From Lacibacter sp. H375 (GTDB lineage: Bacteria; Bacteroidota; Bacteroidia; Chitinophagales; Chitinophagaceae), in contig NZ_JBBKTT010000001.1 in assembly GCF_037892425.1 (NCBI RefSeq), forward strand, positions 4,030,001-4,094,000: 64,000 nt of DNA, read 5' to 3'. Shown here in pieces: positions 1 through 64,000 of the stretch. Position 1 is the first letter of the stretch. Every line of letters begins with the position of its first letter. Both the position numbers and the translations under genes were made by a program. The notes below the pieces were generated by a model that was given only the letters and a program-made list of their open reading frames with translations, was not told the DNA's origin and did not search any database.

Positions 1-32
1 CGAACAGAACTGATTTCCCTTAATTTCGCTGC

Positions 33-650
33 ATGACTCCCGAACGAAGAGAACGCTTACTATCGGTGTTAAATAAACGACAGCCCGATCTTACAGTTGT
101 ACTGGAAAATGTATTTGATCCGCATAATATTTCTGCGGTGATGCGTACTTGTGATGCAGTGGGCATCCAGGAAATTTATGTGTTGACGAATAAAATTCCA
201 AGACATAAAAAATGGGGTGCAAGAAGTTCATCCAGCGCAGCCAAATGGCTAACGGTTCATCAATTTGAAAGTGCCGAAGAATGTTTTACTGCGTTGCGAA
301 AGAAATATAAAAAGATCTACACCACTCATCTCAGCAGCGATGCAGTGAGTTTGCATGATATTGATTTTACAGAAAGTGTTGCATTGGTTTTTGGCAACGA
401 ACATGCAGGTGTAAGTGATGAGATCATTGCGATGGCCGATGGCAATTTTATTATTCCACAGATGGGCATTATCCAATCGCTCAATATTTCTGTAGCATGT
501 GCGGTGAGTATTTATGAAGCCATGCGGCAGAAGAAAAATGCCGGTCATTACGATAAGCAACGATTAGATGACAGTACGTTTAACACATTATTGGATGAAT
601 GGGGATTTCGGGCCGACGATCTGGATGCTATTAAACAGGAAGAGCAGTAA
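33..650 (+). CDS. TrmH-family tRNA/rRNA 2'-O-methyltransferase
   Basis: SPOUT-class RNA ribose 2'-O-methyltransferase of 205 aa, which transfers a methyl group from SAM in the cytoplasm. Motif 1 is at residues 32-44 (NISAVMRTCDAVG, with the catalytic Arg), motif 2 at 117-130 (ALVFGNEHAGVSDE) and motif 3 at 141-160 (IPQ then SLNISVACAV); together these form the knotted SAM site. The short N-terminus and size resemble tRNA (Gm18) methyltransferases, so G18 of tRNA is the likely target, but an rRNA target cannot be excluded. The stop lies 9 bases before the next gene, so the two may be co-transcribed. The start is 33 bases into the window, so its promoter cannot be judged. Confidence 0.88.
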   Translation: MTPERRERLLSVLNKRQPDLTVVLENVFDPHNISAVMRTCDAVGIQEIYVLTNKIPRHKKWGARSSSSAAKWLTVHQFESAEECFTALRKKYKKIYTTHLSSDAVSLHDIDFTESVALVFGNEHAGVSDEIIAMADGNFIIPQMGIIQSLNISVACAVSIYEAMRQKKNAGHYDKQRLDDSTFNTLLDEWGFRADDLDAIKQEEQ

Positions 651-659
651 CTTTAAACA

Positions 660-1145
660 ATGAAGCGACTTCTTTTTATATCGGTTCTTATCCTGATTAT
701 TACAAGCGCTGATGCTCAACCCATCAAACGATGGAAGATAGATGACCTGTTGCAATATGCTGATTCAAACGATTCAGTGCTGGTCATTAATTTCTGGGCA
801 ACCTTCTGCGGACCATGTATAGCGGAGATTCCATATTTCCACAGCATCACCAGCAAATACAAAAAGCAAAATGTAAAACTGTTATTGGTTAGTCTTGATT
901 TCAAAGAATACTATCCTAAACGCATTCGTGACTTTGCAAACAAACGAAAATATACAGCAGAGATCGTTTGGTTAGATGAAGAAAAACCTGATGATTTTTG
1001 TCCACGTATTGATAAGAACTGGACAGGTTCGATGCCAGCCACTTTATTCATAAATAAGAAAACAGGATATCGCAAATTTGTAGAGGCAGAAATGAAACCG
1101 GAAGACCTCGAAAGAGAAGTTCGTCTTGCTGCTGACGTAAAATAA
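660..1145 (+). CDS. TlpA-like thioredoxin-fold protein, exported
   Basis: 161-aa thiol-disulfide oxidoreductase of the TlpA/ResA type. Residues 1-19 are a Sec signal peptide (KR, hydrophobic core, SADA before Gln20), so it works in the periplasm. The redox motif WATFCGPC has Cys50 and Cys53, followed by the usual helix and a GSMPATLFI segment with the cis-Pro region near residue 124. Such proteins reduce cytochrome c apoproteins or other periplasmic disulfides; the partner is not shown here. It lies 9 bases after the TrmH gene and converges with the SDR gene, with no clear terminator in the 18-base gap. Confidence 0.85.
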   Translation: MKRLLFISVLILIITSADAQPIKRWKIDDLLQYADSNDSVLVINFWATFCGPCIAEIPYFHSITSKYKKQNVKLLLVSLDFKEYYPKRIRDFANKRKYTAEIVWLDEEKPDDFCPRIDKNWTGSMPATLFINKKTGYRKFVEAEMKPEDLEREVRLAADVK

Positions 1146-1163
1146 GATGAGTGATTGGCTGAT

Positions 1164-1991
1164 TTATGCAATGTTGTTTCTCTCTTTCAGAAATGCTATT
1201 TGCGTTACATCATAATTGATAGCTGACGTTGTGCCCGCCGTTACATCAATTGTGCAACCGGTGATAGTAGCTGCCATATTCGACGCCAGGAACACAGCCG
1301 TATTCGCAACATCTTTCATCAAGGGCAGTTTTTTCAACATTGTATCATCTCTCAGCTTTTTTAAAAATTGTGGAACCAGTTCACCGCCTGCATCAATAGC
1401 TTCCTTGAATACTTTCGAATCAGGAGAACCACCAGAACGGATATTCACCACCCGCACACCATAAACTCCAAGCTCTGATGCCAGGTTGCGTGAAAAACTT
1501 TCTATCGCACAACATGCCACACCAAATCCACCGGTATTAGGATAGCCAATGCCACCGGGCGTTGCAGTTAACGAAAGAATTACACCTGTTCCTTGTTTCG
1601 ACATGATTCTGCCAGCGGCAGTAGAGGTAATAAAATTTGATTGTGTTGAAATCTTGATTGGTTGTAGAAAATCTGCCAATTGCATTTCAGTCAACGGAAA
1701 ATTCTGCACATCTTTCCAGCCAATGGCATTAAATGAAACATCAATGCTGTGACCATCTGCAACTAAACCAGATAAATATTGGTTCACCTGCTCTTCATTC
1801 ATCGCATCAACTTCTGCAGCAAATGCTTTCCCGCCTGCAGCATTTATTTCATTGGCAAGTTGCTGTACAGGTTCAATTCGATGACCTGTTATATATACTG
1901 CTGCACCAGCATCGGCAAATGCACGTGCAAAAGCACCACCTAACGATCCACCAGCTCCGTAAATAACAGCATTCTTATTTTTCAGCAACAT
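1164..1991 (-). CDS. atypical SDR-family protein lacking catalytic Tyr/Lys
   Basis: Short-chain dehydrogenase/reductase fold, 275 aa. The start is placed at the ATG ending at 1991 (MLLKNKNAVIYGAGG) because the Rossmann strand begins there; an upstream ATG would add 12 unlikely residues. The dinucleotide motif GAGGSLGG is at about residues 12-19, and the segment SLTATPGG (about 140-147) supplies the usual Ser. At the place of the canonical YxxxK the sequence reads FGVAC, so both catalytic Tyr and Lys are missing. The C-terminal MKDVANTAVFLAS...TGCTIDVTAG matches the family. It is probably a divergent SDR subgroup that binds NAD(P); catalysis is uncertain and the substrate unknown. Confidence 0.8.
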   Translation of the reverse strand: MLLKNKNAVIYGAGGSLGGAFARAFADAGAAVYITGHRIEPVQQLANEINAAGGKAFAAEVDAMNEEQVNQYLSGLVADGHSIDVSFNAIGWKDVQNFPLTEMQLADFLQPIKISTQSNFITSTAAGRIMSKQGTGVILSLTATPGGIGYPNTGGFGVACCAIESFSRNLASELGVYGVRVVNIRSGGSPDSKVFKEAIDAGGELVPQFLKKLRDDTMLKKLPLMKDVANTAVFLASNMAATITGCTIDVTAGTTSAINYDVTQIAFLKERNNIA

Positions 1992-2092
1992 AACGTTTGG
2001 TTTTAAGTTTCCTAAAATTAATACCATAATACATCAACATGCAAGTGCAAAAGCGACAATTGTAAGGGTTAAATGCGAAGTAGGGCAATAAA

Positions 2093-2122
2093 AAAACCTG
2101 CTTCGTTTCCACAGCAGGTTTT
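2093..2122 (-). terminator. intrinsic terminator after the redoxin gene
   Basis: A 10-bp perfect stem (AAAACCTGCT / AGCAGGTTTT) with a 10-base loop lies 20 bases after the stop of the leftward redoxin gene. On the minus strand the stem runs into a seven-U tract. Confidence 0.8.
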
Positions 2123-2142
2123 CATTTTAAGTGAATCGTTAT

Positions 2143-2745
2143 TTATGATTTACGTTTAATACCGCAGCCCATTGCTTTTGATGTTTTCATGCTCACATCT
2201 TTTCCTCCCACCATTTCATCGATCGCTACTTTTAAATGATCCCGTGTACTTGCTGATGGTGTTTTTGGATTATCAGTAATTGCTCCATGATAAACCAGTT
2301 TCATATCCTTATCAAACAAATAACATTCAGGTGTAACACGTGCACCAAATGCATCGGCCATTGCACTGTTATCATCCATTACATAAGGATATTTATACCC
2401 TTGTGCTTTCGCATATTCTTTCATACGTTCCTGCGAGTCGTCGCTGCCACGTGATGTTTCATTAGAATTTAAAACAATCACACCAACTTCTTTGCCCAGT
2501 GCATAACCAAATCCCTCAGCTGCTACCTGCTGATTTTTTATTACCCACGGACATGTATTACAACTAAATACAACCAGCAATCCATTCTTTTTCTTTACAT
2601 CAGCAAAAGAATATTCCTTACCGGAAATATCTTTCATCTTTTTTGTTGCGTTGGGAATAGCAGCTCCAATGGTCAGCTCATCGGGTAATGCCGTAAAGGC
2701 AACAAGTGCAACCAGCACTGTCAATGATAAGAGGATCTTTTTCAT
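2143..2745 (-). CDS. exported thioredoxin-like (redoxin) protein
   Basis: 200-aa AhpC/TSA-type thioredoxin-fold protein. Residues 1-20 form a signal peptide. The active-site motif CNTCPWVIK (Cys62, Cys65) follows a hydrophobic strand (LLVVFS), and the motif ARVTPECYLFD near residue 140 contains the cis-Pro loop. The extreme C-terminus has a third conserved cysteine in a GCGIKRK tail, typical of this Bacteroidota group. It is likely a periplasmic thiol oxidoreductase; the natural substrate is unknown. It sits 20 bases downstream of the YihY gene in the same direction and ends at a clear terminator. Confidence 0.82.
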   Translation of the reverse strand: MKKILLSLTVLVALVAFTALPDELTIGAAIPNATKKMKDISGKEYSFADVKKKNGLLVVFSCNTCPWVIKNQQVAAEGFGYALGKEVGVIVLNSNETSRGSDDSQERMKEYAKAQGYKYPYVMDDNSAMADAFGARVTPECYLFDKDMKLVYHGAITDNPKTPSASTRDHLKVAIDEMVGGKDVSMKTSKAMGCGIKRKS

Positions 2746-2765
2746 AATAATGTGTTTGCTTAAAG

Positions 2766-3740
2766 TTACGAAGCTTCTTTTTTGTTTTCAGCACCACTCA
2801 TCTCTTCATTGAGCCTTTTATCGCTCTGGCGCTTGAGTAGCCGGATGCTGAGATTTAATTCAAAGCCAATTAACAATACAAGTGAAATAAAATTTACAAA
2901 GATCATCAGGATCAGGATAGTACCAATGGATCCATAGATCGTGTACGTTGCAAAATTATTTATCCAATAAGAGAACATGAAGGTGAAAAGGATAATGAGA
3001 GCACTTGCCACAATAGAACCCGGCGAGATCAGCTTCCACTTTTTCTCAACCGATGGTGCATGCCTGTAAATAAATGCAATGGAATAAAAAAACAACCCAA
3101 CGATCACTACCCAACGTACAATTATGATGAGCCATTTGATGAATACACTGTCGATCTTTAATAACAGCAACAACCAATTGAATAATGCACCTTGTGTGAT
3201 GAGTAGTAAAATACTGGCGATGAAAATAAGAATGATCACAAAGGTTAAACGGATGGCTTTCCAACGATAGGCGAAGAATGCTTTGCTTTCTTTTTCATGG
3301 ATCGATTGATTAAAGCTATGAATGATCCCCAATACTGCATTAGACGAAAAGTAAAGTGATGTAAGAAAACCAATCGAAAGCAAACTGTTCTTGGGACGCT
3401 TAAAAAAATCGGCCAGGAAATTTTCCACGGCATCACGTGTAGCAGCATTCGGTGTTATTTCCCGTACAAACGAATTCACTTCGTTGTAAAACTGATCTGC
3501 AATAGGAAAGAGCGGCACCAATGAAAATAAAAAGATACAGGCAGGCGGCAGGGCCATAATAAAGTTGAACGAAATAGCTGCGGCACGTTGATTTAAACTG
3601 CCTTTCTTGATCTGCTGAACAAAGAAACGGGTCACCTCGAACAACGAAATACCTTCGAACCCAAAAGGCCGGAAACGTTTACTGAAACGGATGATCGTCC
3701 GTATAACAGGCAGGCGGTAAATGAGTTCTTCAATCGTCAT
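2766..3740 (-). CDS. YihY/BrkB-family inner-membrane protein
   Basis: 324-aa polytopic membrane protein. After a basic N-terminal amphipathic region of about 45 residues (RFSKRFRPFGFEG) there are about six membrane segments, beginning with AAAISFNFIMALPPACIFLFSLVPLF, whose N-terminal RAAAISF is the hallmark of the YihY/BrkB family. The family was once mistaken for RNase BN and its function is not established. A Lys/Glu-rich tail ends the protein. It starts 27 bases after the stop of mltG and is probably in the same leftward transcription unit. Confidence 0.83.
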   Translation of the reverse strand: MTIEELIYRLPVIRTIIRFSKRFRPFGFEGISLFEVTRFFVQQIKKGSLNQRAAAISFNFIMALPPACIFLFSLVPLFPIADQFYNEVNSFVREITPNAATRDAVENFLADFFKRPKNSLLSIGFLTSLYFSSNAVLGIIHSFNQSIHEKESKAFFAYRWKAIRLTFVIILIFIASILLLITQGALFNWLLLLLKIDSVFIKWLIIIVRWVVIVGLFFYSIAFIYRHAPSVEKKWKLISPGSIVASALIILFTFMFSYWINNFATYTIYGSIGTILILMIFVNFISLVLLIGFELNLSIRLLKRQSDKRLNEEMSGAENKKEAS

Positions 3741-3767
3741 GCGACCCTAAAATACTTTATTTCCCGA

Positions 3768-4790
3768 TTACCTGATGTTTAAACTATCGAGCCATTGTTG
3801 ATAAGCCTTTGCATTTTTGAAATGATCTGTTTCATTTGATGCAAAAGCATGGTAACCGTTACCGTTAGGCTTTGCACAGAAGAACAGGTAATCGGTGGCA
3901 GCTGCATTCAGCACGGCATCGATGGTTGTTTCAGACGGGGTGCAGATAGGGCCTGGAGGCAATCCTTTATTGCGATAGGTGTTGTAAGGCGATGAAGCGG
4001 TTGAATTGATATGACCAAACAAAAGCCGTTTGATGGTGAAATCGCCAATGGCAAACTTCACGGTTGGGTCGGCTCCAAGGTTCATATCTTTTTTTAAACG
4101 GTTGAGATAAACACTGGCAATGGTCGGCTTCTCATCGTTACGAAGTGTTTCCTCCTCAACAATAGATGCCATCGTGTGCACCTGCTCTGGAGTTAAGCCA
4201 AGTGCTGCGGCTTTTTGTTTTCGTTCAGCTGTCCAGAATTTTGTGCGCTGCTCATGCAACTTGCGGAAGATGCGCTGCGGACCGGAATTCCAAAGCAGGG
4301 AATAGGTATTTGGGAATACAGATGTCATCACTGTATTTGTATCAAGTCCAAATTTCTTTAATGAATCGTTGTTGATGAGATAGGCGAGCATAGTTGCAGA
4401 GTCGGTTTCGAACTTGCGGCCGATGAGTGCTGCCAGATCTTTTCTTGTCCGCAGTTTAGTGATCACAAGATTCACCGGCGTTTGCGAACCATTCCGCAAC
4501 TTACGTGCAAGCGTAAACAAGCTGCTTCCTTTTTCAATTTCATATTTACCGGGACGAAGACGTTTCCATACATCTAAACGACCAGCTACCATTTCAAACA
4601 AACCGGGATTCTTTAAAAAGCCCGAATCGTTTAACGATTGCATCACTGCTTTTTGGTTGGCATTACCTGTATAGACGTAAAGATATTTTTTTGATTCATT
4701 GAATGCTGTGCCGCTGCCGAAAAATTTCCACGCAAAAAACAAAGCAACAAGTGATAAAAGAAGAAAACTGTAGCCGATAACTTTTTTCAT
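3768..4790 (-). CDS. mltG: endolytic transglycosylase MltG
   Basis: 340-aa inner-membrane lytic transglycosylase that cuts nascent peptidoglycan strands and so limits glycan length. One N-terminal membrane anchor (residues 4-23) is followed by a LysM-like region and the YceG domain. The catalytic glutamate is in MASIVEEE (about residue 212-214). The family signatures NLGADPTVKFA, GLPPGPICTPS and FCAKPNGNGYHAFA are all present. It is the last member of the leftward miaB-sigma54-lptE-acidic protein-secG string but is separated from secG by 192 bases holding a terminator, so it may have its own promoter. Confidence 0.93.
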   Translation of the reverse strand: MKKVIGYSFLLLSLVALFFAWKFFGSGTAFNESKKYLYVYTGNANQKAVMQSLNDSGFLKNPGLFEMVAGRLDVWKRLRPGKYEIEKGSSLFTLARKLRNGSQTPVNLVITKLRTRKDLAALIGRKFETDSATMLAYLINNDSLKKFGLDTNTVMTSVFPNTYSLLWNSGPQRIFRKLHEQRTKFWTAERKQKAAALGLTPEQVHTMASIVEEETLRNDEKPTIASVYLNRLKKDMNLGADPTVKFAIGDFTIKRLLFGHINSTASSPYNTYRNKGLPPGPICTPSETTIDAVLNAAATDYLFFCAKPNGNGYHAFASNETDHFKNAKAYQQWLDSLNIR

Positions 4791-4878
4791 TTTGACAGGT
4801 ATGGTTTATTCAGAGAATTGGTTCTAGAGAAATTATTGTGCCAATAAAAATGCAAAGGAAAAATCCTATTGCCGAATT

Positions 4879-4896
4879 GTGCGACGCCAATGCAGC
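4879..4896. repeat. dispersed GTGCGACGC element, copy 1
   Basis: The 18 bases GTGCGACGCCAATGCAGC are identical to 17585-17602, and the core GTGCGACGC recurs at 50434. This copy sits between mltG and secG. It is flanked by TTGTGC and GCACAA and by AATG and CATT, so it can fold as an interrupted hairpin (about 4877-4910). Confidence 0.6.
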
Positions 4897-4937
4897 AGAT
4901 CATTGCACAACTGCCGGATTCAATCAAAATAAAACAA

Positions 4938-4963
4938 AAACCCCGACGCAATGGTCGGGGTTT
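4938..4963 (-). terminator. intrinsic terminator after secG
   Basis: A perfect 10-bp stem (AAACCCCGAC / GTCGGGGTTT) with a 6-base loop lies 20 bases after the secG stop. The minus strand continues into a U-rich tract. Confidence 0.88.
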
Positions 4964-4982
4964 CAGAAAATATTTTAAACGA

Positions 4983-5321
4983 TTACTTTGCAGGAGCAGG
5001 GGCTGGTACTGCAGGTGTAGTTGTTTTTGCAGGAGCCGTTTGCACCGGTTGATTGGTTGCTTTTTCCAGGTTACCTGAACCGTTTGAACCGGCGGTATCT
5101 GAAATAAACAGTGAAGAAACCAGGCAAAGAATACCGATAATGGCTGCAAACAACCAGGTACCTTTTTCCAGCACATCTGTGGTTTGTTTAACACCCATGA
5201 ACTGGTTGCTAAAACCGGCAACTGAGCCACTTAAACCACCACCTTTGGGGTTTTGAACCAACACTACAAATCCTAATAATGCACTGGCCAAAACTACCAG
5301 TATGATAAATAACCAAATCAT
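4983..5321 (-). CDS. secG: preprotein translocase subunit SecG
   Basis: 112-aa small subunit of the SecYEG channel in the inner membrane. Two membrane segments are visible at residues 1-21 and about 50-71, joined by the conserved loop VLVQNPKGGGLSG (22-34), the best SecG signature. As in many Bacteroidota the C-terminus is extended by a Pro/Ala/Thr-rich tail of about 35 residues, predicted to be disordered. It starts 3 bases after the stop of the acidic protein gene, so the two are probably translationally coupled, and it ends at a strong terminator. Confidence 0.93.
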   Translation of the reverse strand: MIWLFIILVVLASALLGFVVLVQNPKGGGLSGSVAGFSNQFMGVKQTTDVLEKGTWLFAAIIGILCLVSSLFISDTAGSNGSGNLEKATNQPVQTAPAKTTTPAVPAPAPAK

Positions 5322-5324
5322 TGT

Positions 5325-6341
5325 TTATTGTTTTAATTCGTCAATTCGGGAGGCAAAATAAACGCTTTTTTCGGGATGCAGCAAACTTAATTTACGGTAC
5401 AAATCAATGGCTTGCGTCTTTTTACCCTGTTTCGCCAGCACTTCAGCCATGGTTTCAGTCACTACTTCGGTTTGCTGGTTACTTTCTGTAGCTATAGAAA
5501 CCACTTCTTTCTCATCGGTTAAGTTCAGGTCTTTTTTCTCTTCCACGTAGATCTTCTTCATGGAACGGAGCCATTGAGTAAAGCTTTTTACTTGCTTACC
5601 CAGCTGATCGTTCTCAAGTTTTTCTTCCCGAAGTTTAATTCCTTGTGAAGCGAAATAATCAACCGTGTGAAAAGGCTCAAACGTAAATACCGGCTTTTCT
5701 TCAACCGATTCAGGTTTTTGTGCATTCATTAATTCTTCTTTTGCAAAATCTGAACCAATCGTTGCTTCGGCGGCCAATTCAGCATCAGTGTTTGTGATGA
5801 AATCAGCAACTTCACGTTGGGAATCGGCTTCAATCATTGCTTCCGCCTGTTCTTCTATTTCCGCATCTTTTAGCAACTGTTCTGTTTCTTTATCTGCCTC
5901 AGCCTGTAAAACAAATTCAACATCAAGTACCGCATCTGTTACTACGTTTGCTTCTTTCACATCACGTATATCTTCTGCTTCCACAATTGCTTCTGCATCC
6001 AATGACGCATCAGTTTCATCAATTTCAATCAAAGCATCTTTTTCTTCAACTTCCTTTATTGTTTCAGTTTCTTGTACTGCTTCAACAGTAGCTGGTTCTG
6101 CGGCTATAAACCTGTTGAGTTGTGCACCCGACCATAGAGGTTGATTGAAATAGATCATTGCTTTCTGCACCTGCTTATCAGCATTGAGAGCTCCTGTTTG
6201 TTTTTGCTTTGCTGCCAGGAGGAGTTGTGCAGTTCCAAACCATGGGTATTGATAAGCCATCATTTCCAGATCAGCTACAGTTGTTTCTTTCAGCAACGAA
6301 GGTTGCTGCAGCAATCGATTCAAAACATCTGCATTCATCAT
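5325..6341 (-). CDS. acidic protein with C-terminal TPR-like region
   Basis: 338-aa protein, not assigned to a named family. Residues 1-80 look folded and Leu/Gln-rich (ADVLNRLLQQPSLL, MMAYQYPWFGTAQLLLAA). Residues about 82-220 are a low-complexity, strongly acidic stretch dominated by Glu, Asp, Ala and Val. Residues 225-270 carry the motif PFHTVDYFASQGIKL and a basic helix, and the last 50 residues (TMAEVLAKQGKKTQAIDLYRKLSLLHPEK) look like a single tetratricopeptide repeat. No signal peptide, so cytoplasmic. It is wedged between lptE and secG with gaps of 22 and 3 bases; a role in the envelope or secretion cluster is only an inference. Confidence 0.75.
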   Translation of the reverse strand: MMNADVLNRLLQQPSLLKETTVADLEMMAYQYPWFGTAQLLLAAKQKQTGALNADKQVQKAMIYFNQPLWSGAQLNRFIAAEPATVEAVQETETIKEVEEKDALIEIDETDASLDAEAIVEAEDIRDVKEANVVTDAVLDVEFVLQAEADKETEQLLKDAEIEEQAEAMIEADSQREVADFITNTDAELAAEATIGSDFAKEELMNAQKPESVEEKPVFTFEPFHTVDYFASQGIKLREEKLENDQLGKQVKSFTQWLRSMKKIYVEEKKDLNLTDEKEVVSIATESNQQTEVVTETMAEVLAKQGKKTQAIDLYRKLSLLHPEKSVYFASRIDELKQ

Positions 6342-6363
6342 TGGGGCAAGGTAAAAGAAAATA

Positions 6364-6945
6364 TTACCAGTTGGAGAAAATGCGGTTAAAAATTTCGTCG
6401 GTCATATTCTGCACGATCAGATCAGTTAATTCAGCTTCGGCTGCTGATAATGATTTTGAGGCAGAGAAATCGAAATTGCGGGTAAGATCAGCTTCGAAAT
6501 TCTTTTTATCATCTAACCTGTTTTTAAAGATGAGATGAACAGTTACATTTAAACGGTTTGATGCAGCCTGCTGATTAGAGATACCCGAAGTTGTTACATA
6601 ATAATCGGTGATTTGGCCGCTGATATCATAATGTGCATCATCACTGTTTGTTTGCGACAAACGTGTTTGATTCACGATTTTTTGACGAAGCTTATCTGTC
6701 AATCGCTGGCTTAAATTCGGATTTACAATTCTTGCCCTGTTCTCGATGTAATTCACTTTTACCGTTTTTACTTCGGCAGGAATAGAAACATCTTTGAAGG
6801 AATAGCAGGAGGAAAGAAGATACGATGTAAGAAGTACGATGTACGAAATTGCTGCCAACTTATAAAGCTTTGCAAGTTGCAGGGTGCTGTTCTTTATACT
6901 TTGTACTTTGTACTTTGGGTTTTTATCAGAGTTCTTCAATGTCAT
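6364..6945 (-). CDS. lptE: LptE-family LPS-assembly lipoprotein
   Basis: 193-aa protein matching the Bacteroidota LptE family, the outer-membrane lipoprotein that plugs the LptD barrel and inserts LPS. A lipobox LLSSC puts the acylated Cys at residue 47, followed by the family start YSFKDVSIPAEVKTVKV and later the RLTDKLRQKIVNQTRL and TRNFDFSASKSLSAAE segments. The only ATG overlaps the end of the sigma-54 gene by 20 bases, giving an unusually long 46-residue pre-lipobox region. That region contains two short tandem repeats (6897-6917 and 6816-6847). An internal TTG giving a normal-length leader is possible. Confidence 0.82.
   Translation of the reverse strand: MTLKNSDKNPKYKVQSIKNSTLQLAKLYKLAAISYIVLLTSYLLSSCYSFKDVSIPAEVKTVKVNYIENRARIVNPNLSQRLTDKLRQKIVNQTRLSQTNSDDAHYDISGQITDYYVTTSGISNQQAASNRLNVTVHLIFKNRLDDKKNFEADLTRNFDFSASKSLSAAEAELTDLIVQNMTDEIFNRIFSNW
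6816..6847. repeat. tandem GAAGTACGAT-type repeat inside lptE signal peptide
   Basis: Two imperfect units of 14-15 bases built from GAAG, TACGAT and GTA words, plus a partial third. On the minus strand this stretch encodes the hydrophobic part of the LptE signal peptide (ISYIVLLTSYLL). Confidence 0.6.
6897..6917. repeat. perfect 3x heptamer TACTTTG
   Basis: Three exact head-to-tail copies of TACTTTG (CAAAGTA on the coding strand of lptE). It lies between the sigma-54 gene stop and the lptE signal-peptide core. Confidence 0.8.
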
Positions 6946-8176
6946 ACTCCTTCAGTTTTCTATATAATGTTCGTTCGCTGATGCCGAGATCAAGTGCTGC
7001 ATCACGACGTTTACTTTTATGTTTCTTCAGTGCTTTTATGATCAGTTCTTTTTCTTTGTCCATGATGTTAAGACTTTCTTCCACTTCCACATGATCATGA
7101 ATATCGCCATTGCCACCAATGATCACAGGTTGAGAAGGAGCGTTGTTGTTCATCACCGGTTGTGATACATCAAGCGACTTGTGCTCATTCATCATTGCAT
7201 CATTGAAAAAATTGCCCGGCATTTGTACGGATCCGCCACCATGCTGCAACACTTCAAGAAACATTTTCTTTAACTCCGTTACATCACGCTTCATATCAAA
7301 AAAGAGCTTGTACAGAATTTCACGTTCATTGGCAAACTCAGTGCCACTGCCTGCCGCCGAAGGTTGATGAGCCAATACCGGTAAACGGTTAAAACTTCTT
7401 TCAGGCAGAAAAGGGGTAAGATCTTTTGCCGTTACAATTTTATTGGTAGAAAGAACGGATATCTGTTCTGCAATATTCTTTAATTCCCGCACATTACCGG
7501 GGAATGGATAACTGATTAACAGATTTTTCGCATCATCTTCCAACTGCACAGGTGTTGTTTTATAACGCTCAGCAAAATCAACCGAAAATTTGCGGAAGAG
7601 GAGAGGAATGTCTTCTTTCCTGTCACGCAACGAAGGCACACGAATGGGAACTGTATTTAAACGGTAATACAGATCTTCCCTAAACTTATTGTTTTGTGTA
7701 AACTCAAATAATTCTTTGTTGGTTGCAGCAATCACACGCACATCTGTCTTTTGTACTTTGGAAGAACCCACACGGATAAATTCACCGGCTTCCAATACAC
7801 GCAGCAAACGTGCTTGTGTACCCAATGGCATTTCACCAATTTCATCTAAGAAAATAGTGCCGCCATTTACTGTTTCAAAATATCCTTTTCTTGCATCAAC
7901 AGCTCCGGTGAACGATCCTTTTTCATGACCAAATAATTCTGAATCGATCGTTCCTTCGGGAATAGCACCGCAGTTTACCGCAATAAACGGATTGTGTTTA
8001 CGGGTTGATAAAGAATGAATGATCTGCGAAAAAACTTCTTTACCAACACCACTTTCACCATTGATCAAAACTGTTAAGTCCGTACCTGACACCTGCACCG
8101 CCACATTCAATGCATGATTGAGCGATGGTGAGTTACCTATAATTCCAAACCTGTTTTTTATACTTTGTAGATCCAT
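6926..8176 (-). CDS. sigma-54 interacting transcriptional activator, no receiver domain
   Basis: 416-aa bacterial enhancer-binding protein. The start is the ATG ending at 8176 (MDLQSIKNRFGIIG), 4 bases after the miaB stop; the longer frame runs into miaB. The AAA+ domain begins almost at once: Walker A GESGVGKE (40-47), the sigma-54 contact loop GSFTGA (87-92, a variant of GAFTGA), Walker B TIFLDE (107-112) and an arginine-finger region. A Fis-type helix-turn-helix ends the protein (AALDLGISERTLYRKLKEY). There is no N-terminal receiver, GAF or PAS domain, so its control is not obvious. It is in one string with miaB and lptE; the targets are unknown. Confidence 0.92.
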   Translation of the reverse strand: MDLQSIKNRFGIIGNSPSLNHALNVAVQVSGTDLTVLINGESGVGKEVFSQIIHSLSTRKHNPFIAVNCGAIPEGTIDSELFGHEKGSFTGAVDARKGYFETVNGGTIFLDEIGEMPLGTQARLLRVLEAGEFIRVGSSKVQKTDVRVIAATNKELFEFTQNNKFREDLYYRLNTVPIRVPSLRDRKEDIPLLFRKFSVDFAERYKTTPVQLEDDAKNLLISYPFPGNVRELKNIAEQISVLSTNKIVTAKDLTPFLPERSFNRLPVLAHQPSAAGSGTEFANEREILYKLFFDMKRDVTELKKMFLEVLQHGGGSVQMPGNFFNDAMMNEHKSLDVSQPVMNNNAPSQPVIIGGNGDIHDHVEVEESLNIMDKEKELIIKALKKHKSKRRDAALDLGISERTLYRKLKEYDIEEL

Positions 8177-8180
8177 TGTT

Positions 8181-9614
8181 TTATTGATTTGTAATTGTGC
8201 CAAGCAATGTGCCTTTGGTACAATCATGCACTTTTACCATTACGTAATCACCTTTCTTTAATTCATAGTTTTCTTTGGGGAATACGATCACTTTATTTTG
8301 TGAGCTACGTCCCATCCAGCTATTCTCATCTTTCTTACTATCGCCTTCAATCAACACTTTAAATGTTTGACCAATATCTCTTTTGTTACTGTCGAGTGAT
8401 AAATAATATTGCTTATCTACTATCTCCTGCAAACGTCTCTTCTTTACATCTTCCGGAACATCATCTTTATAACGTCGTGCAGCCAATGTACCCGGACGCT
8501 CACTGTAGAAGAACATATAACCATAATCGTACTTGCTGTATTCCATGATGCTTAATGTATCCTGGTGTTCTTCTTCCGTTTCAGAACAGAAACCGGTTAT
8601 AATATCGGAACTTATGCCGCAGTCAGGAATAATTTCCCTGATGCGATCCACTTTCTTCATATACCATGCACGAGTGTATGTTCTGTTCATCAATTGTAAG
8701 ATGCGTGTGTTCCCACTTTGCACAGGCAAGTGAATATAGTTGCAGATATTTTCATACTTCGCTATGGTATGCAGCACCTCATCGGTAATATCTTTTGGAT
8801 GTGATGTGGAGAAACGAACACGCAATAGTGGCGACACCAACGCTACTCTTTCCATTAGCATGGCGAACGAAACAGTCTCATTACTTTTTTCATCAACAAA
8901 ATAATAGCTGTCCACATTCTGGCCGAGCAAAGTCACTTCACGGAAACCACGTTCGAAAAGATCCTGCGCTTCTGCTACAATTGATTTAGCATCACGGCTA
9001 CGTTCACGACCACGGGTGAAAGGAACCACGCAGAAACTACACATGTTGTTACAACCACGCATGATGGAGATGAATGCACTCACACCATTACTTTCCAAAC
9101 GTACCGGGGCGATATCAGCGTAAGTTTCATCACGGCTCAACAACACATTCACTGCTTTTTGCCCGCCTTCTGCTTCTTCAATTAAACCGGGGAGTGTGCG
9201 GTAAGCATCAGGGCCAACCACCATATCCACCAGCTTTTCTTCTTCAAGTAAATTCGATTTCAAACGTTCTGCCATACAACCCAATACACCAACCAATAAA
9301 CCCGGTCGGCGCATTTTGGCTTTACGGAATTCGGTTAAACGTTTGCGGATGGTTTGCTCAGCTTTTTCCCTGATAGAACAAGTGTTGAGCAACACCAGGT
9401 CGGCCTCTTCAGTATCACGAGTGGCGCCATAACCTGCACTGTTAAGGATGCTGGCCACAATTTCGCTGTCACTGAAATTCATCTGGCAACCGTAGCTTTC
9501 GATATAAAATTTCTTTTTGTATTGATTGGGATCGTTCGAAAACGGGGCATAGGCTTCACCCTGCCTGTTTTCGTCGTGAACTTTGGTATCGGTCATCAAA
9601 TCCATCATAGTCAT
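8181..9614 (-). CDS. miaB: tRNA-2-methylthio-N6-dimethylallyladenosine synthase MiaB
   Basis: 477-aa radical-SAM methylthiotransferase that converts i6A37 to ms2i6A37 in tRNAs reading codons that begin with U. The N-terminal UPF0004 domain holds the cysteines of the auxiliary cluster ([24 protein letters not shown]). The radical-SAM motif is GCNNMCSFC, and a C-terminal TRAM domain ends with [12 protein letters not shown]. The start is placed at the ATG ending at 9614; a TTG two codons upstream and several ATGs just downstream are alternatives. A -7 element at 9631-9638 suits the 9614 start. It heads the leftward string that includes the sigma-54 activator and lptE. Confidence 0.94.
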
Positions 9615-9630
9615 TCGCAAATTGAGCAGG

Positions 9631-9638
9631 CAAAGTTA
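9631..9638 (-). promoter_or_regulatory. -7 element (TAACTTTG) before miaB
   Basis: On the minus strand TAACTTTG matches the Bacteroidota -7 consensus TANNTTTG and lies 17 bases before the chosen miaB ATG. No TTG is found at the expected -33 distance. Confidence 0.45.
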
Positions 9639-9700
9639 ATGAAACAATTCTATTTCGTGACAGATTGACAGCGATTGAGACCGCTGGTGGAAATAGAGCA

Positions 9701-9729
9701 TTGCCGTCTAACCATGGAGCCTAACTTTA
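9701..9729 (+). promoter_or_regulatory. Bacteroidota-type promoter before barrel gene
   Basis: TTG (9701-9703), an 18-base spacer, then TAACTTTA (9722-9729, one mismatch to TANNTTTG). Transcription would start near 9735, only a few bases before the TTG start codons of the gene that follows. Confidence 0.5.
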
Positions 9730-9738
9730 ACCCTTAAA

Positions 9739-12180
9739 TTGACCTATTTGCATTCCAAATCAATACTTTTTTTCCTGATAATCAGTGTTTTTAGCTTCTT
9801 CAATCTTTCAGCACAGCAAGCTAAAAAAGACGGGGTGATCATTGGAACGGTGATCGACACAAGCAATCAAAAGGCGGTAATGGGTGCAACTGTGGCGGCT
9901 ATCCCATATACCGACAGCAGTAAACAATCGGTTTTTCTTACAGATAAGAATGGCGGATTTAACTTAACCAGCCTGCAGCTGGGTTATTACCGTGTGCGGA
10001 TCAGTGCAGTTGGTTACAGAACACTTACCATTGACAGCATTCATCTGCGTACCGACCGGGCCGATTTCAATTTGAATGATATACCGCTCAGCAATCAATC
10101 AGTTGAGCTGGCTGAAGTGATCATATTTGTAGAGAAGCCGTTGATCGAATCGAAGGATGGCAATATCACCTTCAACGTTGGCGAAAGTGCATTGATCAAC
10201 GGCAGCACTGCAACTGAGCTGTTGAAACAAACACCATTGGTTACAACCGATGCCGATGGAAAAATTGCTGTGCGTGGAAAAGAACCGAAAATTTTGATCG
10301 ATGATAAACCGGTTGAACTAAATGCACAACAGTTGCAGGACTTACTTGAAAGTATGCCCGGAAGCATGATCGAAAAAATTGAAGTACTCACCAATCCGCC
10401 GCCACAATATGCAAACGAGCAGGGTGGTGTGATCAATATTGTTACAAAGAAGGGTAGAGTTGGTTTTGGTGCAAGAGTAAATCTTTATGCAGGTTCAAGA
10501 GGACAAACTGGTATTACTACCAATTTCAATTACCGCAAGCAAGGCTTTGCTGTTAATTTAAATGCAGGAGTTGGGTACAACGAGTTTCAATCGGAAGGTT
10601 ACAGCAACCGCACCAATATTTATAAAGACTCAAGTAACCAGTTAAAAATCATCAACAACTCATTCAACAAAAGTATTCGCCCAAGTTTTCGACTAAATGT
10701 TGATTATGAATTGAACAAGCGCAACAGCTTCAATTTTGTGGCGCAGTATAACCAGGGAAACACTAACAACAGCGGCTTTAACCGTTACACGAACATCAAT
10801 CGTTTCGAAGAAATTTCAAGGTTGAGTGAACGGACTGTTGCATCAGTAGGCCGAAATTATAATCCATCGATCAATCTTAGTTATCAGCATAAAACAAAAC
10901 GACCAGGTGAATCAATAAGAATGGTTTATGCATTGAATTTTGGACAATCGGAAAGTGTACGCAACTTTTTCCAGGAGTTTTTGAATGCAGATGATACACC
11001 AACTGGCATTGATAGTACGCAACGTCAAACCAACAATACAAGATCAAACGGCTACAGCATCAATATTATTTACGACCGACCATTAGGCAATAAGAAAACA
11101 AGTTTATCAACCGGTGCTGCTTACTATCGCAATAACAGTCATGTTGTGCTTACAACTGATTTTATGAAAAAGCCGGAGAATATTTTTCAGAAAGCAGAAC
11201 TGTTGAGCAACAACTTTAAATTCCACCAGGATGTGATCAGCACTCGTGTTTCCATGAAACATATTTTCATGCCGGGATTTTCTATCACCGCAGGTTCTGC
11301 ATTTGAACAAACGAATTTTTTGTTTGAATTATTCAGGGATAATAAAACAGAATACAACCGCTATTTCAATGTGCTTCCATTTGCAAATCTTAACCGCAGT
11401 TGGAAGAACGGGATGAATCTAACGTTTGCTTACCGTCGTACCATGCGCAGACCGGGCATTGGTGAATTAAACCCAGCCATTGATTATGGTGATCCCTACA
11501 ATCTTCGTTATGGCAATCCAGATCTGTTGCCTTCGCAATCACATACATTCGATATGGTGGCTGGTAAAACAAAAAGTAAATACTTCGCCAATGTAAGCAT
11601 TGGTTATAATCTTGTAGAAGATGTGTTCAGCCAGATACGCACATTGGCACCCGATGGCAAAACAACAGTAACATGGGACAACGTTAGTAACCGCCAGGAA
11701 TATGAAGCAAGCACATGGGCCGGACTTACCATCAGCCGTAAATTACGAAGTAATATCAGTGCAAGTTATACATACAACAAGTATGGCACATTCGATAAAC
11801 AGGTGCGCAAGTTTCGTGATGGAGGCTCGTTTACGTCGAACTTCAGCACCAATTATAACCCGACGGATCTGTGGACATTCACGGGAGCATTTTCCTTCAA
11901 CCGATTTGCAAATCCACAAGGAACTGTACGCAGCAATATCTCTATGAACATTGGTGCGCAATACAAACTGTTTAAAAAGAAAGTGATCATCAGTATTAAT
12001 ACAACCGATCCGTTCATTCAACAACAGAACAGAGTGTTTACTTACGGGCCCAACTTTAATTTAGAAAGTTACAACCGCACACAAACACGAAACTATCGTG
12101 TTACACTCAGCTATAACTTTAATAAAACATCCACTGTTAAACGCAAAACAGTGGATGTGCTGAAGAGTATAAAAAAATAA
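9739..12180 (+). CDS. TonB-receptor-like outer-membrane beta-barrel protein
   Basis: 813-aa outer-membrane protein. A signal peptide ends at about residue 24 (FFNLSAQQ). Then come a carboxypeptidase-regulatory-like domain (about 33-110, GTVIDTSNQKAVMGATV), a plug-like region (about 125-230, STATELLKQTPLV, MIEKIEVLTNPP, GGVINIVTKKG) and a barrel of about 570 residues of alternating aromatic strands ending in VTLSYNF plus a short basic tail. It belongs to the group without a full TonB box; the ligand is unknown. There is no ATG at the 5' end: the frame is open back to a stop at 9709-9711, and only TTG codons (9739 or 9748) fit the signal peptide. Confidence 0.85.
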   Translation: MTYLHSKSILFFLIISVFSFFNLSAQQAKKDGVIIGTVIDTSNQKAVMGATVAAIPYTDSSKQSVFLTDKNGGFNLTSLQLGYYRVRISAVGYRTLTIDSIHLRTDRADFNLNDIPLSNQSVELAEVIIFVEKPLIESKDGNITFNVGESALINGSTATELLKQTPLVTTDADGKIAVRGKEPKILIDDKPVELNAQQLQDLLESMPGSMIEKIEVLTNPPPQYANEQGGVINIVTKKGRVGFGARVNLYAGSRGQTGITTNFNYRKQGFAVNLNAGVGYNEFQSEGYSNRTNIYKDSSNQLKIINNSFNKSIRPSFRLNVDYELNKRNSFNFVAQYNQGNTNNSGFNRYTNINRFEEISRLSERTVASVGRNYNPSINLSYQHKTKRPGESIRMVYALNFGQSESVRNFFQEFLNADDTPTGIDSTQRQTNNTRSNGYSINIIYDRPLGNKKTSLSTGAAYYRNNSHVVLTTDFMKKPENIFQKAELLSNNFKFHQDVISTRVSMKHIFMPGFSITAGSAFEQTNFLFELFRDNKTEYNRYFNVLPFANLNRSWKNGMNLTFAYRRTMRRPGIGELNPAIDYGDPYNLRYGNPDLLPSQSHTFDMVAGKTKSKYFANVSIGYNLVEDVFSQIRTLAPDGKTTVTWDNVSNRQEYEASTWAGLTISRKLRSNISASYTYNKYGTFDKQVRKFRDGGSFTSNFSTNYNPTDLWTFTGAFSFNRFANPQGTVRSNISMNIGAQYKLFKKKVIISINTTDPFIQQQNRVFTYGPNFNLESYNRTQTRNYRVTLSYNFNKTSTVKRKTVDVLKSIKK

Positions 12181-13266
12181 TTACTTTAATTTTTCTGCGA
12201 GATAGATGTATTGCGGATGCAAATGATGTGGAAACATATTATCTGCGGATTGGCTTTCTGGATATAGTTTAAAATAATCATCATCAGGCAACAATACGAT
12301 CATGTTTCCGGTGCGTACATAATGATTACTTGAATAATAGGCAGGAGGAACAAAGCCCGGCAATGTTTTCTGCACCGATTTAGAAGTCATTGAGCCAAGA
12401 TATTTCTGATATCGTTTTTGTGCTTTACTGGGCGGCTTACTCAACTGGTTATACATGTACTTCAACGCAAGGCTAGTTGGAAACTTTTGTTTTTTAATAA
12501 TACCCTTTGCATGTATGAAAGGATTTGATAGATTAAAATCGGATAATGTTTGAATAGAGATAGGTACTTCAGGAACCCAATCAACAGCATTCACCACATT
12601 GTAAGACCAACCATTGTGCGTCATAGCTTCATACTCATGAGCGAAATAAAGATTGCCTGGTTTGGGTCCCGCACTGCAATAAGTTTTAAAACGGATATCA
12701 GCAGGCAGTTTTCCGGTCTTTTGCAGGTTATACAAATAAGCAGTAACGAGATAAGCAATACCACCGCCCTGACTATGCCCAACAATGATCATATTCTTTG
12801 TTCCGCTTTTATACGTTGAATCAATTTTCGGCATCATATCTCTTGTAATAAAAGCTGTGCTCACCAACCAACCTACATGTACAGCCGCTTTTGGATTTGA
12901 TGCCAATTCGTAATCAAAAAAATCATCTTTAGATAGTTGCAGTTGCCCTTTTGCAGGAACCATTGCTGCATAAAAATTAGCCAGCCAACTCGTTGCATTT
13001 GTAGTGGTACCACGAATGCTGAGAACAGCTGTTCCTTTGCCATCGTTCCACAGATCCCATAAATTATCCAAACCAATTACAGACGATTGGTACAACATTT
13101 TAAACCGCTGCGGCTCGGCAATTTTTTTATAATAGTTTTCTTCGGCTGAAGTGCGTGCCGATACTTTCATCAGTTCAATATATTCTGCTTTGTCAAAACC
13201 GGGAGTTAATTGAGCAGACAAAACAGCTGGAATGCTCAACCAAAAGACGACTAAAAGTTTCTTCAT
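12181..13266 (-). CDS. exported class-3-like lipase
   Basis: 361-aa alpha/beta-hydrolase of the lipase 3 family. The start is taken at MKKLLVVFW (ATG ending at 13266); another ATG three codons upstream is possible. Residues 1-18 form a signal peptide cut before Gln. The nucleophile elbow GHSQGGG (about residue 166) contains the catalytic Ser; VVNAVDWVPEVP and the C-terminal His-rich MFPHHLHPQYIYL probably provide Asp and His. It likely hydrolyses ester substrates in the periplasm or outside. It converges directly with the barrel gene, with no gap. Confidence 0.83.
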   Translation of the reverse strand: MKKLLVVFWLSIPAVLSAQLTPGFDKAEYIELMKVSARTSAEENYYKKIAEPQRFKMLYQSSVIGLDNLWDLWNDGKGTAVLSIRGTTTNATSWLANFYAAMVPAKGQLQLSKDDFFDYELASNPKAAVHVGWLVSTAFITRDMMPKIDSTYKSGTKNMIIVGHSQGGGIAYLVTAYLYNLQKTGKLPADIRFKTYCSAGPKPGNLYFAHEYEAMTHNGWSYNVVNAVDWVPEVPISIQTLSDFNLSNPFIHAKGIIKKQKFPTSLALKYMYNQLSKPPSKAQKRYQKYLGSMTSKSVQKTLPGFVPPAYYSSNHYVRTGNMIVLLPDDDYFKLYPESQSADNMFPHHLHPQYIYLAEKLK

Positions 13267-13294
13267 AAAAAGCATGTTATGGTTTGGTGATTGA

Positions 13295-14137
13295 TTATTT
13301 ACGAACGAAACGCATCACTGCAACATCATCAATTAGAAAGTTTAACGTATTATCATCGCTTAATGCATACTTGTTTACTTTCTGCAGCATATCCGTAAAT
13401 GTTTTTTCACCATTACCGGGGCAAGCCATCATCGTAGAAAGGGGTGGATCAAATTTGATCGCATTTTCATTGATCTTGTATTTACTGCTGAAACCATTAC
13501 AACTTGTATTTCCGCTGATCATTGATTGACCTAATTCAAAACGAATAAATGGTTTCTTCTCAGGATACAAACCTTCAAAAGCAATACGACTACCGGAGAT
13601 ATAATTAAGTTCCCAGTTACCTTCGAGTTTACTGGTGGTTGCTTCAACAGCAGTAAAAGTTGCTACTTCGGTTTGGCCATTGAAAAATTTCAATACGTTG
13701 TTTTCGATCTGCCACCTGTTGGTTTGTGAAATTGCCGGCAGAAAAAGACTTTCTGTTTTATCATCATTCAGGCAAGCCATCTTAGTTACTGCCAATGGTG
13801 AAAATTTGATCTCGTAATTTGCATTGATCGTAAACGTGCCTGATAAACGGTTGCACCCTGTAAAACCTGCAACAGTATTTACTTGTCCGGGCGAAAAGAG
13901 CAGGTGTGCAGATCGTCCTGATTCCGGACGAACAGGTTTGCCGTTCACTTCAGAAAGATACCAGCGATACATGTATAGCTGCTCGCTGCCACCTGTTACT
14001 GTTTGTTTACTATTCTCAACAGGAATTGTTTCCGTTGGTGAAGATGGTGAAGGAGTAGATGTTGGTTTGCTGCTTTTACAAGAGAAAGCTTGAAGCAGCA
14101 ACATAGAAATAGAGAGAACAAAAAAAGTCTGTTTCAT
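13295..14137 (-). CDS. lipoprotein with two META domains
   Basis: 280-aa lipoprotein. The signal peptide ends in a lipobox-like LLQAFSC (Cys20), followed by a Ser/Pro/Thr-rich linker. Two META (HslJ-like) domains follow: one at about 55-155 with GFTGCNRLSGTF and KMACL, and one at about 175-278 with GNTSCNGFSSKY and MMACPG. Each has the paired Cys pattern typical of the family. META domains occur in cell-envelope and stress proteins; no biochemical role is assigned. It lies just upstream of the lipase gene (28 bases) and may be co-transcribed with it. Confidence 0.85.
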   Translation of the reverse strand: MKQTFFVLSISMLLLQAFSCKSSKPTSTPSPSSPTETIPVENSKQTVTGGSEQLYMYRWYLSEVNGKPVRPESGRSAHLLFSPGQVNTVAGFTGCNRLSGTFTINANYEIKFSPLAVTKMACLNDDKTESLFLPAISQTNRWQIENNVLKFFNGQTEVATFTAVEATTSKLEGNWELNYISGSRIAFEGLYPEKKPFIRFELGQSMISGNTSCNGFSSKYKINENAIKFDPPLSTMMACPGNGEKTFTDMLQKVNKYALSDDNTLNFLIDDVAVMRFVRK

Positions 14138-14200
14138 ACCATAAGTTTTTGTGCAGATGATGAAAGAGATTACATTACATAAAGTGAAAGGAAGACAAGA

Positions 14201-14686
14201 TTAGTTTTTGCAATTCGTTAGCATTAGTTTCATGCCTTTGTACTGGGGAATTACGCCAGCCTTGAATTGCATTTTACCATCGGCCTCTTCCATAGCTGCA
14301 TAACCTTCGGTAAGAGAACTGTCTTTTTTCAAAAAGGTAATTTCACGAACAGATTGTTTTCCTTCAGACATGAATGTATATTCAGCAAGAATGGTATCCT
14401 CTTGTATCACACCTTTCAATGTTCCTTTGTTACGGTCTTTACCTGCAAGCTGGTAAAGCAGATCGCCACTGATCATATCATCAGGACCAACTACCAGTTC
14501 TAACTGAATTGTGTCTTGATTCGTAACAAACTCATAACAAAAATGTGCTGGATCGTCAGAAGAAGGGGGAGCAACTTTAATAGTATCTGTGTCGACTGTT
14601 GTTTTTTCAGTTTCGTTATTACAGGAAACAACAAAAAGGATAAGAAGTATTGTGAGAGCGTTTAATAGCTTTTTTGCATGTCTCAT
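14201..14686 (-). CDS. hypothetical lipoprotein
   Basis: 161-aa protein of unknown function. The N-terminus has a lipoprotein signal (LLILFVVSC, Cys22), a Thr/Asp-rich linker (23-45) and a soluble beta-rich domain with two further cysteines (HFCYEF and the C-terminal LTNCKN) that could form a disulfide. Phrases such as LKGVIQEDTILAEYTFMSEGKQSVREITFL resemble lipoproteins common in Bacteroidota, but no named domain is recognised. It is 63 bases upstream of the META-domain gene, same strand. Confidence 0.72.
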   Translation of the reverse strand: MRHAKKLLNALTILLILFVVSCNNETEKTTVDTDTIKVAPPSSDDPAHFCYEFVTNQDTIQLELVVGPDDMISGDLLYQLAGKDRNKGTLKGVIQEDTILAEYTFMSEGKQSVREITFLKKDSSLTEGYAAMEEADGKMQFKAGVIPQYKGMKLMLTNCKN

Positions 14687-14781
14687 GTAAAAGTGTTTTT
14701 TGTTAACGCCGTAAATATTACAATTATTCCTGATAATAGTTTACCCTGCGGAGAAAACATGAAATAAAAATGCCAAAAACA

Positions 14782-14810
14782 ACAATCCCGCCTCGTGAAA
14801 GCGGGATTGT
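14782..14810 (-). terminator. terminator of the 51-aa membrane protein gene
   Basis: A perfect 10-bp stem (ACAATCCCGC / GCGGGATTGT) with a 9-base loop lies 5 bases after the stop of the small leftward gene. The minus strand continues into a U-rich run. Confidence 0.75.
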
Positions 14811-14815
14811 ATCAC

Positions 14816-14971
14816 TCAGGAAAACCAACAGGAATGTTTACATTCTTTTTTCTTTTCAGTTTTTTGTTCTGTTTGTTTTTCTGATTTCATTCCAGTTCTA
14901 CGGTTGATGTTGGCAATGGCAACCAATGCTACAAATGCCAGCAGCAACGTAATGATGAATAGTCTTTTCAT
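14816..14971 (-). CDS. 51-aa single-pass membrane protein with CxxxC tail
   Basis: A small ORF, ATG ending at 14971. The peptide begins MKRLFIITLLLAFVALVAIA, a membrane segment or uncleaved signal, then a basic turn (NRRTG), a run of alternating Lys, Glu and Gln (residues 30-43), and a tail with Cys44 and Cys48 (ECKHSCWFS). A strong terminator sits 5 bases after its stop, so the unit looks like a complete mini-gene. It explains most of an otherwise empty 400-base spacer. Function unknown; the paired Cys suggest metal or disulfide chemistry, which is only an inference. Confidence 0.6.
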   Translation of the reverse strand: MKRLFIITLLLAFVALVAIANINRRTGMKSEKQTEQKTEKKKECKHSCWFS

Positions 14972-15091
14972 AACCGGAGATTTAGTTACCATAAGTTACA
15001 AAACATAAATAAAGTTTGAAACTATTTTTTGCTGAACGGAAGTGAAGGATGTGGAACGGGATCTGTAATTTAGGCGCATCATTTAAAACAC

Positions 15092-15490
15092 ATGGCTGAA
15101 ACAAATATGAACTTTCACACCCGAAAATGGGTGAAGCCCGAAGACCTGAATCCTAACAGCACATTATTTGGCGGACGTTTACTGCAATGGATTGACGAGG
15201 AAGCCGCACTTTATGCAGTTATTCAGCTGGAGAACCCGCATGTGGTGACCAAGTTTATTTCTGAGATCAATTTTATTTCAGCACCACGACAAGGTGATAT
15301 TATTGAGATCGGTATTTTGGCCACTCATTTTGGTAATACGTCACTAACCATGCGTTGTGAAGTAAGAAATAAACTTACCCGTGAACCAATCCTGCGAATT
15401 GAAAAGATCGTGTTTGTAAATGTTAATGCAGAAGGGAAACCAACAGCACATGGAAAAACAGAGATCACGTTTGTAAAAGAAAGGCTTTAA
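15092..15490 (+). CDS. hotdog-fold acyl-CoA thioesterase
   Basis: 132-aa single hotdog-domain enzyme of the YciA/acyl-CoA hydrolase type, which splits acyl-CoA to free acid and CoA in the cytoplasm. Visible family features are the N-terminal VKPEDLNPNSTLFGGRLLQWIDEEAA (substrate-binding loop with the catalytic Asp) and the later strand region VTKFISEINFISAPRQGDII. The length matches a single-domain hexameric thioesterase. It converges with the 88-aa gene; the gap holds the CAANNNN repeat hairpin at 15501-15575. Confidence 0.88.
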   Translation: MAETNMNFHTRKWVKPEDLNPNSTLFGGRLLQWIDEEAALYAVIQLENPHVVTKFISEINFISAPRQGDIIEIGILATHFGNTSLTMRCEVRNKLTREPILRIEKIVFVNVNAEGKPTAHGKTEITFVKERL

Positions 15491-15500
15491 AAAAACTGGC

Positions 15501-15575
15501 AATAAGCAAAACGATCTCGATGTCAATTAACTTCTTAAAGTTTTGCCTATTGCCAATTGCTTGTTGCTTATTGAT
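15501..15575. repeat. CAANNNN heptad array with hairpin
   Basis: On the minus strand 15541-15575 reads as five consecutive 7-base units starting CAA (CAATAAG, CAACAAG, CAATTGG, CAATAGG, CAAAACT). On the plus strand 15503-15516 has two more (CAATAAG, CAAAACG). The arms 15501-15515 and 15540-15554 pair at 14 of 15 positions, so the array can fold as a hairpin between two convergent genes and may terminate both. Confidence 0.7.
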
Positions 15576-15578
15576 GAT

Positions 15579-15845
15579 TTATTCTTCATCATCTTCTTCG
15601 TAATAAGCGTCCTGGCTATAATATAATTTTTCCCAGGCGGTAACGGCTTTATCATCGAGACATTCAACAATGTCGTGAATGGGAGCATCTTTTTTCTTCC
15701 ACACAATTTCTTCACCTTCAGTGTAGGTGGAAATACAAAGTGCATGATCACTCTTGAAATGCACCTTGATCAACTGCAGGGCATTTTCTTCTTTTTCCTG
15801 GATGAGGTAATTGCAACCGGCTTCCAACAAGTCATACGTGTACAT
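15579..15845 (-). CDS. 88-aa hypothetical protein
   Basis: Small soluble acidic protein, not recognised. It starts MYTYDLLEAGCNYLIQEKEENALQLIKV, has one Cys at 11, a WEKLYYSQDAYYEEDDEE end, and no signal peptide or membrane segment. The well-formed hydrophobic pattern and normal codon use suggest a real gene of the conserved-hypothetical type. It faces the thioesterase gene tail to tail. Confidence 0.6.
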   Translation of the reverse strand: MYTYDLLEAGCNYLIQEKEENALQLIKVHFKSDHALCISTYTEGEEIVWKKKDAPIHDIVECLDDKAVTAWEKLYYSQDAYYEEDDEE

Positions 15846-16046
15846 ACTTCACAAATTTTAAATCTTCAATAATACTGTTCTGGCGAATTTTAATGGGCAG
15901 TTGGAGTTGGGAATCGGGGGTTGTAGTACCAGGTTAGTGTTGAAACAAATGTAACATCATTTCGCTGAATTGGCGTAGCCCAACATCACCCGAAAAGGCT
16001 CTTTTTACAAAAAATTAATACGATGATTGAAAATCAATGGGTTGAA

Positions 16047-16493
16047 TTAATCAAGCTCCGCAACCGAGACTTTCTTACCCTCAAAATTCACCTGGAGGAT
16101 CTTGATGGAGCGGACAGGCTGACCATTTTGGATGGCGGGCTCCCAGTCGTATTGGTTCATCCAGGCTTTCAGTTGTTGAAAGTCGGGGCGAACATTGCTG
16201 TTGGGTCGGGCCTCGTAAGTACAGGGTTTGCCGGTTTTATCGATGAGTATGCTGATGGTGATCTTACCTCCCGCTTTCTTCTGGGTGTATTGCTCGAAGA
16301 ATTTTTCGATATGCGATTCGAGGCTGGGCTTTTTTGCTTTCCATTTGGCTGTTTGTTGTACACGAACATAAATATCATCAAATGGATTTGTGCCGAATTG
16401 TAAACAACTGTCGAGTTTATAAACTTCCTGTTGTTGCTGGGCATTGGCACTAAAGGCCACGAAGAATAGGATAAAGGATAAGTATGTTTTCAT
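16047..16493 (-). CDS. exported protein with TonB-C-like domain
   Basis: 148-aa exported protein. The start MKTYLSFILFF (ATG ending at 16493) gives a clean signal peptide cut after FSANA. The rest, with IEKFFEQYTQKKAGGKITISILIDKTGKPCTYEARPNSNVRP and QLKAWMNQYDWEPAIQNGQPVRS, follows the pattern of the C-terminal domain of TonB-like energy transducers (a beta-alpha-beta unit, then W.PA..NG.PV). It has no membrane anchor of the TonB kind, so it is probably a periplasmic relative rather than a working TonB. Nearest neighbours are unrelated. Confidence 0.68.
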   Translation of the reverse strand: MKTYLSFILFFVAFSANAQQQQEVYKLDSCLQFGTNPFDDIYVRVQQTAKWKAKKPSLESHIEKFFEQYTQKKAGGKITISILIDKTGKPCTYEARPNSNVRPDFQQLKAWMNQYDWEPAIQNGQPVRSIKILQVNFEGKKVSVAELD

Positions 16494-16586
16494 GCGGTAA
16501 ATATAGAAAATAGCTTCGAGCTGTAGGCGATGAGAAACAGGTAAAAACACTTAGCATGGAGAAATTGCATTGAAGAAAATCTTGAA

Positions 16587-17195
16587 TTACATTTTAAAAC
16601 CTTGCGGCCCCGGTTTCTTATTTGCTTCGCTCATAAGCACCGTTTGTGCAATACGTTTCGCTCTTGTTTCAGGAGTTTTGGCACTATCGATCCAAAACAT
16701 AAATTGTTTACGGACAGAAGGAGAGAAGGCTTTGTAATTGGTTAGGGCTGCTTTCTTGCCTTTAAATGCCTGCGTCAAGTCTTTGGGAAGTTCATTTGTA
16801 TGAGCAGCATGATTAGAAGCATTCAATGTGTCCCAGCTTCCATCGAGTTTGGCCGCTTCAATTTTCACAAGACCGGCATCGGTCATAAGTCCGTTTTTTA
16901 TCAACTGCTCAACCCGTTCTTTATTTACATCGCTCCAAACACTTTTGGGTTTACGGGGAGTGATGAGCAACATGGAACGTTCATCATCAAGCTTGCGGGG
17001 CAAACTGTCGATCCAGCCAAAACAAAGTGCTTCTTCCACTATTTCACTGTAGGGAAGACGTGGCTTGCTTTTGCCCACTTTGTAAAAAATGAGCCAGATA
17101 CCTTTTGACTTGTCGTGATTTTTTTGCAGCCAGCTACGCCAGGCCTTGCGGTCTTTGGGATAAAATGATTGCAGGCTGTCGATAGCCCTTGCCAT
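16587..17195 (-). CDS. YdeI/OmpD-associated family protein
   Basis: 202-aa soluble protein of the YdeI (OmpD-associated) family. Landmarks: SWLQKNHDKSKGIWLIFYKVGKSKPRLPYSEIVEEALCFGWIDS near residues 21-64, ITPRKPKSVWSDVNKERVEQLI, and the C-terminal helix FSPSVRKQFMFWIDSAKTPETRAKRIAQT. Members have been linked to bacteriocin or peptide resistance in enterobacteria, but the activity is not established. It starts 9 bases downstream of the 60-aa membrane protein gene, probably in the same transcript. Confidence 0.8.
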   Translation of the reverse strand: MARAIDSLQSFYPKDRKAWRSWLQKNHDKSKGIWLIFYKVGKSKPRLPYSEIVEEALCFGWIDSLPRKLDDERSMLLITPRKPKSVWSDVNKERVEQLIKNGLMTDAGLVKIEAAKLDGSWDTLNASNHAAHTNELPKDLTQAFKGKKAALTNYKAFSPSVRKQFMFWIDSAKTPETRAKRIAQTVLMSEANKKPGPQGFKM

Positions 17196-17204
17196 TGGAC
17201 AAAA

Positions 17205-17387
17205 TTATTCTTCGTGCTTGCGGTTAAGCATCCAGATGAGGTAAGCACCGAAGAAAATGAAAATGCCGAGACCGCCAAAGATGAGAGCAGTAAGCACTTT
17301 CTGTGCGCCCGATGATAATACCATTGACAATGCAATTACCAGGTAAACGATATAGATGGTAAGGAGGGTATAAATCTTTTTGTCCAT
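17205..17387 (-). CDS. 60-aa two-segment membrane protein
   Basis: Small protein with two hydrophobic helices (residues 6-24 and 30-52) joined by a short polar loop, ending in the charged tail NRKHEE. No family is recognised. It is 9 bases upstream of the YdeI-like gene on the same strand. The spacing and clean hydrophobic pattern support it being expressed, but nothing shows what it does. Confidence 0.6.
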   Translation of the reverse strand: MDKKIYTLLTIYIVYLVIALSMVLSSGAQKVLTALIFGGLGIFIFFGAYLIWMLNRKHEE

Positions 17388-17493
17388 GGTTGTGATTTTA
17401 GTGATGCGAAATTGAGAAATAATCAGTTACAGGCCAAAAATTATTCACAGGGTTGTGAACAAATAAGGGAATGGCAGGGGAGGTGTGTTTTGT

Positions 17494-17501
17494 TATATTT
17501 G
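17494..17501 (+). promoter_or_regulatory. -7 element (TATATTTG) before parE
   Basis: TATATTTG is a full match to TANNTTTG. Two bases downstream is the palindrome CCGTTCC-G-GGAACGG (17503-17517), which would fall at the 5' end of the mRNA. No TTG at the normal -33 distance. The resulting leader to parE would be about 150 bases. Confidence 0.5.
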
Positions 17502-17516
17502 CCCGTTCCGGGAACG

Positions 17517-17551
17517 GAAGTACGAATAACAAAGTATGAAGTACGACTGAG
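17517..17551 (+). repeat. GAAGTAC heptad array in parE leader
   Basis: Five consecutive 7-base units: GAAGTAC, GAATAAC, AAAGTAT, GAAGTAC, GACTGAG. The core is shared with the tandem repeat inside lptE (6816-6847). It lies between the parE -7 element and the GTGCGACGC element. Confidence 0.65.
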
Positions 17552-17584
17552 AACAGCTGTACAATAATGAGATGAAGTACAAGA

Positions 17585-17602
17585 GTGCGACGCCAATGCA
17601 GC
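17585..17602. repeat. dispersed GTGCGACGC element, copy 2
   Basis: GTGCGACGCCAATGCAGC, identical over 18 bases to 4879-4896. The bases just before (TACAAGA) resemble those before the third copy at 50434 (TTCAAGT). Confidence 0.6.
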
Positions 17603-17659
17603 TGACAGTAAGACGAGAGCTGGAAACATACGTAACAACCTAGAACTACGAATATTAAA

Positions 17660-19552
17660 ATGGCTGAAGAAAAAAAGAACCTGTTCGATTACGACGAGAG
17701 CTCAATTAAAACCCTCGACTGGCAGGAGCATATCCGTCTCCGTCCTGGTATGTACATTGGTAAGCTTGGTGATGGCAGTAGTGCCGATGACGGTATTTAT
17801 GTATTGCTGAAAGAGGTGTTGGATAACTGTATTGATGAACACACGATGGGTTACGGTAAAGCGGTGGATGTAACCATTGAAAAAGGTGTAGTGACTATTC
17901 GTGACTACGGCCGTGGTATTCCTTTGGGTAAAGTGGTGGATGTGGTGAGCAAGATCAACACCGGTGCCAAATACGACAGCAAAGTGTTCCAAAAGTCCGT
18001 TGGTTTGAACGGTGTGGGTACGAAAGCCGTAAACGCATTGAGCCAGTATTTTAAAGTAACTGCCTTTCGTGATGGCAAACAGAAGACTGCTGAATTTGAA
18101 AAAGGAATTTTAACCAAAGAACATAAAGAAGAGAAAACAACGGAAGGTAACGGTACCGAAGTAACGTTTATTCCCGACAACAGTGTTTTTAAAAACTATC
18201 ACTACATACACGAGTATCTTGACAACCAGTTTTGGAACTATTGTTATTTGAATGCAGGACTGGTGATCAACTTCAACGGTAAGAAGTATGTATCAAAGAA
18301 TGGTTTGCTCGATCTGTTGCAACGTAAGACGAATGAAGATGAATTGCGTTACCCCATCATTCATTTAAAAGGTGAGGATATTGAAGTTGCCATTACACAC
18401 GAGAATCAATACGGTGAAGAATATTACTCATTTGTAAACGGACAGTTTACAACACAAGGCGGTACACACCTTGCGGCTTTCCGTGAAGGTTATGTAAAAA
18501 CAATCCGTGATTTTTATAAGAAGGATTATGATGCGGCCGATATACGTGGAAGTATTTGTGCTGCTGTGAGTGTGCGTGTGCAGGAGCCTGTGTTTGAAAG
18601 TCAGACAAAAACAAAACTTGGTTCAAGTGTGGTATATGAAGGCGGACCAACGATGAAAAACTTCGTTGGCGATTTTCTTGCCCGTGATCTTGATCTGTAC
18701 CTGCATAAAAATCCATCGGTTGCTGAAGCGTTGAAAAAACGTATTGAGCAAAATGAGAAAGAACGGAAAGAACTGGCCGGTATTAAAAAGCTGGCGAATG
18801 AACGTGCCAAGAAAGCCAATCTACACAATAAGAAATTAAGAGACTGCCGCTTCCATTATAACGATGAAGCAACAGGTAAAGACAAGGATAAAATTATTGA
18901 GAAGCAAAAGGAAACAACCATTTTCATAACCGAAGGTGATAGTGCGAGTGGAAGTATCACCAAAAGCCGCAACGTGGAAACGCAGGCAGTGTTCAGTTTG
19001 CGTGGTAAGCCGCTTAACTGTTATGGCTTAACGAAGAAAGTGGTGTATGAGAACGAAGAGTTCAATCTCCTGCAACACGCACTGAATATCGAAGATAATT
19101 ATGAAGACCTGCGTTACAACAATATTGTAATTGCTACCGATGCCGATGTGGATGGTATGCACATTCGCTTATTGTTGATGACCTTCTTCCTGCAATTCTT
19201 CCCTGATCTTGTTAAGAACGGACATGTGTTTATTTTAGAAACACCGTTGTTCCGTGTGCGCAACAAACAGGAAACGATTTACTGTTATGACGAAAGCGAG
19301 AAACAGGCTGCTGTAAAAAAACTCGGCAACAAACCGGAGATCACACGCTTTAAGGGTTTGGGTGAGATCAGTCCGGAAGAGTTTGGCCGTTTCATTGGTG
19401 CAGAAATGCGCAAACAGCCGGTGATGCTGTTGCCTGAAACACATATACAACAGGTGTTAGAATATTATATGGGTAAGAATACACCGGACAGACAGGAGTT
19501 CATTATCGATAACCTGAAAGTAGAATTAGATAAAGTAGAAGAAACTGTATAA
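17660..19552 (+). CDS. parE: DNA topoisomerase IV subunit B
   Basis: 630-aa ATPase subunit of a type IIA topoisomerase, which with ParC decatenates and relaxes DNA. The GHKL ATPase motifs are [17 protein letters not shown] (catalytic Glu, Mg-binding Asn), [11 protein letters not shown] and [18 protein letters not shown]. The Toprim domain has ITEGDSASG and [14 protein letters not shown], with [11 protein letters not shown] between. The length and [13 protein letters not shown] signature fit the Bacteroidota ParE type rather than GyrB. It is in one direction with parC, 2 kb downstream, with three unrelated genes between. Confidence 0.93.
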
Positions 19553-19565
19553 CGCACTTTGACTA

Positions 19566-20354
19566 ATGTTTGAATTTCACGCCGACAGGAAACGTTATTT
19601 CGACATACAGATACAAAACACTGAACGATATGTGTTGCCCTTTATTGAGAAAGCTTTCTCTGTAAAGCCGGGTATGCGTGTGTTAGAAATTGGTTGTGGC
19701 GAAGGCGGCGTATTGAAAGCGTTTATCGACAAAGGTTGTACAGGCGTTGGTATTGAACTTGATGAAAGCAGATTAGTGAATGCAAGAGAATGGATGAAAG
19801 AAGAACTTGATCAAGGCAAGGTAACTTTTCATTCGAAAGATATTTACAAAGCAACCGAAACCGACTTTGGTGGAGCGTTTGATATTATTGTGTTGAAGGA
19901 TGTAATTGAACATATTCATGATCAACCAAAGTTGATTGAATGGATGAAAAGTTTTTTGACAACGAATGGCGTTATCTTCTTTGGCTTTCCACCATGGTAT
20001 ATGCCGTTCGGCGGGCATCAGCAAATCAATAAAGGCAAATGGTTGAGCAAGTTGCCTTATTATCATTTGTTGCCAACTACAATTTACAAATGGCTATTGA
20101 AATCGAATGGGGAGAACTGGGAAGAAATGCTGGAGATAAAAGAAACAGGAATTTCTATTGAGCGGTTTGAGCGTATCTGTAATGAGAAAGGATACAATGT
20201 TATCAACCATACTCATTTTTTAATTAACCCGATCTATGAATACAAGTTTGGTTGGAAACCGAAAGAACAGTTTGGATTGATCAAAGCCATTCCGTTTGTT
20301 CGCAATTTTTTCACCACTTGTGTTTATTATTTGATACAGGCAAAACAGAATTAG
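19566..20354 (+). CDS. class I SAM-dependent methyltransferase
   Basis: 262-aa methyltransferase. Motif I is VLEIGCGEGGVLKAF (about residues 39-53), the acidic end of strand 2 is VGIELDES, and motif post-I/II is FDIIVLKDVIEHIHDQPKLIEWM. This is the methyltransferase-11/23 type that acts on small molecules or lipids; the substrate is unknown. The C-terminal 90 residues contain aromatic-rich segments (FGFPPWYMPFGGHQQINKGKWL) seen in related proteins of this group. It starts 13 bases after parE and ends 5 bases before the DUF1835 gene, so it is in the parE-parC transcript. Confidence 0.85.
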   Translation: MFEFHADRKRYFDIQIQNTERYVLPFIEKAFSVKPGMRVLEIGCGEGGVLKAFIDKGCTGVGIELDESRLVNAREWMKEELDQGKVTFHSKDIYKATETDFGGAFDIIVLKDVIEHIHDQPKLIEWMKSFLTTNGVIFFGFPPWYMPFGGHQQINKGKWLSKLPYYHLLPTTIYKWLLKSNGENWEEMLEIKETGISIERFERICNEKGYNVINHTHFLINPIYEYKFGWKPKEQFGLIKAIPFVRNFFTTCVYYLIQAKQN

Positions 20355-20359
20355 ATCTT

Positions 20360-21202
20360 ATGATACATATTGTTTTTAACGAAGCTGATATTGATGTATT
20401 GCAGAAAGCAATAGAACTTGATGAAACATTGCAGGGCGAAGTGCTGCAAGTGGAAGATGATTATGCAGTTGGGCCGCTGAAGGATATTTATACTGAAGAA
20501 GGTATTGCCGCACGCCGTGCATGGTGGAAAGAAGTATTGACCGGCACCGACCTTGAAAAGAAATTGGATGAAGGTGAAGTAGATGATAACAAACTGGTTG
20601 CTTTTATCATTGAGCGCCTGCAGAATAACGAAGAAGAAAAAGTATGGATCTGGGCAGCACAAAACAAACATGATGTGAGCGGTTACTATTGGCTCATCAG
20701 TCAGTTAAAAGATTTCCAGGGCCGCATTTATATTTTGTACCTGAATAACCTTCCGTTCATTAACGAGAAGGGACAATTGTTTTATCCTGAATGGATCAGT
20801 ACTATTCAGCCAAAAGAAATGACGAAAGCGAAGAAACTTGCACGTTTGGTTACACCAAGTGAGTTTGAAGTTGACCCTGATGAATGGACAAAACTTTGCA
20901 ACGAAGAAAAGGGTGTGCGTTTATTAGAAGGTGGAAAGAAATTGGGACAGAAAGATTATGATTTTTATGATGCTGATCTCAAGAATTTTATTTCAGGTGA
21001 TTGGCAAAAGGCAAGCAAGATCATTCACCAGTTTTTGAGCAAGAATAAACAAACAACCGGCGATATGTATTTGCTGTGGCGTTTGAAGCAATTAGTTGCA
21101 ACTGATCTGTATGATGTGCAGGGAGAATTGAAGAACATGAAAGATTTTGAGCTTAAGAAAAAATCGGGGCAGTTGTTCGAGGCAAAAGAAGAAACTGCCT
21201 GA
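20360..21202 (+). CDS. DUF1835 domain-containing protein
   Basis: 280-aa protein. The start at MIHIVFNEADIDVLQKAI is chosen because it begins the domain and sits 5 bases after the methyltransferase stop; the longer frame overlaps that gene. The N-terminal DUF1835 domain (about 1-120) shows VLQVEDDYAVGPLKDIYTEEGIAARRAWW, and a DUF3658-like part follows (LVTPSEFEVDPDEWTKLCNE). The family has no established activity. The gene is embedded between the two topoisomerase IV genes. No signal peptide or membrane segment, so cytoplasmic. Confidence 0.83.
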   Translation: MIHIVFNEADIDVLQKAIELDETLQGEVLQVEDDYAVGPLKDIYTEEGIAARRAWWKEVLTGTDLEKKLDEGEVDDNKLVAFIIERLQNNEEEKVWIWAAQNKHDVSGYYWLISQLKDFQGRIYILYLNNLPFINEKGQLFYPEWISTIQPKEMTKAKKLARLVTPSEFEVDPDEWTKLCNEEKGVRLLEGGKKLGQKDYDFYDADLKNFISGDWQKASKIIHQFLSKNKQTTGDMYLLWRLKQLVATDLYDVQGELKNMKDFELKKKSGQLFEAKEETA

Positions 21203-21225
21203 TCTGGAATTGAACAATTCAATTG

Positions 21226-21579
21226 ATGAAAACAATACTAAAACTGGAAGAGTTGGCGATGTTTCTTGCATCGGCTTACGTGCTGTACTACTTTGACTCA
21301 GCCTGGTGGTTCTACCTCTTGCTGTTGTTGGGGCCAGATATTAGTATGATAGGTTATTTGGCGGGAAATAAAATTGGAGCATGGAGTTACAATCTCTTTC
21401 ATCATAAAGGAATTGCAATTGCTCTGATCGCTGCAGGGTTTATGATTGATAGTGATGCATTGATAATAACCGGTGTGATCTTATTCGGTCATGCATCAAT
21501 GGACCGAGTTGCAGGTTATGGCCTGAAATATGAAAATGGTTTTAAGTTTACTCATTTAGGAGAAATAGGAAAGAAATAA
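21226..21579 (+). CDS. DUF4260 family membrane protein
   Basis: 117-aa protein with three to four hydrophobic segments (LAMFLASAYVLYYF, WWFYLLLLLGPDISMIGYL, GIAIALIAAGFMI, ALIITGVILFGHASMDR). The phrases GPDISMIGYL, GAWSYNLFHHKG and FGHASMDRVAGYGLKY identify DUF4260, a family with conserved His and Asp but no known function. The ATG at 21226 is preferred over a TTG one codon upstream. It ends 3 bases before parC, which suggests tight co-translation. Confidence 0.85.
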   Translation: MKTILKLEELAMFLASAYVLYYFDSAWWFYLLLLLGPDISMIGYLAGNKIGAWSYNLFHHKGIAIALIAAGFMIDSDALIITGVILFGHASMDRVAGYGLKYENGFKFTHLGEIGKK

Positions 21580-21582
21580 ATT

Positions 21583-24096
21583 ATGAGTGCTGCTAAAAAG
21601 AAAGAAAGTGTTTTTGACAATGAAAGCGGTGTACAGGGACAGTATAAAAACTGGTTCCTCGATTATGCATCGTATGTAATTCTTGAACGTGCCGTACCGG
21701 CAATGGAAGATGGTTTGAAACCTGTGCAACGCCGCATCCTACATGCAATGAAGGAAATGGATGATGGACGTTTCAACAAGGTAGCGAACATCATTGGTCA
21801 GGCAATGCAATATCATCCGCATGGTGATGCAAGTATTGGCGATGCATTGGTGAATCTTGGACAGAAAGATCTGTTGATCGATACACAAGGTAACTGGGGA
21901 GATGTGCGCACAGGTGATGATGCAGCTGCTGCACGTTACATTGAAGCACGTTTGTCGAAGTTTGCGTTAGATGTTGCATTCAACAACAAAACAACTGAAT
22001 GGCAACTGAGTTACGACGGTCGTAAGAACGAGCCTGTGGTGTTGCCGATGAAGTTCCCGTTGTTGCTGGCACAAGGTGCAGATGGTATTGCGGTTGGTCT
22101 ATCAACAAAAATTCTTCCTCATAACTTTTGTGAATTAATTGAAGCATCCATCAAAGCATTGCGTGGTAAACGTTTTGAACTGTTACCCGATTTCCAAACG
22201 GGTGGCATGATCGATGCAGCAAATTACAACGATGGTAAACGTGGCGGCAAAGTGCGGGTTCGTGCACTTATTGAAGAACTCGATAAGAAAACATTGCTCA
22301 TCAAAGATGTGCCTTATGGTGTAACCACAACAAGTTTGATGGAAAGCATTGTGAAAGCAAACGACCAGGGTAAAATAAAAATCAAGAAAGTAACGGATAA
22401 CACCGCTGCTGAAGTAGAGATACAGGTTGATCTTGCACCGGGCATTTCACCCGACATTACCATTGATGCCTTGTATGCATTTACTGATTGCGAAGTTTCC
22501 ATTTCACCGAATGCATGTGTAATTGTTGATAATAAACCACAGTTCCTTACGGTAACAGATCTGTTGAAATACTCTGCAGAGCAAACAAAGGAATTGCTGA
22601 AGAAAGAACTGGAGATCAAACTCGGAGAGTTACAGGAGAAATGGCATTATACTTCGCTGGAAAAAATATTCTTCGAGGAGCAGATCTATAAAGAACTGGA
22701 GAAGAAACATGAAACATGGGATAAAGTAATTGTTGCGATCGACAAAGCATTTGTTCCATTCAAAAAACAACTCCGCCGGGATATTACAAGAGAAGATATT
22801 CTCAAGCTTACAGAAAAGCCTGTGCGTCGTATCTATCGTTTGGATATTGATGAACTGAACCAGCAGATCAAAGGTCTGGAAGCAGATATCAAACAGGTGA
22901 AACACGATTTGGAAAACCTTGTTGACTATGCAGTTGCTTATTACGAAAACCTGTTGAAGAAATATGGTAAGGGTCGTGAACGCAAAACAGAGATCAAGCC
23001 ATTCGAAGTCATTCAAATAAAACAAGTAGCGATTGCCAATACCAAACTTTACATGAACCGTGAAGATGGTTTTGTTGGTACATCGTTGAAGAAAGATGAG
23101 TTTATTTGTGACTGCTCCGACTTTGATGACATCATTGTATTTACCAAACGTGGTTTAATGAAGGTGGTGAAGGTGAGTGATAAAGCCTACATCGGTAAAG
23201 ACATTATTCATGCAGCGGTATTCCAGAAGAATGATGAACGCACAACCTACAACATGATCTATGCTGATGGTAAGGGCGGAGTTAGTTATGCGAAGCGTTT
23301 CAATGTAACCGGTATTACAAGAGATAAGGAATACGATCTTACACGTGGCGATGATAAAAGTAAAGTGCATTACTTTACCGTGAATCCGAATGGTGAAGCA
23401 GAAGTAGTGAAAGTATTGCTGAGCCCGAATTGTACTGCACGTATCAAAGAATTTGATTTTTATTTTGAAGAACTCGATATCAAAGGTCGCAGCAGCATGG
23501 GCAACCAGGTAACGAAGTACCCGATCAAGAGTGTGAAGTTTAAAGAGAAAGGAAGAGCTACATTGAGCGGAAAGAAAATGTGGTTCGATGATAAATTCGG
23601 ACGCTTGAATACAGAAGAGAAAGGAGAGTACCTTGGCAAGTTTGAACCCGAAGATCGAGTGTTGGTGATCTATAAAGATGGTAACTATGAGATCACCGAC
23701 CAGGAGATGACGCAGAAGTTTGATCCTGAGAATATATTGTTGATCGAATTGTTCCGTCCTGAGCGCATCATTACTGCTGTTTATTTGGATAACGATAAAC
23801 TTCAGTACAATGTGAAGCGTTTCAAAATTGAAACGACTACGTTGAAGAACAAATTCTTCTTTATTAAAGAAGGTGCGAAGAATTATGTGGAAGCAGTAAC
23901 AACTGATGAAGAGCCGGTGCTTTCTGTAAAGAGTGGTAAGGGAGCACAGGTTCGTAGCGCTAAAATAAAACTGGCGAAGGTTGCTGAAGTAATGGGATGG
24001 AAAGCAGTGGGAGCAAAGCTCACCGATTACACAAAAAGCATTGAAATGGAATGGGTGAAGGAAGATCCGAAAGCGCAACCGGAGTTGTTTGGATGA
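21583..24096 (+). CDS. parC: DNA topoisomerase IV subunit A
   Basis: 837-aa breakage-reunion subunit. The QRRILHAMKEM helix, YHPHGDASIGDALVNLGQ and the active-site segment AAAARYIEARLSKFA (catalytic Tyr) are all present, followed by a coiled-coil region (about 420-460) and a C-terminal domain with degenerate beta-pinwheel blades. The set lacks the GyrA box, consistent with ParC of Bacteroidota. It pairs with ParE at 17660. The stop is followed by a GAGTNNN heptad array and a strong terminator. Confidence 0.92.
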   Translation: MSAAKKKESVFDNESGVQGQYKNWFLDYASYVILERAVPAMEDGLKPVQRRILHAMKEMDDGRFNKVANIIGQAMQYHPHGDASIGDALVNLGQKDLLIDTQGNWGDVRTGDDAAAARYIEARLSKFALDVAFNNKTTEWQLSYDGRKNEPVVLPMKFPLLLAQGADGIAVGLSTKILPHNFCELIEASIKALRGKRFELLPDFQTGGMIDAANYNDGKRGGKVRVRALIEELDKKTLLIKDVPYGVTTTSLMESIVKANDQGKIKIKKVTDNTAAEVEIQVDLAPGISPDITIDALYAFTDCEVSISPNACVIVDNKPQFLTVTDLLKYSAEQTKELLKKELEIKLGELQEKWHYTSLEKIFFEEQIYKELEKKHETWDKVIVAIDKAFVPFKKQLRRDITREDILKLTEKPVRRIYRLDIDELNQQIKGLEADIKQVKHDLENLVDYAVAYYENLLKKYGKGRERKTEIKPFEVIQIKQVAIANTKLYMNREDGFVGTSLKKDEFICDCSDFDDIIVFTKRGLMKVVKVSDKAYIGKDIIHAAVFQKNDERTTYNMIYADGKGGVSYAKRFNVTGITRDKEYDLTRGDDKSKVHYFTVNPNGEAEVVKVLLSPNCTARIKEFDFYFEELDIKGRSSMGNQVTKYPIKSVKFKEKGRATLSGKKMWFDDKFGRLNTEEKGEYLGKFEPEDRVLVIYKDGNYEITDQEMTQKFDPENILLIELFRPERIITAVYLDNDKLQYNVKRFKIETTTLKNKFFFIKEGAKNYVEAVTTDEEPVLSVKSGKGAQVRSAKIKLAKVAEVMGWKAVGAKLTDYTKSIEMEWVKEDPKAQPELFG

Positions 24097-24097
24097 C

Positions 24098-24125
24098 GAG
24101 TGATGAGTACTCAGTAATGAGTTAA
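24098..24125 (+). repeat. GAGTNNN heptad array after parC
   Basis: Four consecutive 7-base units: GAGTGAT, GAGTACT, CAGTAAT, GAGTTAA. The array begins 2 bases after the parC stop codon and runs into the terminator stem. Confidence 0.65.
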
Positions 24126-24152
24126 ACGGCGATTGCTTTGCAATCGCCGTTT
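24124..24152 (+). terminator. terminator of the parE-parC unit
   Basis: A perfect 13-bp stem (AAACGGCGATTGC / GCAATCGCCGTTT) with a TTT loop, then TCATTTTG. Confidence 0.9.
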
Positions 24153-24275
24153 TCATTTTGAAAAGATTTGTTAAGAGCTTATGCCGTTAACAAAAGATTA
24201 GAAACTGTCATACATCTATACAAAACATTCCTTCATCTGAATGAACAGCAGTTACTAAAATCCTGCAACATTTTT

Positions 24276-24944
24276 ATGAGGACTATCTACCTAAGCTTAC
24301 TCGTAGTATTTACTACAGCAGCCATTACAACCAACGCACAAATTAAACCTGTTATCAAAGCAGGTATTATTCAATCAACCTGGAAAGGCGAAGCAAGAGA
24401 ATCATTTAATCAACTCATCGACAAAGCTGACGGTTACATTACCACAAGAAACCGGACCGCTTTTTATGCAGGTGCCGGCGTTGAACTTCCCCTTGGCGAT
24501 TTTGCTTCAGTTGAACCTTCTTTGATCTATACGCAACGTGGCTATGGCATCAAAGGAAATCTTACGATCAATGATATGAAGATCGACGCACTTGATGCAA
24601 GAGCAACTTCACAGATGCATTATATCGATTTGCCAGTATTGCTGAAAGTAAAGCCCGTTGCAGGTTTGCAGTTGTTTGTCGGGCCACAAGTATCGTACCT
24701 GGTGAAAAATAATTTAAGGGCTGACGTTTCAGTTCTTGGCTTCTCCCTCATCAACAATGATTGGGATATAACAGATCAGTTCAATCGCTGGGATGTGGGT
24801 GTAGCAGGTGGTGTTGGTTACGAATTTGAAAATGGAATTGGTATTAGCGCTTCGTATGAAAGAGGATTTCAACGCCTAGATAAAAACCAGAATTTCAAAG
24901 CATTTAACGAAGGATATAAAGCAGGATTAACATTCAGATTTTAA
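24276..24944 (+). CDS. PorT-like outer-membrane beta-barrel protein
   Basis: 222-aa small barrel. The start is set at MRTIYLSLLVVF, which gives a signal peptide cut after TTNA before Gln; the longer frame only adds leader sequence. The rest is antiparallel strands with a typical barrel layout (FYAGAGVELPLGDFASVEPSLIYTQRGYGIKG, HYIDLPVLLKVKPVAGLQLFVGPQVSYLVKN, GVGYEFENGIGISASYERGFQRL) and a C-terminal aromatic (FRF). It matches the outer-membrane beta-barrel (PorT-like) family; no specific role can be read. Confidence 0.8.
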   Translation: MRTIYLSLLVVFTTAAITTNAQIKPVIKAGIIQSTWKGEARESFNQLIDKADGYITTRNRTAFYAGAGVELPLGDFASVEPSLIYTQRGYGIKGNLTINDMKIDALDARATSQMHYIDLPVLLKVKPVAGLQLFVGPQVSYLVKNNLRADVSVLGFSLINNDWDITDQFNRWDVGVAGGVGYEFENGIGISASYERGFQRLDKNQNFKAFNEGYKAGLTFRF

Positions 24945-24977
24945 TTGTCCATCAAGAGTAAAACTATGAAAACCTTG

Positions 24978-25007
24978 ACCGATGATGCAGTACCCGGCAT
25001 CATCGGT
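24978..25007. terminator. terminator between barrel and SET genes
   Basis: A perfect 11-bp stem (ACCGATGATGC / GCATCATCGGT) with an 8-base loop, followed on the plus strand by TTTATTC. It lies between two convergent genes and could serve both. Confidence 0.8.
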
Positions 25008-25008
25008 T

Positions 25009-25419
25009 TTATTCATTACTATCAACGATCTCACCATAGTTGATCAATAATTCTTCGCCTGCTTTTATTTCACGGAGTGTTTCAAAATCTTCGCCATCAT
25101 TAATTGAAATAATGTTTGGTATTTCATCATGATTCAGGAAGTTGACAATATCCATCACTTTAAATCCGTAGTCGGGAACGTAGTAGTGATCTTCATCAAA
25201 CAAACAATAGGTTTCAACCAACTCTTTGCTGTGAGCAGGCAACGCATCAATTTCACTTCGTTCGATCTTGATCCACTCACCAATATTTTTCGAGAACAAT
25301 CCTCGCTGACCTTTTGGTATGTCACGCAAAGCAAACACCCCATTGCCATGAATGGGAGAGGGTTTCATCATTACCCAAGTATCATGTTTCAGTTCTTGGA
25401 GAAGTTGTTCTTTGGTCAT
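25009..25419 (-). CDS. SET domain protein
   Basis: 136-aa protein made almost wholly of a SET domain, the fold of protein lysine methyltransferases. Landmarks are SPIHGNGVFALRDIPKGQRG (residues 21-40), NFLNH (93-97, normally contacting SAM) and GEELLINYGE (121-130, with the conserved Tyr). There are no pre- or post-SET cysteines. Such short stand-alone SET proteins are known in bacteria but their targets are mostly unknown. It lies 25 bases downstream of smpB in the same direction. Confidence 0.83.
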   Translation of the reverse strand: MTKEQLLQELKHDTWVMMKPSPIHGNGVFALRDIPKGQRGLFSKNIGEWIKIERSEIDALPAHSKELVETYCLFDEDHYYVPDYGFKVMDIVNFLNHDEIPNIISINDGEDFETLREIKAGEELLINYGEIVDSNE

Positions 25420-25444
25420 AATGGAGAAACCTTGGGAATTAAAA

Positions 25445-25882
25445 TTATTTGAGATATTGCTTCATGTCACGTTCTGCATCACGGTTCTTAATTGTTTCCC
25501 GTTTGTCGTGCAGTTTCTTTCCTTTACCTAAACCAACCTCAAGTTTTGCCAGATTATTTTCTGTGAAGAATATGCGTAGCGGAATAACGGTGTAGCCTTT
25601 TTCTTTTATTTTATTTTCCCACTTCTTTATTTCCTTTTTGTTGAGCAGGAGTTTACGATCATGCACGGCCAGGTGATTGTTGGTAGTGCCGAATTTATAT
25701 TCTGCAATGTGCAGACCTTTGATCCAGAGTTCGTGCTTGTCAAAAAAACAATAAGAATCGGAGAAACTTACTTTGCCTTCACGGATCGATTTTACTTCCG
25801 TTCCAACCAATACCATCCCCGCTACTAATTTGTCTTCAAAATAGTATTCATGAAAAGCAGAGCGGTTTTTTAATTCAATCAT
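25445..25882 (-). CDS. smpB: SsrA-binding protein SmpB
   Basis: 145-aa tmRNA-binding protein needed for trans-translation, the rescue of stalled ribosomes. Conserved parts: NRSAFHEYYFEDKLVAGMVLVGTEVKSIREGKVSFSDSY, the KGLHIAEYKFG segment, and a C-terminal tail GLGKGKKLHDKRETIKNRD that enters the mRNA channel. Full length for the family. It is preceded by a hairpin that probably terminates the fbaA-accD unit, and followed by the SET gene. Confidence 0.95.
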   Translation of the reverse strand: MIELKNRSAFHEYYFEDKLVAGMVLVGTEVKSIREGKVSFSDSYCFFDKHELWIKGLHIAEYKFGTTNNHLAVHDRKLLLNKKEIKKWENKIKEKGYTVIPLRIFFTENNLAKLEVGLGKGKKLHDKRETIKNRDAERDMKQYLK

Positions 25883-25897
25883 TTCGCAAATAAAAAA

Positions 25898-25934
25898 GCA
25901 ATCAATAAAAGTTGAATCAACTCATATTGATTGC
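25898..25934 (-). terminator. nested hairpin between accD and smpB
   Basis: Outer arms GCAATCAATA / TATTGATTGC and inner arms AGTTGA / TCAACT form a nested, almost complete palindrome. The minus strand runs into six Us, so it should terminate the fbaA-accD transcript. It abuts TATATTTG on the minus strand (25934-25941), a -7-like element that could start the smpB message. Confidence 0.65.
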
Positions 25935-25953
25935 AAATATAAAATTGATCTCT

Positions 25954-26871
25954 TTAGTTCTTAAATAACGTAAACAGTACGCCAAATTTCTGTTTCATAT
26001 CCTTCCGGTCGATGATCAGATCAAGGAAACCATGCTCCAGTAAGAATTCGCTGCGTTGGAAACCTTCGGGCAAATCTTTCTTAATAGTTTCTTTGATCAC
26101 ACGTGGACCGGCAAAACCGATCAACGCACCAGGCTCACCTATGTTAAGATCGCCCAACATACCAAAAGAAGCAGTTACACCCCCAAAGGTTGGATCGGTC
26201 AATAAAGTAATGTAGGGGAGTTTGGCATCGCTGAGTTGCGAAAGCTTACCTGAAATTTTTGCCAGCTGCATCAATGAAAACGCACTTTCCATCATCCTTG
26301 CACCACCACTCTTACAAATGAGGATCATCGGGAGTTTATGTTCAATGCAATAATCGGCTGCACGTGCAATTTTTTCACCCATTACACTTCCCAACGAACC
26401 GCCAATGAAATCAAAATCCATACAACAGATAACCGTTCCATGTCCTTCGATCTTACCCACCGCTACACGAATAGAATCGTGCAGATCAGTCTTTTTCCAG
26501 ATATCTTCCAAACGTTTCTGATAGGGCTTCAGATCGGTAAAACCGAGATAATCTTTTGAACGGATATTATCAAACAGCTCTGTGTATTCGTCGCCATCAA
26601 ACAGGATATCATAATATTCAGCACTGCCAATGCGGTGATGATAATTACAATTAGGACATACATATTTATTTTCAGCTAACTCTGTCGAAGTACCGGTATA
26701 CTTACACTCAGGACATTTTGTCCAGAGACCTTCCTGAATTTCTTTCTTTTCTGAAGTTGATGTAAGAATCCCTTTCTGTACCCTTTTAAACCACGACGAA
26801 CGTAATGCATCTTCCTTTGGAAGATCATCGCCCGTCAGATTTTTCTCAATATCCTCTTCTTTTTTTGCCAT
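25954..26871 (-). CDS. accD: acetyl-CoA carboxylase carboxyltransferase subunit beta
   Basis: 305-aa subunit of the complex that transfers CO2 from carboxybiotin to acetyl-CoA, the first step of fatty-acid synthesis. The start MAKKEEDIEKNL (ATG ending at 26871) is preferred; an upstream ATG adds 12 residues. The zinc finger is KCPECKYTGTST...VCPNCNYH, and the carboxyltransferase core has GGSLGSVMGEKIARAADYC, SGGARMMESAFSLMQLAK and TDPTFGGVTASF. It is 37 bases after fbaA on the same strand, with a terminator hairpin downstream. Confidence 0.95.
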   Translation of the reverse strand: MAKKEEDIEKNLTGDDLPKEDALRSSWFKRVQKGILTSTSEKKEIQEGLWTKCPECKYTGTSTELAENKYVCPNCNYHHRIGSAEYYDILFDGDEYTELFDNIRSKDYLGFTDLKPYQKRLEDIWKKTDLHDSIRVAVGKIEGHGTVICCMDFDFIGGSLGSVMGEKIARAADYCIEHKLPMILICKSGGARMMESAFSLMQLAKISGKLSQLSDAKLPYITLLTDPTFGGVTASFGMLGDLNIGEPGALIGFAGPRVIKETIKKDLPEGFQRSEFLLEHGFLDLIIDRKDMKQKFGVLFTLFKN

Positions 26872-26907
26872 CGTTCTTTGATTTGAAAAGTGGGTAAAAG
26901 TAAGCAA

Positions 26908-27975
26908 TTAAGCGTTTCTATTCACACAGTTCAAATCTTCGAAGGCAACTTCAAGACGTTTGATAAAGCTTTCTTCGCCTTTGCGTAACCAAACACGGGG
27001 ATCGTAATGTTTTTTATTAGGGCTATCAGGACCTTCGGGGTTACCGAGCTGACCTTGCAAGTAGCCTTCGTTCTTTTTGTAATTGTTGAGAATACCTTCC
27101 CAGAATGCCCATTGAAGATCGGTGTCAATATTCATTTTAATAGCACCGTAGCTGATGGCTTCACGGATCTGGTGTTGGGGAGAACCGCTACCGCCATGAA
27201 ATACGAAGTAAACTGGTTTTGGTCCGGTACCTAATTTTTTCTCAATATGCACCTGGCTGTTATGTAAAATGATTGGAGTTAACTGTACGTTGCCGGATTT
27301 ATAAACACCGTGTACATTACCAAAAGCTGCTGCAACGGTAAAGAGTTTGCCAACTTTGCTTAACTCAGTATAAGCATATTCAACATGCGCCGGTTGTGTG
27401 TAAAGTTTTTCATTATCAACATCGCTATTATCTACACCATCTTCTTCACCTCCGGTAACACCCAGTTCAATTTCAATACCCATTCCCAATGGAGCCATGC
27501 GTTTGAAATATTCTACTGAAGTGTGAATGTTTTCTTCCAATGGCTCTTCGCTGAGATCAAGCATGTGCGAAGAGAAGAGTGGTTGGCCTTTTTCTTTTTT
27601 GAATTCAACGCCTGCATCAATTAATCCGCTGATCCATGGTAACCATTTTTTTGCAGCATGATCAGTGTGTAATACTACAGGCACACCATAATATTTTGCT
27701 ACGTTATGAATATGTAATGCACCGGAAATTGCACCACTGATATTTCCCTGTAATTTATCGTTTGGCATTCCTTTACCGGCAATGAATTGTGCACCGCCGT
27801 TTGAGAATTGAATGATCACGGGAGAGTTTACCTTCGCTGCTGTTTCAAGCGTGGCATTGATTGTATTTGTACCAATTGTATTTACTGCGGGAAGTGCAAA
27901 CTGATTATCTTTTGCATCTTTTAATAATGCTTCCAGTTCTTCACCAAAAAGGACGCCGGCTCTGTACTTGCTCAT
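26908..27975 (-). CDS. fbaA: class II fructose-bisphosphate aldolase
   Basis: 355-aa zinc-dependent aldolase that splits fructose-1,6-bisphosphate in glycolysis and joins trioses in gluconeogenesis. The metal-binding HTDHAAKKWLPW (His near residue 108-111), IEIELGVTGGEEDGVDN, and VFHGGSGSPQHQIREAISYGAIKMNIDTDLQWAFW are the family landmarks. The length and the inserted segments fit the type IIA group (E. coli FbaA-like). It is upstream of accD in the same transcript. Confidence 0.95.
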   Translation of the reverse strand: MSKYRAGVLFGEELEALLKDAKDNQFALPAVNTIGTNTINATLETAAKVNSPVIIQFSNGGAQFIAGKGMPNDKLQGNISGAISGALHIHNVAKYYGVPVVLHTDHAAKKWLPWISGLIDAGVEFKKEKGQPLFSSHMLDLSEEPLEENIHTSVEYFKRMAPLGMGIEIELGVTGGEEDGVDNSDVDNEKLYTQPAHVEYAYTELSKVGKLFTVAAAFGNVHGVYKSGNVQLTPIILHNSQVHIEKKLGTGPKPVYFVFHGGSGSPQHQIREAISYGAIKMNIDTDLQWAFWEGILNNYKKNEGYLQGQLGNPEGPDSPNKKHYDPRVWLRKGEESFIKRLEVAFEDLNCVNRNA

Positions 27976-28004
27976 AATTAAAATATTAATAGTAGTTGAA
28001 AAAG

Positions 28005-28020
28005 ACGGATCAAGATCCGT
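28005..28020 (-). terminator. possible terminator before fbaA
   Basis: ACGGATC-AA-GATCCGT hairpin; the minus strand continues CTTTTTC. It lies 81 bases after the stop of the GT-C-like gene and within the fbaA leader. Confidence 0.4.
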
Positions 28021-28100
28021 ATTAAAGCGCCGCTAAGATAGTTAAATACTGGTTAGCAGCTTTTAGGAATGGCAACTTTTTACAGCTTTACAAACGTGTA

Positions 28101-29618
28101 TTAGTAAAAGCTCAAAACAAGTAAGCCCGTTTGTAATTCAACTTGTTTTACTGCTGCTTTCGCAATTTCTCCACTGAGGAATGCTTCCTTTTCCTGTTGA
28201 GAAGTATAATAGAAAAAGTAATACCTGACACTATGTTGCCTGATCTCCGTCAGTAATTCTTTTGTATAATAAGAAGGTTTGGTGATGGTGTAAAATTGGT
28301 TCTTTGACAGATAAGCAAACACCATGCACTCATCCACTTTAGCGTTTGATGTAAACGATCCTTTTATTTGTTGCTGCTTCATTTGCTCAGCAGTATCAAA
28401 AATGCTTTTGTGACCATACACCTGATCTTTTAGTTGATTAATTGGTTCAAGTAAAAAGCTTCCAAAGAAAAATGACCAAACAAATAAACGTTGCCACTTA
28501 TTCATCTGCACCTGCAGAAACGATTGTTGCATCAAAAAAGCGCCTGCAATAAAAAAGATAAAAGATGTTGCCCAGATAAATCTCGTTTCCAGATGCAGCA
28601 ATAAATAACCTGATGGCAATGCCAGCATCCCAATAAGCAAATACAACCACTCTCTTGTTTTGTGTTTGAAGTACATAAAACCACTCACAAAGAATATTGC
28701 AGGTGCCAGAAACGAAAGATCATGTATACATTTTAACCATGCCTGAAAATTGAACAGCACAACTCTTATTTGGTGCAACGCAACGGTTAAAAAAGGAACC
28801 GATTGCAGGTTATCAACTTTTACATGCCAGGGATCTTCCCACACTGATGATGAACCTTCATGCGGTGGCGTTTGCATCACAGGGCCAGGCAGAGGTTCAC
28901 CGGTAAAATTCCAATGTGCATTGAATTTTCCAAAAGCAATCATCCATTCACCATATTTCCAATGCAAGGCTATTAACCAAGGAAACGTAAAAAGAAAAAA
29001 TGTAAAGAAGCCTGCAGCAAGTTGTTTCACTGCATTGCTTCGGTTTGGATTCAGAAAAATATGAATGACCAGGAAATGAAAAATAAAGAACGGAAAGCCA
29101 TACGATTTGGCGAGATAGAATAAAGCGCCAAGAAAACCCGCCAGTAAATTTTTAGTAATGCTTTCAAAGAAATCTTCCTGCTTAATAAGATTGAAATAAA
29201 TAAGTAAAAGGAAGACAAGCAATGCATCGGCTGCCAATTCAAAATAACAATAGTGAAGCAGTATGATGACACTTGTAAACTGGATGGCTGATTTCAACCA
29301 ATCGTCTAATAAAAATTTATTGACTAAGGAATAAACAGCATACAACGAGCCAAGAGAGAAAATAAGGTTACTGATCTTAAATGCAGACCAATCGTTTAAC
29401 CCTGATTTAAGCAAAGGCACTACCAACCATGAATGCAAGGGATTCCAGAAACCATTCACTGCAAGTTTCCATTCGCCTTTTAGATAGTGATGTGCCACTT
29501 CCATATAACCAACCGCATCAAGATCGGATACGTATTGATAAAGCGGCCACGTAACAGCAAACAGGATACAGAACAGGGCAAGTGAAAACGGAAGTCGTTG
29601 TTTATGCAGTAAGTTCAT
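28101..29618 (-). CDS. GT-C-like polytopic membrane protein
   Basis: 505-aa membrane protein with about 10 to 12 hydrophobic segments. Near the N-terminus, after the first segment, is SDLDAVGYMEVAHHYLKGEWKLAVNGFWNPLHSWL, the periplasmic-loop pattern with a conserved Asp that resembles glycosyltransferase family 39/ArnT-like enzymes, which use polyprenyl-phosphate sugars. The C-terminal 120 residues are soluble. No other signature was seen, so the enzyme call is tentative. Its first 17 bases overlap the end of the upstream BtuF-like gene. Confidence 0.68.
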   Translation of the reverse strand: MNLLHKQRLPFSLALFCILFAVTWPLYQYVSDLDAVGYMEVAHHYLKGEWKLAVNGFWNPLHSWLVVPLLKSGLNDWSAFKISNLIFSLGSLYAVYSLVNKFLLDDWLKSAIQFTSVIILLHYCYFELAADALLVFLLLIYFNLIKQEDFFESITKNLLAGFLGALFYLAKSYGFPFFIFHFLVIHIFLNPNRSNAVKQLAAGFFTFFLFTFPWLIALHWKYGEWMIAFGKFNAHWNFTGEPLPGPVMQTPPHEGSSSVWEDPWHVKVDNLQSVPFLTVALHQIRVVLFNFQAWLKCIHDLSFLAPAIFFVSGFMYFKHKTREWLYLLIGMLALPSGYLLLHLETRFIWATSFIFFIAGAFLMQQSFLQVQMNKWQRLFVWSFFFGSFLLEPINQLKDQVYGHKSIFDTAEQMKQQQIKGSFTSNAKVDECMVFAYLSKNQFYTITKPSYYTKELLTEIRQHSVRYYFFYYTSQQEKEAFLSGEIAKAAVKQVELQTGLLVLSFY

Positions 29619-30429
29619 CGCTTAAAAATAAGCTTTCTCTTAGTTTCATGAAATATTCGGGTGCATATAAAGTTCTGCTGCCATACCAACTAAACAATTC
29701 ACCATCAACAATTTTACAAACAGGCAATTGCTGAAGTCTATTTTGCTGCATCCACTCCTGTATGAATGCATCAATATGTTTTTGTTTGAAAGGAAATGGT
29801 TCTGAAGAAAATAACACAGCTTCAACATCTCGTTTCATCAACTCTTCAACAGTAACGGCAGGATACCGTTGTTCGGAAGCAAATACATTTTCAAAACCGG
29901 CCAATTGCATCATATGATTAATAAATGTATCGCCACCTACAGTCATGTACGGCTCTTGCCAGATTAGATATGTAGCTTTGATGGGCTTTGTAATAAAAGG
30001 TAACTCCAAAAAACTATTCTGAATTTTGTTGATGAGTTCTTGTGCTTTAGCTGGTCGATCCGTAAGGAAGCCCAGATGTTCAATTACTTCATAACTGTCT
30101 TGTAGATTACTGACATCACTGCAATAAACCGGGCAAAATTGTTGAACAGCCTCTACCTGCTCTTTTACATTTTCTTCTTTGCTGGCAATGACCAGATCAG
30201 GCTTTAACGATTCGATTAATGGAAGGTTCAATTGTTTAGTTCCGCCAATTCTTGTTTTGTTTCTGAACCATTCTTCAGGATGCACGCAAAACTTGGTGAT
30301 GCCGATGACCTCATCGTGTAAAACAAGATCAAATAATAATTCAGTGAGTGATGGAACGAGGGAAATGATCCGTTGGGGTGGGAAAGGGATAGATATAAAA
30401 TTGCCTGTTTGGTCCTGAACTTGTTTCAT
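29602..30429 (-). CDS. BtuF-like helical-backbone metal-receptor protein, no signal peptide
   Basis: 275-aa protein with the fold of cobalamin or siderophore binding proteins: RIISLVPSLTELLFDL near the N-terminus, ESLKPDLVIASKEENVKEQVEAV, a long backbone helix (about 120-145) and YLIWQEPYMTVGGDTFINHMMQLAGFENVF. Substrate-binding proteins of this class are normally periplasmic, but the sequence begins MKQVQDQTGNFISIPF without any signal peptide, so it appears cytoplasmic. No ABC permease or ATPase is nearby. Role unknown; cobalamin or metal chelate handling is plausible only by fold. Confidence 0.78.
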   Translation of the reverse strand: MKQVQDQTGNFISIPFPPQRIISLVPSLTELLFDLVLHDEVIGITKFCVHPEEWFRNKTRIGGTKQLNLPLIESLKPDLVIASKEENVKEQVEAVQQFCPVYCSDVSNLQDSYEVIEHLGFLTDRPAKAQELINKIQNSFLELPFITKPIKATYLIWQEPYMTVGGDTFINHMMQLAGFENVFASEQRYPAVTVEELMKRDVEAVLFSSEPFPFKQKHIDAFIQEWMQQNRLQQLPVCKIVDGELFSWYGSRTLYAPEYFMKLRESLFLSDELTA

Positions 30430-30579
30430 TTCATTTTCAAACAGGCAATTTAATTAATTCAGCGGTTCCTTTGGTGTTTGATGGTTTTCCTTGGTACGAA
30501 ATTTAATTTTACTAATTCAAAGGATTTTGGAACCCTGCATGTCTTTCTTTCAGAATATCTCCTTTTTACGGGCAGATAA

Positions 30580-31021
30580 AAAGAAAAAAAGATCTGGATT
30601 TCAAAGGATGTTAGTTTGGATTTTACTTGGTTTTCTTAGGATCCAGATCTTTTTAATAAAGCCTTTTTTGGTCTCTTGGTTTCCGCAACAGAATGTTCTG
30701 TTTTGGTGGCTTTTGGTTCTTCTTCGGACGTTAGGATAGGTCGGTTCTTCGGTTAGGATGTTTGGATTTTTCTTTGGTTTTTCTTCGGACGTTTGGACTT
30801 TTTTGGTTCTTCTTTAGGATTATTGGTGGTTTCTTCAGTTAGGACATCATTGGATTTTTCAACGGTTTTTTGGTTTTCTTACAGGTTGTTGGATTAAAAC
30901 TATTTCTTAAAAACGGAAGTCGACTGATATTGGATTTTTAATTCTGGTTTTTTAATGGATTTGGATATCAAGTCTAAGTGTTTTTCTTAAATCAGCAGTT
31001 TGATTGTGTTTCAATCAACTT
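30580..31021 (-). ncRNA. candidate A/C-rich non-coding RNA (or relic of a Lys/Pro-rich gene)
   Basis: A leftward unit inside an 825-base gene-free stretch. A promoter at 31028-31058 should start RNA near 31021, and a 14-bp stem (30586-30599 with 30641-30654) followed by a U-rich tract at 30590-30578 should end it. The RNA is rich in A and C and poor in G. Between 30596 and 30965 it has 18 UCC triplets, many as UCCAA or UCCUAA followed by GAAGAA and ACC, giving degenerate units of 20-30 bases. The 5' end 31024-31012 can pair over 13 positions (two G-U) with 30926-30914, just before UUUUU. All minus-strand frames are broken by stops, but parts read like a Lys/Pro/Glu-rich protein, so a decayed gene is the main alternative. 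Confidence 0.4.
30586..30654 (-). terminator. long-loop terminator of the candidate RNA
   Basis: Arms AAAAAGATCTGGAT (30586-30599) and ATCCAGATCTTTTT (30641-30654) are perfect complements over 14 bp with a 41-base loop. On the minus strand the stem runs into a 13-base tract with twelve U. Confidence 0.6.
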
Positions 31022-31027
31022 CCGATA

Positions 31028-31058
31028 CAAAAGTAAAGGGACTGTTAAGACTTTACAA
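31028..31058 (-). promoter_or_regulatory. Bacteroidota-type promoter of the candidate RNA
   Basis: On the minus strand TTG (31058-31056), a 20-base spacer, then TACTTTTG (31035-31028), a full match to TANNTTTG. No gene starts within 590 bases downstream. Confidence 0.6.
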
Positions 31059-31101
31059 GAGCACTATTTCTCTTTTTCCCAGCGTCGGTATTTACCCCGT
31101 C

Positions 31102-31119
31102 ATGCGTAGAACTACGCAT
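31102..31119. promoter_or_regulatory. perfect 18-bp palindrome, possible operator
   Basis: ATGCGTAG-AA-CTACGCAT, upstream of the leftward promoter by about 45 bases. It may be a dimer binding site for a regulator, or a stem; no U tract follows it. Confidence 0.45.
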
Positions 31120-31200
31120 CTCAATTCCGTGTACTTACGTCTCCAATCCAATTATTCTACTAATACCTGCGCATTTCAGCCGTAAAAGACTCCTTAAAAC

Positions 31201-31230
31201 AATAAAGCCGCTGTTTGCAGCGGCCTTATT
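31201..31230 (-). terminator. terminator after cystathionine beta-synthase gene
   Basis: 13-base arms (AATAAAGCCGCTG / CAGCGGCCTTATT) with a 4-base loop. The one imperfect position is a G-U pair only in the minus-strand RNA, which is also followed by a U-rich stretch. Confidence 0.85.
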
Positions 31231-31254
31231 TATTGCTTAACATTATTGTAAATC

Positions 31255-32613
31255 TTACTTCGCCAGGGATTGAATGATGTCGTACTTGGTAACAATATGA
31301 AAATTGCCGGCCTCATCCTTACTTAATACGGCCCCATTCTCTTTGCTGATGAGTGTACTAAGTCGCTCAATAGGTGTATCAAATGCAACAATGGGCAATG
31401 GAGCTTCCATTACGGCCTCAACACTTGCGTGTTTTATTTCGGGATTGGAAAATACTTTATTGAATAACCCATTTTCAGAAATGGAACCAACCTGACCTTC
31501 GCCATTAATAACAGGTATTTGTTCAATATCGTATTTCTTCATCAGTTCTACTGCTTCTGCAACTGTGTGCGTGGGTTCAATACTGATCAGTCGGTTATGT
31601 GCACGTGAAGAAACAATGTCTTTAAATGTTTTTACATCGAGAAAACCACGTTCCATCATCCACTGATCATTATACACCTTACCAACATAGCGACTGCCAT
31701 GATCATGAAACACACAAACAACAAGATCATCTTTCTTTAAACGGTCTTTCAATTGCATCAATCCCTGCAAACAACTTCCTGCGCTGTAGCCGCAGAACAA
31801 ACCTTCTTCTTTTGCAAGGCGGCGAGCCATAATAGCACCGTCTTTATCTGTTACCTGTTCAAAATGGTCGATCACGCTCATATCATAATTCTTCGGTACA
31901 AAGTCTTCACCAAACCCTTCGCTTATATATGGATGAACTTCGCCCATATCAATTTCACCGGTGCGGAAATATTTTGTAAGTAAAGAGCCATACACATCTA
32001 TGGCCCATACCTGTATGTTTGGATTTTTTTCCTTCAGGTATTTTGCAGCACCTGTAATAGTACCACCTGTTCCTGCAGTGCAAACAAAGTGTGTGATCTT
32101 ACCATCGGTTTGCTCCCAAATTTCCGGGCCTGTTGTTTCGTAATGTGCTAACCTGTTTGCAAGATTATCATATTGATTCATGTGTAAGGAATTAGGAACT
32201 TCCTTTGCCAGCCTTGCTGCCACACTGTAATAACTACGTGGATCTTCGGGTAAAACATTTGTTGGGCAAACAATTACTTCTGCACCAACAGCCTTTAAAA
32301 TGTCAGCTTTTTCTTTCGATTGTTTATCGGTAGTGACGAAAATACATTTGTAACCTTTTACTACTGCAGCCAATGCAAGCCCCATACCTGTGTTGCCACT
32401 AGTGCCTTCAATGATAGTGCCGCCGGGTTTTAATCTACCTTCCTGTTCAGCAACTTCAACCATCTTTAACGCCATGCGGTCTTTAATGGAATTGCCAGGA
32501 TTGAAATAATCAACCTTGGCGGCAACAGTGCAGGGAAGTTGGCGGGTAATTTTATTTAACCTGATGATAGGTGTGTTCCCGATTGTTTCGAGAATATTGT
32601 TCTTGATATTCAT
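31255..32613 (-). CDS. cystathionine beta-synthase with tandem CBS domains
   Basis: 452-aa PLP enzyme of the cysteine synthase/cystathionine beta-synthase family, acting in cysteine or homocysteine metabolism. The PLP lysine is in GNSIKDRMA (Lys44), the phosphate-binding loop is EGTSGNTGMG (69-78), and FVCTAGTGGTITGAAKYL follows. Unlike plain CysK, it carries a C-terminal pair of CBS domains (about 335-452: LISIEPTHTVAEAVELMKKYDIEQIPVINGEGQVGSIS...), expected to bind adenosyl ligands and regulate activity. O-acetylserine-type substrates are an alternative. It is followed by a terminator and then the gene-free locus. Confidence 0.88.
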   Translation of the reverse strand: MNIKNNILETIGNTPIIRLNKITRQLPCTVAAKVDYFNPGNSIKDRMALKMVEVAEQEGRLKPGGTIIEGTSGNTGMGLALAAVVKGYKCIFVTTDKQSKEKADILKAVGAEVIVCPTNVLPEDPRSYYSVAARLAKEVPNSLHMNQYDNLANRLAHYETTGPEIWEQTDGKITHFVCTAGTGGTITGAAKYLKEKNPNIQVWAIDVYGSLLTKYFRTGEIDMGEVHPYISEGFGEDFVPKNYDMSVIDHFEQVTDKDGAIMARRLAKEEGLFCGYSAGSCLQGLMQLKDRLKKDDLVVCVFHDHGSRYVGKVYNDQWMMERGFLDVKTFKDIVSSRAHNRLISIEPTHTVAEAVELMKKYDIEQIPVINGEGQVGSISENGLFNKVFSNPEIKHASVEAVMEAPLPIVAFDTPIERLSTLISKENGAVLSKDEAGNFHIVTKYDIIQSLAK

Positions 32614-32665
32614 ATCGCAACCATGCTTTTTAGGTGGCGAAGTTACGATGAATACCCGAGTGTAG

Positions 32666-33169
32666 TTACACGGCCTTCTTATTGCGACGCACGTAACGAT
32701 CCAGATAGAGTAACCCCATCACAACATTTAACATTAATAATACGTTGAGCCAAGTACTGTTAAGGAGTAGTTTATAATCGAAAGACAAAGATGGTAATTG
32801 ATAACCTTCACTAGTTCCTGTTGATGAAGACCAATCGATCAATGTAAAACCATAGATCAGAAATCCAACTATCGTAACAATAAAAAATAACCCAATAGAG
32901 CGAATGATGTTTTTATTGATGTATTGTTTTGTTGCGGGTGCCGGTTGTAAACCTTTTAATTGATCCATTACATTCATAGTGAAACGCATGGAAGGTTGCT
33001 CCAGTTCCATATCTGCCTTCAACAGTTGATTGATCTCTTTTAACTCACTGTACTTTGCTCGCCATATTGCATCAGCAGCAATCATTTGCTCTACAAAAGC
33101 AACTTCTTCATTTGAAGAGCTGCCATCAATATAACCCCAGATCTTTTCTTCCATTTGTTGAGTTTGCAT
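32666..33169 (-). CDS. putative anti-sigma factor (membrane)
   Basis: 167-aa protein directly downstream (10 bases) of an ECF sigma gene. Residues 1-90 are a soluble helical region (EEKIWGYIDGSSSNEEVAFVEQMIAADAIWRAKYSELKEI) similar in layout to anti-sigma domains, followed by two membrane segments (about 88-110 and 138-158). It lacks the HxxxCxxC zinc motif of ZAS-type anti-sigma factors. The role is inferred from position. The start may be the first ATG or the second (MEEKIW, five codons later). Confidence 0.68.
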   Translation of the reverse strand: MQTQQMEEKIWGYIDGSSSNEEVAFVEQMIAADAIWRAKYSELKEINQLLKADMELEQPSMRFTMNVMDQLKGLQPAPATKQYINKNIIRSIGLFFIVTIVGFLIYGFTLIDWSSSTGTSEGYQLPSLSFDYKLLLNSTWLNVLLMLNVVMGLLYLDRYVRRNKKAV

Positions 33170-33179
33170 ACAAACGATT

Positions 33180-33767
33180 TTAAGAATGAATATAATCTTC
33201 TACTTCAACAGAAAAATGCTGTTCCATTTTTTCTCTCAGCTTTTGCCTGGCCCTGTGCAATTTTACTTTTGCATTATTAGGTTGTATTCCCAATATCAAA
33301 CCAATTTCCTCCAGGCTTTGTTCGCCTTTGTAAAATAACAGCAACAGTTTTGCATCATCAGGTGGGAGGAGGGCAATGGCATCATTCACCATTTTTATTT
33401 TCGATTTTTCTTCCACGATATTAGCCTTCATGCCAGCATCCTGTTGATCAGCCAATTCAAATACATGATCCTGGTCGATAGAATGCACCTGTAATTTCTT
33501 CTTACGCAAAAAGGTTAAGCACAGCGATGTTACAATTGTATACAACCATGTGCTGAACTTTGCGTCACCCCGGTAATCATTTAAACAACGATATGCTTTA
33601 ATAAAAGCATTTTGCGCCAGCTCCTCCGCATCTTCCCGGTTCTTTGCATACCGAAAAGCAATTGTGAAAACGAAAGACTGGTAACGGTTAACGATAACCT
33701 CGTATGCCCGTTGGTCGCCCTTTAGCACCCGGGTGATGATCTCCTTATCCGTTGAGCCATTATCCAT
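33180..33767 (-). CDS. ECF-type RNA polymerase sigma factor
   Basis: 195-aa sigma-70 family factor of the extracytoplasmic-function type. Region 2 includes YEVIVNRYQSFVFTIAFRYAKNREDAEELAQNAFIKAYRCLNDYRGDAKFSTWLYTIVTSLCLTFLR (about 23-88), with the core-binding and -10 recognition helices. Region 4 includes LLLFYKGEQSLEEIGLILGIQPNNAKVKLHRARQKLREKM (about 146-185), a helix-turn-helix for the -35 element. The first gene of a two-gene unit with a putative anti-sigma partner. The stimulus and target genes cannot be read from the window. Confidence 0.92.
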   Translation of the reverse strand: MDNGSTDKEIITRVLKGDQRAYEVIVNRYQSFVFTIAFRYAKNREDAEELAQNAFIKAYRCLNDYRGDAKFSTWLYTIVTSLCLTFLRKKKLQVHSIDQDHVFELADQQDAGMKANIVEEKSKIKMVNDAIALLPPDDAKLLLLFYKGEQSLEEIGLILGIQPNNAKVKLHRARQKLREKMEQHFSVEVEDYIHS

Positions 33768-33938
33768 ATCTCTGGTTTAGACGCCGCCTGGAACAAGCAG
33801 GTTACAGTTGTATTATAAAGTTGAAAAGATTTTTTCGAATCAGCGATTTTTAAAAAATTCTTCCAAAATCTGTAACCGGGTAAACTAAGCCGTAGTCATA
33901 GATGCTGTACACATTTTAAAAACAAAAAATCAATTACT

Positions 33939-34286
33939 ATGGGTCCTGCTGAAGTTTTAATTCCGATACTGGTTCCGCTGGGAGCAATGGCGTTGGCATT
34001 TGGTCTATTCTATTTAAGGAATAAAGAAAACATGTCGATGATCGAAAAAGGGATGAATCCAAAAGAATTCGCCAACCGCCCTGCACCATATCGCAATCTG
34101 AAGTGGGGATTGTTGCTGGTGGGTGCAGGCATTGGACTATTCCTTGCTTATGTTCTGCACACGTATGTATTAAAAATCGATGAAGAAAACCCGGTGATGT
34201 ACTTTTCTATGATCGGTATTTTTGGTGGACTAGGCCTCATTTATTCTTACCGCATCGAGAAAAAGGAAATACTGGATAAAGAATAA
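33939..34286 (+). CDS. DUF6249-like small membrane protein
   Basis: 115-aa protein with three hydrophobic segments (residues 5-25, 52-72 and 86-103). Between the first two is the conserved NKENMSMIEKGMNPKEF, found in a family (DUF6249) that often accompanies ECF sigma/anti-sigma genes in Bacteroidota. Here it is divergent from, and adjacent to, such a pair. Function unknown. It ends at a bidirectional terminator. Confidence 0.72.
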   Translation: MGPAEVLIPILVPLGAMALAFGLFYLRNKENMSMIEKGMNPKEFANRPAPYRNLKWGLLLVGAGIGLFLAYVLHTYVLKIDEENPVMYFSMIGIFGGLGLIYSYRIEKKEILDKE

Positions 34287-34309
34287 CATACCTCAACAAC
34301 CTTATCAGA

Positions 34310-34343
34310 CGAATAAAGCCCCGCAATTGCGAGGCTTTATTCG
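34310..34343. terminator. bidirectional terminator
   Basis: Perfect 11-bp arms (CGAATAAAGCC / GGCTTTATTCG) around an inner CGCAATTGCG, with T-rich flanks on both strands, between two convergent genes. Confidence 0.88.
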
Positions 34344-34344
34344 T

Positions 34345-35940
34345 TTATTTCTTTAACTCCTGCAATGCTCTGTTCACAAGCGGATCATAGAAGTTCCGCA
34401 TTTTCACATAACCTTCCGTATGCCAGAGAAAGCGACTGAGAGAACTGATGAAATTCTTTTTTACTGTTGCCTGTTGTCGTTCTGTAAGTGATGCTAGACT
34501 TACGCTGTCGTTTGATATTGAACTGCTGATATAATTATTAATTGATGCATCAGCAGTAATATATTGTTGTAAGGCTGCCGGATCTTTTAATCCTTTCAAA
34601 GCCGTTTTATACTTAAGGAAATAGAGATACGCAGCATCGCTTACCTGCTCCCTGATGATCATCCGGCTTGCCTTCGGTAATTGATCAGCAGAATCAACCG
34701 GCACATACACATCAGGTGAAATTCCACCGCCACCATAAACAATTCGCCCCCCTTTAGTTTTGTATTTCTTACCGTTATGCGCTGCTGAATCACCATGAAA
34801 AAGTTCGCCATTTGTTAAACGCTCGGTGACTTCTGATCTGTAAGTTGCTTTATCTCCCCTGTTATAAGGTTTTTGAATACTGCGGCCAATAGGAGTGTAG
34901 TAACGTGATACTGTTAAACGAACAGCACTGCCGTCGCTTAGGGTGAATTGTTCCTGCACCAAACCTTTTCCAAAAGAACGGCGACCGAGAATAGTAGCCC
35001 TGTCCCAATCCTGTAATGCACCTGCCAACACTTCACTCGCCGATGCAGAACCTTCATCGATCAAAAGCATCAGTTTTCCATCTTCAAACAAACCTGGTCT
35101 GCGGGCTGCATAGCTTTGTTTGGGGTACGACTTACCTTCGGTATAAACAATTTCTTTATCATCAGATAAAAATTCATCAGCCATTTGCACAGCATCATCG
35201 AGCATGCCACCGCCATTTCCACGCAGGTCAAGAATGAGTTGCTTCATTCCTTCTTTTTGCAAACGCTCAAGGTTTTGCATGAACTCTTCATAAGTAGTTG
35301 CTGAAAATTTAACCACCCTGATATAAGCAATACCTGGTTCAATCATATAGGCAGCGTCCACACTTTTAATGGGGATGATTCCACGTTGAATGGTTAATTC
35401 TAAAGGTTTGTTACTGCGAATCAGTTTTATTTTTACTTCTGTTCCTTTCGGGCCACGAAAGATCTTGCGTATATCTTCAGATTTTCTCTTCTTACCGGAA
35501 ATAATTGAATCATTGGCTGAAATTATGCGATCACCAACCTGTAACCCGGCTTTTTCTGATGGGCCTTTGGGCATTACAAATAATACGTTCAAGGTATCAT
35601 TCAACATACCGAATTCTAATCCAACGCCTTGGTAGTTGCCCTGCATATCTTCGTTTACAGTTTGCACTTCAACAGGGGGAATATAGGTAGAATGGGGGTC
35701 GAGCTGGCTCAAAACATCCTGGATCGCAAATTGCCCGAGCGAATCTGTACTCACTGTATCAACATACTTCTGTTTCACTAATTCAAGGATTTCCTGCACG
35801 GGATTTGGCTTTGAATTGCCAAAAAAAGAAGGTGCATAGGTGCCCATATTGTCACGAAGTTTATATCCAAAAAACATTCCGATGATTAGTGATACGGATA
35901 AGAGAACAGGCAACCAAACTTGTACTTTCTTTTTATTCAT
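34345..35940 (-). CDS. S41-family C-terminal processing peptidase
   Basis: 531-aa serine protease of the tail-specific (Prc/CtpA) family. One N-terminal membrane anchor or uncleaved signal (residues 7-27) puts it in the periplasm. A PDZ domain (about 95-180, GVGLEFGMLNDTLNVLFVMPKGPSEKAGLQVGDRI) is followed by the peptidase core with DLRGNGGG, IDEGSASASEVLAGAL (catalytic Ser) and SFGKGLVQ (general-base Lys). The C-terminal 100 residues resemble the helical extension of Bacteroidota members. These enzymes trim or degrade periplasmic proteins; the substrate here is unknown. Confidence 0.92.
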   Translation of the reverse strand: MNKKKVQVWLPVLLSVSLIIGMFFGYKLRDNMGTYAPSFFGNSKPNPVQEILELVKQKYVDTVSTDSLGQFAIQDVLSQLDPHSTYIPPVEVQTVNEDMQGNYQGVGLEFGMLNDTLNVLFVMPKGPSEKAGLQVGDRIISANDSIISGKKRKSEDIRKIFRGPKGTEVKIKLIRSNKPLELTIQRGIIPIKSVDAAYMIEPGIAYIRVVKFSATTYEEFMQNLERLQKEGMKQLILDLRGNGGGMLDDAVQMADEFLSDDKEIVYTEGKSYPKQSYAARRPGLFEDGKLMLLIDEGSASASEVLAGALQDWDRATILGRRSFGKGLVQEQFTLSDGSAVRLTVSRYYTPIGRSIQKPYNRGDKATYRSEVTERLTNGELFHGDSAAHNGKKYKTKGGRIVYGGGGISPDVYVPVDSADQLPKASRMIIREQVSDAAYLYFLKYKTALKGLKDPAALQQYITADASINNYISSSISNDSVSLASLTERQQATVKKNFISSLSRFLWHTEGYVKMRNFYDPLVNRALQELKK

Positions 35941-36057
35941 GAACTTGCTTTCTTGTAAAAAGTGCTGCGAATTTCATGAAAATAAAGCATATTGCCCTCT
36001 CGCTTTTGTTTCATTTTACATATTTTACAGAAAAGGCCTGAAAAACGTAATAGCGGT

Positions 36058-36903
36058 ATGAGTGCGATTAAACTAATAGCAGATAGCGGAGCGACCAAAG
36101 CTGAATGGTGTTTACTGAAGGGTAAGAAGAAAAAAATACTCCTTACTCAAGGCATCAGCCCGTTTTTAATGACCAGCGAACAAATCGCCACTTTACTCAA
36201 AAAAGAGCTGAAACCAAAGCTCGCAAAGGAATCGATCAAAGAAATTTATTTTTATGGAACTGGATGCAGCAGTGAGCACAATATCAAAAGTGTAAAGCAG
36301 GCTTTGAAGGAAGCTTTTCCTTCAGCAGAAAAAATTAAAGTTGATCATGATATGATGGGTGCTGCAAAAGCGCTTTGTGGTCATGAGAAAGGTGTGGCCT
36401 GTATTCTGGGCACCGGTTCAAATTCCTGTTATTTTAATGGCACACGTATTGTAAAAAACAGCCCGGGGCTTGGTTATGTGTTGGGGGATGAAGGCAGCGG
36501 CGCTTACCTTGGCCGCAAAGTGATCCAGCATTTTTTATACAACACATTTGATGAAGAGCTGCAGGCAAGGTTTATCTCTAAATACCAAACCGACCGGGTA
36601 GAGATTCTTGACAATGTTTACCGTAAACCATTACCCAACAGGTATATGGCTTCGTTTGCATTATTTCTTGCTGAGAACAGGGGACATTATATGGTGGAGA
36701 ATATTATTGAAGATTCGTTCAACGAATTTTTCTTTAATCACTTATACAAATTCCGTGAAAGCTGGTTGTATCCCATCCACTTCACCGGAGGTGTTGCATA
36801 TGCTTTTCGTGATGTATTGAAATCGATGTGCCACGCTTATGAACTGCAATGTGGCCGCATCCTTAAAAACCCGATGCAGGGATTAATCGAATATCATAGC
36901 TAA
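36058..36903 (+). CDS. BadF/BadG-type N-acetylglucosamine kinase-like protein
   Basis: 281-aa sugar kinase of the BadF/BadG/BcrA/BcrD ATPase group. The start at MSAIKLIADSGATKAEW is chosen because the phosphate-1 motif (ADSGATK) begins there. Further ATP-site parts are VACILGTGSNSCYFNG, PGLGYVLGDEGSGAYLGRKVI and IHFTGGVAYAFRD. Homologues phosphorylate GlcNAc or MurNAc. It lies 9 bases upstream of murQ, which supports a role in amino-sugar or cell-wall recycling, with GlcNAc or MurNAc as the likely substrate. Confidence 0.85.
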   Translation: MSAIKLIADSGATKAEWCLLKGKKKKILLTQGISPFLMTSEQIATLLKKELKPKLAKESIKEIYFYGTGCSSEHNIKSVKQALKEAFPSAEKIKVDHDMMGAAKALCGHEKGVACILGTGSNSCYFNGTRIVKNSPGLGYVLGDEGSGAYLGRKVIQHFLYNTFDEELQARFISKYQTDRVEILDNVYRKPLPNRYMASFALFLAENRGHYMVENIIEDSFNEFFFNHLYKFRESWLYPIHFTGGVAYAFRDVLKSMCHAYELQCGRILKNPMQGLIEYHS

Positions 36904-36912
36904 TTTTGCACC

Positions 36913-37734
36913 ATGGCGGAACAATTTGTACGAATTACAGAACAGGAGTCGCATTATCATCATTTAGAGAATATGACTGTAGCGGAACTGCTGCAAAACA
37001 TCAATAAAGAAGACAGTACCGTGCCTGCCGCTGTTGAAAAAGCAATTCCCCAAATTGAACCATTAGTTACCGCTATTACTGACAAAATGCTCATGGGTGG
37101 CAGGCTCTTTTATATTGGTGCCGGCACCAGTGGCCGCTTAGGTATCGTTGATGCCAGTGAATGTCCCCCAACTTATGGTGTGCCTTACGGTTTGGTCATA
37201 GGCATTATTGCAGGTGGTGAAAAAGCAATTACCAACGCCGTTGAATTTGCAGAAGACAATAAGGAGCAAGGTTGGGCCGATCTGGAAGCCCATAATGTTT
37301 CAGATAAAGATGTGGTAATTGGTATTGCTGCAAGTGGTACCACACCCTATGTGATCGGTGCCCTGGAAGAATGTCGTAAACGAAACATTATTACGGGCAG
37401 CATCAGTTGTAACCCCGGTTCACCAGTTTCAGCCGCCGCAGATTATCCAATTGAAGTAGTTGTAGGTCCTGAATTTGTAACCGGCAGCACCCGCATGAAA
37501 AGCGGAACAGCACAAAAACTGGTGCTGAATATGATCTCTACTTCTATCATGATCCAATTGGGCAGGGTAGAAGATAACCGCATGGTGAATATGCAACTCA
37601 GCAACGAAAAACTGGTGGATCGTGGTGTAAAAATGCTTATGCTCCGCAGCGGGCTCACCAATTATGAAGAAGCCAGAGATCTATTGCTCACACATGGCAC
37701 TGTAAGAAAAGCGTTAACCTCCATAGGACAATAG
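36913..37734 (+). CDS. murQ: N-acetylmuramic acid 6-phosphate etherase
   Basis: 273-aa lyase that cleaves the D-lactyl ether of MurNAc-6-phosphate to give GlcNAc-6-phosphate, a step of peptidoglycan recycling. The SIS domain has RLFYIGAGTSGRLGIVDASECPPTYG (with the catalytic Glu in DASECPPT), VIGIAASGTTPYVIGAL and the second Ser/Thr-rich site GSTRMKSGTAQKLVLNM. Slightly shorter than the enterobacterial protein but complete. It forms a two-gene unit with the kinase upstream and ends in a CAATNNN-repeat hairpin. Confidence 0.94.
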   Translation: MAEQFVRITEQESHYHHLENMTVAELLQNINKEDSTVPAAVEKAIPQIEPLVTAITDKMLMGGRLFYIGAGTSGRLGIVDASECPPTYGVPYGLVIGIIAGGEKAITNAVEFAEDNKEQGWADLEAHNVSDKDVVIGIAASGTTPYVIGALEECRKRNIITGSISCNPGSPVSAAADYPIEVVVGPEFVTGSTRMKSGTAQKLVLNMISTSIMIQLGRVEDNRMVNMQLSNEKLVDRGVKMLMLRSGLTNYEEARDLLLTHGTVRKALTSIGQ

Positions 37735-37748
37735 CAAATCCCAACAAA

Positions 37749-37802
37749 CAATAGTCAATAGGCAATCGGCAATACTGTTGCCAATTGGCTATTGACTATT
37801 GC
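37749..37802 (+). terminator. CAATNNN heptad hairpin after murQ
   Basis: The left arm (37749-37776) is four consecutive heptads CAATAGT, CAATAGG, CAATCGG, CAATACT. The right arm (37779-37802) is their reverse complement with two mismatches in about 24 bases. It lies 14 bases after murQ, and probably stops transcription, although no U tract follows. Confidence 0.6.
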
Positions 37803-37844
37803 CAATTTCTCTTCTCCCGTTCATAAAAATGTAGCAGTGAAAGG

Positions 37845-37875
37845 TTGCAATTGCTGACAAATGGTTGTAACTTTT
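37845..37875 (+). promoter_or_regulatory. Bacteroidota-type promoter of the T9SS cargo gene
   Basis: TTG (37845-37847), a 20-base spacer, TAACTTTT (37868-37875, one mismatch to TANNTTTG), then about 28 bases of leader to the ATG at 37910. Confidence 0.55.
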
Positions 37876-37909
37876 ATGTCATTTCAATAAACACCAAAAA
37901 CTGCACATT

Positions 37910-39109
37910 ATGAAAGGGAAATTTCTACTCTCAGCTTTCCTGTTTATCTGTTCAACAAATTTTGCACAAAAGTCTTCGTTTGTTTATGCCATCAGTTCAC
38001 CTGAAAATCAAAGTAACTGGACGAGTATTCAAATGATAAACAGCAGACAAGGTGATATTGTGCAAACAGTATTTGATCCTGCAAAAAAGTATGTAGCCAT
38101 ATTTGATGCTGTTACTGAAAGAAATATAAACACCTGGCCTACGGCTTCAACTGTTGCTGCTGCAGCATTTGATGCATCAAACCAACGGATGTTCTTTATC
38201 CCAATGCGTGTTCCTGAATTACGTTGGGCCGATGTAAGAGAGCCATCATCACCTAAATTTTACACACTCACTTCGCCTTTGTTGAGTCAGTTGAATATGA
38301 CTGACCCTGCCAATCATATTACACGTATGACCATTGCTGCTGACGGTTATGGATATGCTGCAACAAATGATGGTAACCATCTCTATCGTTTCAGTACCGG
38401 AAAAAAACCGCTATTGGTTGATCTTGGAAATATTGTTGATGCGGCAACAAACGGTGCGTTATCTGTACATAGCCAATGCAGCAGTTGGGGTGGCGATATG
38501 GTGGCTGGTACTGATGGCTTGTTATATCTCATCACACAAATGAGAAATGTTTACAGTGTTGATCCTGCCACACGTTTTGCTACTCATCTTGGAACGATCA
38601 AGGGATTACCTGAAAACTTTACAGTGAATGGTGCAGCTGCTGATAATGATGGACGTGTACTTATCAGTTGCAGCTATGGTAATCAACCTTACTATTATCT
38701 TGATCTTACAACATTCAAAGCGGACATAGCATTTGGAAATGAAAAACGCATTAATGCTTCTGATCTTGCTAGTGGCAATCTTGCATCACGTGCTGCTATC
38801 AATAACGGACAATATATAACCGGCCGTTCTCAATTTGAAATGGCCAATCAGAAAATTGCCATGTATCCTAATCCGGTTACAGAACGTCGGTTCCAGTTAA
38901 ATTTTGAAGAAACTGGCAAAGGCATTCACACGATACAGGTATTAGACTTATCAGGAAAAATTCTGCTTAACAAGATCGTAAACATCAGTGGTCCCGGCCA
39001 ATACGAAGGAGTGGAACTGCAACAACAATTAAGCAAAGGAATGTACATGGTAAAAGTGCTGAACAGTGAATCAAAAACAATTTATTCATCAAAATTTGTG
39101 ATGCAATAG
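37910..39109 (+). CDS. secreted protein with T9SS type A sorting domain
   Basis: 399-aa secreted protein. Residues 1-19 form a signal peptide (STNFAQ). The body of about 290 residues has repeating beta segments with DNDG- and ADGYG-type loops, which fits a beta-propeller-like fold, but no catalytic motif was recognised. The last 85 residues are a type A sorting domain (IAMYPNPVTERRFQLNF...GIHTIQVLDLSGKILLNK...GMYMVKVLNSESKTIYSSKFVMQ), the signal for export by the type IX system and attachment at the cell surface. Single-gene unit with its own promoter and terminator. Confidence 0.87.
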   Translation: MKGKFLLSAFLFICSTNFAQKSSFVYAISSPENQSNWTSIQMINSRQGDIVQTVFDPAKKYVAIFDAVTERNINTWPTASTVAAAAFDASNQRMFFIPMRVPELRWADVREPSSPKFYTLTSPLLSQLNMTDPANHITRMTIAADGYGYAATNDGNHLYRFSTGKKPLLVDLGNIVDAATNGALSVHSQCSSWGGDMVAGTDGLLYLITQMRNVYSVDPATRFATHLGTIKGLPENFTVNGAAADNDGRVLISCSYGNQPYYYLDLTTFKADIAFGNEKRINASDLASGNLASRAAINNGQYITGRSQFEMANQKIAMYPNPVTERRFQLNFEETGKGIHTIQVLDLSGKILLNKIVNISGPGQYEGVELQQQLSKGMYMVKVLNSESKTIYSSKFVMQ

Positions 39110-39127
39110 CTGGCGGGTTTTTAAGGT

Positions 39128-39156
39128 AACAAGAGCGGCTCATAGCCGCTCTTGTT
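39128..39156 (+). terminator. terminator of the T9SS cargo gene
   Basis: A perfect 13-bp stem (AACAAGAGCGGCT / AGCCGCTCTTGTT) with a CAT loop, 18 bases after the stop. Confidence 0.88.
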
Positions 39157-39226
39157 GTATACAGTAAAAATTATTTTAAGACTAACGCTTGTTTCATCGG
39201 CAGCAGCATTTAACTTCACAGCCATA

Positions 39227-39313
39227 ATGAAAAAGACAGTTGTACATATTCACTCCTCATCCATAGCTTCATCGGCTACTGGTACAACTACATTTACAAC
39301 TACGATCCGCTAA
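39227..39313 (+). CDS. thr operon leader peptide (28 aa, Thr/Ile rich)
   Basis: A 28-codon ORF, ATG at 39227, stop TAA at 39311, 84 bases before thrA. Eight of 28 residues are Thr and three are Ile. The end TGTTTFTTTIR packs seven Thr into the last 11 codons. This is the classic plan of an attenuator leader: ribosomes stall at Thr codons when charged tRNA-Thr is scarce. The stop codon sits in the loop of a small hairpin (39303-39321, CGATCCGC / GCGGATTG). A clear downstream terminator with a U tract was not found, so the exact switch is unresolved. Confidence 0.72.
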   Translation: MKKTVVHIHSSSIASSATGTTTFTTTIR

Positions 39314-39397
39314 GCGGATTGTATATTACCATATTACCCCAAGGGCATTTTTGCTGCAGAACAAGAAACATCTTCTGATCATTTAACGTAAACTTTT

Positions 39398-41839
39398 ATG
39401 CTGGTTTTAAAATTTGGTGGCACTTCAATGGGAAGCGCAGAGGCAATCAAACAGGTTGTTGACATAGTAAAAGAAAAATCAAAGGAATCTTCCGTACTAC
39501 TGGTGGTAAGTGCAATGAGTGGCACAACCGATTTGTTGCTCAACTGCGGCACAAAAGCTGCTAACGATGACGAATCGTACAAGGAAATTCTTAAGCAGAT
39601 CGAAACAAGACATCTTGATACGGTGAAATCATTGATCCCTGTGCAGCAGCAAAGCAGTGTGTTGAGTATGGTGAAAAAACTTTGTAACGAAATTGAAGAT
39701 ATCTGCAATGGTATTTACCTGTTGAACGAATCTTCTTTGCGCACCAAAGACAAACTGGTGAGTTACGGCGAATTACTTTCATCTACCATTATCAATGCTG
39801 CGTTCAATTCAAATGGCACAGGTTCTGCTTGGAAAGATGCACGTGAACTCATCCGCACCAATTCAAACTACAGTAATGCAATTGTTGATTTTGCAATTAC
39901 CAATCAACAGATAAAAGATTTCTTAAACAGTACATCTCAAAAGATCATTGTACTGCCTGGCTTTATTGCCAGTGATGCAGACAATATCACTACAACTTTA
40001 GGTCGTGGTGGTTCTGATTATACAGCAGCAATTCTTGCAGCGGCAGTTGATGCAAGCGCTTTGGAAATATGGACAGATGTAAGCGGTATGATGACCGCAG
40101 ACCCACGTTGGGTTCCCAATGCAAAAATTATTCCTTCCATTTCTTACCAGGAAGCGATGGAGCTTTCACACTTTGGTGCGAAGGTGATCTATCCACCAAC
40201 TATTCAACCGGTGTTATCGAAGAACATTCCGGTATGGGTGAAGAATACTTTTGCAGCAAATGATCATGGAACTGTTATTGAAAACAAATCCGATTCAACC
40301 AATATTATCACCGGCATCTCCAGTATCAATTCATTGGCTTTGTTAAGTCTTGAAGGTAGTGGCATGATCGGCATACCGGGTTTCAGCAGTCGCTTGTTTG
40401 CGGCATTGGCGAATGCACAGATCAACGTTATTCTCATTACACAAGGTTCAAGTGAACATTCTATTTGTGTGGGTGTGGATGTTGCTTCTGCGGCAAGAGC
40501 AAAAGAAGTGGTTGACAAAACATTTGAATACGAAATTGCAACCGATAAAGTTGAACCATTGCAGATCGAAGAAAAACTTTCGATTGTTGCATTGGTGGGC
40601 GATCAGATGCGTCACCATACCGGTATCAGCGGAAGAATGTTTTCTGCATTAGGTCGTAATGGTATCAACATCCGTGCAATTGCACAAGGCTCTACAGAAC
40701 GTAATATTTCTGCAGTGGTTGCTACTGATGATGTGCGCAAAGCAGTGAACGTTTTGCACGAAGAGTTTTTTGAAACAATTCAGAAACAGGTCAACCTTTT
40801 TATTGTTGGTACGGGTAATGTGGGCAAGAGATTATTGGCGCAATTAAAACAACAACAAGGATTTCTTGAACAGCATTTGCGTTTGCATGTGAATATTGTT
40901 GGCTTGAGCAACAGTCGCAAAATGCTCATTAATGAAAATGGTATTGATCTGAATAAATGGGATGAGCTATTGCAAAATGGTGAAGCATCAAATCTTGATC
41001 AGTTTGTACAATCGATCATCAAACGTAACCTCCGCAATTCTGTTTTTGTTGATGTTACTGCCAATGCAATTATTGCAGATGTGTATTCGTCATTGCTTGA
41101 AAAGAGCATAGCTGTTGTTGCATGTAATAAAGTAGCTGCTTCATCAAAACTCAGCAACTACAAAAAACTGAAACATCTTTCAACAGAATTCAACGCACCG
41201 TTTTTATTTGAAACAAATGTGGGTGCAGGCTTACCGATCATTGGTTCGTTGAATGATCTGATGCGCAGCGGTGACAGAGTGCATCGTATGGAAGCTGTAT
41301 TAAGTGGCACTCTCAACTTTGTGTTCAATAATTACGACGGCTCAAGACCTTTTGCGGAAGTAGTGAAACAGGCTCAGGATGAAGGTTACACAGAACCCGA
41401 TCCACGTTTGGATCTGAGTGGTACTGATGTGATGCGCAAAATATTAATTCTTGCACGTGAAGCCGGTGTTCAAATGGAAATGGAAGAAATTACTTGCAAT
41501 GGTTTCTTACCGGAGAGTTGTGTAAAAGGAAGCGTTGCTGATTTTTACGAAGCCATGAAAAAAGAAGAAGCACATTTTAAAGCCATCTACGATAAAGCTA
41601 ATGCGGAGAATTGTAAACTGAAATTTGTTGCAAGTTTTAACGATGGCAAAGCAAGTGTCGGCTTACAGCATATACCACCTCAGCATGATCTTTACCATTT
41701 GTATGGAAAAGATAATGTTGTTCTTTTCTATACTGATCGTTATAAAGAACAACCAATGGTGGTGAAAGGCGCAGGTGCGGGTGCTGAAGTAACAGCAAGT
41801 GGTGTATTTGCAGATATTTTAAGAGCAGCTCAAAAATAA
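39398..41839 (+). CDS. thrA: bifunctional aspartate kinase / homoserine dehydrogenase
   Basis: 813-aa fusion enzyme that catalyses the first and third steps from aspartate to threonine and methionine. The aspartate kinase domain (about 1-290) starts MLVLKFGGTSMGSAEAI and includes LGRGGSDYTAAILAAAVDA. Two ACT domains follow (about 315-450), the usual sites for feedback by threonine. The homoserine dehydrogenase domain (about 465-813) has NLFIVGTGNVGKRLLAQL and the catalytic region LSGTLNFVFNNYDGSRPFAEVVKQAQDEGYTEPDPRLDLSGTDVMRK. First gene of thrABC; a Thr-rich leader lies just upstream. Confidence 0.96.
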   Translation: MLVLKFGGTSMGSAEAIKQVVDIVKEKSKESSVLLVVSAMSGTTDLLLNCGTKAANDDESYKEILKQIETRHLDTVKSLIPVQQQSSVLSMVKKLCNEIEDICNGIYLLNESSLRTKDKLVSYGELLSSTIINAAFNSNGTGSAWKDARELIRTNSNYSNAIVDFAITNQQIKDFLNSTSQKIIVLPGFIASDADNITTTLGRGGSDYTAAILAAAVDASALEIWTDVSGMMTADPRWVPNAKIIPSISYQEAMELSHFGAKVIYPPTIQPVLSKNIPVWVKNTFAANDHGTVIENKSDSTNIITGISSINSLALLSLEGSGMIGIPGFSSRLFAALANAQINVILITQGSSEHSICVGVDVASAARAKEVVDKTFEYEIATDKVEPLQIEEKLSIVALVGDQMRHHTGISGRMFSALGRNGINIRAIAQGSTERNISAVVATDDVRKAVNVLHEEFFETIQKQVNLFIVGTGNVGKRLLAQLKQQQGFLEQHLRLHVNIVGLSNSRKMLINENGIDLNKWDELLQNGEASNLDQFVQSIIKRNLRNSVFVDVTANAIIADVYSSLLEKSIAVVACNKVAASSKLSNYKKLKHLSTEFNAPFLFETNVGAGLPIIGSLNDLMRSGDRVHRMEAVLSGTLNFVFNNYDGSRPFAEVVKQAQDEGYTEPDPRLDLSGTDVMRKILILAREAGVQMEMEEITCNGFLPESCVKGSVADFYEAMKKEEAHFKAIYDKANAENCKLKFVASFNDGKASVGLQHIPPQHDLYHLYGKDNVVLFYTDRYKEQPMVVKGAGAGAEVTASGVFADILRAAQK

Positions 41840-41844
41840 TTACG

Positions 41845-42771
41845 ATGAAAGAAGTAGAAGTGAAATGCCCGGCAACTGTCGCCAACCTTGTTTGTGGTTT
41901 CGATATTCTTGGTATGGCGCTAAGCGAGCCATACGATCTTATGAAACTGAGATTGATAGATGAGCCGGAAGTTTACATTACCAATAAAGATGAATACGAT
42001 CTTCCAACTGAACCGGAGAAGAATGTGGCGGGTGTGGTGCTGTTAGCTATCATGGAAAAGATGGACAACAAATTTGGCTTTGAAGTGGAGATCGAAAAAC
42101 ATATTAAGCCGGGTAGTGGACTTGGTTCAAGTGCAGCAAGCGCTGCAGGCGCTGCTGTTGCCGCCAATCAATTATTAGGAAATATTTTTTCAAATGATGA
42201 GCTTGTGCAGTTTGCAATGTTCGGTGAAAAACTGGCGAGTGGAGTAAAGCATGCGGATAATATTACGCCCTGCATTACAGGCGGCGTTACATTAATCCGT
42301 TCAATTCATCCATTAGATATTGTGCCGCTCAATTCACCTCCGTTGTTTGTTACAGTTGTGCATCCACAGATAGAAGTAAAGACAAGCGATGCAAGACAAA
42401 TACTTCGCAAAGAAGTGTTGTTGAAAGATGCGATCAAGCAATGGGGGAATATTGCCGGACTTGTTGCTGGTTTTGAAAAAGGCGATACTGATCTCATCGG
42501 AAGAAGTCTGGAAGACGTGATCATTGAACCTGTGCGCAGTATTTTAATTCCCGGCTTCGATGAAATTAAAACAAGAAGTAAAGAAGCCGGTGCGTTAGGT
42601 GGTGGTATTTCCGGCAGCGGTCCTTCCATTTTTATGTTGAGTACAGAAGAAACAACTGCAAAGAATGTGGAAGCCATTATGCAGGAAGTATTTCATCGGT
42701 TGGGAATAGAATACAAAACATATGTAACCTCTATTTCTAAACAGGGAGTAGAAGTGATCAATGGTCAATAA
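41845..42771 (+). CDS. thrB: homoserine kinase
   Basis: 308-aa GHMP-family kinase that makes O-phosphohomoserine. The ATP loop KPGSGLGSSAASAAGAAVAAN (about 91-111), the N-terminal VKCPATVANLVCGFDILGMAL and the C-terminal GALGGGISGSGPSIFML are the three GHMP motifs. It begins 5 bases after thrA. The last codons and stop lie in the first unit of the heptad array that continues to thrC. Confidence 0.94.
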   Translation: MKEVEVKCPATVANLVCGFDILGMALSEPYDLMKLRLIDEPEVYITNKDEYDLPTEPEKNVAGVVLLAIMEKMDNKFGFEVEIEKHIKPGSGLGSSAASAAGAAVAANQLLGNIFSNDELVQFAMFGEKLASGVKHADNITPCITGGVTLIRSIHPLDIVPLNSPPLFVTVVHPQIEVKTSDARQILRKEVLLKDAIKQWGNIAGLVAGFEKGDTDLIGRSLEDVIIEPVRSILIPGFDEIKTRSKEAGALGGGISGSGPSIFMLSTEETTAKNVEAIMQEVFHRLGIEYKTYVTSISKQGVEVINGQ

Positions 42772-42821
42772 GTAATTGGCAACAGTCAAATCAATTTTCA
42801 AATTCTCAAATTTTCAAATTG
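42766..42821 (+). repeat. CAANNNN array bridging thrB stop and thrC start
   Basis: Units CAATAAG, TAATTGG, CAACAGT, CAAATCA (7 bases each), then a 5-base break and the longer units CAAATTCT, CAAATTTT, CAAATTG. The first unit holds the thrB stop codon, and the last overlaps the TTG start of thrC. Confidence 0.7.
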
Positions 42822-44117
42822 AAGTATTATAGTCTAAATAAACAATCACCCATCGCTTCGTTCAAAGAAGCAACTATTCTTGGGCAGGCACCGGATAAAG
42901 GATTGTATTTTCCCGAAAGTATTCCGCAGGTTGATAAAGATCTCATCAGCAATATCGAAAACATCAGCAATGAAGAAATTGCGTTTCGTGTTATCAAACC
43001 ATACGTTGCAAACGAAATAAAAGATGATAAACTGTACCGCATCGTATCGGAAACAGTAAACTTTCCGATGCCGCTGGTAAAGGTTAATGACAATATTTCT
43101 TCGCTTGAATTATTTCACGGACCTACATTGGCATTTAAAGATGTTGGCGCAAGGTTTATGAGTCGTTGCCTTGGACAGTTTGTAAGAGGCGCTGATAAAA
43201 AAGTAACCGTACTTGTTGCGACCAGTGGCGATACAGGTGGTGCTGTTGCAAATGGTTTTTACAATGTGGAAGGAGTGGAGGTGGTGATCCTCTATCCAAG
43301 TGGTAAAGTAAGCAGTGTGCAGGAAAAACAATTAACCACACTTGGCAACAATATTCATGCACTCGAAGTAAACGGAACCTTTGATGATTGTCAGCAATTG
43401 GTGAAACAGGCTTTTACAGATACAGAATTGAACAAAGAATTATTTCTTACATCAGCCAATTCCATTAACGTAGCAAGATGGTTGCCGCAACAGTTCTACT
43501 ATTTCTTTGCGTATAAGCAATGGAAACAAAAAGATGAGCCACCTGTTATTTGTGTACCGAGTGGCAACTTCGGTAATATTTGCGCAGGTATCCTGGCGCA
43601 TATGAGTGGCTTGCCGGTCAATCATTTTATTGCAGCATGTAACGCCAATGACATTGTACCCAACTTCATGCAATCGCAGCAATACCAACCAAAGCCTGCT
43701 GTTGCAACTATCAGCAATGCAATGGATGTGGGTAACCCAAGCAACTTTGTCCGAATACTTGAATTATTTCATCAACAGTTTCCGCAACTGAAAGAAAAGT
43801 TCAGCAGTGTGAGCATTACTGATGAAGAAACAAAAGAAACCATGAAGCGTGTGTATGATGAATTGCATTACACACTCGATCCGCATGGTGCTGTTGGTTA
43901 TTTGGCATTAGAACGATACCTGCAAAAACATGTAACTGATAAAGGCATTTTTCTTGAAACAGCACACCCTGTTAAGTTTTATGATGTGGTGGAACCGGTG
44001 TTGAATCAAACCATACCATTGCCTGATACAGTAAAAGAAATTATTGATCTTCCAAAGAAATCAACACTTATGAATGTTTCGTTTCAAGAGTTGAAAGATT
44101 TTTTGTTGAAAGCCTGA
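42819..44117 (+). CDS. thrC: threonine synthase
   Basis: 432-aa PLP enzyme that converts O-phosphohomoserine to threonine. The PLP lysine is in HGPTLAFKDVGARFMS (about residue 107), and the phosphate loop in VLVATSGDTGGAVANGFY. The N-terminus MKYYSLNKQSP is the normal family start, but its first codon is TTG, with no in-frame ATG near; it is the last base triplet of a CAAATT repeat array. Last gene of thrABC, ending in a two-part hairpin. Confidence 0.94.
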   Translation: MKYYSLNKQSPIASFKEATILGQAPDKGLYFPESIPQVDKDLISNIENISNEEIAFRVIKPYVANEIKDDKLYRIVSETVNFPMPLVKVNDNISSLELFHGPTLAFKDVGARFMSRCLGQFVRGADKKVTVLVATSGDTGGAVANGFYNVEGVEVVILYPSGKVSSVQEKQLTTLGNNIHALEVNGTFDDCQQLVKQAFTDTELNKELFLTSANSINVARWLPQQFYYFFAYKQWKQKDEPPVICVPSGNFGNICAGILAHMSGLPVNHFIAACNANDIVPNFMQSQQYQPKPAVATISNAMDVGNPSNFVRILELFHQQFPQLKEKFSSVSITDEETKETMKRVYDELHYTLDPHGAVGYLALERYLQKHVTDKGIFLETAHPVKFYDVVEPVLNQTIPLPDTVKEIIDLPKKSTLMNVSFQELKDFLLKA

Positions 44118-44157
44118 TATTTATTTCATCAACTAAGCTGTTTTCCCTAAATTGAGC

Positions 44158-44202
44158 AAAGAGTTGCCTGCCGTACATAGAACCGTACGTATGCAACTCT
44201 TT
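44158..44202 (+). terminator. terminator of thrABC
   Basis: Outer stem AAAGAGTTGC / GCAACTCTTT, inner stem CGTAC / GTACG, with the outer stem running into TTTTGC. Confidence 0.78.
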
Positions 44203-44228
44203 TTGCTTTATTAACACTCAAAATCAAT

Positions 44229-45674
44229 ATGGACAGCGAACTACTGATACAAAACTATCAGACCGGCTCTGCATTATTTGACGAAATGCAGAACAGTGGC
44301 CAAATAAGGCTGCCCTATCAAAAGCTGGTCGAGGAACTGAAACAGCACAACATTGCTGATCTCCATCTTAAACACAAGCTGGCAGGTGATCTCTTTATGA
44401 GCCAGGGCATCACATTCACGGTGTACAGCGATGATGCAGGTATTGAACGCATCTTTCCATTCGACATTCTTCCACGCATCATCACCGCTGCCGAATGGGC
44501 GCATGTAGAAAAAGGAATTCAGCAACGGTTAAAAGCTTTGAATCTTTTTTTAAAAGATATCTATCACGACCAACAGATCATTAAAGACAAAATTATTCCT
44601 GCAGAACTCATTGCATCATGTCCGCATTTCCTGCATGAAGTAGCAGGTATTAAAGTGCCGCATGATATTTATGTACACATCTCAGGTATAGATCTTATTC
44701 GTGGTGAAGATGGAACGTTTTATATTCTGGAGGATAACCTACGCACACCATCAGGTGTATCGTATATGTTAGAGAACAGGGAAGTAACAAAACGTTTGTT
44801 CCCTGATCTGCTATCAAATGCAAATGTGCGGATGGTGAATAATTATCCATTGATGTTGCACAATAACTTAATGTCATTATCACCACGCCCGGTTTCTAAT
44901 CCAACTGTTGTATTGTTAACGCCGGGCATTTATAATTCCGCTTATTATGAGCATACATTCCTTGCAAGGCAAATGGGTATTCAGTTGGTGGAAGGAAGAG
45001 ATCTTGTGATCGATAATCACAAAGTGTTTATGAAAACAACCAGTGGTTTGCAACAGGTTGATGTGATCTATCGTCGCATTGATGATGAGTTTATGGATCC
45101 GTTATTGTTTAAACCCGATAGTATGTTAGGTGTACCGGGCATCATGGGCGCTTATCGCAAAGGCACCGTTGCATTAGCGAATGCAGTTGGTAACGGTGTT
45201 GCCGATGATAAAGCCGTATATGCTTATGTACCTGCAATGATCAAATATTATTTGAATGAAGAAACTATTCTTCCCAATGTTCCTACTTACCAGATGAGTA
45301 ATGATGATGAGCGCAACTATGTATTTGACAACATGCATAAGATGGTGGTGAAACGCACCAACCAAAGCGGTGGTTATGGCATGCTCATGGGCAACAAAGC
45401 GACTGAAGAAGAAATGCGTTTATTTAAGGATGCAATAATAAAAAGCCCGAGAGAGTTTATTGCACAACCGATCATTCAATTATCAACTGTCCCTTGTTTT
45501 ATTGATGGTGAATTGAAAGCACGGCATGTTGATCTTCGTCCATATGCATTGTGCGGACCGGATGGTATCAAGATCGTTCCTGGTGGATTAACAAGAGTTG
45601 CACTGAAAGAAGGCTCGCTTGTTGTAAACTCATCACAAGGTGGGGGAAGTAAAGACACCTGGGTGATTGATTAG
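44229..45674 (+). CDS. circularly permuted ATP-grasp type 2 protein
   Basis: 481-aa protein of the circularly permuted ATP-grasp (DUF404/DUF407) family, predicted peptide or amide ligases. Landmarks: LNLFLKDIYHDQQIIKDKIIP, DLIRGEDGTFYILEDNLRTPSGVSYMLENR, VDVIYRRIDDEFMDP, VKRTNQSGGYGMLMG and a C-terminal DLRPYALCGPDGIKIVPGGLTRVA. It is the first of three genes (ATP-grasp, alpha-E, transglutaminase-like) that occur together in many bacteria; the product of the pathway is not known. The spacer to the next gene holds an AAATCNN heptad array. Confidence 0.9.
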   Translation: MDSELLIQNYQTGSALFDEMQNSGQIRLPYQKLVEELKQHNIADLHLKHKLAGDLFMSQGITFTVYSDDAGIERIFPFDILPRIITAAEWAHVEKGIQQRLKALNLFLKDIYHDQQIIKDKIIPAELIASCPHFLHEVAGIKVPHDIYVHISGIDLIRGEDGTFYILEDNLRTPSGVSYMLENREVTKRLFPDLLSNANVRMVNNYPLMLHNNLMSLSPRPVSNPTVVLLTPGIYNSAYYEHTFLARQMGIQLVEGRDLVIDNHKVFMKTTSGLQQVDVIYRRIDDEFMDPLLFKPDSMLGVPGIMGAYRKGTVALANAVGNGVADDKAVYAYVPAMIKYYLNEETILPNVPTYQMSNDDERNYVFDNMHKMVVKRTNQSGGYGMLMGNKATEEEMRLFKDAIIKSPREFIAQPIIQLSTVPCFIDGELKARHVDLRPYALCGPDGIKIVPGGLTRVALKEGSLVVNSSQGGGSKDTWVID

Positions 45675-45700
45675 GTACGAAGTGAAATGAACGAGATAGA

Positions 45701-45735
45701 AAATCTGAAATCATAAATCTAAAATCATAACTCAT
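45701..45735 (+). repeat. AAATCNN heptad array ending 2 bases before an ATG
   Basis: Five consecutive 7-base units: AAATCTG, AAATCAT, AAATCTA, AAATCAT, AACTCAT. Then two bases and the ATG of the alpha-E gene at 45738. The same design is seen at 60024-60058. Confidence 0.8.
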
Positions 45736-45737
45736 AC

Positions 45738-46679
45738 ATGTTATCCCGTGTTGCCGATTCAATGTTCTGGATGAACCGTTATATGGAACGGGCCGAAGGT
45801 TTGTTGCGTGTATTACTCACCAACTATGTTTTGTCGCTCGATAAAGGACCGTATGGAGTTCATTCATGGAGACCAGTGCTGGAAACATTTGGTAATCTTT
45901 CCGATGAAGAAATGAAGCAGATCGAATATTCATCTGCCAACACATTGCAATATCTTATCCTGAGCAGGGCAAACAGCAATTCTCTCCGTAGCATCATTAA
46001 TAAAGCAAGGGAAAATGCAAGAGGCATGCAGGATCATATTACTAAAGAAGTGTGGGAAGAGGTGAACCTCATGTATCATACCGTTAATCAGCCGGGCCTC
46101 GAAAAAAAATTATCAGGTGCAGAAGCGTTACCCAGTATCGATAAATTATTAAAGCTCTCCTTAACCTACGTAGGTGTTATTGATACCACCATGCCACGAG
46201 GTATGGGTTGGAACTTTATGAATATTGGCCGGTTGATTGAACGTGCAGTGCTTACAGCCGATGTTACTTACAAACAATTTGAACAGATCAATTTTGACCT
46301 GGATGATCATAAGGATATTCTTTATTGGCGAAATCTTTTGCTTTCTCTTTCAGGTTATGAGTTACACATGAAAAATTACCAGGGCAGTGAAACAAATATG
46401 AATGTGCTGCATCAGGCTATCTTCAATCATCATTTTCCACGTTCTGCCGTTTACTCGCTTTCACGTACAGAAAGGTATCTCACAGAAGTGTTGGAAGAAA
46501 ATGAGCCTCCACAAAAACAAATGATCTATCGTGAATTTGGGCGTATTTACAGCCGTGTAAAATTTGCAGATGAAAGCTCCATCAAACAGATTACATTGCA
46601 ACGCTTTCTGCAGGATACCAAACAGGACCTGCTGAAATTTTCGCATGTATTAGGTCAACAATTTTTCTCGTACGCTTAG
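45738..46679 (+). CDS. alpha-E domain protein
   Basis: 313-aa all-helical protein of the alpha-E family. It starts MLSRVADSMFWMNRYMERAEGLLRVLL, the family's signature, with further pieces at ARENARGMQDHITKEVWEEVNLMYH and PRGMGWNFMNIGRLIERAVLTADV. The family always travels with the circularly permuted ATP-grasp protein, found here just upstream, and is thought to be its partner. No catalytic residue is assigned. Confidence 0.9.
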   Translation: MLSRVADSMFWMNRYMERAEGLLRVLLTNYVLSLDKGPYGVHSWRPVLETFGNLSDEEMKQIEYSSANTLQYLILSRANSNSLRSIINKARENARGMQDHITKEVWEEVNLMYHTVNQPGLEKKLSGAEALPSIDKLLKLSLTYVGVIDTTMPRGMGWNFMNIGRLIERAVLTADVTYKQFEQINFDLDDHKDILYWRNLLLSLSGYELHMKNYQGSETNMNVLHQAIFNHHFPRSAVYSLSRTERYLTEVLEENEPPQKQMIYREFGRIYSRVKFADESSIKQITLQRFLQDTKQDLLKFSHVLGQQFFSYA

Positions 46680-46691
46680 TAACAATAAAGG

Positions 46692-47636
46692 ATGCCCGTT
46701 TTTCAGATCCATCACGTAACTAAATATACTTACAACAGGCCTGTAAAGGAAAGTGTGAACCAGTTACGTATTTACCCTGTTGCATCAGATCAGCAGGAAA
46801 TTTTACAACACGAAGTAAATATTACTACCGATCCTGAACTGTTTTTCTTTCTTGACTATTGGGGAAACCGGTGTGCAGATTTCAGTTTATTGGCAGCACA
46901 TGCGTCATTGATCATCGACAGCCGAGTAGTGGTGCGTACCATTGGTAAGGAATCGATTCCCTTTGTTAAAAGCACTAGAGAAGAATTGCAGGAGATAGTA
47001 GCATCAGATTTTCATTTGCTTGAACTTTCAAGACCTGAAGAAATACTCGCTTCTAAAGCATTGCAACAGATCTTAACCTCACTCGATTGTGAACACAAAA
47101 CGGTGATGGAGATCGTGGAAGCATGTTCAGGCTATATCTTTTCTGAATTCAAATACATAAAAGGCATCACCAATATTGAAACAACAGTTGATGAAATACT
47201 GGAGCATCGTAGTGGTGTGTGCCAGGATTTTGCGCACGTGTTGCTGCAGTTGTTGCGAAGCATGGGTATTCCAAGCCGGTACGTAAGCGGCTATATCTGT
47301 CCGAATAAAAATGGTATGCGTGGCGAAGGCGCAACACATGCCTGGGTGGAAGCCTATATACCTCAACTGGGTTGGGTGGGTATCGATCCAACCAATAATG
47401 TATGGGTTACAACGCACCATATTAAGCTGGCTGTTGGTCGTGATTTTAACGCCTGTACACCAATAAAAGGGACTTTTAAAGGGCTGGCCAAACAAACACT
47501 CTCCGTGTATGTATCTGTAGGTTATGAAGATGGTCAGGTGTTTGAAGAACTTAATGACGTGCAAATGCAGATAACTGAATCAGTGAAAGAAGCAGAGCGT
47601 ATTGCAGCTGAAGAAGCAGCCCAGCAGCAGCAATAA
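46692..47636 (+). CDS. transglutaminase-like protease-fold protein
   Basis: 314-aa cytoplasmic protein with an N-terminal bacterial transglutaminase-like beta domain (about 1-85) and a papain-like transglutaminase core. The triad is visible as GVCQDFAHVLLQLLRSMGIPSRYVSGY (Cys), THAWVEAYIPQLGWVGIDPTNN (His, Asp). It may cleave or form amide bonds in products of the ATP-grasp protein. It is 12 bases after the alpha-E gene. The last 20 residues are Ala/Glu/Gln-rich. Confidence 0.88.
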   Translation: MPVFQIHHVTKYTYNRPVKESVNQLRIYPVASDQQEILQHEVNITTDPELFFFLDYWGNRCADFSLLAAHASLIIDSRVVVRTIGKESIPFVKSTREELQEIVASDFHLLELSRPEEILASKALQQILTSLDCEHKTVMEIVEACSGYIFSEFKYIKGITNIETTVDEILEHRSGVCQDFAHVLLQLLRSMGIPSRYVSGYICPNKNGMRGEGATHAWVEAYIPQLGWVGIDPTNNVWVTTHHIKLAVGRDFNACTPIKGTFKGLAKQTLSVYVSVGYEDGQVFEELNDVQMQITESVKEAERIAAEEAAQQQQ

Positions 47637-47750
47637 ACCGTATTTCTGTCTCTACAAAAGTCTAGTGGTTTTACTACAGGCAAAAGCAATTTTTCAACTT
47701 AACTTCACATTACAATAAACCAATATCCTAAAACCAAAACCTGTGTCCAC

Positions 47751-48005
47751 ATGAAAAAGCCATTATTCTTCGACGATCAGGCACATATTGCCGAACAATT
47801 TACCATTGTTGAAGACCACACCAGCCAATTAGCCGCTTTAGCCTTTCACAAAGTAAATGCTTACAAACTTTCCTTACAGAACCAGGCCTACTGTATGAGC
47901 CGGGCTGAGCTACGAAGTCTCCTTCAATCAACGCTGTTCAACTATGTTCACCCTTGCACAGTGTTGCAGATGGTCAGTTATTTCGACGACAGCAGCGATA
48001 ATTGA
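47751..48005 (+). CDS. 84-aa hypothetical protein
   Basis: Small soluble protein, not recognised. MKKPLFFDDQAHIAEQFTIVEDHTSQLAALAFHKVNAYKLSL then a helical part with one Cys pair (Cys48 and Cys69), ending in FDDSSDN. No signal peptide or membrane segment. It follows the transglutaminase gene by 114 bases and might belong with the ATP-grasp cluster; the gap shows no terminator. Confidence 0.55.
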   Translation: MKKPLFFDDQAHIAEQFTIVEDHTSQLAALAFHKVNAYKLSLQNQAYCMSRAELRSLLQSTLFNYVHPCTVLQMVSYFDDSSDN

Positions 48006-48077
48006 TTTTTATTTTTATTTGTCGGTTCATTGCTGAAATTTGCAGGAACTATCAGTTGAAAGATAGGGATGTGAAGT

Positions 48078-48644
48078 ATGCATGATATTGAACCTTTTTA
48101 CAACTGGCGTCATATTTATGTGAGCGAAGAAGATGAGCACTCACCGTTCTATGGCCGTCAATACTCCGAGTTTGAGTACTCTCAAACTGTTTACAATTAT
48201 TATATCCATCCGCAATGGGATGAGTTCGGCAGCCGTACGTTGTACCTGAAAATATTGATGGCCGATTACGCCGAGCAATATGCCATCATCGAAATGCTGG
48301 GCGAATGGAACGATGCAATTGAAAATGACATCATGGAACTGAAGCGTGAGGTGATCGATAAATTGATGGCGGAAGGCATTTATAAATTTATCATTGTAGC
48401 TGAAAATGTACTCAACTTCCACAGCAGTGAAAAAGATTATTACGAAGAATGGTATGAAAACTGTGCTGATGAAAATGGCTGGACAATTATCCTGAATATG
48501 CCAGAACAGACACAGTACGATTTCAAAAAATTAAAACTCAACCGCTATCTTGAACTGATGGAACTCGATAACTGGCGTATTTATAAACCTTATCACCTGT
48601 TTAAAAAAATTGATGGCGAACTTAACCAACGGTTACTGGTTTAA
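48078..48644 (+). CDS. 188-aa hypothetical protein
   Basis: Acidic soluble protein rich in Tyr, Trp and Glu (about 25 Tyr/Trp residues). It starts MHDIEPFYNWRHIYVSEEDEHSPFYG and has a helical middle (EYAIIEMLGEWNDAIENDIMELKREVIDKLMAEGIYKFIIVAENVLNFH-like order), ending DNWRIYKPYHLFKKIDGELNQRLLV. No domain is recognised; it looks like a conserved hypothetical of related bacteria. Codon use is normal for the region. Confidence 0.68.
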   Translation: MHDIEPFYNWRHIYVSEEDEHSPFYGRQYSEFEYSQTVYNYYIHPQWDEFGSRTLYLKILMADYAEQYAIIEMLGEWNDAIENDIMELKREVIDKLMAEGIYKFIIVAENVLNFHSSEKDYYEEWYENCADENGWTIILNMPEQTQYDFKKLKLNRYLELMELDNWRIYKPYHLFKKIDGELNQRLLV

Positions 48645-48742
48645 GAAGCGGGGAAAATACCCTTTAGTAGGTACAGCATATGTCATTTATAAAAGTAAAA
48701 TTTGCAGTGTGTAATTCGCTTTTCATTCCCAAACTAAATTGT

Positions 48743-49561
48743 ATGTATCAAAAAAAACTTTTTACAGCATTGCTTATTTCTGCTTTAAGCATTACCTCAT
48801 TAGTAGCACAGTCAACACTCGATGAGCAATCGGGAGGTAGTGCACCCGTGAACGTGAAACCACCGGCTGAAAAAACGGATAAGCACAAAATGAATATTGT
48901 AAAAGTGAACCTCATGGCCCTCGCTTTTAAAAACTATTCATTTCAGTACGAGCGTGTACTAACAAAGAAGATCTCAGTAGCTCTTGGTATTCGAAGCATG
49001 CCATCCGGGAACTTACCATTTGTGAATAATTACGCAGACGATATTGCTGATGGAGATGCAGATCTTGAAGCAAATATCCGTGCATTAAAAGTTGGCAACT
49101 TTGCAATTACTCCGGAGGTCCGTTTTTACCTGAATAAGAAAGGGTATGGCCGTGGATTTTACATTGCACCCTACTACCGTTATGCAAAATTTAATTCAGA
49201 CGAATTGCCGATAACATTTGATGGTGATGCAAATACAACAAAAACCATCAAGTTAAATGGAGATATTACAACTCATAGTGGTGGAGTGATGATTGGTGCG
49301 CAATGGCATTTAGGTAAAGTTGTTACTTTGGATTGGTGGATAGCTGGGGCACATTATGGAACAAGTAATGGAACATTAAACGGTGTACCATCATCCAGTC
49401 TTTCGGCAAACGAACAAACTGAAATTAAAAATACAATTGAGTCGTTGGATCTTCCGCTAACAAAAATTTCTGCTGAAGTAAGTGCGAATAATATCAAAGC
49501 AATTATTGACGGTCCTTGGGGCGGAGTTAGAGCAGGGCTAACAATCGGTATTAAATTTTAA
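48743..49561 (+). CDS. outer-membrane beta-barrel protein
   Basis: 272-aa exported protein. The start at MYQKKLFTALLISALS is preferred because it gives a normal signal peptide cut after LVA before Gln, and a TAAAATTTG element lies about 40 bases upstream, downstream of the longer frame's ATG. The mature part is beta-rich (VNLMALAFKNYSFQYERVLTKKISVALGIR, FYIAPYYRYAKF, GVMIGAQWHLGKVVTLDWWIAGAHYG) and ends GGVRAGLTIGIKF, a C-terminal barrel strand. It resembles DUF3575-type barrels. A terminator follows. Confidence 0.78.
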   Translation: MYQKKLFTALLISALSITSLVAQSTLDEQSGGSAPVNVKPPAEKTDKHKMNIVKVNLMALAFKNYSFQYERVLTKKISVALGIRSMPSGNLPFVNNYADDIADGDADLEANIRALKVGNFAITPEVRFYLNKKGYGRGFYIAPYYRYAKFNSDELPITFDGDANTTKTIKLNGDITTHSGGVMIGAQWHLGKVVTLDWWIAGAHYGTSNGTLNGVPSSSLSANEQTEIKNTIESLDLPLTKISAEVSANNIKAIIDGPWGGVRAGLTIGIKF

Positions 49562-49585
49562 TTATTAGAATAAACAATCATATTT

Positions 49586-49614
49586 AAAAATGCCCCGTAA
49601 AATGGGGCATTTTT
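49586..49614 (+). terminator. terminator of the barrel gene
   Basis: A perfect 11-bp stem (AAAAATGCCCC / GGGGCATTTTT) with a 7-base loop, 25 bases after the stop, in a T-run. Confidence 0.92.
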
Positions 49615-49660
49615 TATTACATTAATCATGGTTATCTGTCTTTTGAACATGTTCCTACCC

Positions 49661-49668
49661 TAAATTTG
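49661..49668 (+). promoter_or_regulatory. -7 element (TAAATTTG) of the sdh operon
   Basis: TAAATTTG fully matches TANNTTTG, 24 bases before the sdhC ATG at 49693. The best upstream TTTG gives a spacer of only 15 bases, so the -33 element is unclear. Confidence 0.55.
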
Positions 49669-49692
49669 CAACGGCTTTCCAAAACAACTTTT

Positions 49693-50400
49693 ATGACATT
49701 CAAGCAAATGTTCACTTCTTCCATCGGGAAAAAATTGGTAATGGGTCTTACAGGCTTATTCCTTATAACATTTTTAATAGTACATGTTAGTATCAATGCC
49801 TGCGTTTTTGCAGACTTGTTTAATCCCGATGATAACGGGCAAATGTTCAATAAAGCAGCTCACTTCATGGGCTCAACGGTGCTCATCCGTATCATGGAAG
49901 TTGGCTTAATGGCGGGTATTTTACTTCACATCATTCAAGGCTACATGCTGGAATTGCAGAACAGGCAAACAAGATCTGTTGGTTACGATGTTTCCATGGG
50001 AAGCAAAGGCAGCAAATGGTACAGCCGCAGCATGGGCTTGTTAGGCACATTGCTTTTACTATTCTTTGTTTTACACTTCAGCCATTTCTGGGTACCTGCA
50101 CGTTTTACACATGCAGGTCTTGATATGCCGGTTAACTACAACGGCGTTGATATGCACGATATGTTCAGCTTAATGAAAGTTACTTTCAGCGAACTGTGGG
50201 TGGTGATTGCATACCTCATTGGCTGCTTCTCTCTGTTCTGGCATTTAATGCATGGTTTCCAAAGTGCTTTCCGTACAGTAGGTGTAAGCAACAATCGTTA
50301 TCTCCTGATGTTAAATACGATTGGTATTGGCTTCTCTATTATTGTATCGGTTTTGTTTGCGTTGATGCCAGTTGCTTTTCACCTGAAATGGATTGAATAA
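49693..50400 (+). CDS. sdhC: succinate dehydrogenase cytochrome b subunit
   Basis: 235-aa inner-membrane subunit that anchors succinate dehydrogenase/fumarate reductase and binds heme b and quinone. The start at MTFKQMFTSSIGKKLVMGLTGLF is chosen because it begins the family sequence; an ATG 9 codons upstream lies close to the predicted transcription start. Five hydrophobic helices are visible, with conserved His residues in FLIVHVSIN, ILLHIIQGYM, VLHFSHFW and FWHLMHGFQSAFRTVG, the pattern of the dihemic single-subunit type. First gene of sdhCAB. Confidence 0.92.
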   Translation: MTFKQMFTSSIGKKLVMGLTGLFLITFLIVHVSINACVFADLFNPDDNGQMFNKAAHFMGSTVLIRIMEVGLMAGILLHIIQGYMLELQNRQTRSVGYDVSMGSKGSKWYSRSMGLLGTLLLLFFVLHFSHFWVPARFTHAGLDMPVNYNGVDMHDMFSLMKVTFSELWVVIAYLIGCFSLFWHLMHGFQSAFRTVGVSNNRYLLMLNTIGIGFSIIVSVLFALMPVAFHLKWIE

Positions 50401-50433
50401 GTTTTTTGATGCTGCCTGCAACACTGTTCAAGT

Positions 50434-50442
50434 GTGCGACGC
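50434..50442. repeat. dispersed GTGCGACGC element, partial copy 3
   Basis: The 9-base core GTGCGACGC preceded by TTCAAGT, in the 124-base spacer between sdhC and sdhA. The right half differs from the two full copies (AACAAAAGCC in place of CAATGCAGC). Confidence 0.45.
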
Positions 50443-50524
50443 AACAAAAGCCGAATAGATAACACAAAAGCTGACTACATAAAAAATACCTTATAAATTG
50501 TACGATAACCGAATTTGATACGAT

Positions 50525-52495
50525 ATGCTCAATTCAAAAATTCCTGCCGGTCCGTTAGATACTAAATGGGTAAATTATAAAAACAGCTGTAAACTGGTGA
50601 ACCCTGCCAACAAACGCAGTCTTGAAGTGATTGTGATTGGTACAGGTTTAGCAGGTGCATCTGCAGCCGCTGCATTAGGTGAACTTGGCTATAAAGTAAA
50701 AACATTTTGTTTCCAGGATAGTCCACGCCGTGCACACTCTATTGCTGCGCAAGGTGGTATTAACGCTGCCAAAAACTATCAGAACGATGGTGACAGTACT
50801 TATCGTTTGTTCTATGATACGATTAAAGGAGGTGACTATCGTGCACGTGAAGGAAACGTTCATCGTTTGGCAGAAGTAAGTGCCAACATTATTGATCAAT
50901 GTGTGGCGCAAGGTGTTCCTTTTGCACGTGAATATGGTGGTTTGTTAAGCAACCGTTCTTTTGGTGGCACACAGGTACAACGTACATTCTATGCTGCGGG
51001 CCAAACAGGTCAGCAGTTATTAATAGGTGCTTACCAGGCTCTGGAACGCCAGATCGCATTGGGTAATGTAACACAGTATTCACGCCATGAAATGCTGGAT
51101 ATTGTAATGATCGATGGTAAGGCTCGTGGTATTATTGCACGTAACTTAATTACCGGTGAACTGGAGCGTCACTTCGGTCATGCAGTACTGTTATGCAGTG
51201 GTGGTTATGGTAACGTATTCTATCTTTCTACAAACGCTATGGGCAGTAACGTTACTGCTGCATGGAAAGCGCATAAGAAAGGAGCGATGTTTGCCAACCC
51301 TTGTTTCACACAAATTCACCCAACCTGCATTCCTGTAAGTGGTGATCATCAGAGTAAGTTAACCTTGATGAGTGAATCGTTACGTAATGATGGACGTATC
51401 TGGGTGCCGAAGAAACAAGGCGATACAAGAAAGTCTACTGACATTCCTGAAGAAGAAAGAGATTATTATTTAGAAAGAAGATATCCTGCATTTGGTAACC
51501 TCGTTCCCCGTGACGTGGCAAGCCGTGCAGCGAAAGAACGTTGCGATGCCGGTTACGGTGTTGGTACAAGCAAGCAAGCGGTTTATCTCGACTTTGCTGC
51601 AGCCATTCAACGCTACGGAAAAATTGAAGCAGGTAAGCGTGGTATTAATGCCGATGCCGAAACCATTACACAGATGGGTAAGGATGTAGTGAAAGAAAAG
51701 TATGGTAACCTGTTCGACATGTATGCTAAAATCACCGGCGAAAATCCATACGAAGTACCGATGCGTATTTACCCTGCAGTACACTATACAATGGGTGGCT
51801 TATGGGTTGATTATGAACTGATGACGAATATTCCCGGTTTATATTCTTTAGGTGAAGCAAACTTCAGCGACCACGGCGCAAACCGTTTGGGCGCAAGTGC
51901 ATTGATGCAGGGATTGGCTGATGGATACTTCGTTATTCCTTATACAATCGGTAACTATCTCGCCGATGAGATCCGCACCAAGGCAATTCCAACAGATCAT
52001 CCAGCATTTGCTGAAGCTGAAAGCAAAGTGCGTGATCGTATTCATATGCTCATGAACATCAAGGGTACAAAAACCGTTGAAAGTTTCCATAAGCGTTTGG
52101 GTAAGATCATGTGGGATAAATGTGGTATGGCCCGTAATGCGGAAGGGTTGAAACAAGCTATCAAAGAAATTCAACAGCTTAAAAATGAATTCTGGAGCGA
52201 CGTACGCATACCGGGCGAGATTAATGAAATGAATCCTGAGCTTGATAAAGCAAACCGTGTGGCCGACTTTATTGAACTGGGTGAATTGATGTGTTTAGAT
52301 GCCTTGAACCGTGAAGAAAGTTGTGGAGGTCACTTCCGTGAAGAACATCAAACAGAAGACGGTGAAGCATTACGTCACGATGATAAATACATGTATGTTG
52401 CTGCATGGGAAATGAAAGGTGATCATGATTGGCAACTGCACAAAGAAGAGTTGAATTATGAAGTGGTGAAACCAAGTCAACGTTCGTATAAATAA
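50525..52495 (+). CDS. sdhA: succinate dehydrogenase / fumarate reductase flavoprotein subunit
   Basis: 656-aa FAD subunit that oxidises succinate to fumarate. The FAD-binding start [24 protein letters not shown] (about 37-60) is followed by [24 protein letters not shown], whose His binds FAD covalently. Active-site regions include [28 protein letters not shown] (catalytic Arg), and [11 protein letters not shown] and [20 protein letters not shown]. Middle gene of sdhCAB, feeding electrons to menaquinone through SdhB and SdhC. Confidence 0.96.
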
Positions 52496-52517
52496 TTTTA
52501 AAATCGCTTTAGATTTT

Positions 52518-53282
52518 ATGGAACATAAAAATATCAATGTAAAACTGAAAGTTTGGCGCCAGAAGAACAGCAATGATAAAGGTGCATTTGAAACTTACGA
52601 TGCAAAGAATATTTCACAGGAAATGAGTTTCCTTGAAATGTTTGATGTGTTGAACGAAGAACTGATTGGCGAAGGGAAAGACCCGATCGCTTTCGACCAC
52701 GATTGCCGTGAAGGTATTTGTGGTATGTGCAGTTTGTACATCAATGGTCGTCCGCACGGTCCTTGGGAAGCAAACACAACTTGCCAGTTGCATATGCGTG
52801 CTTTTGATGAAGGCGATACCATTGTAGTTGAACCCTGGAGAGCAAATGCATTTCCGGTAATTAAAGACTTGATGGTCGATCGTAGTTCTTTCGATCGAAT
52901 TATTCAGGCCGGGGGTTATATCAGTGTAAACACAGGTAATGCGGTTGATGCAAATGCATTGCCTATTGATAAAGCAAAAGCTGATGCTGCCTTTGCTGCT
53001 GCGGCCTGTATTGGTTGTGGTGCTTGCGTGGCAGCTTGTAAAAACTCTTCGGCTATGTTGTTTGTGAGTGCGAAAGTGGCTCACCTTAACCAGTTGCCAC
53101 AAGGCGAACCTGAAAAGAATACACGTGTCCTTAATATGGTAGCACAAATGGATAAAGAAGGCTTTGGGGCATGTACCAACACAGGTGCTTGTGAAGCAGT
53201 TTGTCCGAAAGAAATTTCATTGACAAATATTGCCCGCTTAAATGCCGAATATGCGGTGGCAAGTTTGACCGCCAATAAATAA
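52518..53282 (+). CDS. sdhB: succinate dehydrogenase iron-sulfur subunit
   Basis: 254-aa electron-transfer subunit. The 2Fe-2S site is [15 protein letters not shown] with a downstream Cys in TTCQLH. The 4Fe-4S site is [13 protein letters not shown], and the third cluster uses [12 protein letters not shown]. All cluster cysteines are present. The gene begins 22 bases after sdhA and ends at a strong terminator, closing the operon. Confidence 0.96.
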
Positions 53283-53307
53283 GTTGACTATTCAACATAA
53301 GTTTTAC

Positions 53308-53332
53308 AAAGACCTCCACCCTGGAGGTCTTT
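53308..53332 (+). terminator. terminator of sdhCAB
   Basis: A perfect 11-bp stem (AAAGACCTCCA / TGGAGGTCTTT) with a CCC loop, followed by CTGTTTTCC. Confidence 0.9.
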
Positions 53333-53480
53333 CTGTTTTCCGTCTGACGCAATTATAATATTCACGAAGAAAACCTTGAAAGGGGGGTATTAAAAGGCAT
53401 GTTGCACAATAAATTCTATTTTTACACATTCTTATCCTGAAAACCACTGACTTATCAGAAAACTTGTCTTTTTCATAACT

Positions 53481-56400
53481 ATGCTGCTTTCCTCACTGCT
53501 GACGCTTGCTCAGCAGCCGTCTTCCTTATCCAATCTTCGAAGCAAAAAGATCAGCACAAAAACAAGTTCGGTTAAGCTTGATAGTTTCAGCATCGTTCCA
53601 AAATCAGTCATCATTCCCGGCATTGCAAAAGATAGTTATACGGTGGATGAAGTGAATGGCCGATTGTTCTGGGTGAGTGCTCCGGGTATGGATTCAGTAA
53701 CGGTTACTTACCGTGTTTTCCCTTATAAACTGAATGCACAGGTGCAGCGCATGAATTTTGAAGATGTAAAAAACAACTTCCTTACTGCACCTATCACCAT
53801 CGATCAAAATACGGGATTTGGTAAAAGCATGTTTGATTTTGGAAATGTAAACTACAACGGTAGTTTTGGACGTGGCATTTCCTTTGGCAATAACCAGGAT
53901 GCGGTGGTGAATGGCGTATTGAATCTGCAGATCAATGGTGTGATAGGTGACAGCATGTTGTTATCAGCTGCATTGACTGATAATAATATTCCTGTACAGG
54001 CCGAAGGCAATACACAACAGTTGAATGAATTTGACCGTGTATGGATTCAATTGAAAAAGAAAGGCTGGCAATTAAACCTTGGCGATATTGATATTAGACG
54101 AAATGATGCTTACTTCCTCAGCTTCTTTAAACGTTTGCAGGGTATCTCGTTTCAAAACGAATCAAATGTGTTCAAGCAAGGGAAGAACACATCAATGGTT
54201 TCAGGAGCTATTGCAAAGGGTAAGTTTAACCGTTATGTATTTCAAGGACAGGAAGGTAACCAGGGACCTTATCGTTTGCAAGGCCCTAATGGAGAATTGT
54301 TCTTTATTGTGCTTGCAGGAACGGAGCGTGTGTTTATTGATGGCGAATTAATGCAGCGGGGCGAAGACCAGGATTATGTGATCAATTACAATACGGCTGA
54401 AATCACCTTTACTCCACGACGCATGATCAATAAAGACAGGCGTATACAAGTAGAGTTTGAATATGCAGATCGCAATTTTCTCAATTCGCAATTCTTTGTT
54501 GGGAATGAATTGAAAGTTAATCCGAAACTTACGTTCAGGGTTAACGCCTTTTCAAATGCTGATTCAAAGAACACATCTGTCAACCAGTTTTTAACTACAG
54601 AGCAAAAACAATTTTTGTTTGATATTGGCGATCGTGTAGAAACAGCTTTGTATCCATCGATTGCTAAAGACACATTTGCGGCCAACAAGATCGTGTATCG
54701 ATTGGTAGATTCAACTGTTAACAGTATTACGTATGACTCGGTGTTGGTGTACACAACCATTGATCAACCTGATGTGTACACTGCATCTTTCACCGATGTT
54801 GGTTTTGGCAATGCTGATTATGTGTTGGAGGAAGCTGGGGCAAACGGACGAACATTCAAATGGATCGCCCCTGTAAATGGCATACGTCAAGGCAGGTATG
54901 CACCGGCAGTACGTCTAGTAGCACCACGTACACAACAAATGATGACCGTTGGAACGGATTATCAAATCACAAAAGAACTCTTGGTAAAATCAGAACTTGC
55001 TATCAGCAGGTTTGATGTGAATACACTTTCCCGAAAAGATAAAACGAATGATGATGGTGTGGCTGGCCGCTTAGCGTTACAGTATAACAATCAATTCAAA
55101 GGCAATCCACAAAAACCATTAACGTATAAGCTCAGCAGCAGTTATGAATTTGTACAGGAAAGTTTCCGAGCATTGGAACGTTTACGTCCTGTTGAATTTA
55201 CAAGAGAGTGGGGGCTGCCTATTTTTCTGCAACAGGAAAAAGAACAGATCATCAGTGCTGGTGTGGAATTGATGCGCACAACCAATCACCGTTTCAGTTA
55301 TAACATACAGAATTATCAGCGTGGCATCCTGTTCAAAGGTATTCGTCATGCTGTGCAACATAGTTTTCAACAAAAAGGATGGACGTGGACAGGCAACATT
55401 AATTACTCATCAACCGATAGCGGACGCAACAAAGGCTTCTTCCTTAGACCAACTGTTGATCTGAAACGAAGATTTGACAAGCTTGATAAAATTGAACTCG
55501 GAGGACAATATTATTTAGAACACAGTGAAGCCCGCAACCGTATTACCGATTCATTGTCATCACTTACATTCATGTGGGATACATGGACTTTATATCTCCG
55601 TTCAAAAGAAGCTGCCAATAAATGGGGAGTTAATTTCTTTACCCGTCGTGATAAACTTCCATTAGGAAAATCATTAGAACAAACAGACCGAAGCTTCAAC
55701 TACAATGCTTATGTTGAATTGATGAGCAGTGAAAAACATCAGTTCCGTTTAAACGCAACGATACGTGAATTGAAAGTATATAATAGTCAGCTGACCGGAC
55801 AAAAACCTGAGCGTTCTGTATTGGGAAGGGCTGAATATTTTGTGAACGAATGGAAAGGAATGCTTACGGGCAATGTTTTGTACGAAGCGGGCAGCGGACA
55901 GGAACAACGTCGTGATTATTCTTTTCTTGAAGTGCCTGCCGGGCAGGGTGAATTTACCTGGAACGATTATAACTTAGATGGTATTCCACAACTAAACGAA
56001 TTTGAAGTGGCACTTTACCAGGATCAGGCACGTTACATACGTGTGTTTACGCCAACGCTTGATTTTATACGTGCCAACTACAACCAGTTTAACTACAGTG
56101 TAAATCTCAACCCAAGAGCATTGATAGATCCGAATAAGGCAAAAGGAATGAGTAAATTCTTGACACGAATTACATTACAATCAGGATTACAAATCTTCAA
56201 AAAAGAGATCTCGGATAAAAACATCAACCTCGATCCATTTTCAAAACCAAAAGCAGACACAAGTCTTATTTCATTAAGCTCTGTCTTAACCAACACGCTG
56301 TTCTTTAACCGAACAAGTAATGTATGGGGTGTTGACTTAACGCATGTACAAAATACAGGTCGTTCCATCCTCACCTATGGTTTAGAAACAAGAACATTGA

Positions 56401-56918
56401 GAGATTTGTCGGGGCGAATCCGTTGGAATCTGAGTAAGAATTTTTCAACTAACGTTTTGGTGAAGTCGATCAAAAACCAATTGGAAACACCCAAATTTGG
56501 CAATAGAAACTATGATCTTGCACAGTGGGTAACCGAACCATCAATCAGTTTTCAGAGTGGCACAAAATATCGTTTCTCACTAAATTATAAATACGAGGAT
56601 AAACAAAACGAAGAAGGGCAGAAGGAGCGTGCTGTCATCAATTCTATTATTACGGAGATGCGTTACAACGTACTTTCGAGCAGCACCATTAACGGGAAGT
56701 TTCAATTCAGTAATATCAAGTTTAATGGCGCTACGAATTCAACAGTTGCATTTATTATGCTTGATGCATTACTCCCTGGCAAAAACTTTTTATGGAATAT
56801 TGATTTTACAAGACGACTTGCCAACAATATGGAAATAAATTTCACCTACGAAGGACGAAAACCCGGTGAAGCAAAAGCAATACATACGGGTAGGGCAAGT
56901 GTAAGAGCGTTGTTTTAA
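53481..56918 (+). CDS. large outer-membrane protein, 1145 aa
   Basis: Very large exported protein with beta-strand periodicity throughout; not assigned to a named family. Landmarks: FDFGNVNYNGSFGRGISFGNNQDAVVNG, LNEFDRVWIQLKKKGWQLNLGDIDI, GPYRLQGPNGELFFIVLAGTERVFIDGELMQRG, and a C-terminus KAIHTGRASVRALF typical of barrels. From the first ATG the leader (MLLSSLLTLAQQ) is short and has no positive residue. The frame is open upstream to a TGA at 53448, and reads IRKLVFFITMLLSSLLTLAQ from 53454, a complete signal peptide with ATC where ATG would be expected. The true start is therefore probably non-ATG. Confidence 0.75.
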   Translation: MLLSSLLTLAQQPSSLSNLRSKKISTKTSSVKLDSFSIVPKSVIIPGIAKDSYTVDEVNGRLFWVSAPGMDSVTVTYRVFPYKLNAQVQRMNFEDVKNNFLTAPITIDQNTGFGKSMFDFGNVNYNGSFGRGISFGNNQDAVVNGVLNLQINGVIGDSMLLSAALTDNNIPVQAEGNTQQLNEFDRVWIQLKKKGWQLNLGDIDIRRNDAYFLSFFKRLQGISFQNESNVFKQGKNTSMVSGAIAKGKFNRYVFQGQEGNQGPYRLQGPNGELFFIVLAGTERVFIDGELMQRGEDQDYVINYNTAEITFTPRRMINKDRRIQVEFEYADRNFLNSQFFVGNELKVNPKLTFRVNAFSNADSKNTSVNQFLTTEQKQFLFDIGDRVETALYPSIAKDTFAANKIVYRLVDSTVNSITYDSVLVYTTIDQPDVYTASFTDVGFGNADYVLEEAGANGRTFKWIAPVNGIRQGRYAPAVRLVAPRTQQMMTVGTDYQITKELLVKSELAISRFDVNTLSRKDKTNDDGVAGRLALQYNNQFKGNPQKPLTYKLSSSYEFVQESFRALERLRPVEFTREWGLPIFLQQEKEQIISAGVELMRTTNHRFSYNIQNYQRGILFKGIRHAVQHSFQQKGWTWTGNINYSSTDSGRNKGFFLRPTVDLKRRFDKLDKIELGGQYYLEHSEARNRITDSLSSLTFMWDTWTLYLRSKEAANKWGVNFFTRRDKLPLGKSLEQTDRSFNYNAYVELMSSEKHQFRLNATIRELKVYNSQLTGQKPERSVLGRAEYFVNEWKGMLTGNVLYEAGSGQEQRRDYSFLEVPAGQGEFTWNDYNLDGIPQLNEFEVALYQDQARYIRVFTPTLDFIRANYNQFNYSVNLNPRALIDPNKAKGMSKFLTRITLQSGLQIFKKEISDKNINLDPFSKPKADTSLISLSSVLTNTLFFNRTSNVWGVDLTHVQNTGRSILTYGLETRTLRDLSGRIRWNLSKNFSTNVLVKSIKNQLETPKFGNRNYDLAQWVTEPSISFQSGTKYRFSLNYKYEDKQNEEGQKERAVINSIITEMRYNVLSSSTINGKFQFSNIKFNGATNSTVAFIMLDALLPGKNFLWNIDFTRRLANNMEINFTYEGRKPGEAKAIHTGRASVRALF

Positions 56919-56921
56919 AAA

Positions 56922-56960
56922 GCCTCATCCTAATTCCTTCTCCCGAAGAGAAAGAAGCCC
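56922..56960. repeat. CCTCATCC/CTTCTCC REP-like element
   Basis: Begins GCCTCATCCTAATTCCTTC and continues with TCTCCCGAAGAGAAAGAAG. The second half is a loose hairpin (CTTCTCC...GAGAAAG). The pattern CCTCA-CCTAA-CTTCTCC recalls the intergenic repeats seen in very many bacterial genomes. It directly follows the stop of the giant barrel gene. Confidence 0.5.
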
Positions 56961-57103
56961 GGCCTTACCTCTTTTTTCATCTTCCGTAATTAAGCATTTG
57001 AACATTTCCTCTTTGTTCATCTGAAATTGCCCCGACAGTTCGGGTTTGGAATCAGCATAACCGTTTATAGACTGACGGTTTTCAATAGTTCCGACCAACG
57101 TAA

Positions 57104-57133
57104 AAAAAGCGGTGGAAGAATCCACCGCTTTTT
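57104..57133 (-). terminator. terminator after the coiled-coil protein gene
   Basis: A perfect 13-bp stem (AAAAAGCGGTGGA / TCCACCGCTTTTT) with an AGAA loop. It has T-runs on both strands and lies between two convergent genes, so it may act on both. Confidence 0.9.
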
Positions 57134-57167
57134 AATAAACCATCAACGTGTATGTATGTATGTATGC

Positions 57168-58157
57168 TTAGCTAAATAAGCCGCCTTTACGTAATGTTTT
57201 TGAACCTTCACCAATTTTGAAACCGTTGTTATAGATCTCAACCTTGTAAGCACCTTCAACAAATTTCGCACCTGGCTTCCACTCAATTGAAACGGGAGTT
57301 GTTTTACCTGCAGCGAAAGTAAGAGTCGACATTTTTGTAAACACTCTTTCACCTTCTTCTCTTGTTGTGAAACGACCACTACCTAAAGCTTCGTTGCTTA
57401 CCACTTGTCCTGTAGGATCAGTGATCACTACATAAACATCTTTTGTTGTTCCTTCTTCACCAACACGGTTGAATACGTTGAAAGACAAACGGATTTTATC
57501 AACACGCTTTGCAACATCTTTTTCTTTTTCTTTTCCGTTACGACGCTCGTCGATTGTAACGATATTGATATTTGAAGCATTCAATGTTGAAGCTACATCC
57601 AGTTTTTCTTCAACTACTTTCTTTTCAGCAGAAGTTTGATCATACTGAACCTGTAACGCTTCTTTTTGAACTGTCAATTCTTGCTTGTCAGTTTTCAGCT
57701 GCAGGTTTTCACCACGCAATGTTTCTACTTCTACTACATAACCACTGATCTTTTCGTTCAATTCATTGATCAAACGTTTTGCTTCAGCAAGATCAGCTGC
57801 TGTTTTATTTTGCTTATTCAGTAAAGTCTGAATACGCTTTTTCATGTTGCCGATTTCGCTGTCTTTTGTTTTAACCAGGCTGTCCATGCTGGCATTCATG
57901 CTTGTTAATTCATCAAGACGTTGAAGTGCAGAGTTGTACTCTGTTTGAATTGCACCTTTGCTGCTGTCGCTTGTGCTAAGTTGTGCCTGTAACTGTGTTG
58001 TTACTTCTTTGGTTTTTGATTTGTCCCAGATAATGTAACCCCAGGTACCTAATAAAGCTGCAATTAATAACCCGTAGATCAACCCACGGTTGCTGTTCTT
58101 TGGAGCTGCAGGTGGATTATCCTGAGGAGCTGCGGAAGGATAGTTTGAATAAGACAT
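57168..58157 (-). CDS. membrane-anchored coiled-coil protein
   Basis: 329-aa protein of unknown function. A Pro/Asn/Ala-rich N-terminal tail of 23 residues precedes one membrane segment (25-43, LIYGLLIAALLGTWGYIIW), so the bulk faces the periplasm. Residues about 50-195 are a long coiled coil rich in Leu, Glu, Gln and Lys. The C-terminal 120 residues form a beta domain (KIRLSFNVFNRVGEEGTTKDVYVVITDPTGQVV...SIEWKPGAKFVEGAYKVEIYNNGFKIGEG). It resembles conserved hypothetical proteins of Bacteroidota. It is divergent from the exonuclease gene with 39 bases between, which must hold both starts. Confidence 0.75.
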   Translation of the reverse strand: MSYSNYPSAAPQDNPPAAPKNSNRGLIYGLLIAALLGTWGYIIWDKSKTKEVTTQLQAQLSTSDSSKGAIQTEYNSALQRLDELTSMNASMDSLVKTKDSEIGNMKKRIQTLLNKQNKTAADLAEAKRLINELNEKISGYVVEVETLRGENLQLKTDKQELTVQKEALQVQYDQTSAEKKVVEEKLDVASTLNASNINIVTIDERRNGKEKEKDVAKRVDKIRLSFNVFNRVGEEGTTKDVYVVITDPTGQVVSNEALGSGRFTTREEGERVFTKMSTLTFAAGKTTPVSIEWKPGAKFVEGAYKVEIYNNGFKIGEGSKTLRKGGLFS

Positions 58158-58196
58158 ACTGTTTGATTTTTAAGTTTTAAAATTTATTTTTAGTTC

Positions 58197-58940
58197 ATGG
58201 CTAACCAACAACAAATTCAACCCGATCACATCCTGGTACTCGATATCGAGACAGTACCACAATTTGCTTCGTTTGAAGAGCTGCCGGAACAATGGAAAGT
58301 TCTCTGGGCAGACAAAATTTCCAAAACCATGCCAGAAAATTTTTCGGCTGCTGAAATGTATGAACAAAGGGCTGGAATTCAGGCAGAATTTGGAAAAATA
58401 ATCTGCATCAGCACAGGTTATTTTTATACCGATAAGGGTGGAAGAATGTGTTTTCGATTGAAAACTTATGCAGGAAATAATGAACAACAGCTGTTAGCTG
58501 AATTTATTAATGCTGTTGAAAAGTTTTATAAAACAAACCCTGCTATGCATTTTGCCGGGCATAATATTAAAGAATTCGATATTCCTTACATCAGCCGGCG
58601 CACACTCATCAATGGAATAACCCTGCCATCTTTCCTTCAATTCAGTGGTAAAAAACCTTGGGAAACAAACCTGGTAGATACGATGCAGCTGTGGAAGTTC
58701 GGTGATTATAAAAATTATACATCACTAAACCTCTTGGCAAACTGCTTAGGTATTCCCACACCCAAAGATGGCATTGACGGCAGTCAGGTAAAAGAAATTT
58801 ATTATATACAAAATGATCTCCCACGCATAGTTGAGTATTGCCAGAAAGATGTGATTGCCACTGCCCAGATTTTTCTACGGCTGCAACAATTACCTTTGCT
58901 GCCGGCTGAAAATATTTTTATTGCCGACCAGGTAAAATGA
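58197..58940 (+). CDS. 3'-5' exonuclease, PolB-like
   Basis: 247-aa DEDDy exonuclease of the DNA polymerase B-like group. ExoI is VLDIETVP (Asp and Glu), ExoII is HFAGHNIKEFDIPYI, and ExoIII is YCQKDVIATAQ (YxxxD). It is a stand-alone proofreading-type nuclease acting on DNA or RNA 3' ends; its partner polymerase, if any, is not shown. Its stop overlaps the holA start by 4 bases (ATGA), so they are co-translated. Confidence 0.88.
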   Translation: MANQQQIQPDHILVLDIETVPQFASFEELPEQWKVLWADKISKTMPENFSAAEMYEQRAGIQAEFGKIICISTGYFYTDKGGRMCFRLKTYAGNNEQQLLAEFINAVEKFYKTNPAMHFAGHNIKEFDIPYISRRTLINGITLPSFLQFSGKKPWETNLVDTMQLWKFGDYKNYTSLNLLANCLGIPTPKDGIDGSQVKEIYYIQNDLPRIVEYCQKDVIATAQIFLRLQQLPLLPAENIFIADQVK

Positions 58941-59932
58941 GTGTAACAAAAATTCTTAACGACTGGAAAAAGAAAAGCTTCAAACCTGTTTATTGGTTTG
59001 AAGGCGAAGAAGATTTTTATATTGACCAGTTGGTTGATGCTGCAGAGCATAACATTTTAAGTGAGGCAGAAGCAGGTTTCAATCTTTCGGTTTTTTATGG
59101 AAAAGATGCGGCCTGGAGCGATGTGGTAAATGCCTGCATGCGTTATCCCATGTTTTCTGACAAACAAGTAGTGATACTCAAGGAAGCTCAACAGATGAAG
59201 GATATTGATAAGCTGGAAGGCTATATCAATAATCCACTCTCATCAACCATTTTTGTTGTTGGTCATAAAGAAAAGAAAGTAGATGGTCGTAGCAAACTCG
59301 CCAAGCTGTTGAAAGAAAAAGGAGAGGTGTTGAGTACAAAAAAAATGTACGACAATGAACTACCTGCCTGGACACAAGATTTCATTGAAAGCAAAGGTTA
59401 CCAGCCTACACAAAAAGCTGTTCACTTGTTGGTTGATCATATTGGTAACGATCTCAGCCGCATTGCCAACGAAGTAGATAAAGTTATTTTGAACCTCGGC
59501 AGCCGAAAAACAATTACCGATGATGATATTGAAAATTTTGTGGGTATCAGCAAAGAATACAATGTGTTTGAACTGCAGAATGCAGTTGGTAAAAAGAATT
59601 TAGCCAAGGCATTGCAGATCGTTCAGTATTTTGAAAGCAATCCGAAAGCTGCTCCCATTCAATTAGTATTACCATCGCTCTATAGTTATTTCTCCAAAGT
59701 ATTTATGTTGTTTGGCGCACAGGGCGATGATAAAGCGGTTGCTGCACAAACAGGCATTAATGCATGGTTCATGAAAGATTATAAAGCCACAGCATCGGTG
59801 TATGGATTCGAAGGTGTGCAGTCAGCTCTTTTATTAATGCATCATTACAACTTAAGAAGTGTGGGTGTTGGAGATGTAGGCACAGAAGATGCATCGCTGT
59901 TAAAAGAAATGATCTATAAGATGATGATGTAA
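58937..59932 (+). CDS. holA: DNA polymerase III subunit delta
   Basis: 331-aa clamp-loader subunit that opens the beta clamp. The N-terminal AAA-like domain starts VTKILNDWKKKSFKPVYWFEGEEDFYIDQLV, followed by VVILKEAQQMKDIDKLEGYINNP and the C-terminal collar helices (SRIANEVDKVILNLG, VFELQNAVGKKNLAKALQIVQYF). No Walker A, as is normal for delta. It overlaps the exonuclease gene by 4 bases. The stop is followed by a GATNATG-type heptad array. Confidence 0.9.
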   Translation: MSVTKILNDWKKKSFKPVYWFEGEEDFYIDQLVDAAEHNILSEAEAGFNLSVFYGKDAAWSDVVNACMRYPMFSDKQVVILKEAQQMKDIDKLEGYINNPLSSTIFVVGHKEKKVDGRSKLAKLLKEKGEVLSTKKMYDNELPAWTQDFIESKGYQPTQKAVHLLVDHIGNDLSRIANEVDKVILNLGSRKTITDDDIENFVGISKEYNVFELQNAVGKKNLAKALQIVQYFESNPKAAPIQLVLPSLYSYFSKVFMLFGAQGDDKAVAAQTGINAWFMKDYKATASVYGFEGVQSALLLMHHYNLRSVGVGDVGTEDASLLKEMIYKMMM

Positions 59933-59967
59933 GATAATGTGTAATGAATGATGAGTGATGAATCCTG
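59933..59967 (+). repeat. NNTGATG heptad array after holA
   Basis: Five consecutive units: GATAATG, TGTAATG, AATGATG, AGTGATG, AATCCTG. The array starts right after the holA stop codon. Confidence 0.65.
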
Positions 59968-60023
59968 ACGCATACGGTTGCACCAACACATCCCAAACAA
60001 AGAACATCCATTACCTTCGCAGC

Positions 60024-60058
60024 AAATCTGCAATCGCAAATCTAAAATCTAAAATCAA
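60024..60058 (+). repeat. AAATCNN heptad array ending 2 bases before glmM
   Basis: Five consecutive units: AAATCTG, CAATCGC, AAATCTA, AAATCTA, AAATCAA; then TC and the ATG at 60061. Same core and same distance from the start codon as the array at 45701-45735. Confidence 0.8.
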
Positions 60059-60060
60059 TC

Positions 60061-61431
60061 ATGGCTTTAATGAAATCGATCTCCGGCATACGTGGTACCA
60101 TTGGTGGTGCACCCGGCGATAATCTTACTCCTGTTGATATTGTAAAATTTACAGCAGCATATGCAACCATATTAGGAAAAGGCAAAAAAGTAATTGTTGG
60201 TCGTGATGGCCGCATGAGTGGTGAAATGGTGCGCAGCCTTGTAGTGAATACTTTAACCGGTATGGGGCTGCATGTAATTGATCTTGGTATGAGCACAACA
60301 CCAACCGTTGAAATGGCAGTGACGTTCGAAGGAGCAGATGGAGGTATTATTCTCACGGCATCGCATAACCCAAAACAATGGAATGCATTAAAACTGCTGA
60401 ATGAAAAAGGTGAATTCATCAGTGCTGAACTTGGTTTGCAAATGTTAGAGATCGCCGACAAAGAAGCATTTGATTTTGCTGGCGTTGATGAACTCGGCAC
60501 TTACTCAGCTGACGATACTTTATTGCAAACACATATTGACGCTATCCTTGTTCATCCGTTAGTTGATAAAAAAATCATTGCCGAGAAAAATTTCAGGGTG
60601 GTGATTGATGCCATCAACAGTTCAGGGGCAGTTGCAGTTCCTGCATTGCTCGAAGCATTGGGTGTAACAAACTATACTGTTCTTCATGCAGAGATGCACG
60701 GCAATTTTGCACACAACCCCGAACCTCTTGCGGAAAACCTCGTTGACCTTTGCACGGAAGTGGTAAAACAAAAAGCCGATCTTGGAATTGCAGTTGATCC
60801 TGATGTTGATCGTTTATGTTTTGTAAGTGATGATGGAACTTTGTTTGGCGAAGAATATACATTGGTTGCTGTTGCAGATTACATCTTATCAAAACAAAAA
60901 GGTAATACTGTTTCTAATCTTTCATCCACTCGTGCATTGAAAGATGTAACAGAGAAACATGGTGGTGAATATTTTGCCAGTGCAGTAGGCGAGGTGAATG
61001 TGGTGAAAATGATGAAGGAAGTAAATGCAGTGATTGGTGGTGAAGGGAATGGTGGCATCATTGATCCGCAGTTGCATTACGGACGAGATGCACTGATTGG
61101 TATTGCCTTGTTCTTAACACATCTTGCCCAAAGCGGAAAAACAACAGCAGCGTTACGTAAAACTTATCCTGATTATTTCATGAGCAAGCAAAAGATCGAT
61201 CTGCCAAAAGAAACTGATGTGAAGGCATTGCTGGCGAAAGTGAAAGATCAGTATGCAGCGCAACCTGTAAATACAGTTGATGGTGTAAAGATCGAGTTTG
61301 ACAAAAGCTGGGTGCATTTGCGCAGCAGCAATACTGAACCGATCATCCGTGTTTATTCTGAAGCATCAACAACGGAGAAAGCAGATGCTTTGGCAAATGA
61401 TGTAATGAATACGATTAAAAGTTTGATGTAA
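60061..61431 (+). CDS. glmM: phosphoglucosamine mutase-type phosphohexomutase
   Basis: 456-aa alpha-D-phosphohexomutase, expected to convert glucosamine-6-phosphate to glucosamine-1-phosphate for cell-wall precursors. The catalytic serine is in TASHNPKQWNALK (Ser101), the metal site is VDPDVDRLCFV, the sugar-binding loop is GGEGNGGI, and the phosphate-binding C-terminus has RSSNTEPIIRVYSE. Phosphomannomutase or phosphoglucomutase specificity cannot be excluded from sequence alone. A single gene, with an AAATCNN array in front. Confidence 0.85.
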   Translation: MALMKSISGIRGTIGGAPGDNLTPVDIVKFTAAYATILGKGKKVIVGRDGRMSGEMVRSLVVNTLTGMGLHVIDLGMSTTPTVEMAVTFEGADGGIILTASHNPKQWNALKLLNEKGEFISAELGLQMLEIADKEAFDFAGVDELGTYSADDTLLQTHIDAILVHPLVDKKIIAEKNFRVVIDAINSSGAVAVPALLEALGVTNYTVLHAEMHGNFAHNPEPLAENLVDLCTEVVKQKADLGIAVDPDVDRLCFVSDDGTLFGEEYTLVAVADYILSKQKGNTVSNLSSTRALKDVTEKHGGEYFASAVGEVNVVKMMKEVNAVIGGEGNGGIIDPQLHYGRDALIGIALFLTHLAQSGKTTAALRKTYPDYFMSKQKIDLPKETDVKALLAKVKDQYAAQPVNTVDGVKIEFDKSWVHLRSSNTEPIIRVYSEASTTEKADALANDVMNTIKSLM

Positions 61432-61498
61432 GATACGAAGAGCTACCCTTGAATACAGCAGGTGACTCACCCGCTCAGTTTTACAAGCTTTAACTCAT

Positions 61499-61506
61499 TA
61501 TCTTTG
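61499..61506 (+). promoter_or_regulatory. -7 element (TATCTTTG) before cysteine desulfurase
   Basis: TATCTTTG fully matches TANNTTTG and lies 20 bases before the ATG at 61527. No TTG at the usual -33 distance, only a TTTT. Confidence 0.5.
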
Positions 61507-61526
61507 CAGCCTCATTTCCCTAAAGC

Positions 61527-62654
61527 ATGACCCGTATTTATTTCGACAACGCCGCCACAACTGCCATCGATCCTCAGGTATTAGATGCTATGTTGCCTTT
61601 CCTGCAAAACGGATTTGGCAACCCTTCTTCTATCTATTCTTACGGACGAGAAACAAGACTGGCCATTGAAAATTCACGCAAATCGGTTGCAAAGATCCTG
61701 AATGCACACCCTGCTGAAATTTTCTTTACAAGTGGTGGTACCGAAAGTTCGAATACGGCAATCACCGCTTCTGTTCGTGATCTTGGATGCAGGCATATCA
61801 TAACATCGCCAATTGAACATCATGCAACATTACACACTGTTGAATACCTCGATAACCGTGATGAAGCAAAAGTGAGTTATGTAAACGTATTGCCCAACGG
61901 CCATATTGATCTTGAACACCTCGAGCAGTTGCTTGCATCAACCGAAGAAAAAACATTGGTTACACTCATGCATGCAAATAACGAGATCGGCAACATTACC
62001 GATCTGCACGCTGTGGGTAATTTATGTAAAATGTATAACGCCATCTTTCATTCCGATACTGTGCAAACCATCGGTCACTTCCCGTTCGATCTTCGCAGCA
62101 CACCTGTGCATTTCATCAGCGGATCTGCACATAAATTTCATGGACCAAAAGGCGCTGGTTTATTATACATCAACGAAAACGTTCACATCAAACCATATAT
62201 TCATGGTGGCGGACAGGAACGTAACATGCGTGCCGGAACCGAAAATGTGTATGGCATTGTAGGCTTCGCAAAAGCATTGCAGATAGCGACAGACAAACTG
62301 GAAGAGGAGAGTGCACATATTCAAAGCATCAAGTATTACATGATCGAGCAACTGAAGAAAAATCTGAAAGGTGTAAGCTTTAACGGCGACCCGATGGGAA
62401 GAAGCAACTATACTGTGTTGAATGTAAGCTTCCCAAAATCAGAGAAATCTGAAATGCTGTTGATGAATCTTGATATGGATGGTATTTGTGCATCGGGTGG
62501 TAGTGCATGCACAAGCGGTGCACAACAAGGCTCGCATGTGATCCGTGCAATCAACAGTAATCCCAATCAAATACCTGTTCGCTTCTCATTTAGCAAATTC
62601 AATACAAAAGAAGAAGTAGATGTGGTGGTGGAGAAATTAAAAACGTTGATTTAA
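61527..62654 (+). CDS. cysteine desulfurase (NifS/IscS family)
   Basis: 375-aa class V PLP enzyme that turns cysteine into alanine and enzyme-bound persulfide for Fe-S clusters or tRNA thiolation. It starts MTRIYFDNAATTAIDP, the PLP lysine is in SGSAHKFHGPKG (Lys203), and the catalytic cysteine in CASGGSACTSGAQQGSHVI. The active-site segment is followed by a short C-terminus, which fits the NifS-like group. No iscU or other assembly gene is adjacent. It converges with the cupredoxin gene, 3 bases apart. Confidence 0.92.
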   Translation: MTRIYFDNAATTAIDPQVLDAMLPFLQNGFGNPSSIYSYGRETRLAIENSRKSVAKILNAHPAEIFFTSGGTESSNTAITASVRDLGCRHIITSPIEHHATLHTVEYLDNRDEAKVSYVNVLPNGHIDLEHLEQLLASTEEKTLVTLMHANNEIGNITDLHAVGNLCKMYNAIFHSDTVQTIGHFPFDLRSTPVHFISGSAHKFHGPKGAGLLYINENVHIKPYIHGGGQERNMRAGTENVYGIVGFAKALQIATDKLEEESAHIQSIKYYMIEQLKKNLKGVSFNGDPMGRSNYTVLNVSFPKSEKSEMLLMNLDMDGICASGGSACTSGAQQGSHVIRAINSNPNQIPVRFSFSKFNTKEEVDVVVEKLKTLI

Positions 62655-62657
62655 AGT

Positions 62658-63275
62658 TTACCGGATCAATATCTGTTTTTCCAATCGCTCTCTTGCTGTG
62701 CGCATTTGAACTATGTAAGTTCCTTTCTGTATTTCATTTACAGGAAAAGGGATGGTGAACTCTCCGGCTTTTACCTGTTGATCAATAATATTACTGATCA
62801 AACGTCCGTTGAGATCATAAACTGTTATTGAAATTTTGCCTGCTGATTTTACACTTACATTCATCCATGAATCTGCCGTAACGGGGTTAGGATAAACAGT
62901 GAAGTTGAAAGCCCTTGTGCGATTCTCTGAAATTCCTGAAATAACATTCACAGTAATTTGTCCCTTCATGCCTGAACCAAAATGCGCACTGCATCCGTAG
63001 TAAATAGTTGTACCGGCCATCCCTGACGTGATGTTTAATGTAAAATCAGACGATGAACCGAAACCGTCTTGAACAGCATTATTCGCATTCCAGTTTGCCT
63101 GGCTAACCTGAATTAAGGGATGTTCACCGCTTGCCTGGATGATCACCACATCACCAACATTGACAGTAAGAGTTGCAGGCGAATAACTAAAGCCGCTTAT
63201 GTTTATATTAAACTGTGCTGCTTTTGCAGAGGAGAACAAACCAAACATGATGAAAATAACAAGTAACTGTTTCAT
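62658..63275 (-). CDS. T9SS-exported cupredoxin-like protein
   Basis: 205-aa secreted protein. The start MKQLLVIFIMFGLFSSAKA (ATG ending at 63275) gives a signal peptide; the longer frame has no support. The mature N-terminal domain (about 20-115) is a plastocyanin-like fold with type I copper ligands visible: His in GEHPL and Cys, His, Met in YYGCSAHFGSGMKG. A type A T9SS sorting domain follows (FNFTVYPNPVTADSWMNVSV...GKISITVYDLNGRLI...GTYIVQMRTARERLEKQILIR). It should be a surface or secreted copper protein, possibly an electron carrier. Confidence 0.85.
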   Translation of the reverse strand: MKQLLVIFIMFGLFSSAKAAQFNINISGFSYSPATLTVNVGDVVIIQASGEHPLIQVSQANWNANNAVQDGFGSSSDFTLNITSGMAGTTIYYGCSAHFGSGMKGQITVNVISGISENRTRAFNFTVYPNPVTADSWMNVSVKSAGKISITVYDLNGRLISNIIDQQVKAGEFTIPFPVNEIQKGTYIVQMRTARERLEKQILIR

Positions 63276-63387
63276 GACCGAAGGTTTAGTTAGAAGATAA
63301 TACAACCTGTTTCCAGAAGAAACGGATATTATTAAAGAACAGTTGCCATGCGGTAAACAAAATTGTTTAAATTTCCTCTCTAAAAAA

Positions 63388-64000
63388 ATGATTATGACCT
63401 TGCGCCAATTATTGCTTGCAGTACCTGCAATATTGCTTTTTGCAAACTCCTGCACCACAAATGAAGAAAAGAAAACCATACCGGTTGCTGCATCGGAAAT
63501 ACCGGAATATGTTTTACAATCTAATATTTATGAGGTAAACGTAAGGCAATACAGCCCTGAAGGAACATTTAAAGCCTTTGAAGCATCCCTGCCACGTTTA
63601 AAAGAAATGGGAGCGGAGATACTATGGTTCATGCCTATTACTCCCATCAGCAAAGTTGACCGTAAAGGGGTGTTGGGAAGTTATTATGCAGTTGCTGATT
63701 ACACGGCAGTGAATCCTGAGTTTGGTACAATGGAAGATTGGAAAAGCCTCGTGAATAAAGCCCACGAACTCGGCTTTAAAGTAATTACTGACTGGGTGGC
63801 CAATCATACCGGCGCCGATAACAGGTGGATGCAAAGCAATCCTGATTTTTTTGTAAAGAAAGATGATGGCACATTTGCTTTTGCTTTCGATTGGAGCGAC
63901 ACACGTGATCTCAATTTCTGGAACCCGGTGTTACACGACAGTATGATCTATGCGATGAAATTTTGGTTAACGGAAACAAAGATCGATGGGTTCCGTTGCG
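63388..64000 (+). CDS. GH13 alpha-amylase-family lipoprotein (partial)
   Basis: The gene runs off the window end after 204 codons. An N-terminal lipoprotein signal ends LLFANSC (Cys22), so the protein is membrane-anchored at the cell surface or periplasm. The catalytic barrel begins at about residue 43 (SNIYEVNVRQYSPEGTFKAF), with GH13 region I as DWVANH (about 145-150) and the start of region II as IDGFRC at the window edge. Region V and the catalytic acids lie beyond. The substrate is likely an alpha-glucan; no sus-type partners are visible. Start ATG 63388, with a second ATG two codons later. Confidence 0.88.
   Translation, partial: MIMTLRQLLLAVPAILLFANSCTTNEEKKTIPVAASEIPEYVLQSNIYEVNVRQYSPEGTFKAFEASLPRLKEMGAEILWFMPITPISKVDRKGVLGSYYAVADYTAVNPEFGTMEDWKSLVNKAHELGFKVITDWVANHTGADNRWMQSNPDFFVKKDDGTFAFAFDWSDTRDLNFWNPVLHDSMIYAMKFWLTETKIDGFRC

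Follow-up and report, generated by a model that had tools for sequence, protein, structure and literature searches.

Between two leftward genes of Lacibacter sp. H375 lies what is very likely, judging from its sequence, a real RNA gene, which belongs to a lineage-restricted, multicopy family of non-coding RNAs and would be transcribed from a promoter of its own. We lean towards the view that its product acts as a decoy for a single-stranded-RNA-binding protein, resembling CsrB/RsmY in action and not being a member of that family. The DNA studied, called here the window, is the whole stretch of 64,000 nt from position 4,030,001 to 4,094,000 of NZ_JBBKTT010000001.1, and all positions given are window positions.

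The RNA gene and its locus

Both flanking genes run leftward, in the same direction as the RNA gene (cf. Table 1). The initial annotation had proposed a leftward transcript of about 440 bases with its own promoter and terminator, and the prediction of a free-standing RNA gene was borne out by inspection of the sequence. Promoter, terminator and CC doublets all lie on the minus, C-rich strand; a TTG (31058-31056) is followed after 20 nt by TACTTTTG (31035-31028), a -7 element that we take to be of the Bacteroidota type; and a perfect 14-bp stem stands directly before UUCUUUUUAUC, so that promoter and terminator together predict a transcript of about 440-449 nt. The 41-nt loop of this terminator carries CC doublets in the window copy. 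A strict terminator script found a hairpin followed by a T-run in 37 of the 108 copies of the family, a few of these hairpins being part of the following array unit, and terminators are thus established for a minority of copies only.

Table 1. Features of the RNA locus and its flanks, in window positions
Feature	Position	Strand	Remarks
RNA gene	30575..31023	-	about 440-449 nt; 35 CC doublets, no CCC; start placed by inference within a few bases of 31023
18-bp palindrome ATGCGTAGTTCTACGCAT	31102-31119	-	upstream control block
GTAAATAC	31095-31088	-	upstream control block (both blocks together 31088..31119)
Inverted repeat GAGCA-N4-TGCTCTTG	31056..31072	-	overlaps the -33 element; window copy imperfect, GAGAA-ATAG-TGCTCTTG
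-7 element TACTTTTG	31028..31035	-	TTG-N20-TACTTTTG in the window
5' helix, 5' arm	31011..31024	-	14-bp helix
5' helix, 3' arm	30914..30927	-	adjoins the conserved AAUCCAAUAUC
A/C-rich, largely unpaired repeat body	30655..30913	-	AUCC and GAAGAA-AACC units
Intrinsic terminator 1	30586..30654	-	14-bp stem, 30654-30641 with 30599-30586; loop of 41 nt, then UUCUUUUUAUC
Second terminator-like hairpin	30398..30451	-	14-bp arms, 30451-30438 and 30411-30398
BtuF-like periplasmic-binding protein gene (Peripla_BP_2)	29602..30429	-	flank, downstream of the RNA
Cysteine synthase/cystathionine beta-synthase type gene (PALP + CBS)	31255..32613	-	flank, upstream of the RNA

About 130 bases past terminator 1 a second hairpin follows, the loop of which contains in the window the start codon of the btuF-like gene, and an inverted repeat of 7-15 bp was present at this place in all 13 same-genus loci examined. 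Its loop consists of GAAA only in two of these loci (L007 and L008), and in G010, a genome without a btuF-like gene there, the hairpin is directly followed by a T-run.

The statement that no frame is open proved true in substance, since stop-free runs on the RNA strand reach 70 codons at most, as compared with 38 to 70 in 11 relatives; no intact frame was found among the 12 RNAs examined. A mechanical ORF of 82 amino acids is located on the strand opposite the RNA.

A multicopy family with a common promoter

Conservation and a covariance search in relatives had been suggested as checks, and both turned out positive. A DNA search matched all 13 same-genus genomes; on reading, twelve of the matches were the RNA, and the thirteenth (G005) was a match of 32 bases in apparently coding sequence; weak matches in G005, G024, G033, G035 and G036 were not counted, being by eye chance hits that mostly fell in coding sequence. 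The same RNA 5' end was present in G015, G017 (two near-identical copies) and G034, and in G032 a doublet-rich stretch without that 5' end occupied the matched place. A covariance model of the 5' domain, built from 14 sequences, matched 143 of 394 Chitinophagaceae genomes and 38 of 101 genera, so that the RNA is widespread in this family. The matches numbered from one to at least nine per genome, and, as nine is the number of candidates scored per genome, higher copy counts are possible. The presence counts are lower bounds, since the model misses two genomes that carry the RNA (G006 and G010); stricter filters applied in searches of more than 40 genomes, and model matches of about 30 bits and less, which include the same helix on the opposite strand, were left unused. 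In an order-wide draw, the family make-up of which is not given, 56 of 396 genomes matched, and all 56 were Chitinophagaceae.

A 22-base pattern retrieved at least 119 stretches from named genomes. Among the 80 listed, 76 matched the model at E <= 0.001; L154, L166, L181 and L190 did not, and L171 was omitted from a later step. The genera listed, Flavisolibacter, Ferruginibacter, Ginsengibacter, Terrimonas, Flavihumibacter, Paraflavitalea and others, are presumably all Chitinophagaceae (a taxonomy look-up placed Flavisolibacter there), and the other listed stretches came from Bacteroidota bins that are, by title, less closely placed. Some genomes contain head-to-tail arrays of the RNA gene, as in L094 (G279:C27), where three units at intervals of about 408 nt lie within positions 1700-2850, every one of them with the promoter and a hairpin followed by a T-run. 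A short possible relative with AAAUCCAA words, a weak model match of 34 bits, was seen at another position of a same-genus genome (L055, G002:C21). Mobile elements were considered and rejected as a source, because the RNA had no match in plasmids or phages at the sensitivity of a distant blastn search, and the 22-base signature had no exact match in viral contigs. In the window, no match attained the gathering score of any Rfam family, and the 17 matches of a relaxed search at the locus included nothing meaningful. No paper on such an RNA was among those listed by a literature search with incomplete coverage of subscription papers and preprints.

The promoter is common to about 100 of the 108 copies. 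For its alignment 103 of the 108 were used, 101 of them anchored on TGCTCTTG, with 97 of the anchors at 41-43 bases; the TGCTCTTG box begins 42 bases ahead of the RNA's AAGUUGAUUG in 80 of the 101 promoters. The aligned promoters share a TA..TTTG element and the inverted repeat GAGCA-N4-TGCTC, which overlaps the -33 element and is preceded by an AAAA run. Farther upstream, GTAWWTAC starts 32 bases above the TGCTCTTG box, and a weaker G.....TTACG block lies 52 to 42 bases above it. When this promoter signature was searched for in 195 genomes, 107 places in 63 genomes were found, versus 2 for a reversed-pattern control. The loci returned for 30 of the 107 places hold 37 sites, of which 29 have the 5' helix arm (at most one mismatch) and 9-22 CC doublets within 242 nt. 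Six of the remaining eight, which lack the arm, still have 13-20 doublets in 242 nt, and two have 3 and 5, as compared with a mean of 7.7 (sd 3.5) in control stretches of the same loci, 54 of 435 of which reached 12 or more; promoter and doublet body therefore go together even without the 5' arm. At one arm-less signature site (L246, G227) the body is, by eye, a near-perfect tandem repeat of about 80 nt. In the genome of Lacibacter sp. H375 itself, a simple box pattern had two sites, the window locus and one other.

Neighbouring ORFs were scanned at 84 of 90 places upstream and 76 of 85 downstream, same-genus loci being left out, and downstream L183 as well. Among the 84 upstream neighbours there were 39 PALP-CBS proteins and 6 response regulators of the NarL/LuxR type; downstream, the BtuF-like family occurred in 26 of 76. 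The place between the PALP-CBS and BtuF-like genes is probably ancestral, the RNA having presumably dispersed later. By clustering, a NarL/LuxR-type regulator gene lies divergent from the RNA in L054, L138, L139, L178, L179 and L186 and downstream of it in L130, and such an adjacent regulator is a candidate for recognising the promoter boxes. None of the regular neighbours scanned encodes an obvious RNA-binding partner. One copy (L098, about 3388-3680) lies, by eye, near an apparent gene for a cold-shock-domain protein.

Folded ends and an open body of CC doublets

The window RNA (449 nt) consists of 45% A, 22% C and 12% G, and its C residues occur as 27 singles and 35 exact doublets (18 UCC, 16 ACC and 1 GCC), with no run of three or more. 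Composition shuffles (2000) gave on average 12.9 doublets (sd 2.9, maximum 23). The 34 (U/A)CC sites compare with a mean of 10.8 (sd 3.8, maximum 35) in 2544 windows of the 64-kb background, some of which overlap the RNA itself. The 18 UCC triplets that the initial annotation had counted in 370 bases are correct for the whole transcript, whereas sub-windows of 371 nt hold 16 and 14.

The same pattern was found in the copies analysed across the family, within the window's genus at 22-36 doublets per RNA. In the 104 of 108 copies covered by the analyses of the tail, there were 1965 CC doublets versus 938 in composition shuffles, and longer C runs were fewer than expected (188, 30 and 3 runs of three, four and five, versus 223, 52 and 12). 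Isolated CC is thus typical of the body, U or A is favoured before it, and AUCCA, GUCCA and GAAAAACC exceed dinucleotide shuffles several-fold. The spacing of doublets peaks at 6-8 and 10-12 nt: from a UCC to a following UCC, 279 of 632 steps measured 6-8 nt, and from a UCC to a following ACC, 198 of 437 measured 9-12 nt. The density of UCC climbs at the start site from 0.58 to 3-5 per 100 nt, with the caveat that many members were found by a pattern containing one UCC.

The 14 pairs of the 5' helix were formed in 91.9% of the cells of 107 distinct sequences, versus 16-49% in slid controls. Covariation was modest: three pairs changed on both sides, a number reached by 31 of 500 shuffles, and 22 cells had two-sided changes versus 11.4 in shuffles. 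Among the first 14 sequences, pairing was kept in 92.3% of cells, and two pairs changed on both sides, a number reached by 140 of 500 shuffles. The figures for the 107 sequences are biased in favour of the helix, since their alignment had been adjusted to the structure and the pattern that retrieved many of the members contains the 3' arm. The whole window RNA folds only slightly better than chance (z -1.83; equally good folds in 3 of 100 shuffles).

The initial annotation had described repeated short unpaired motifs, and this was supported by the doublet counts together with the predicted unpaired probability, which averaged 0.74 for C's in doublets and 0.49 for single ones, as against 0.68 in doublet-keeping shuffles; all 12 RNAs exceeded the mean of their own controls, the gain over shuffles being small. 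Among five close pairs of RNAs, doublet C's differed at 8 of 228 positions, versus 9 of 67 for other C's (Fisher p 0.005) and 107 of 1047 for all non-doublet sites (p 0.0008), in a test made in one direction, with L001 used twice and few events; four separate pairs gave 4 of 178 for doublets versus 72 of 842 for others (p 0.002). Differences between close relatives are thus about one fourth as frequent at doublet C's as at other C's. In the genus alignment of nine sequences, doublet columns were not significantly more conserved (difference 0.063; 723 of 10000 permutations).

A putative decoy, its partner and other readings

These features led us to propose a mechanism in which a dedicated promoter with conserved palindromic boxes would make an untranslated RNA of a few hundred nucleotides, the ends of which would be folded by the 5' helix and the terminator hairpin around a mostly single-stranded body. 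The many (U/A)CC doublets displayed there at short preferred spacings would be binding sites for a single-stranded-RNA-binding protein, and production of the RNA would titrate this protein off its other RNA targets. Extra gene copies would raise the dose of decoy, and the promoter boxes would respond to a signal. The sponge suggested by the initial annotation is consistent with the computed pattern, with transcription and protein binding as its presumed part.

CsrB, RsmY and RsmZ are stand-alone decoy RNAs in which a short motif recurs many times; they have several genes per genome and conserved upstream boxes, and a regulator of the NarL/LuxR class drives the rsm genes. The RNA described here is likewise predicted to stand alone, repeats one short motif many times, has several genes per genome and a boxed promoter, and in seven loci a NarL/LuxR-type regulator gene lies beside the RNA (six divergent, one downstream). 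It differs from the CsrB type in presenting (U/A)CC within A-rich, mostly single-stranded RNA rather than GGA in hairpin loops, and in occurring in a different phylum, where CsrA (PF02599) was found in 0 of 59 relatives' genomes by a search positive in 3 of 14 control genomes. GGA sites amounted to 0.15-0.70 per 100 nt over the first 250 nt, not above the flanking bins (0.47-1.35), as against 3-5 for UCC there. The opposite strand as a GGA-rich CsrA decoy was rejected, because it is the C-rich strand that has the promoter, the terminator and the doublets, and because no CsrA was found in the 59 genomes. Overall, we give the decoy reading somewhat better than an even chance.

As to the partner, RRM proteins and Rho are our foremost candidates. 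The genome of Lacibacter sp. H375 gave five matches for RRM-1, one for the Rho RNA-binding domain and one for the cold-shock domain, and Hfq had none in this one genome searched. If the RNA is a decoy, an RRM-1 protein is a possible though tentative partner, and we hold Rho to be a rather doubtful one, to the same degree as some other protein, e.g. of the KH- or cold-shock-domain type. RRM-1 is present in 366 of 394 Chitinophagaceae genomes, and the RNA occurs in 0 of the 28 RRM-less genomes (20 of them listed, 8 taken from gaps in the list numbering) versus 143 of the 366 others (p 2e-6, kinship ignored). With only 5 of 101 genera lacking RRM and genomes not independent, this co-occurrence is suggestive but confounded, and it is weak evidence for an RRM partner.

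The rut (Rho-utilisation) RNA is mostly unstructured, has C over G and spaced pyrimidine-C doublets, and one OB fold of Rho takes a CC dinucleotide. The window RNA is similar in its excess of C over G (0.216 vs 0.122), its mostly unpaired doublets and its spacing peaks of 6-8 and 10-12, and isolated CC in open, G-poor RNA at short spacing resembles the ligand of the Rho OB fold; binding of Rho would be hypothetical. Unlike rut, it has its own intrinsic terminator and its doublets are isolated, and a role in termination would be hypothetical here. A natural Rho sponge, in which each CC doublet would fill one OB fold, bursts of RNA would lower Rho-dependent termination genome-wide, and tandem and dispersed copies would set the dose, is in our judgement rather unlikely. 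We know of no natural Rho-titrating RNA, and none appeared among the titles and abstract openings listed in our literature search.

Several other readings had to be weighed. The RNA, in which the doublets are mostly unpaired, could be a base-pairing sRNA, the many short C-rich seeds of which would pair with GG-containing sites in mRNAs. Multicopy Bacteroidota sRNAs that pair near susC starts and bind an RRM protein exist: according to one report, FopS and GibS of Bacteroides form a multicopy family linked to RbpB, an RRM-1 protein preferring single-stranded regions, and FopS, said to be deposited in Rfam, consists of a single-stranded 5' stretch with the seed, followed by a terminator (PMC11697453). 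Our RNA resembles them as a multicopy family in Bacteroidota, its binding by an RRM-1 protein being hypothetical; it differs from FopS as described there in being longer and in having a 5' helix and dozens of doublets. The FopS Rfam model had no match in the window at the gathering score and was absent from the 17 relaxed matches at the locus. Furthermore, the most constant part of each unit is two C's, the rest being A-rich and variable, which leaves little for a seed, and the body differs among relatives by many indels, some of about one unit (28-32 nt). Because the constant sequence is so small, base pairing is less likely, and we consider it quite improbable. A multivalent scaffold that would build an RNP or condensate, as a structural part rather than a decoy, fits the high valency, the preferred spacing and the folded ends; however, the computed features fit scaffold and decoy alike, with a partner that is only hypothetical, and we judge the scaffold decidedly unlikely.

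A role in cis, as an attenuator or riboswitch in the leader of the btuF-like gene, would explain why in the window's genus the RNA lies upstream of btuF on the same strand, with the second hairpin overlapping the btuF start (through this hairpin, read-through of the RNA may be linked to translation of btuF), and why the ORF nearest downstream is, in 32 of 85 loci, a BtuF-like gene on the same strand. However, another ORF was nearest in 53 of 85, by a crude pick that was wrong at least for L001 and L007, the units of the L094 array end in hairpins with T-runs of their own, the RNA is retained in G010 and G002 although a btuF orthologue is absent from that place, and the window has no Rfam match. 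As such a gene is missing downstream of many copies, a leader is very improbable. The initial annotation had also allowed for the relic of a Lys/Pro/Glu-rich gene, and the A/C-rich strand does read, by eye, as Lys/Pro/Asn codons. However, of the 156 indels counted against the window RNA only 16 have lengths divisible by 3, none of the 11 relatives preserves a frame, and seven indels of 28-32 nt amount to about one repeat unit, while the promoter shared by most copies and the doublet excess argue against relic and compositional accident alike. We find either explanation hardly credible, and on these sequence comparisons the dead gene reading is rejected.

To our knowledge, no global post-transcriptional regulator has been described for Chitinophagaceae, and an RNA that occurs in several copies, with a boxed promoter common to them and a simple pattern, points to one. 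On the preferred reading as a decoy, the RNA itself would be the bait for finding its protein. If this were Rho, the RNA would be a natural Rho-titrating RNA in bacteria without detected CsrA (59 genomes) or Hfq (one genome); if it were an RRM protein, a decoy mode would be added to the RRM-sRNA circuit of Bacteroides.
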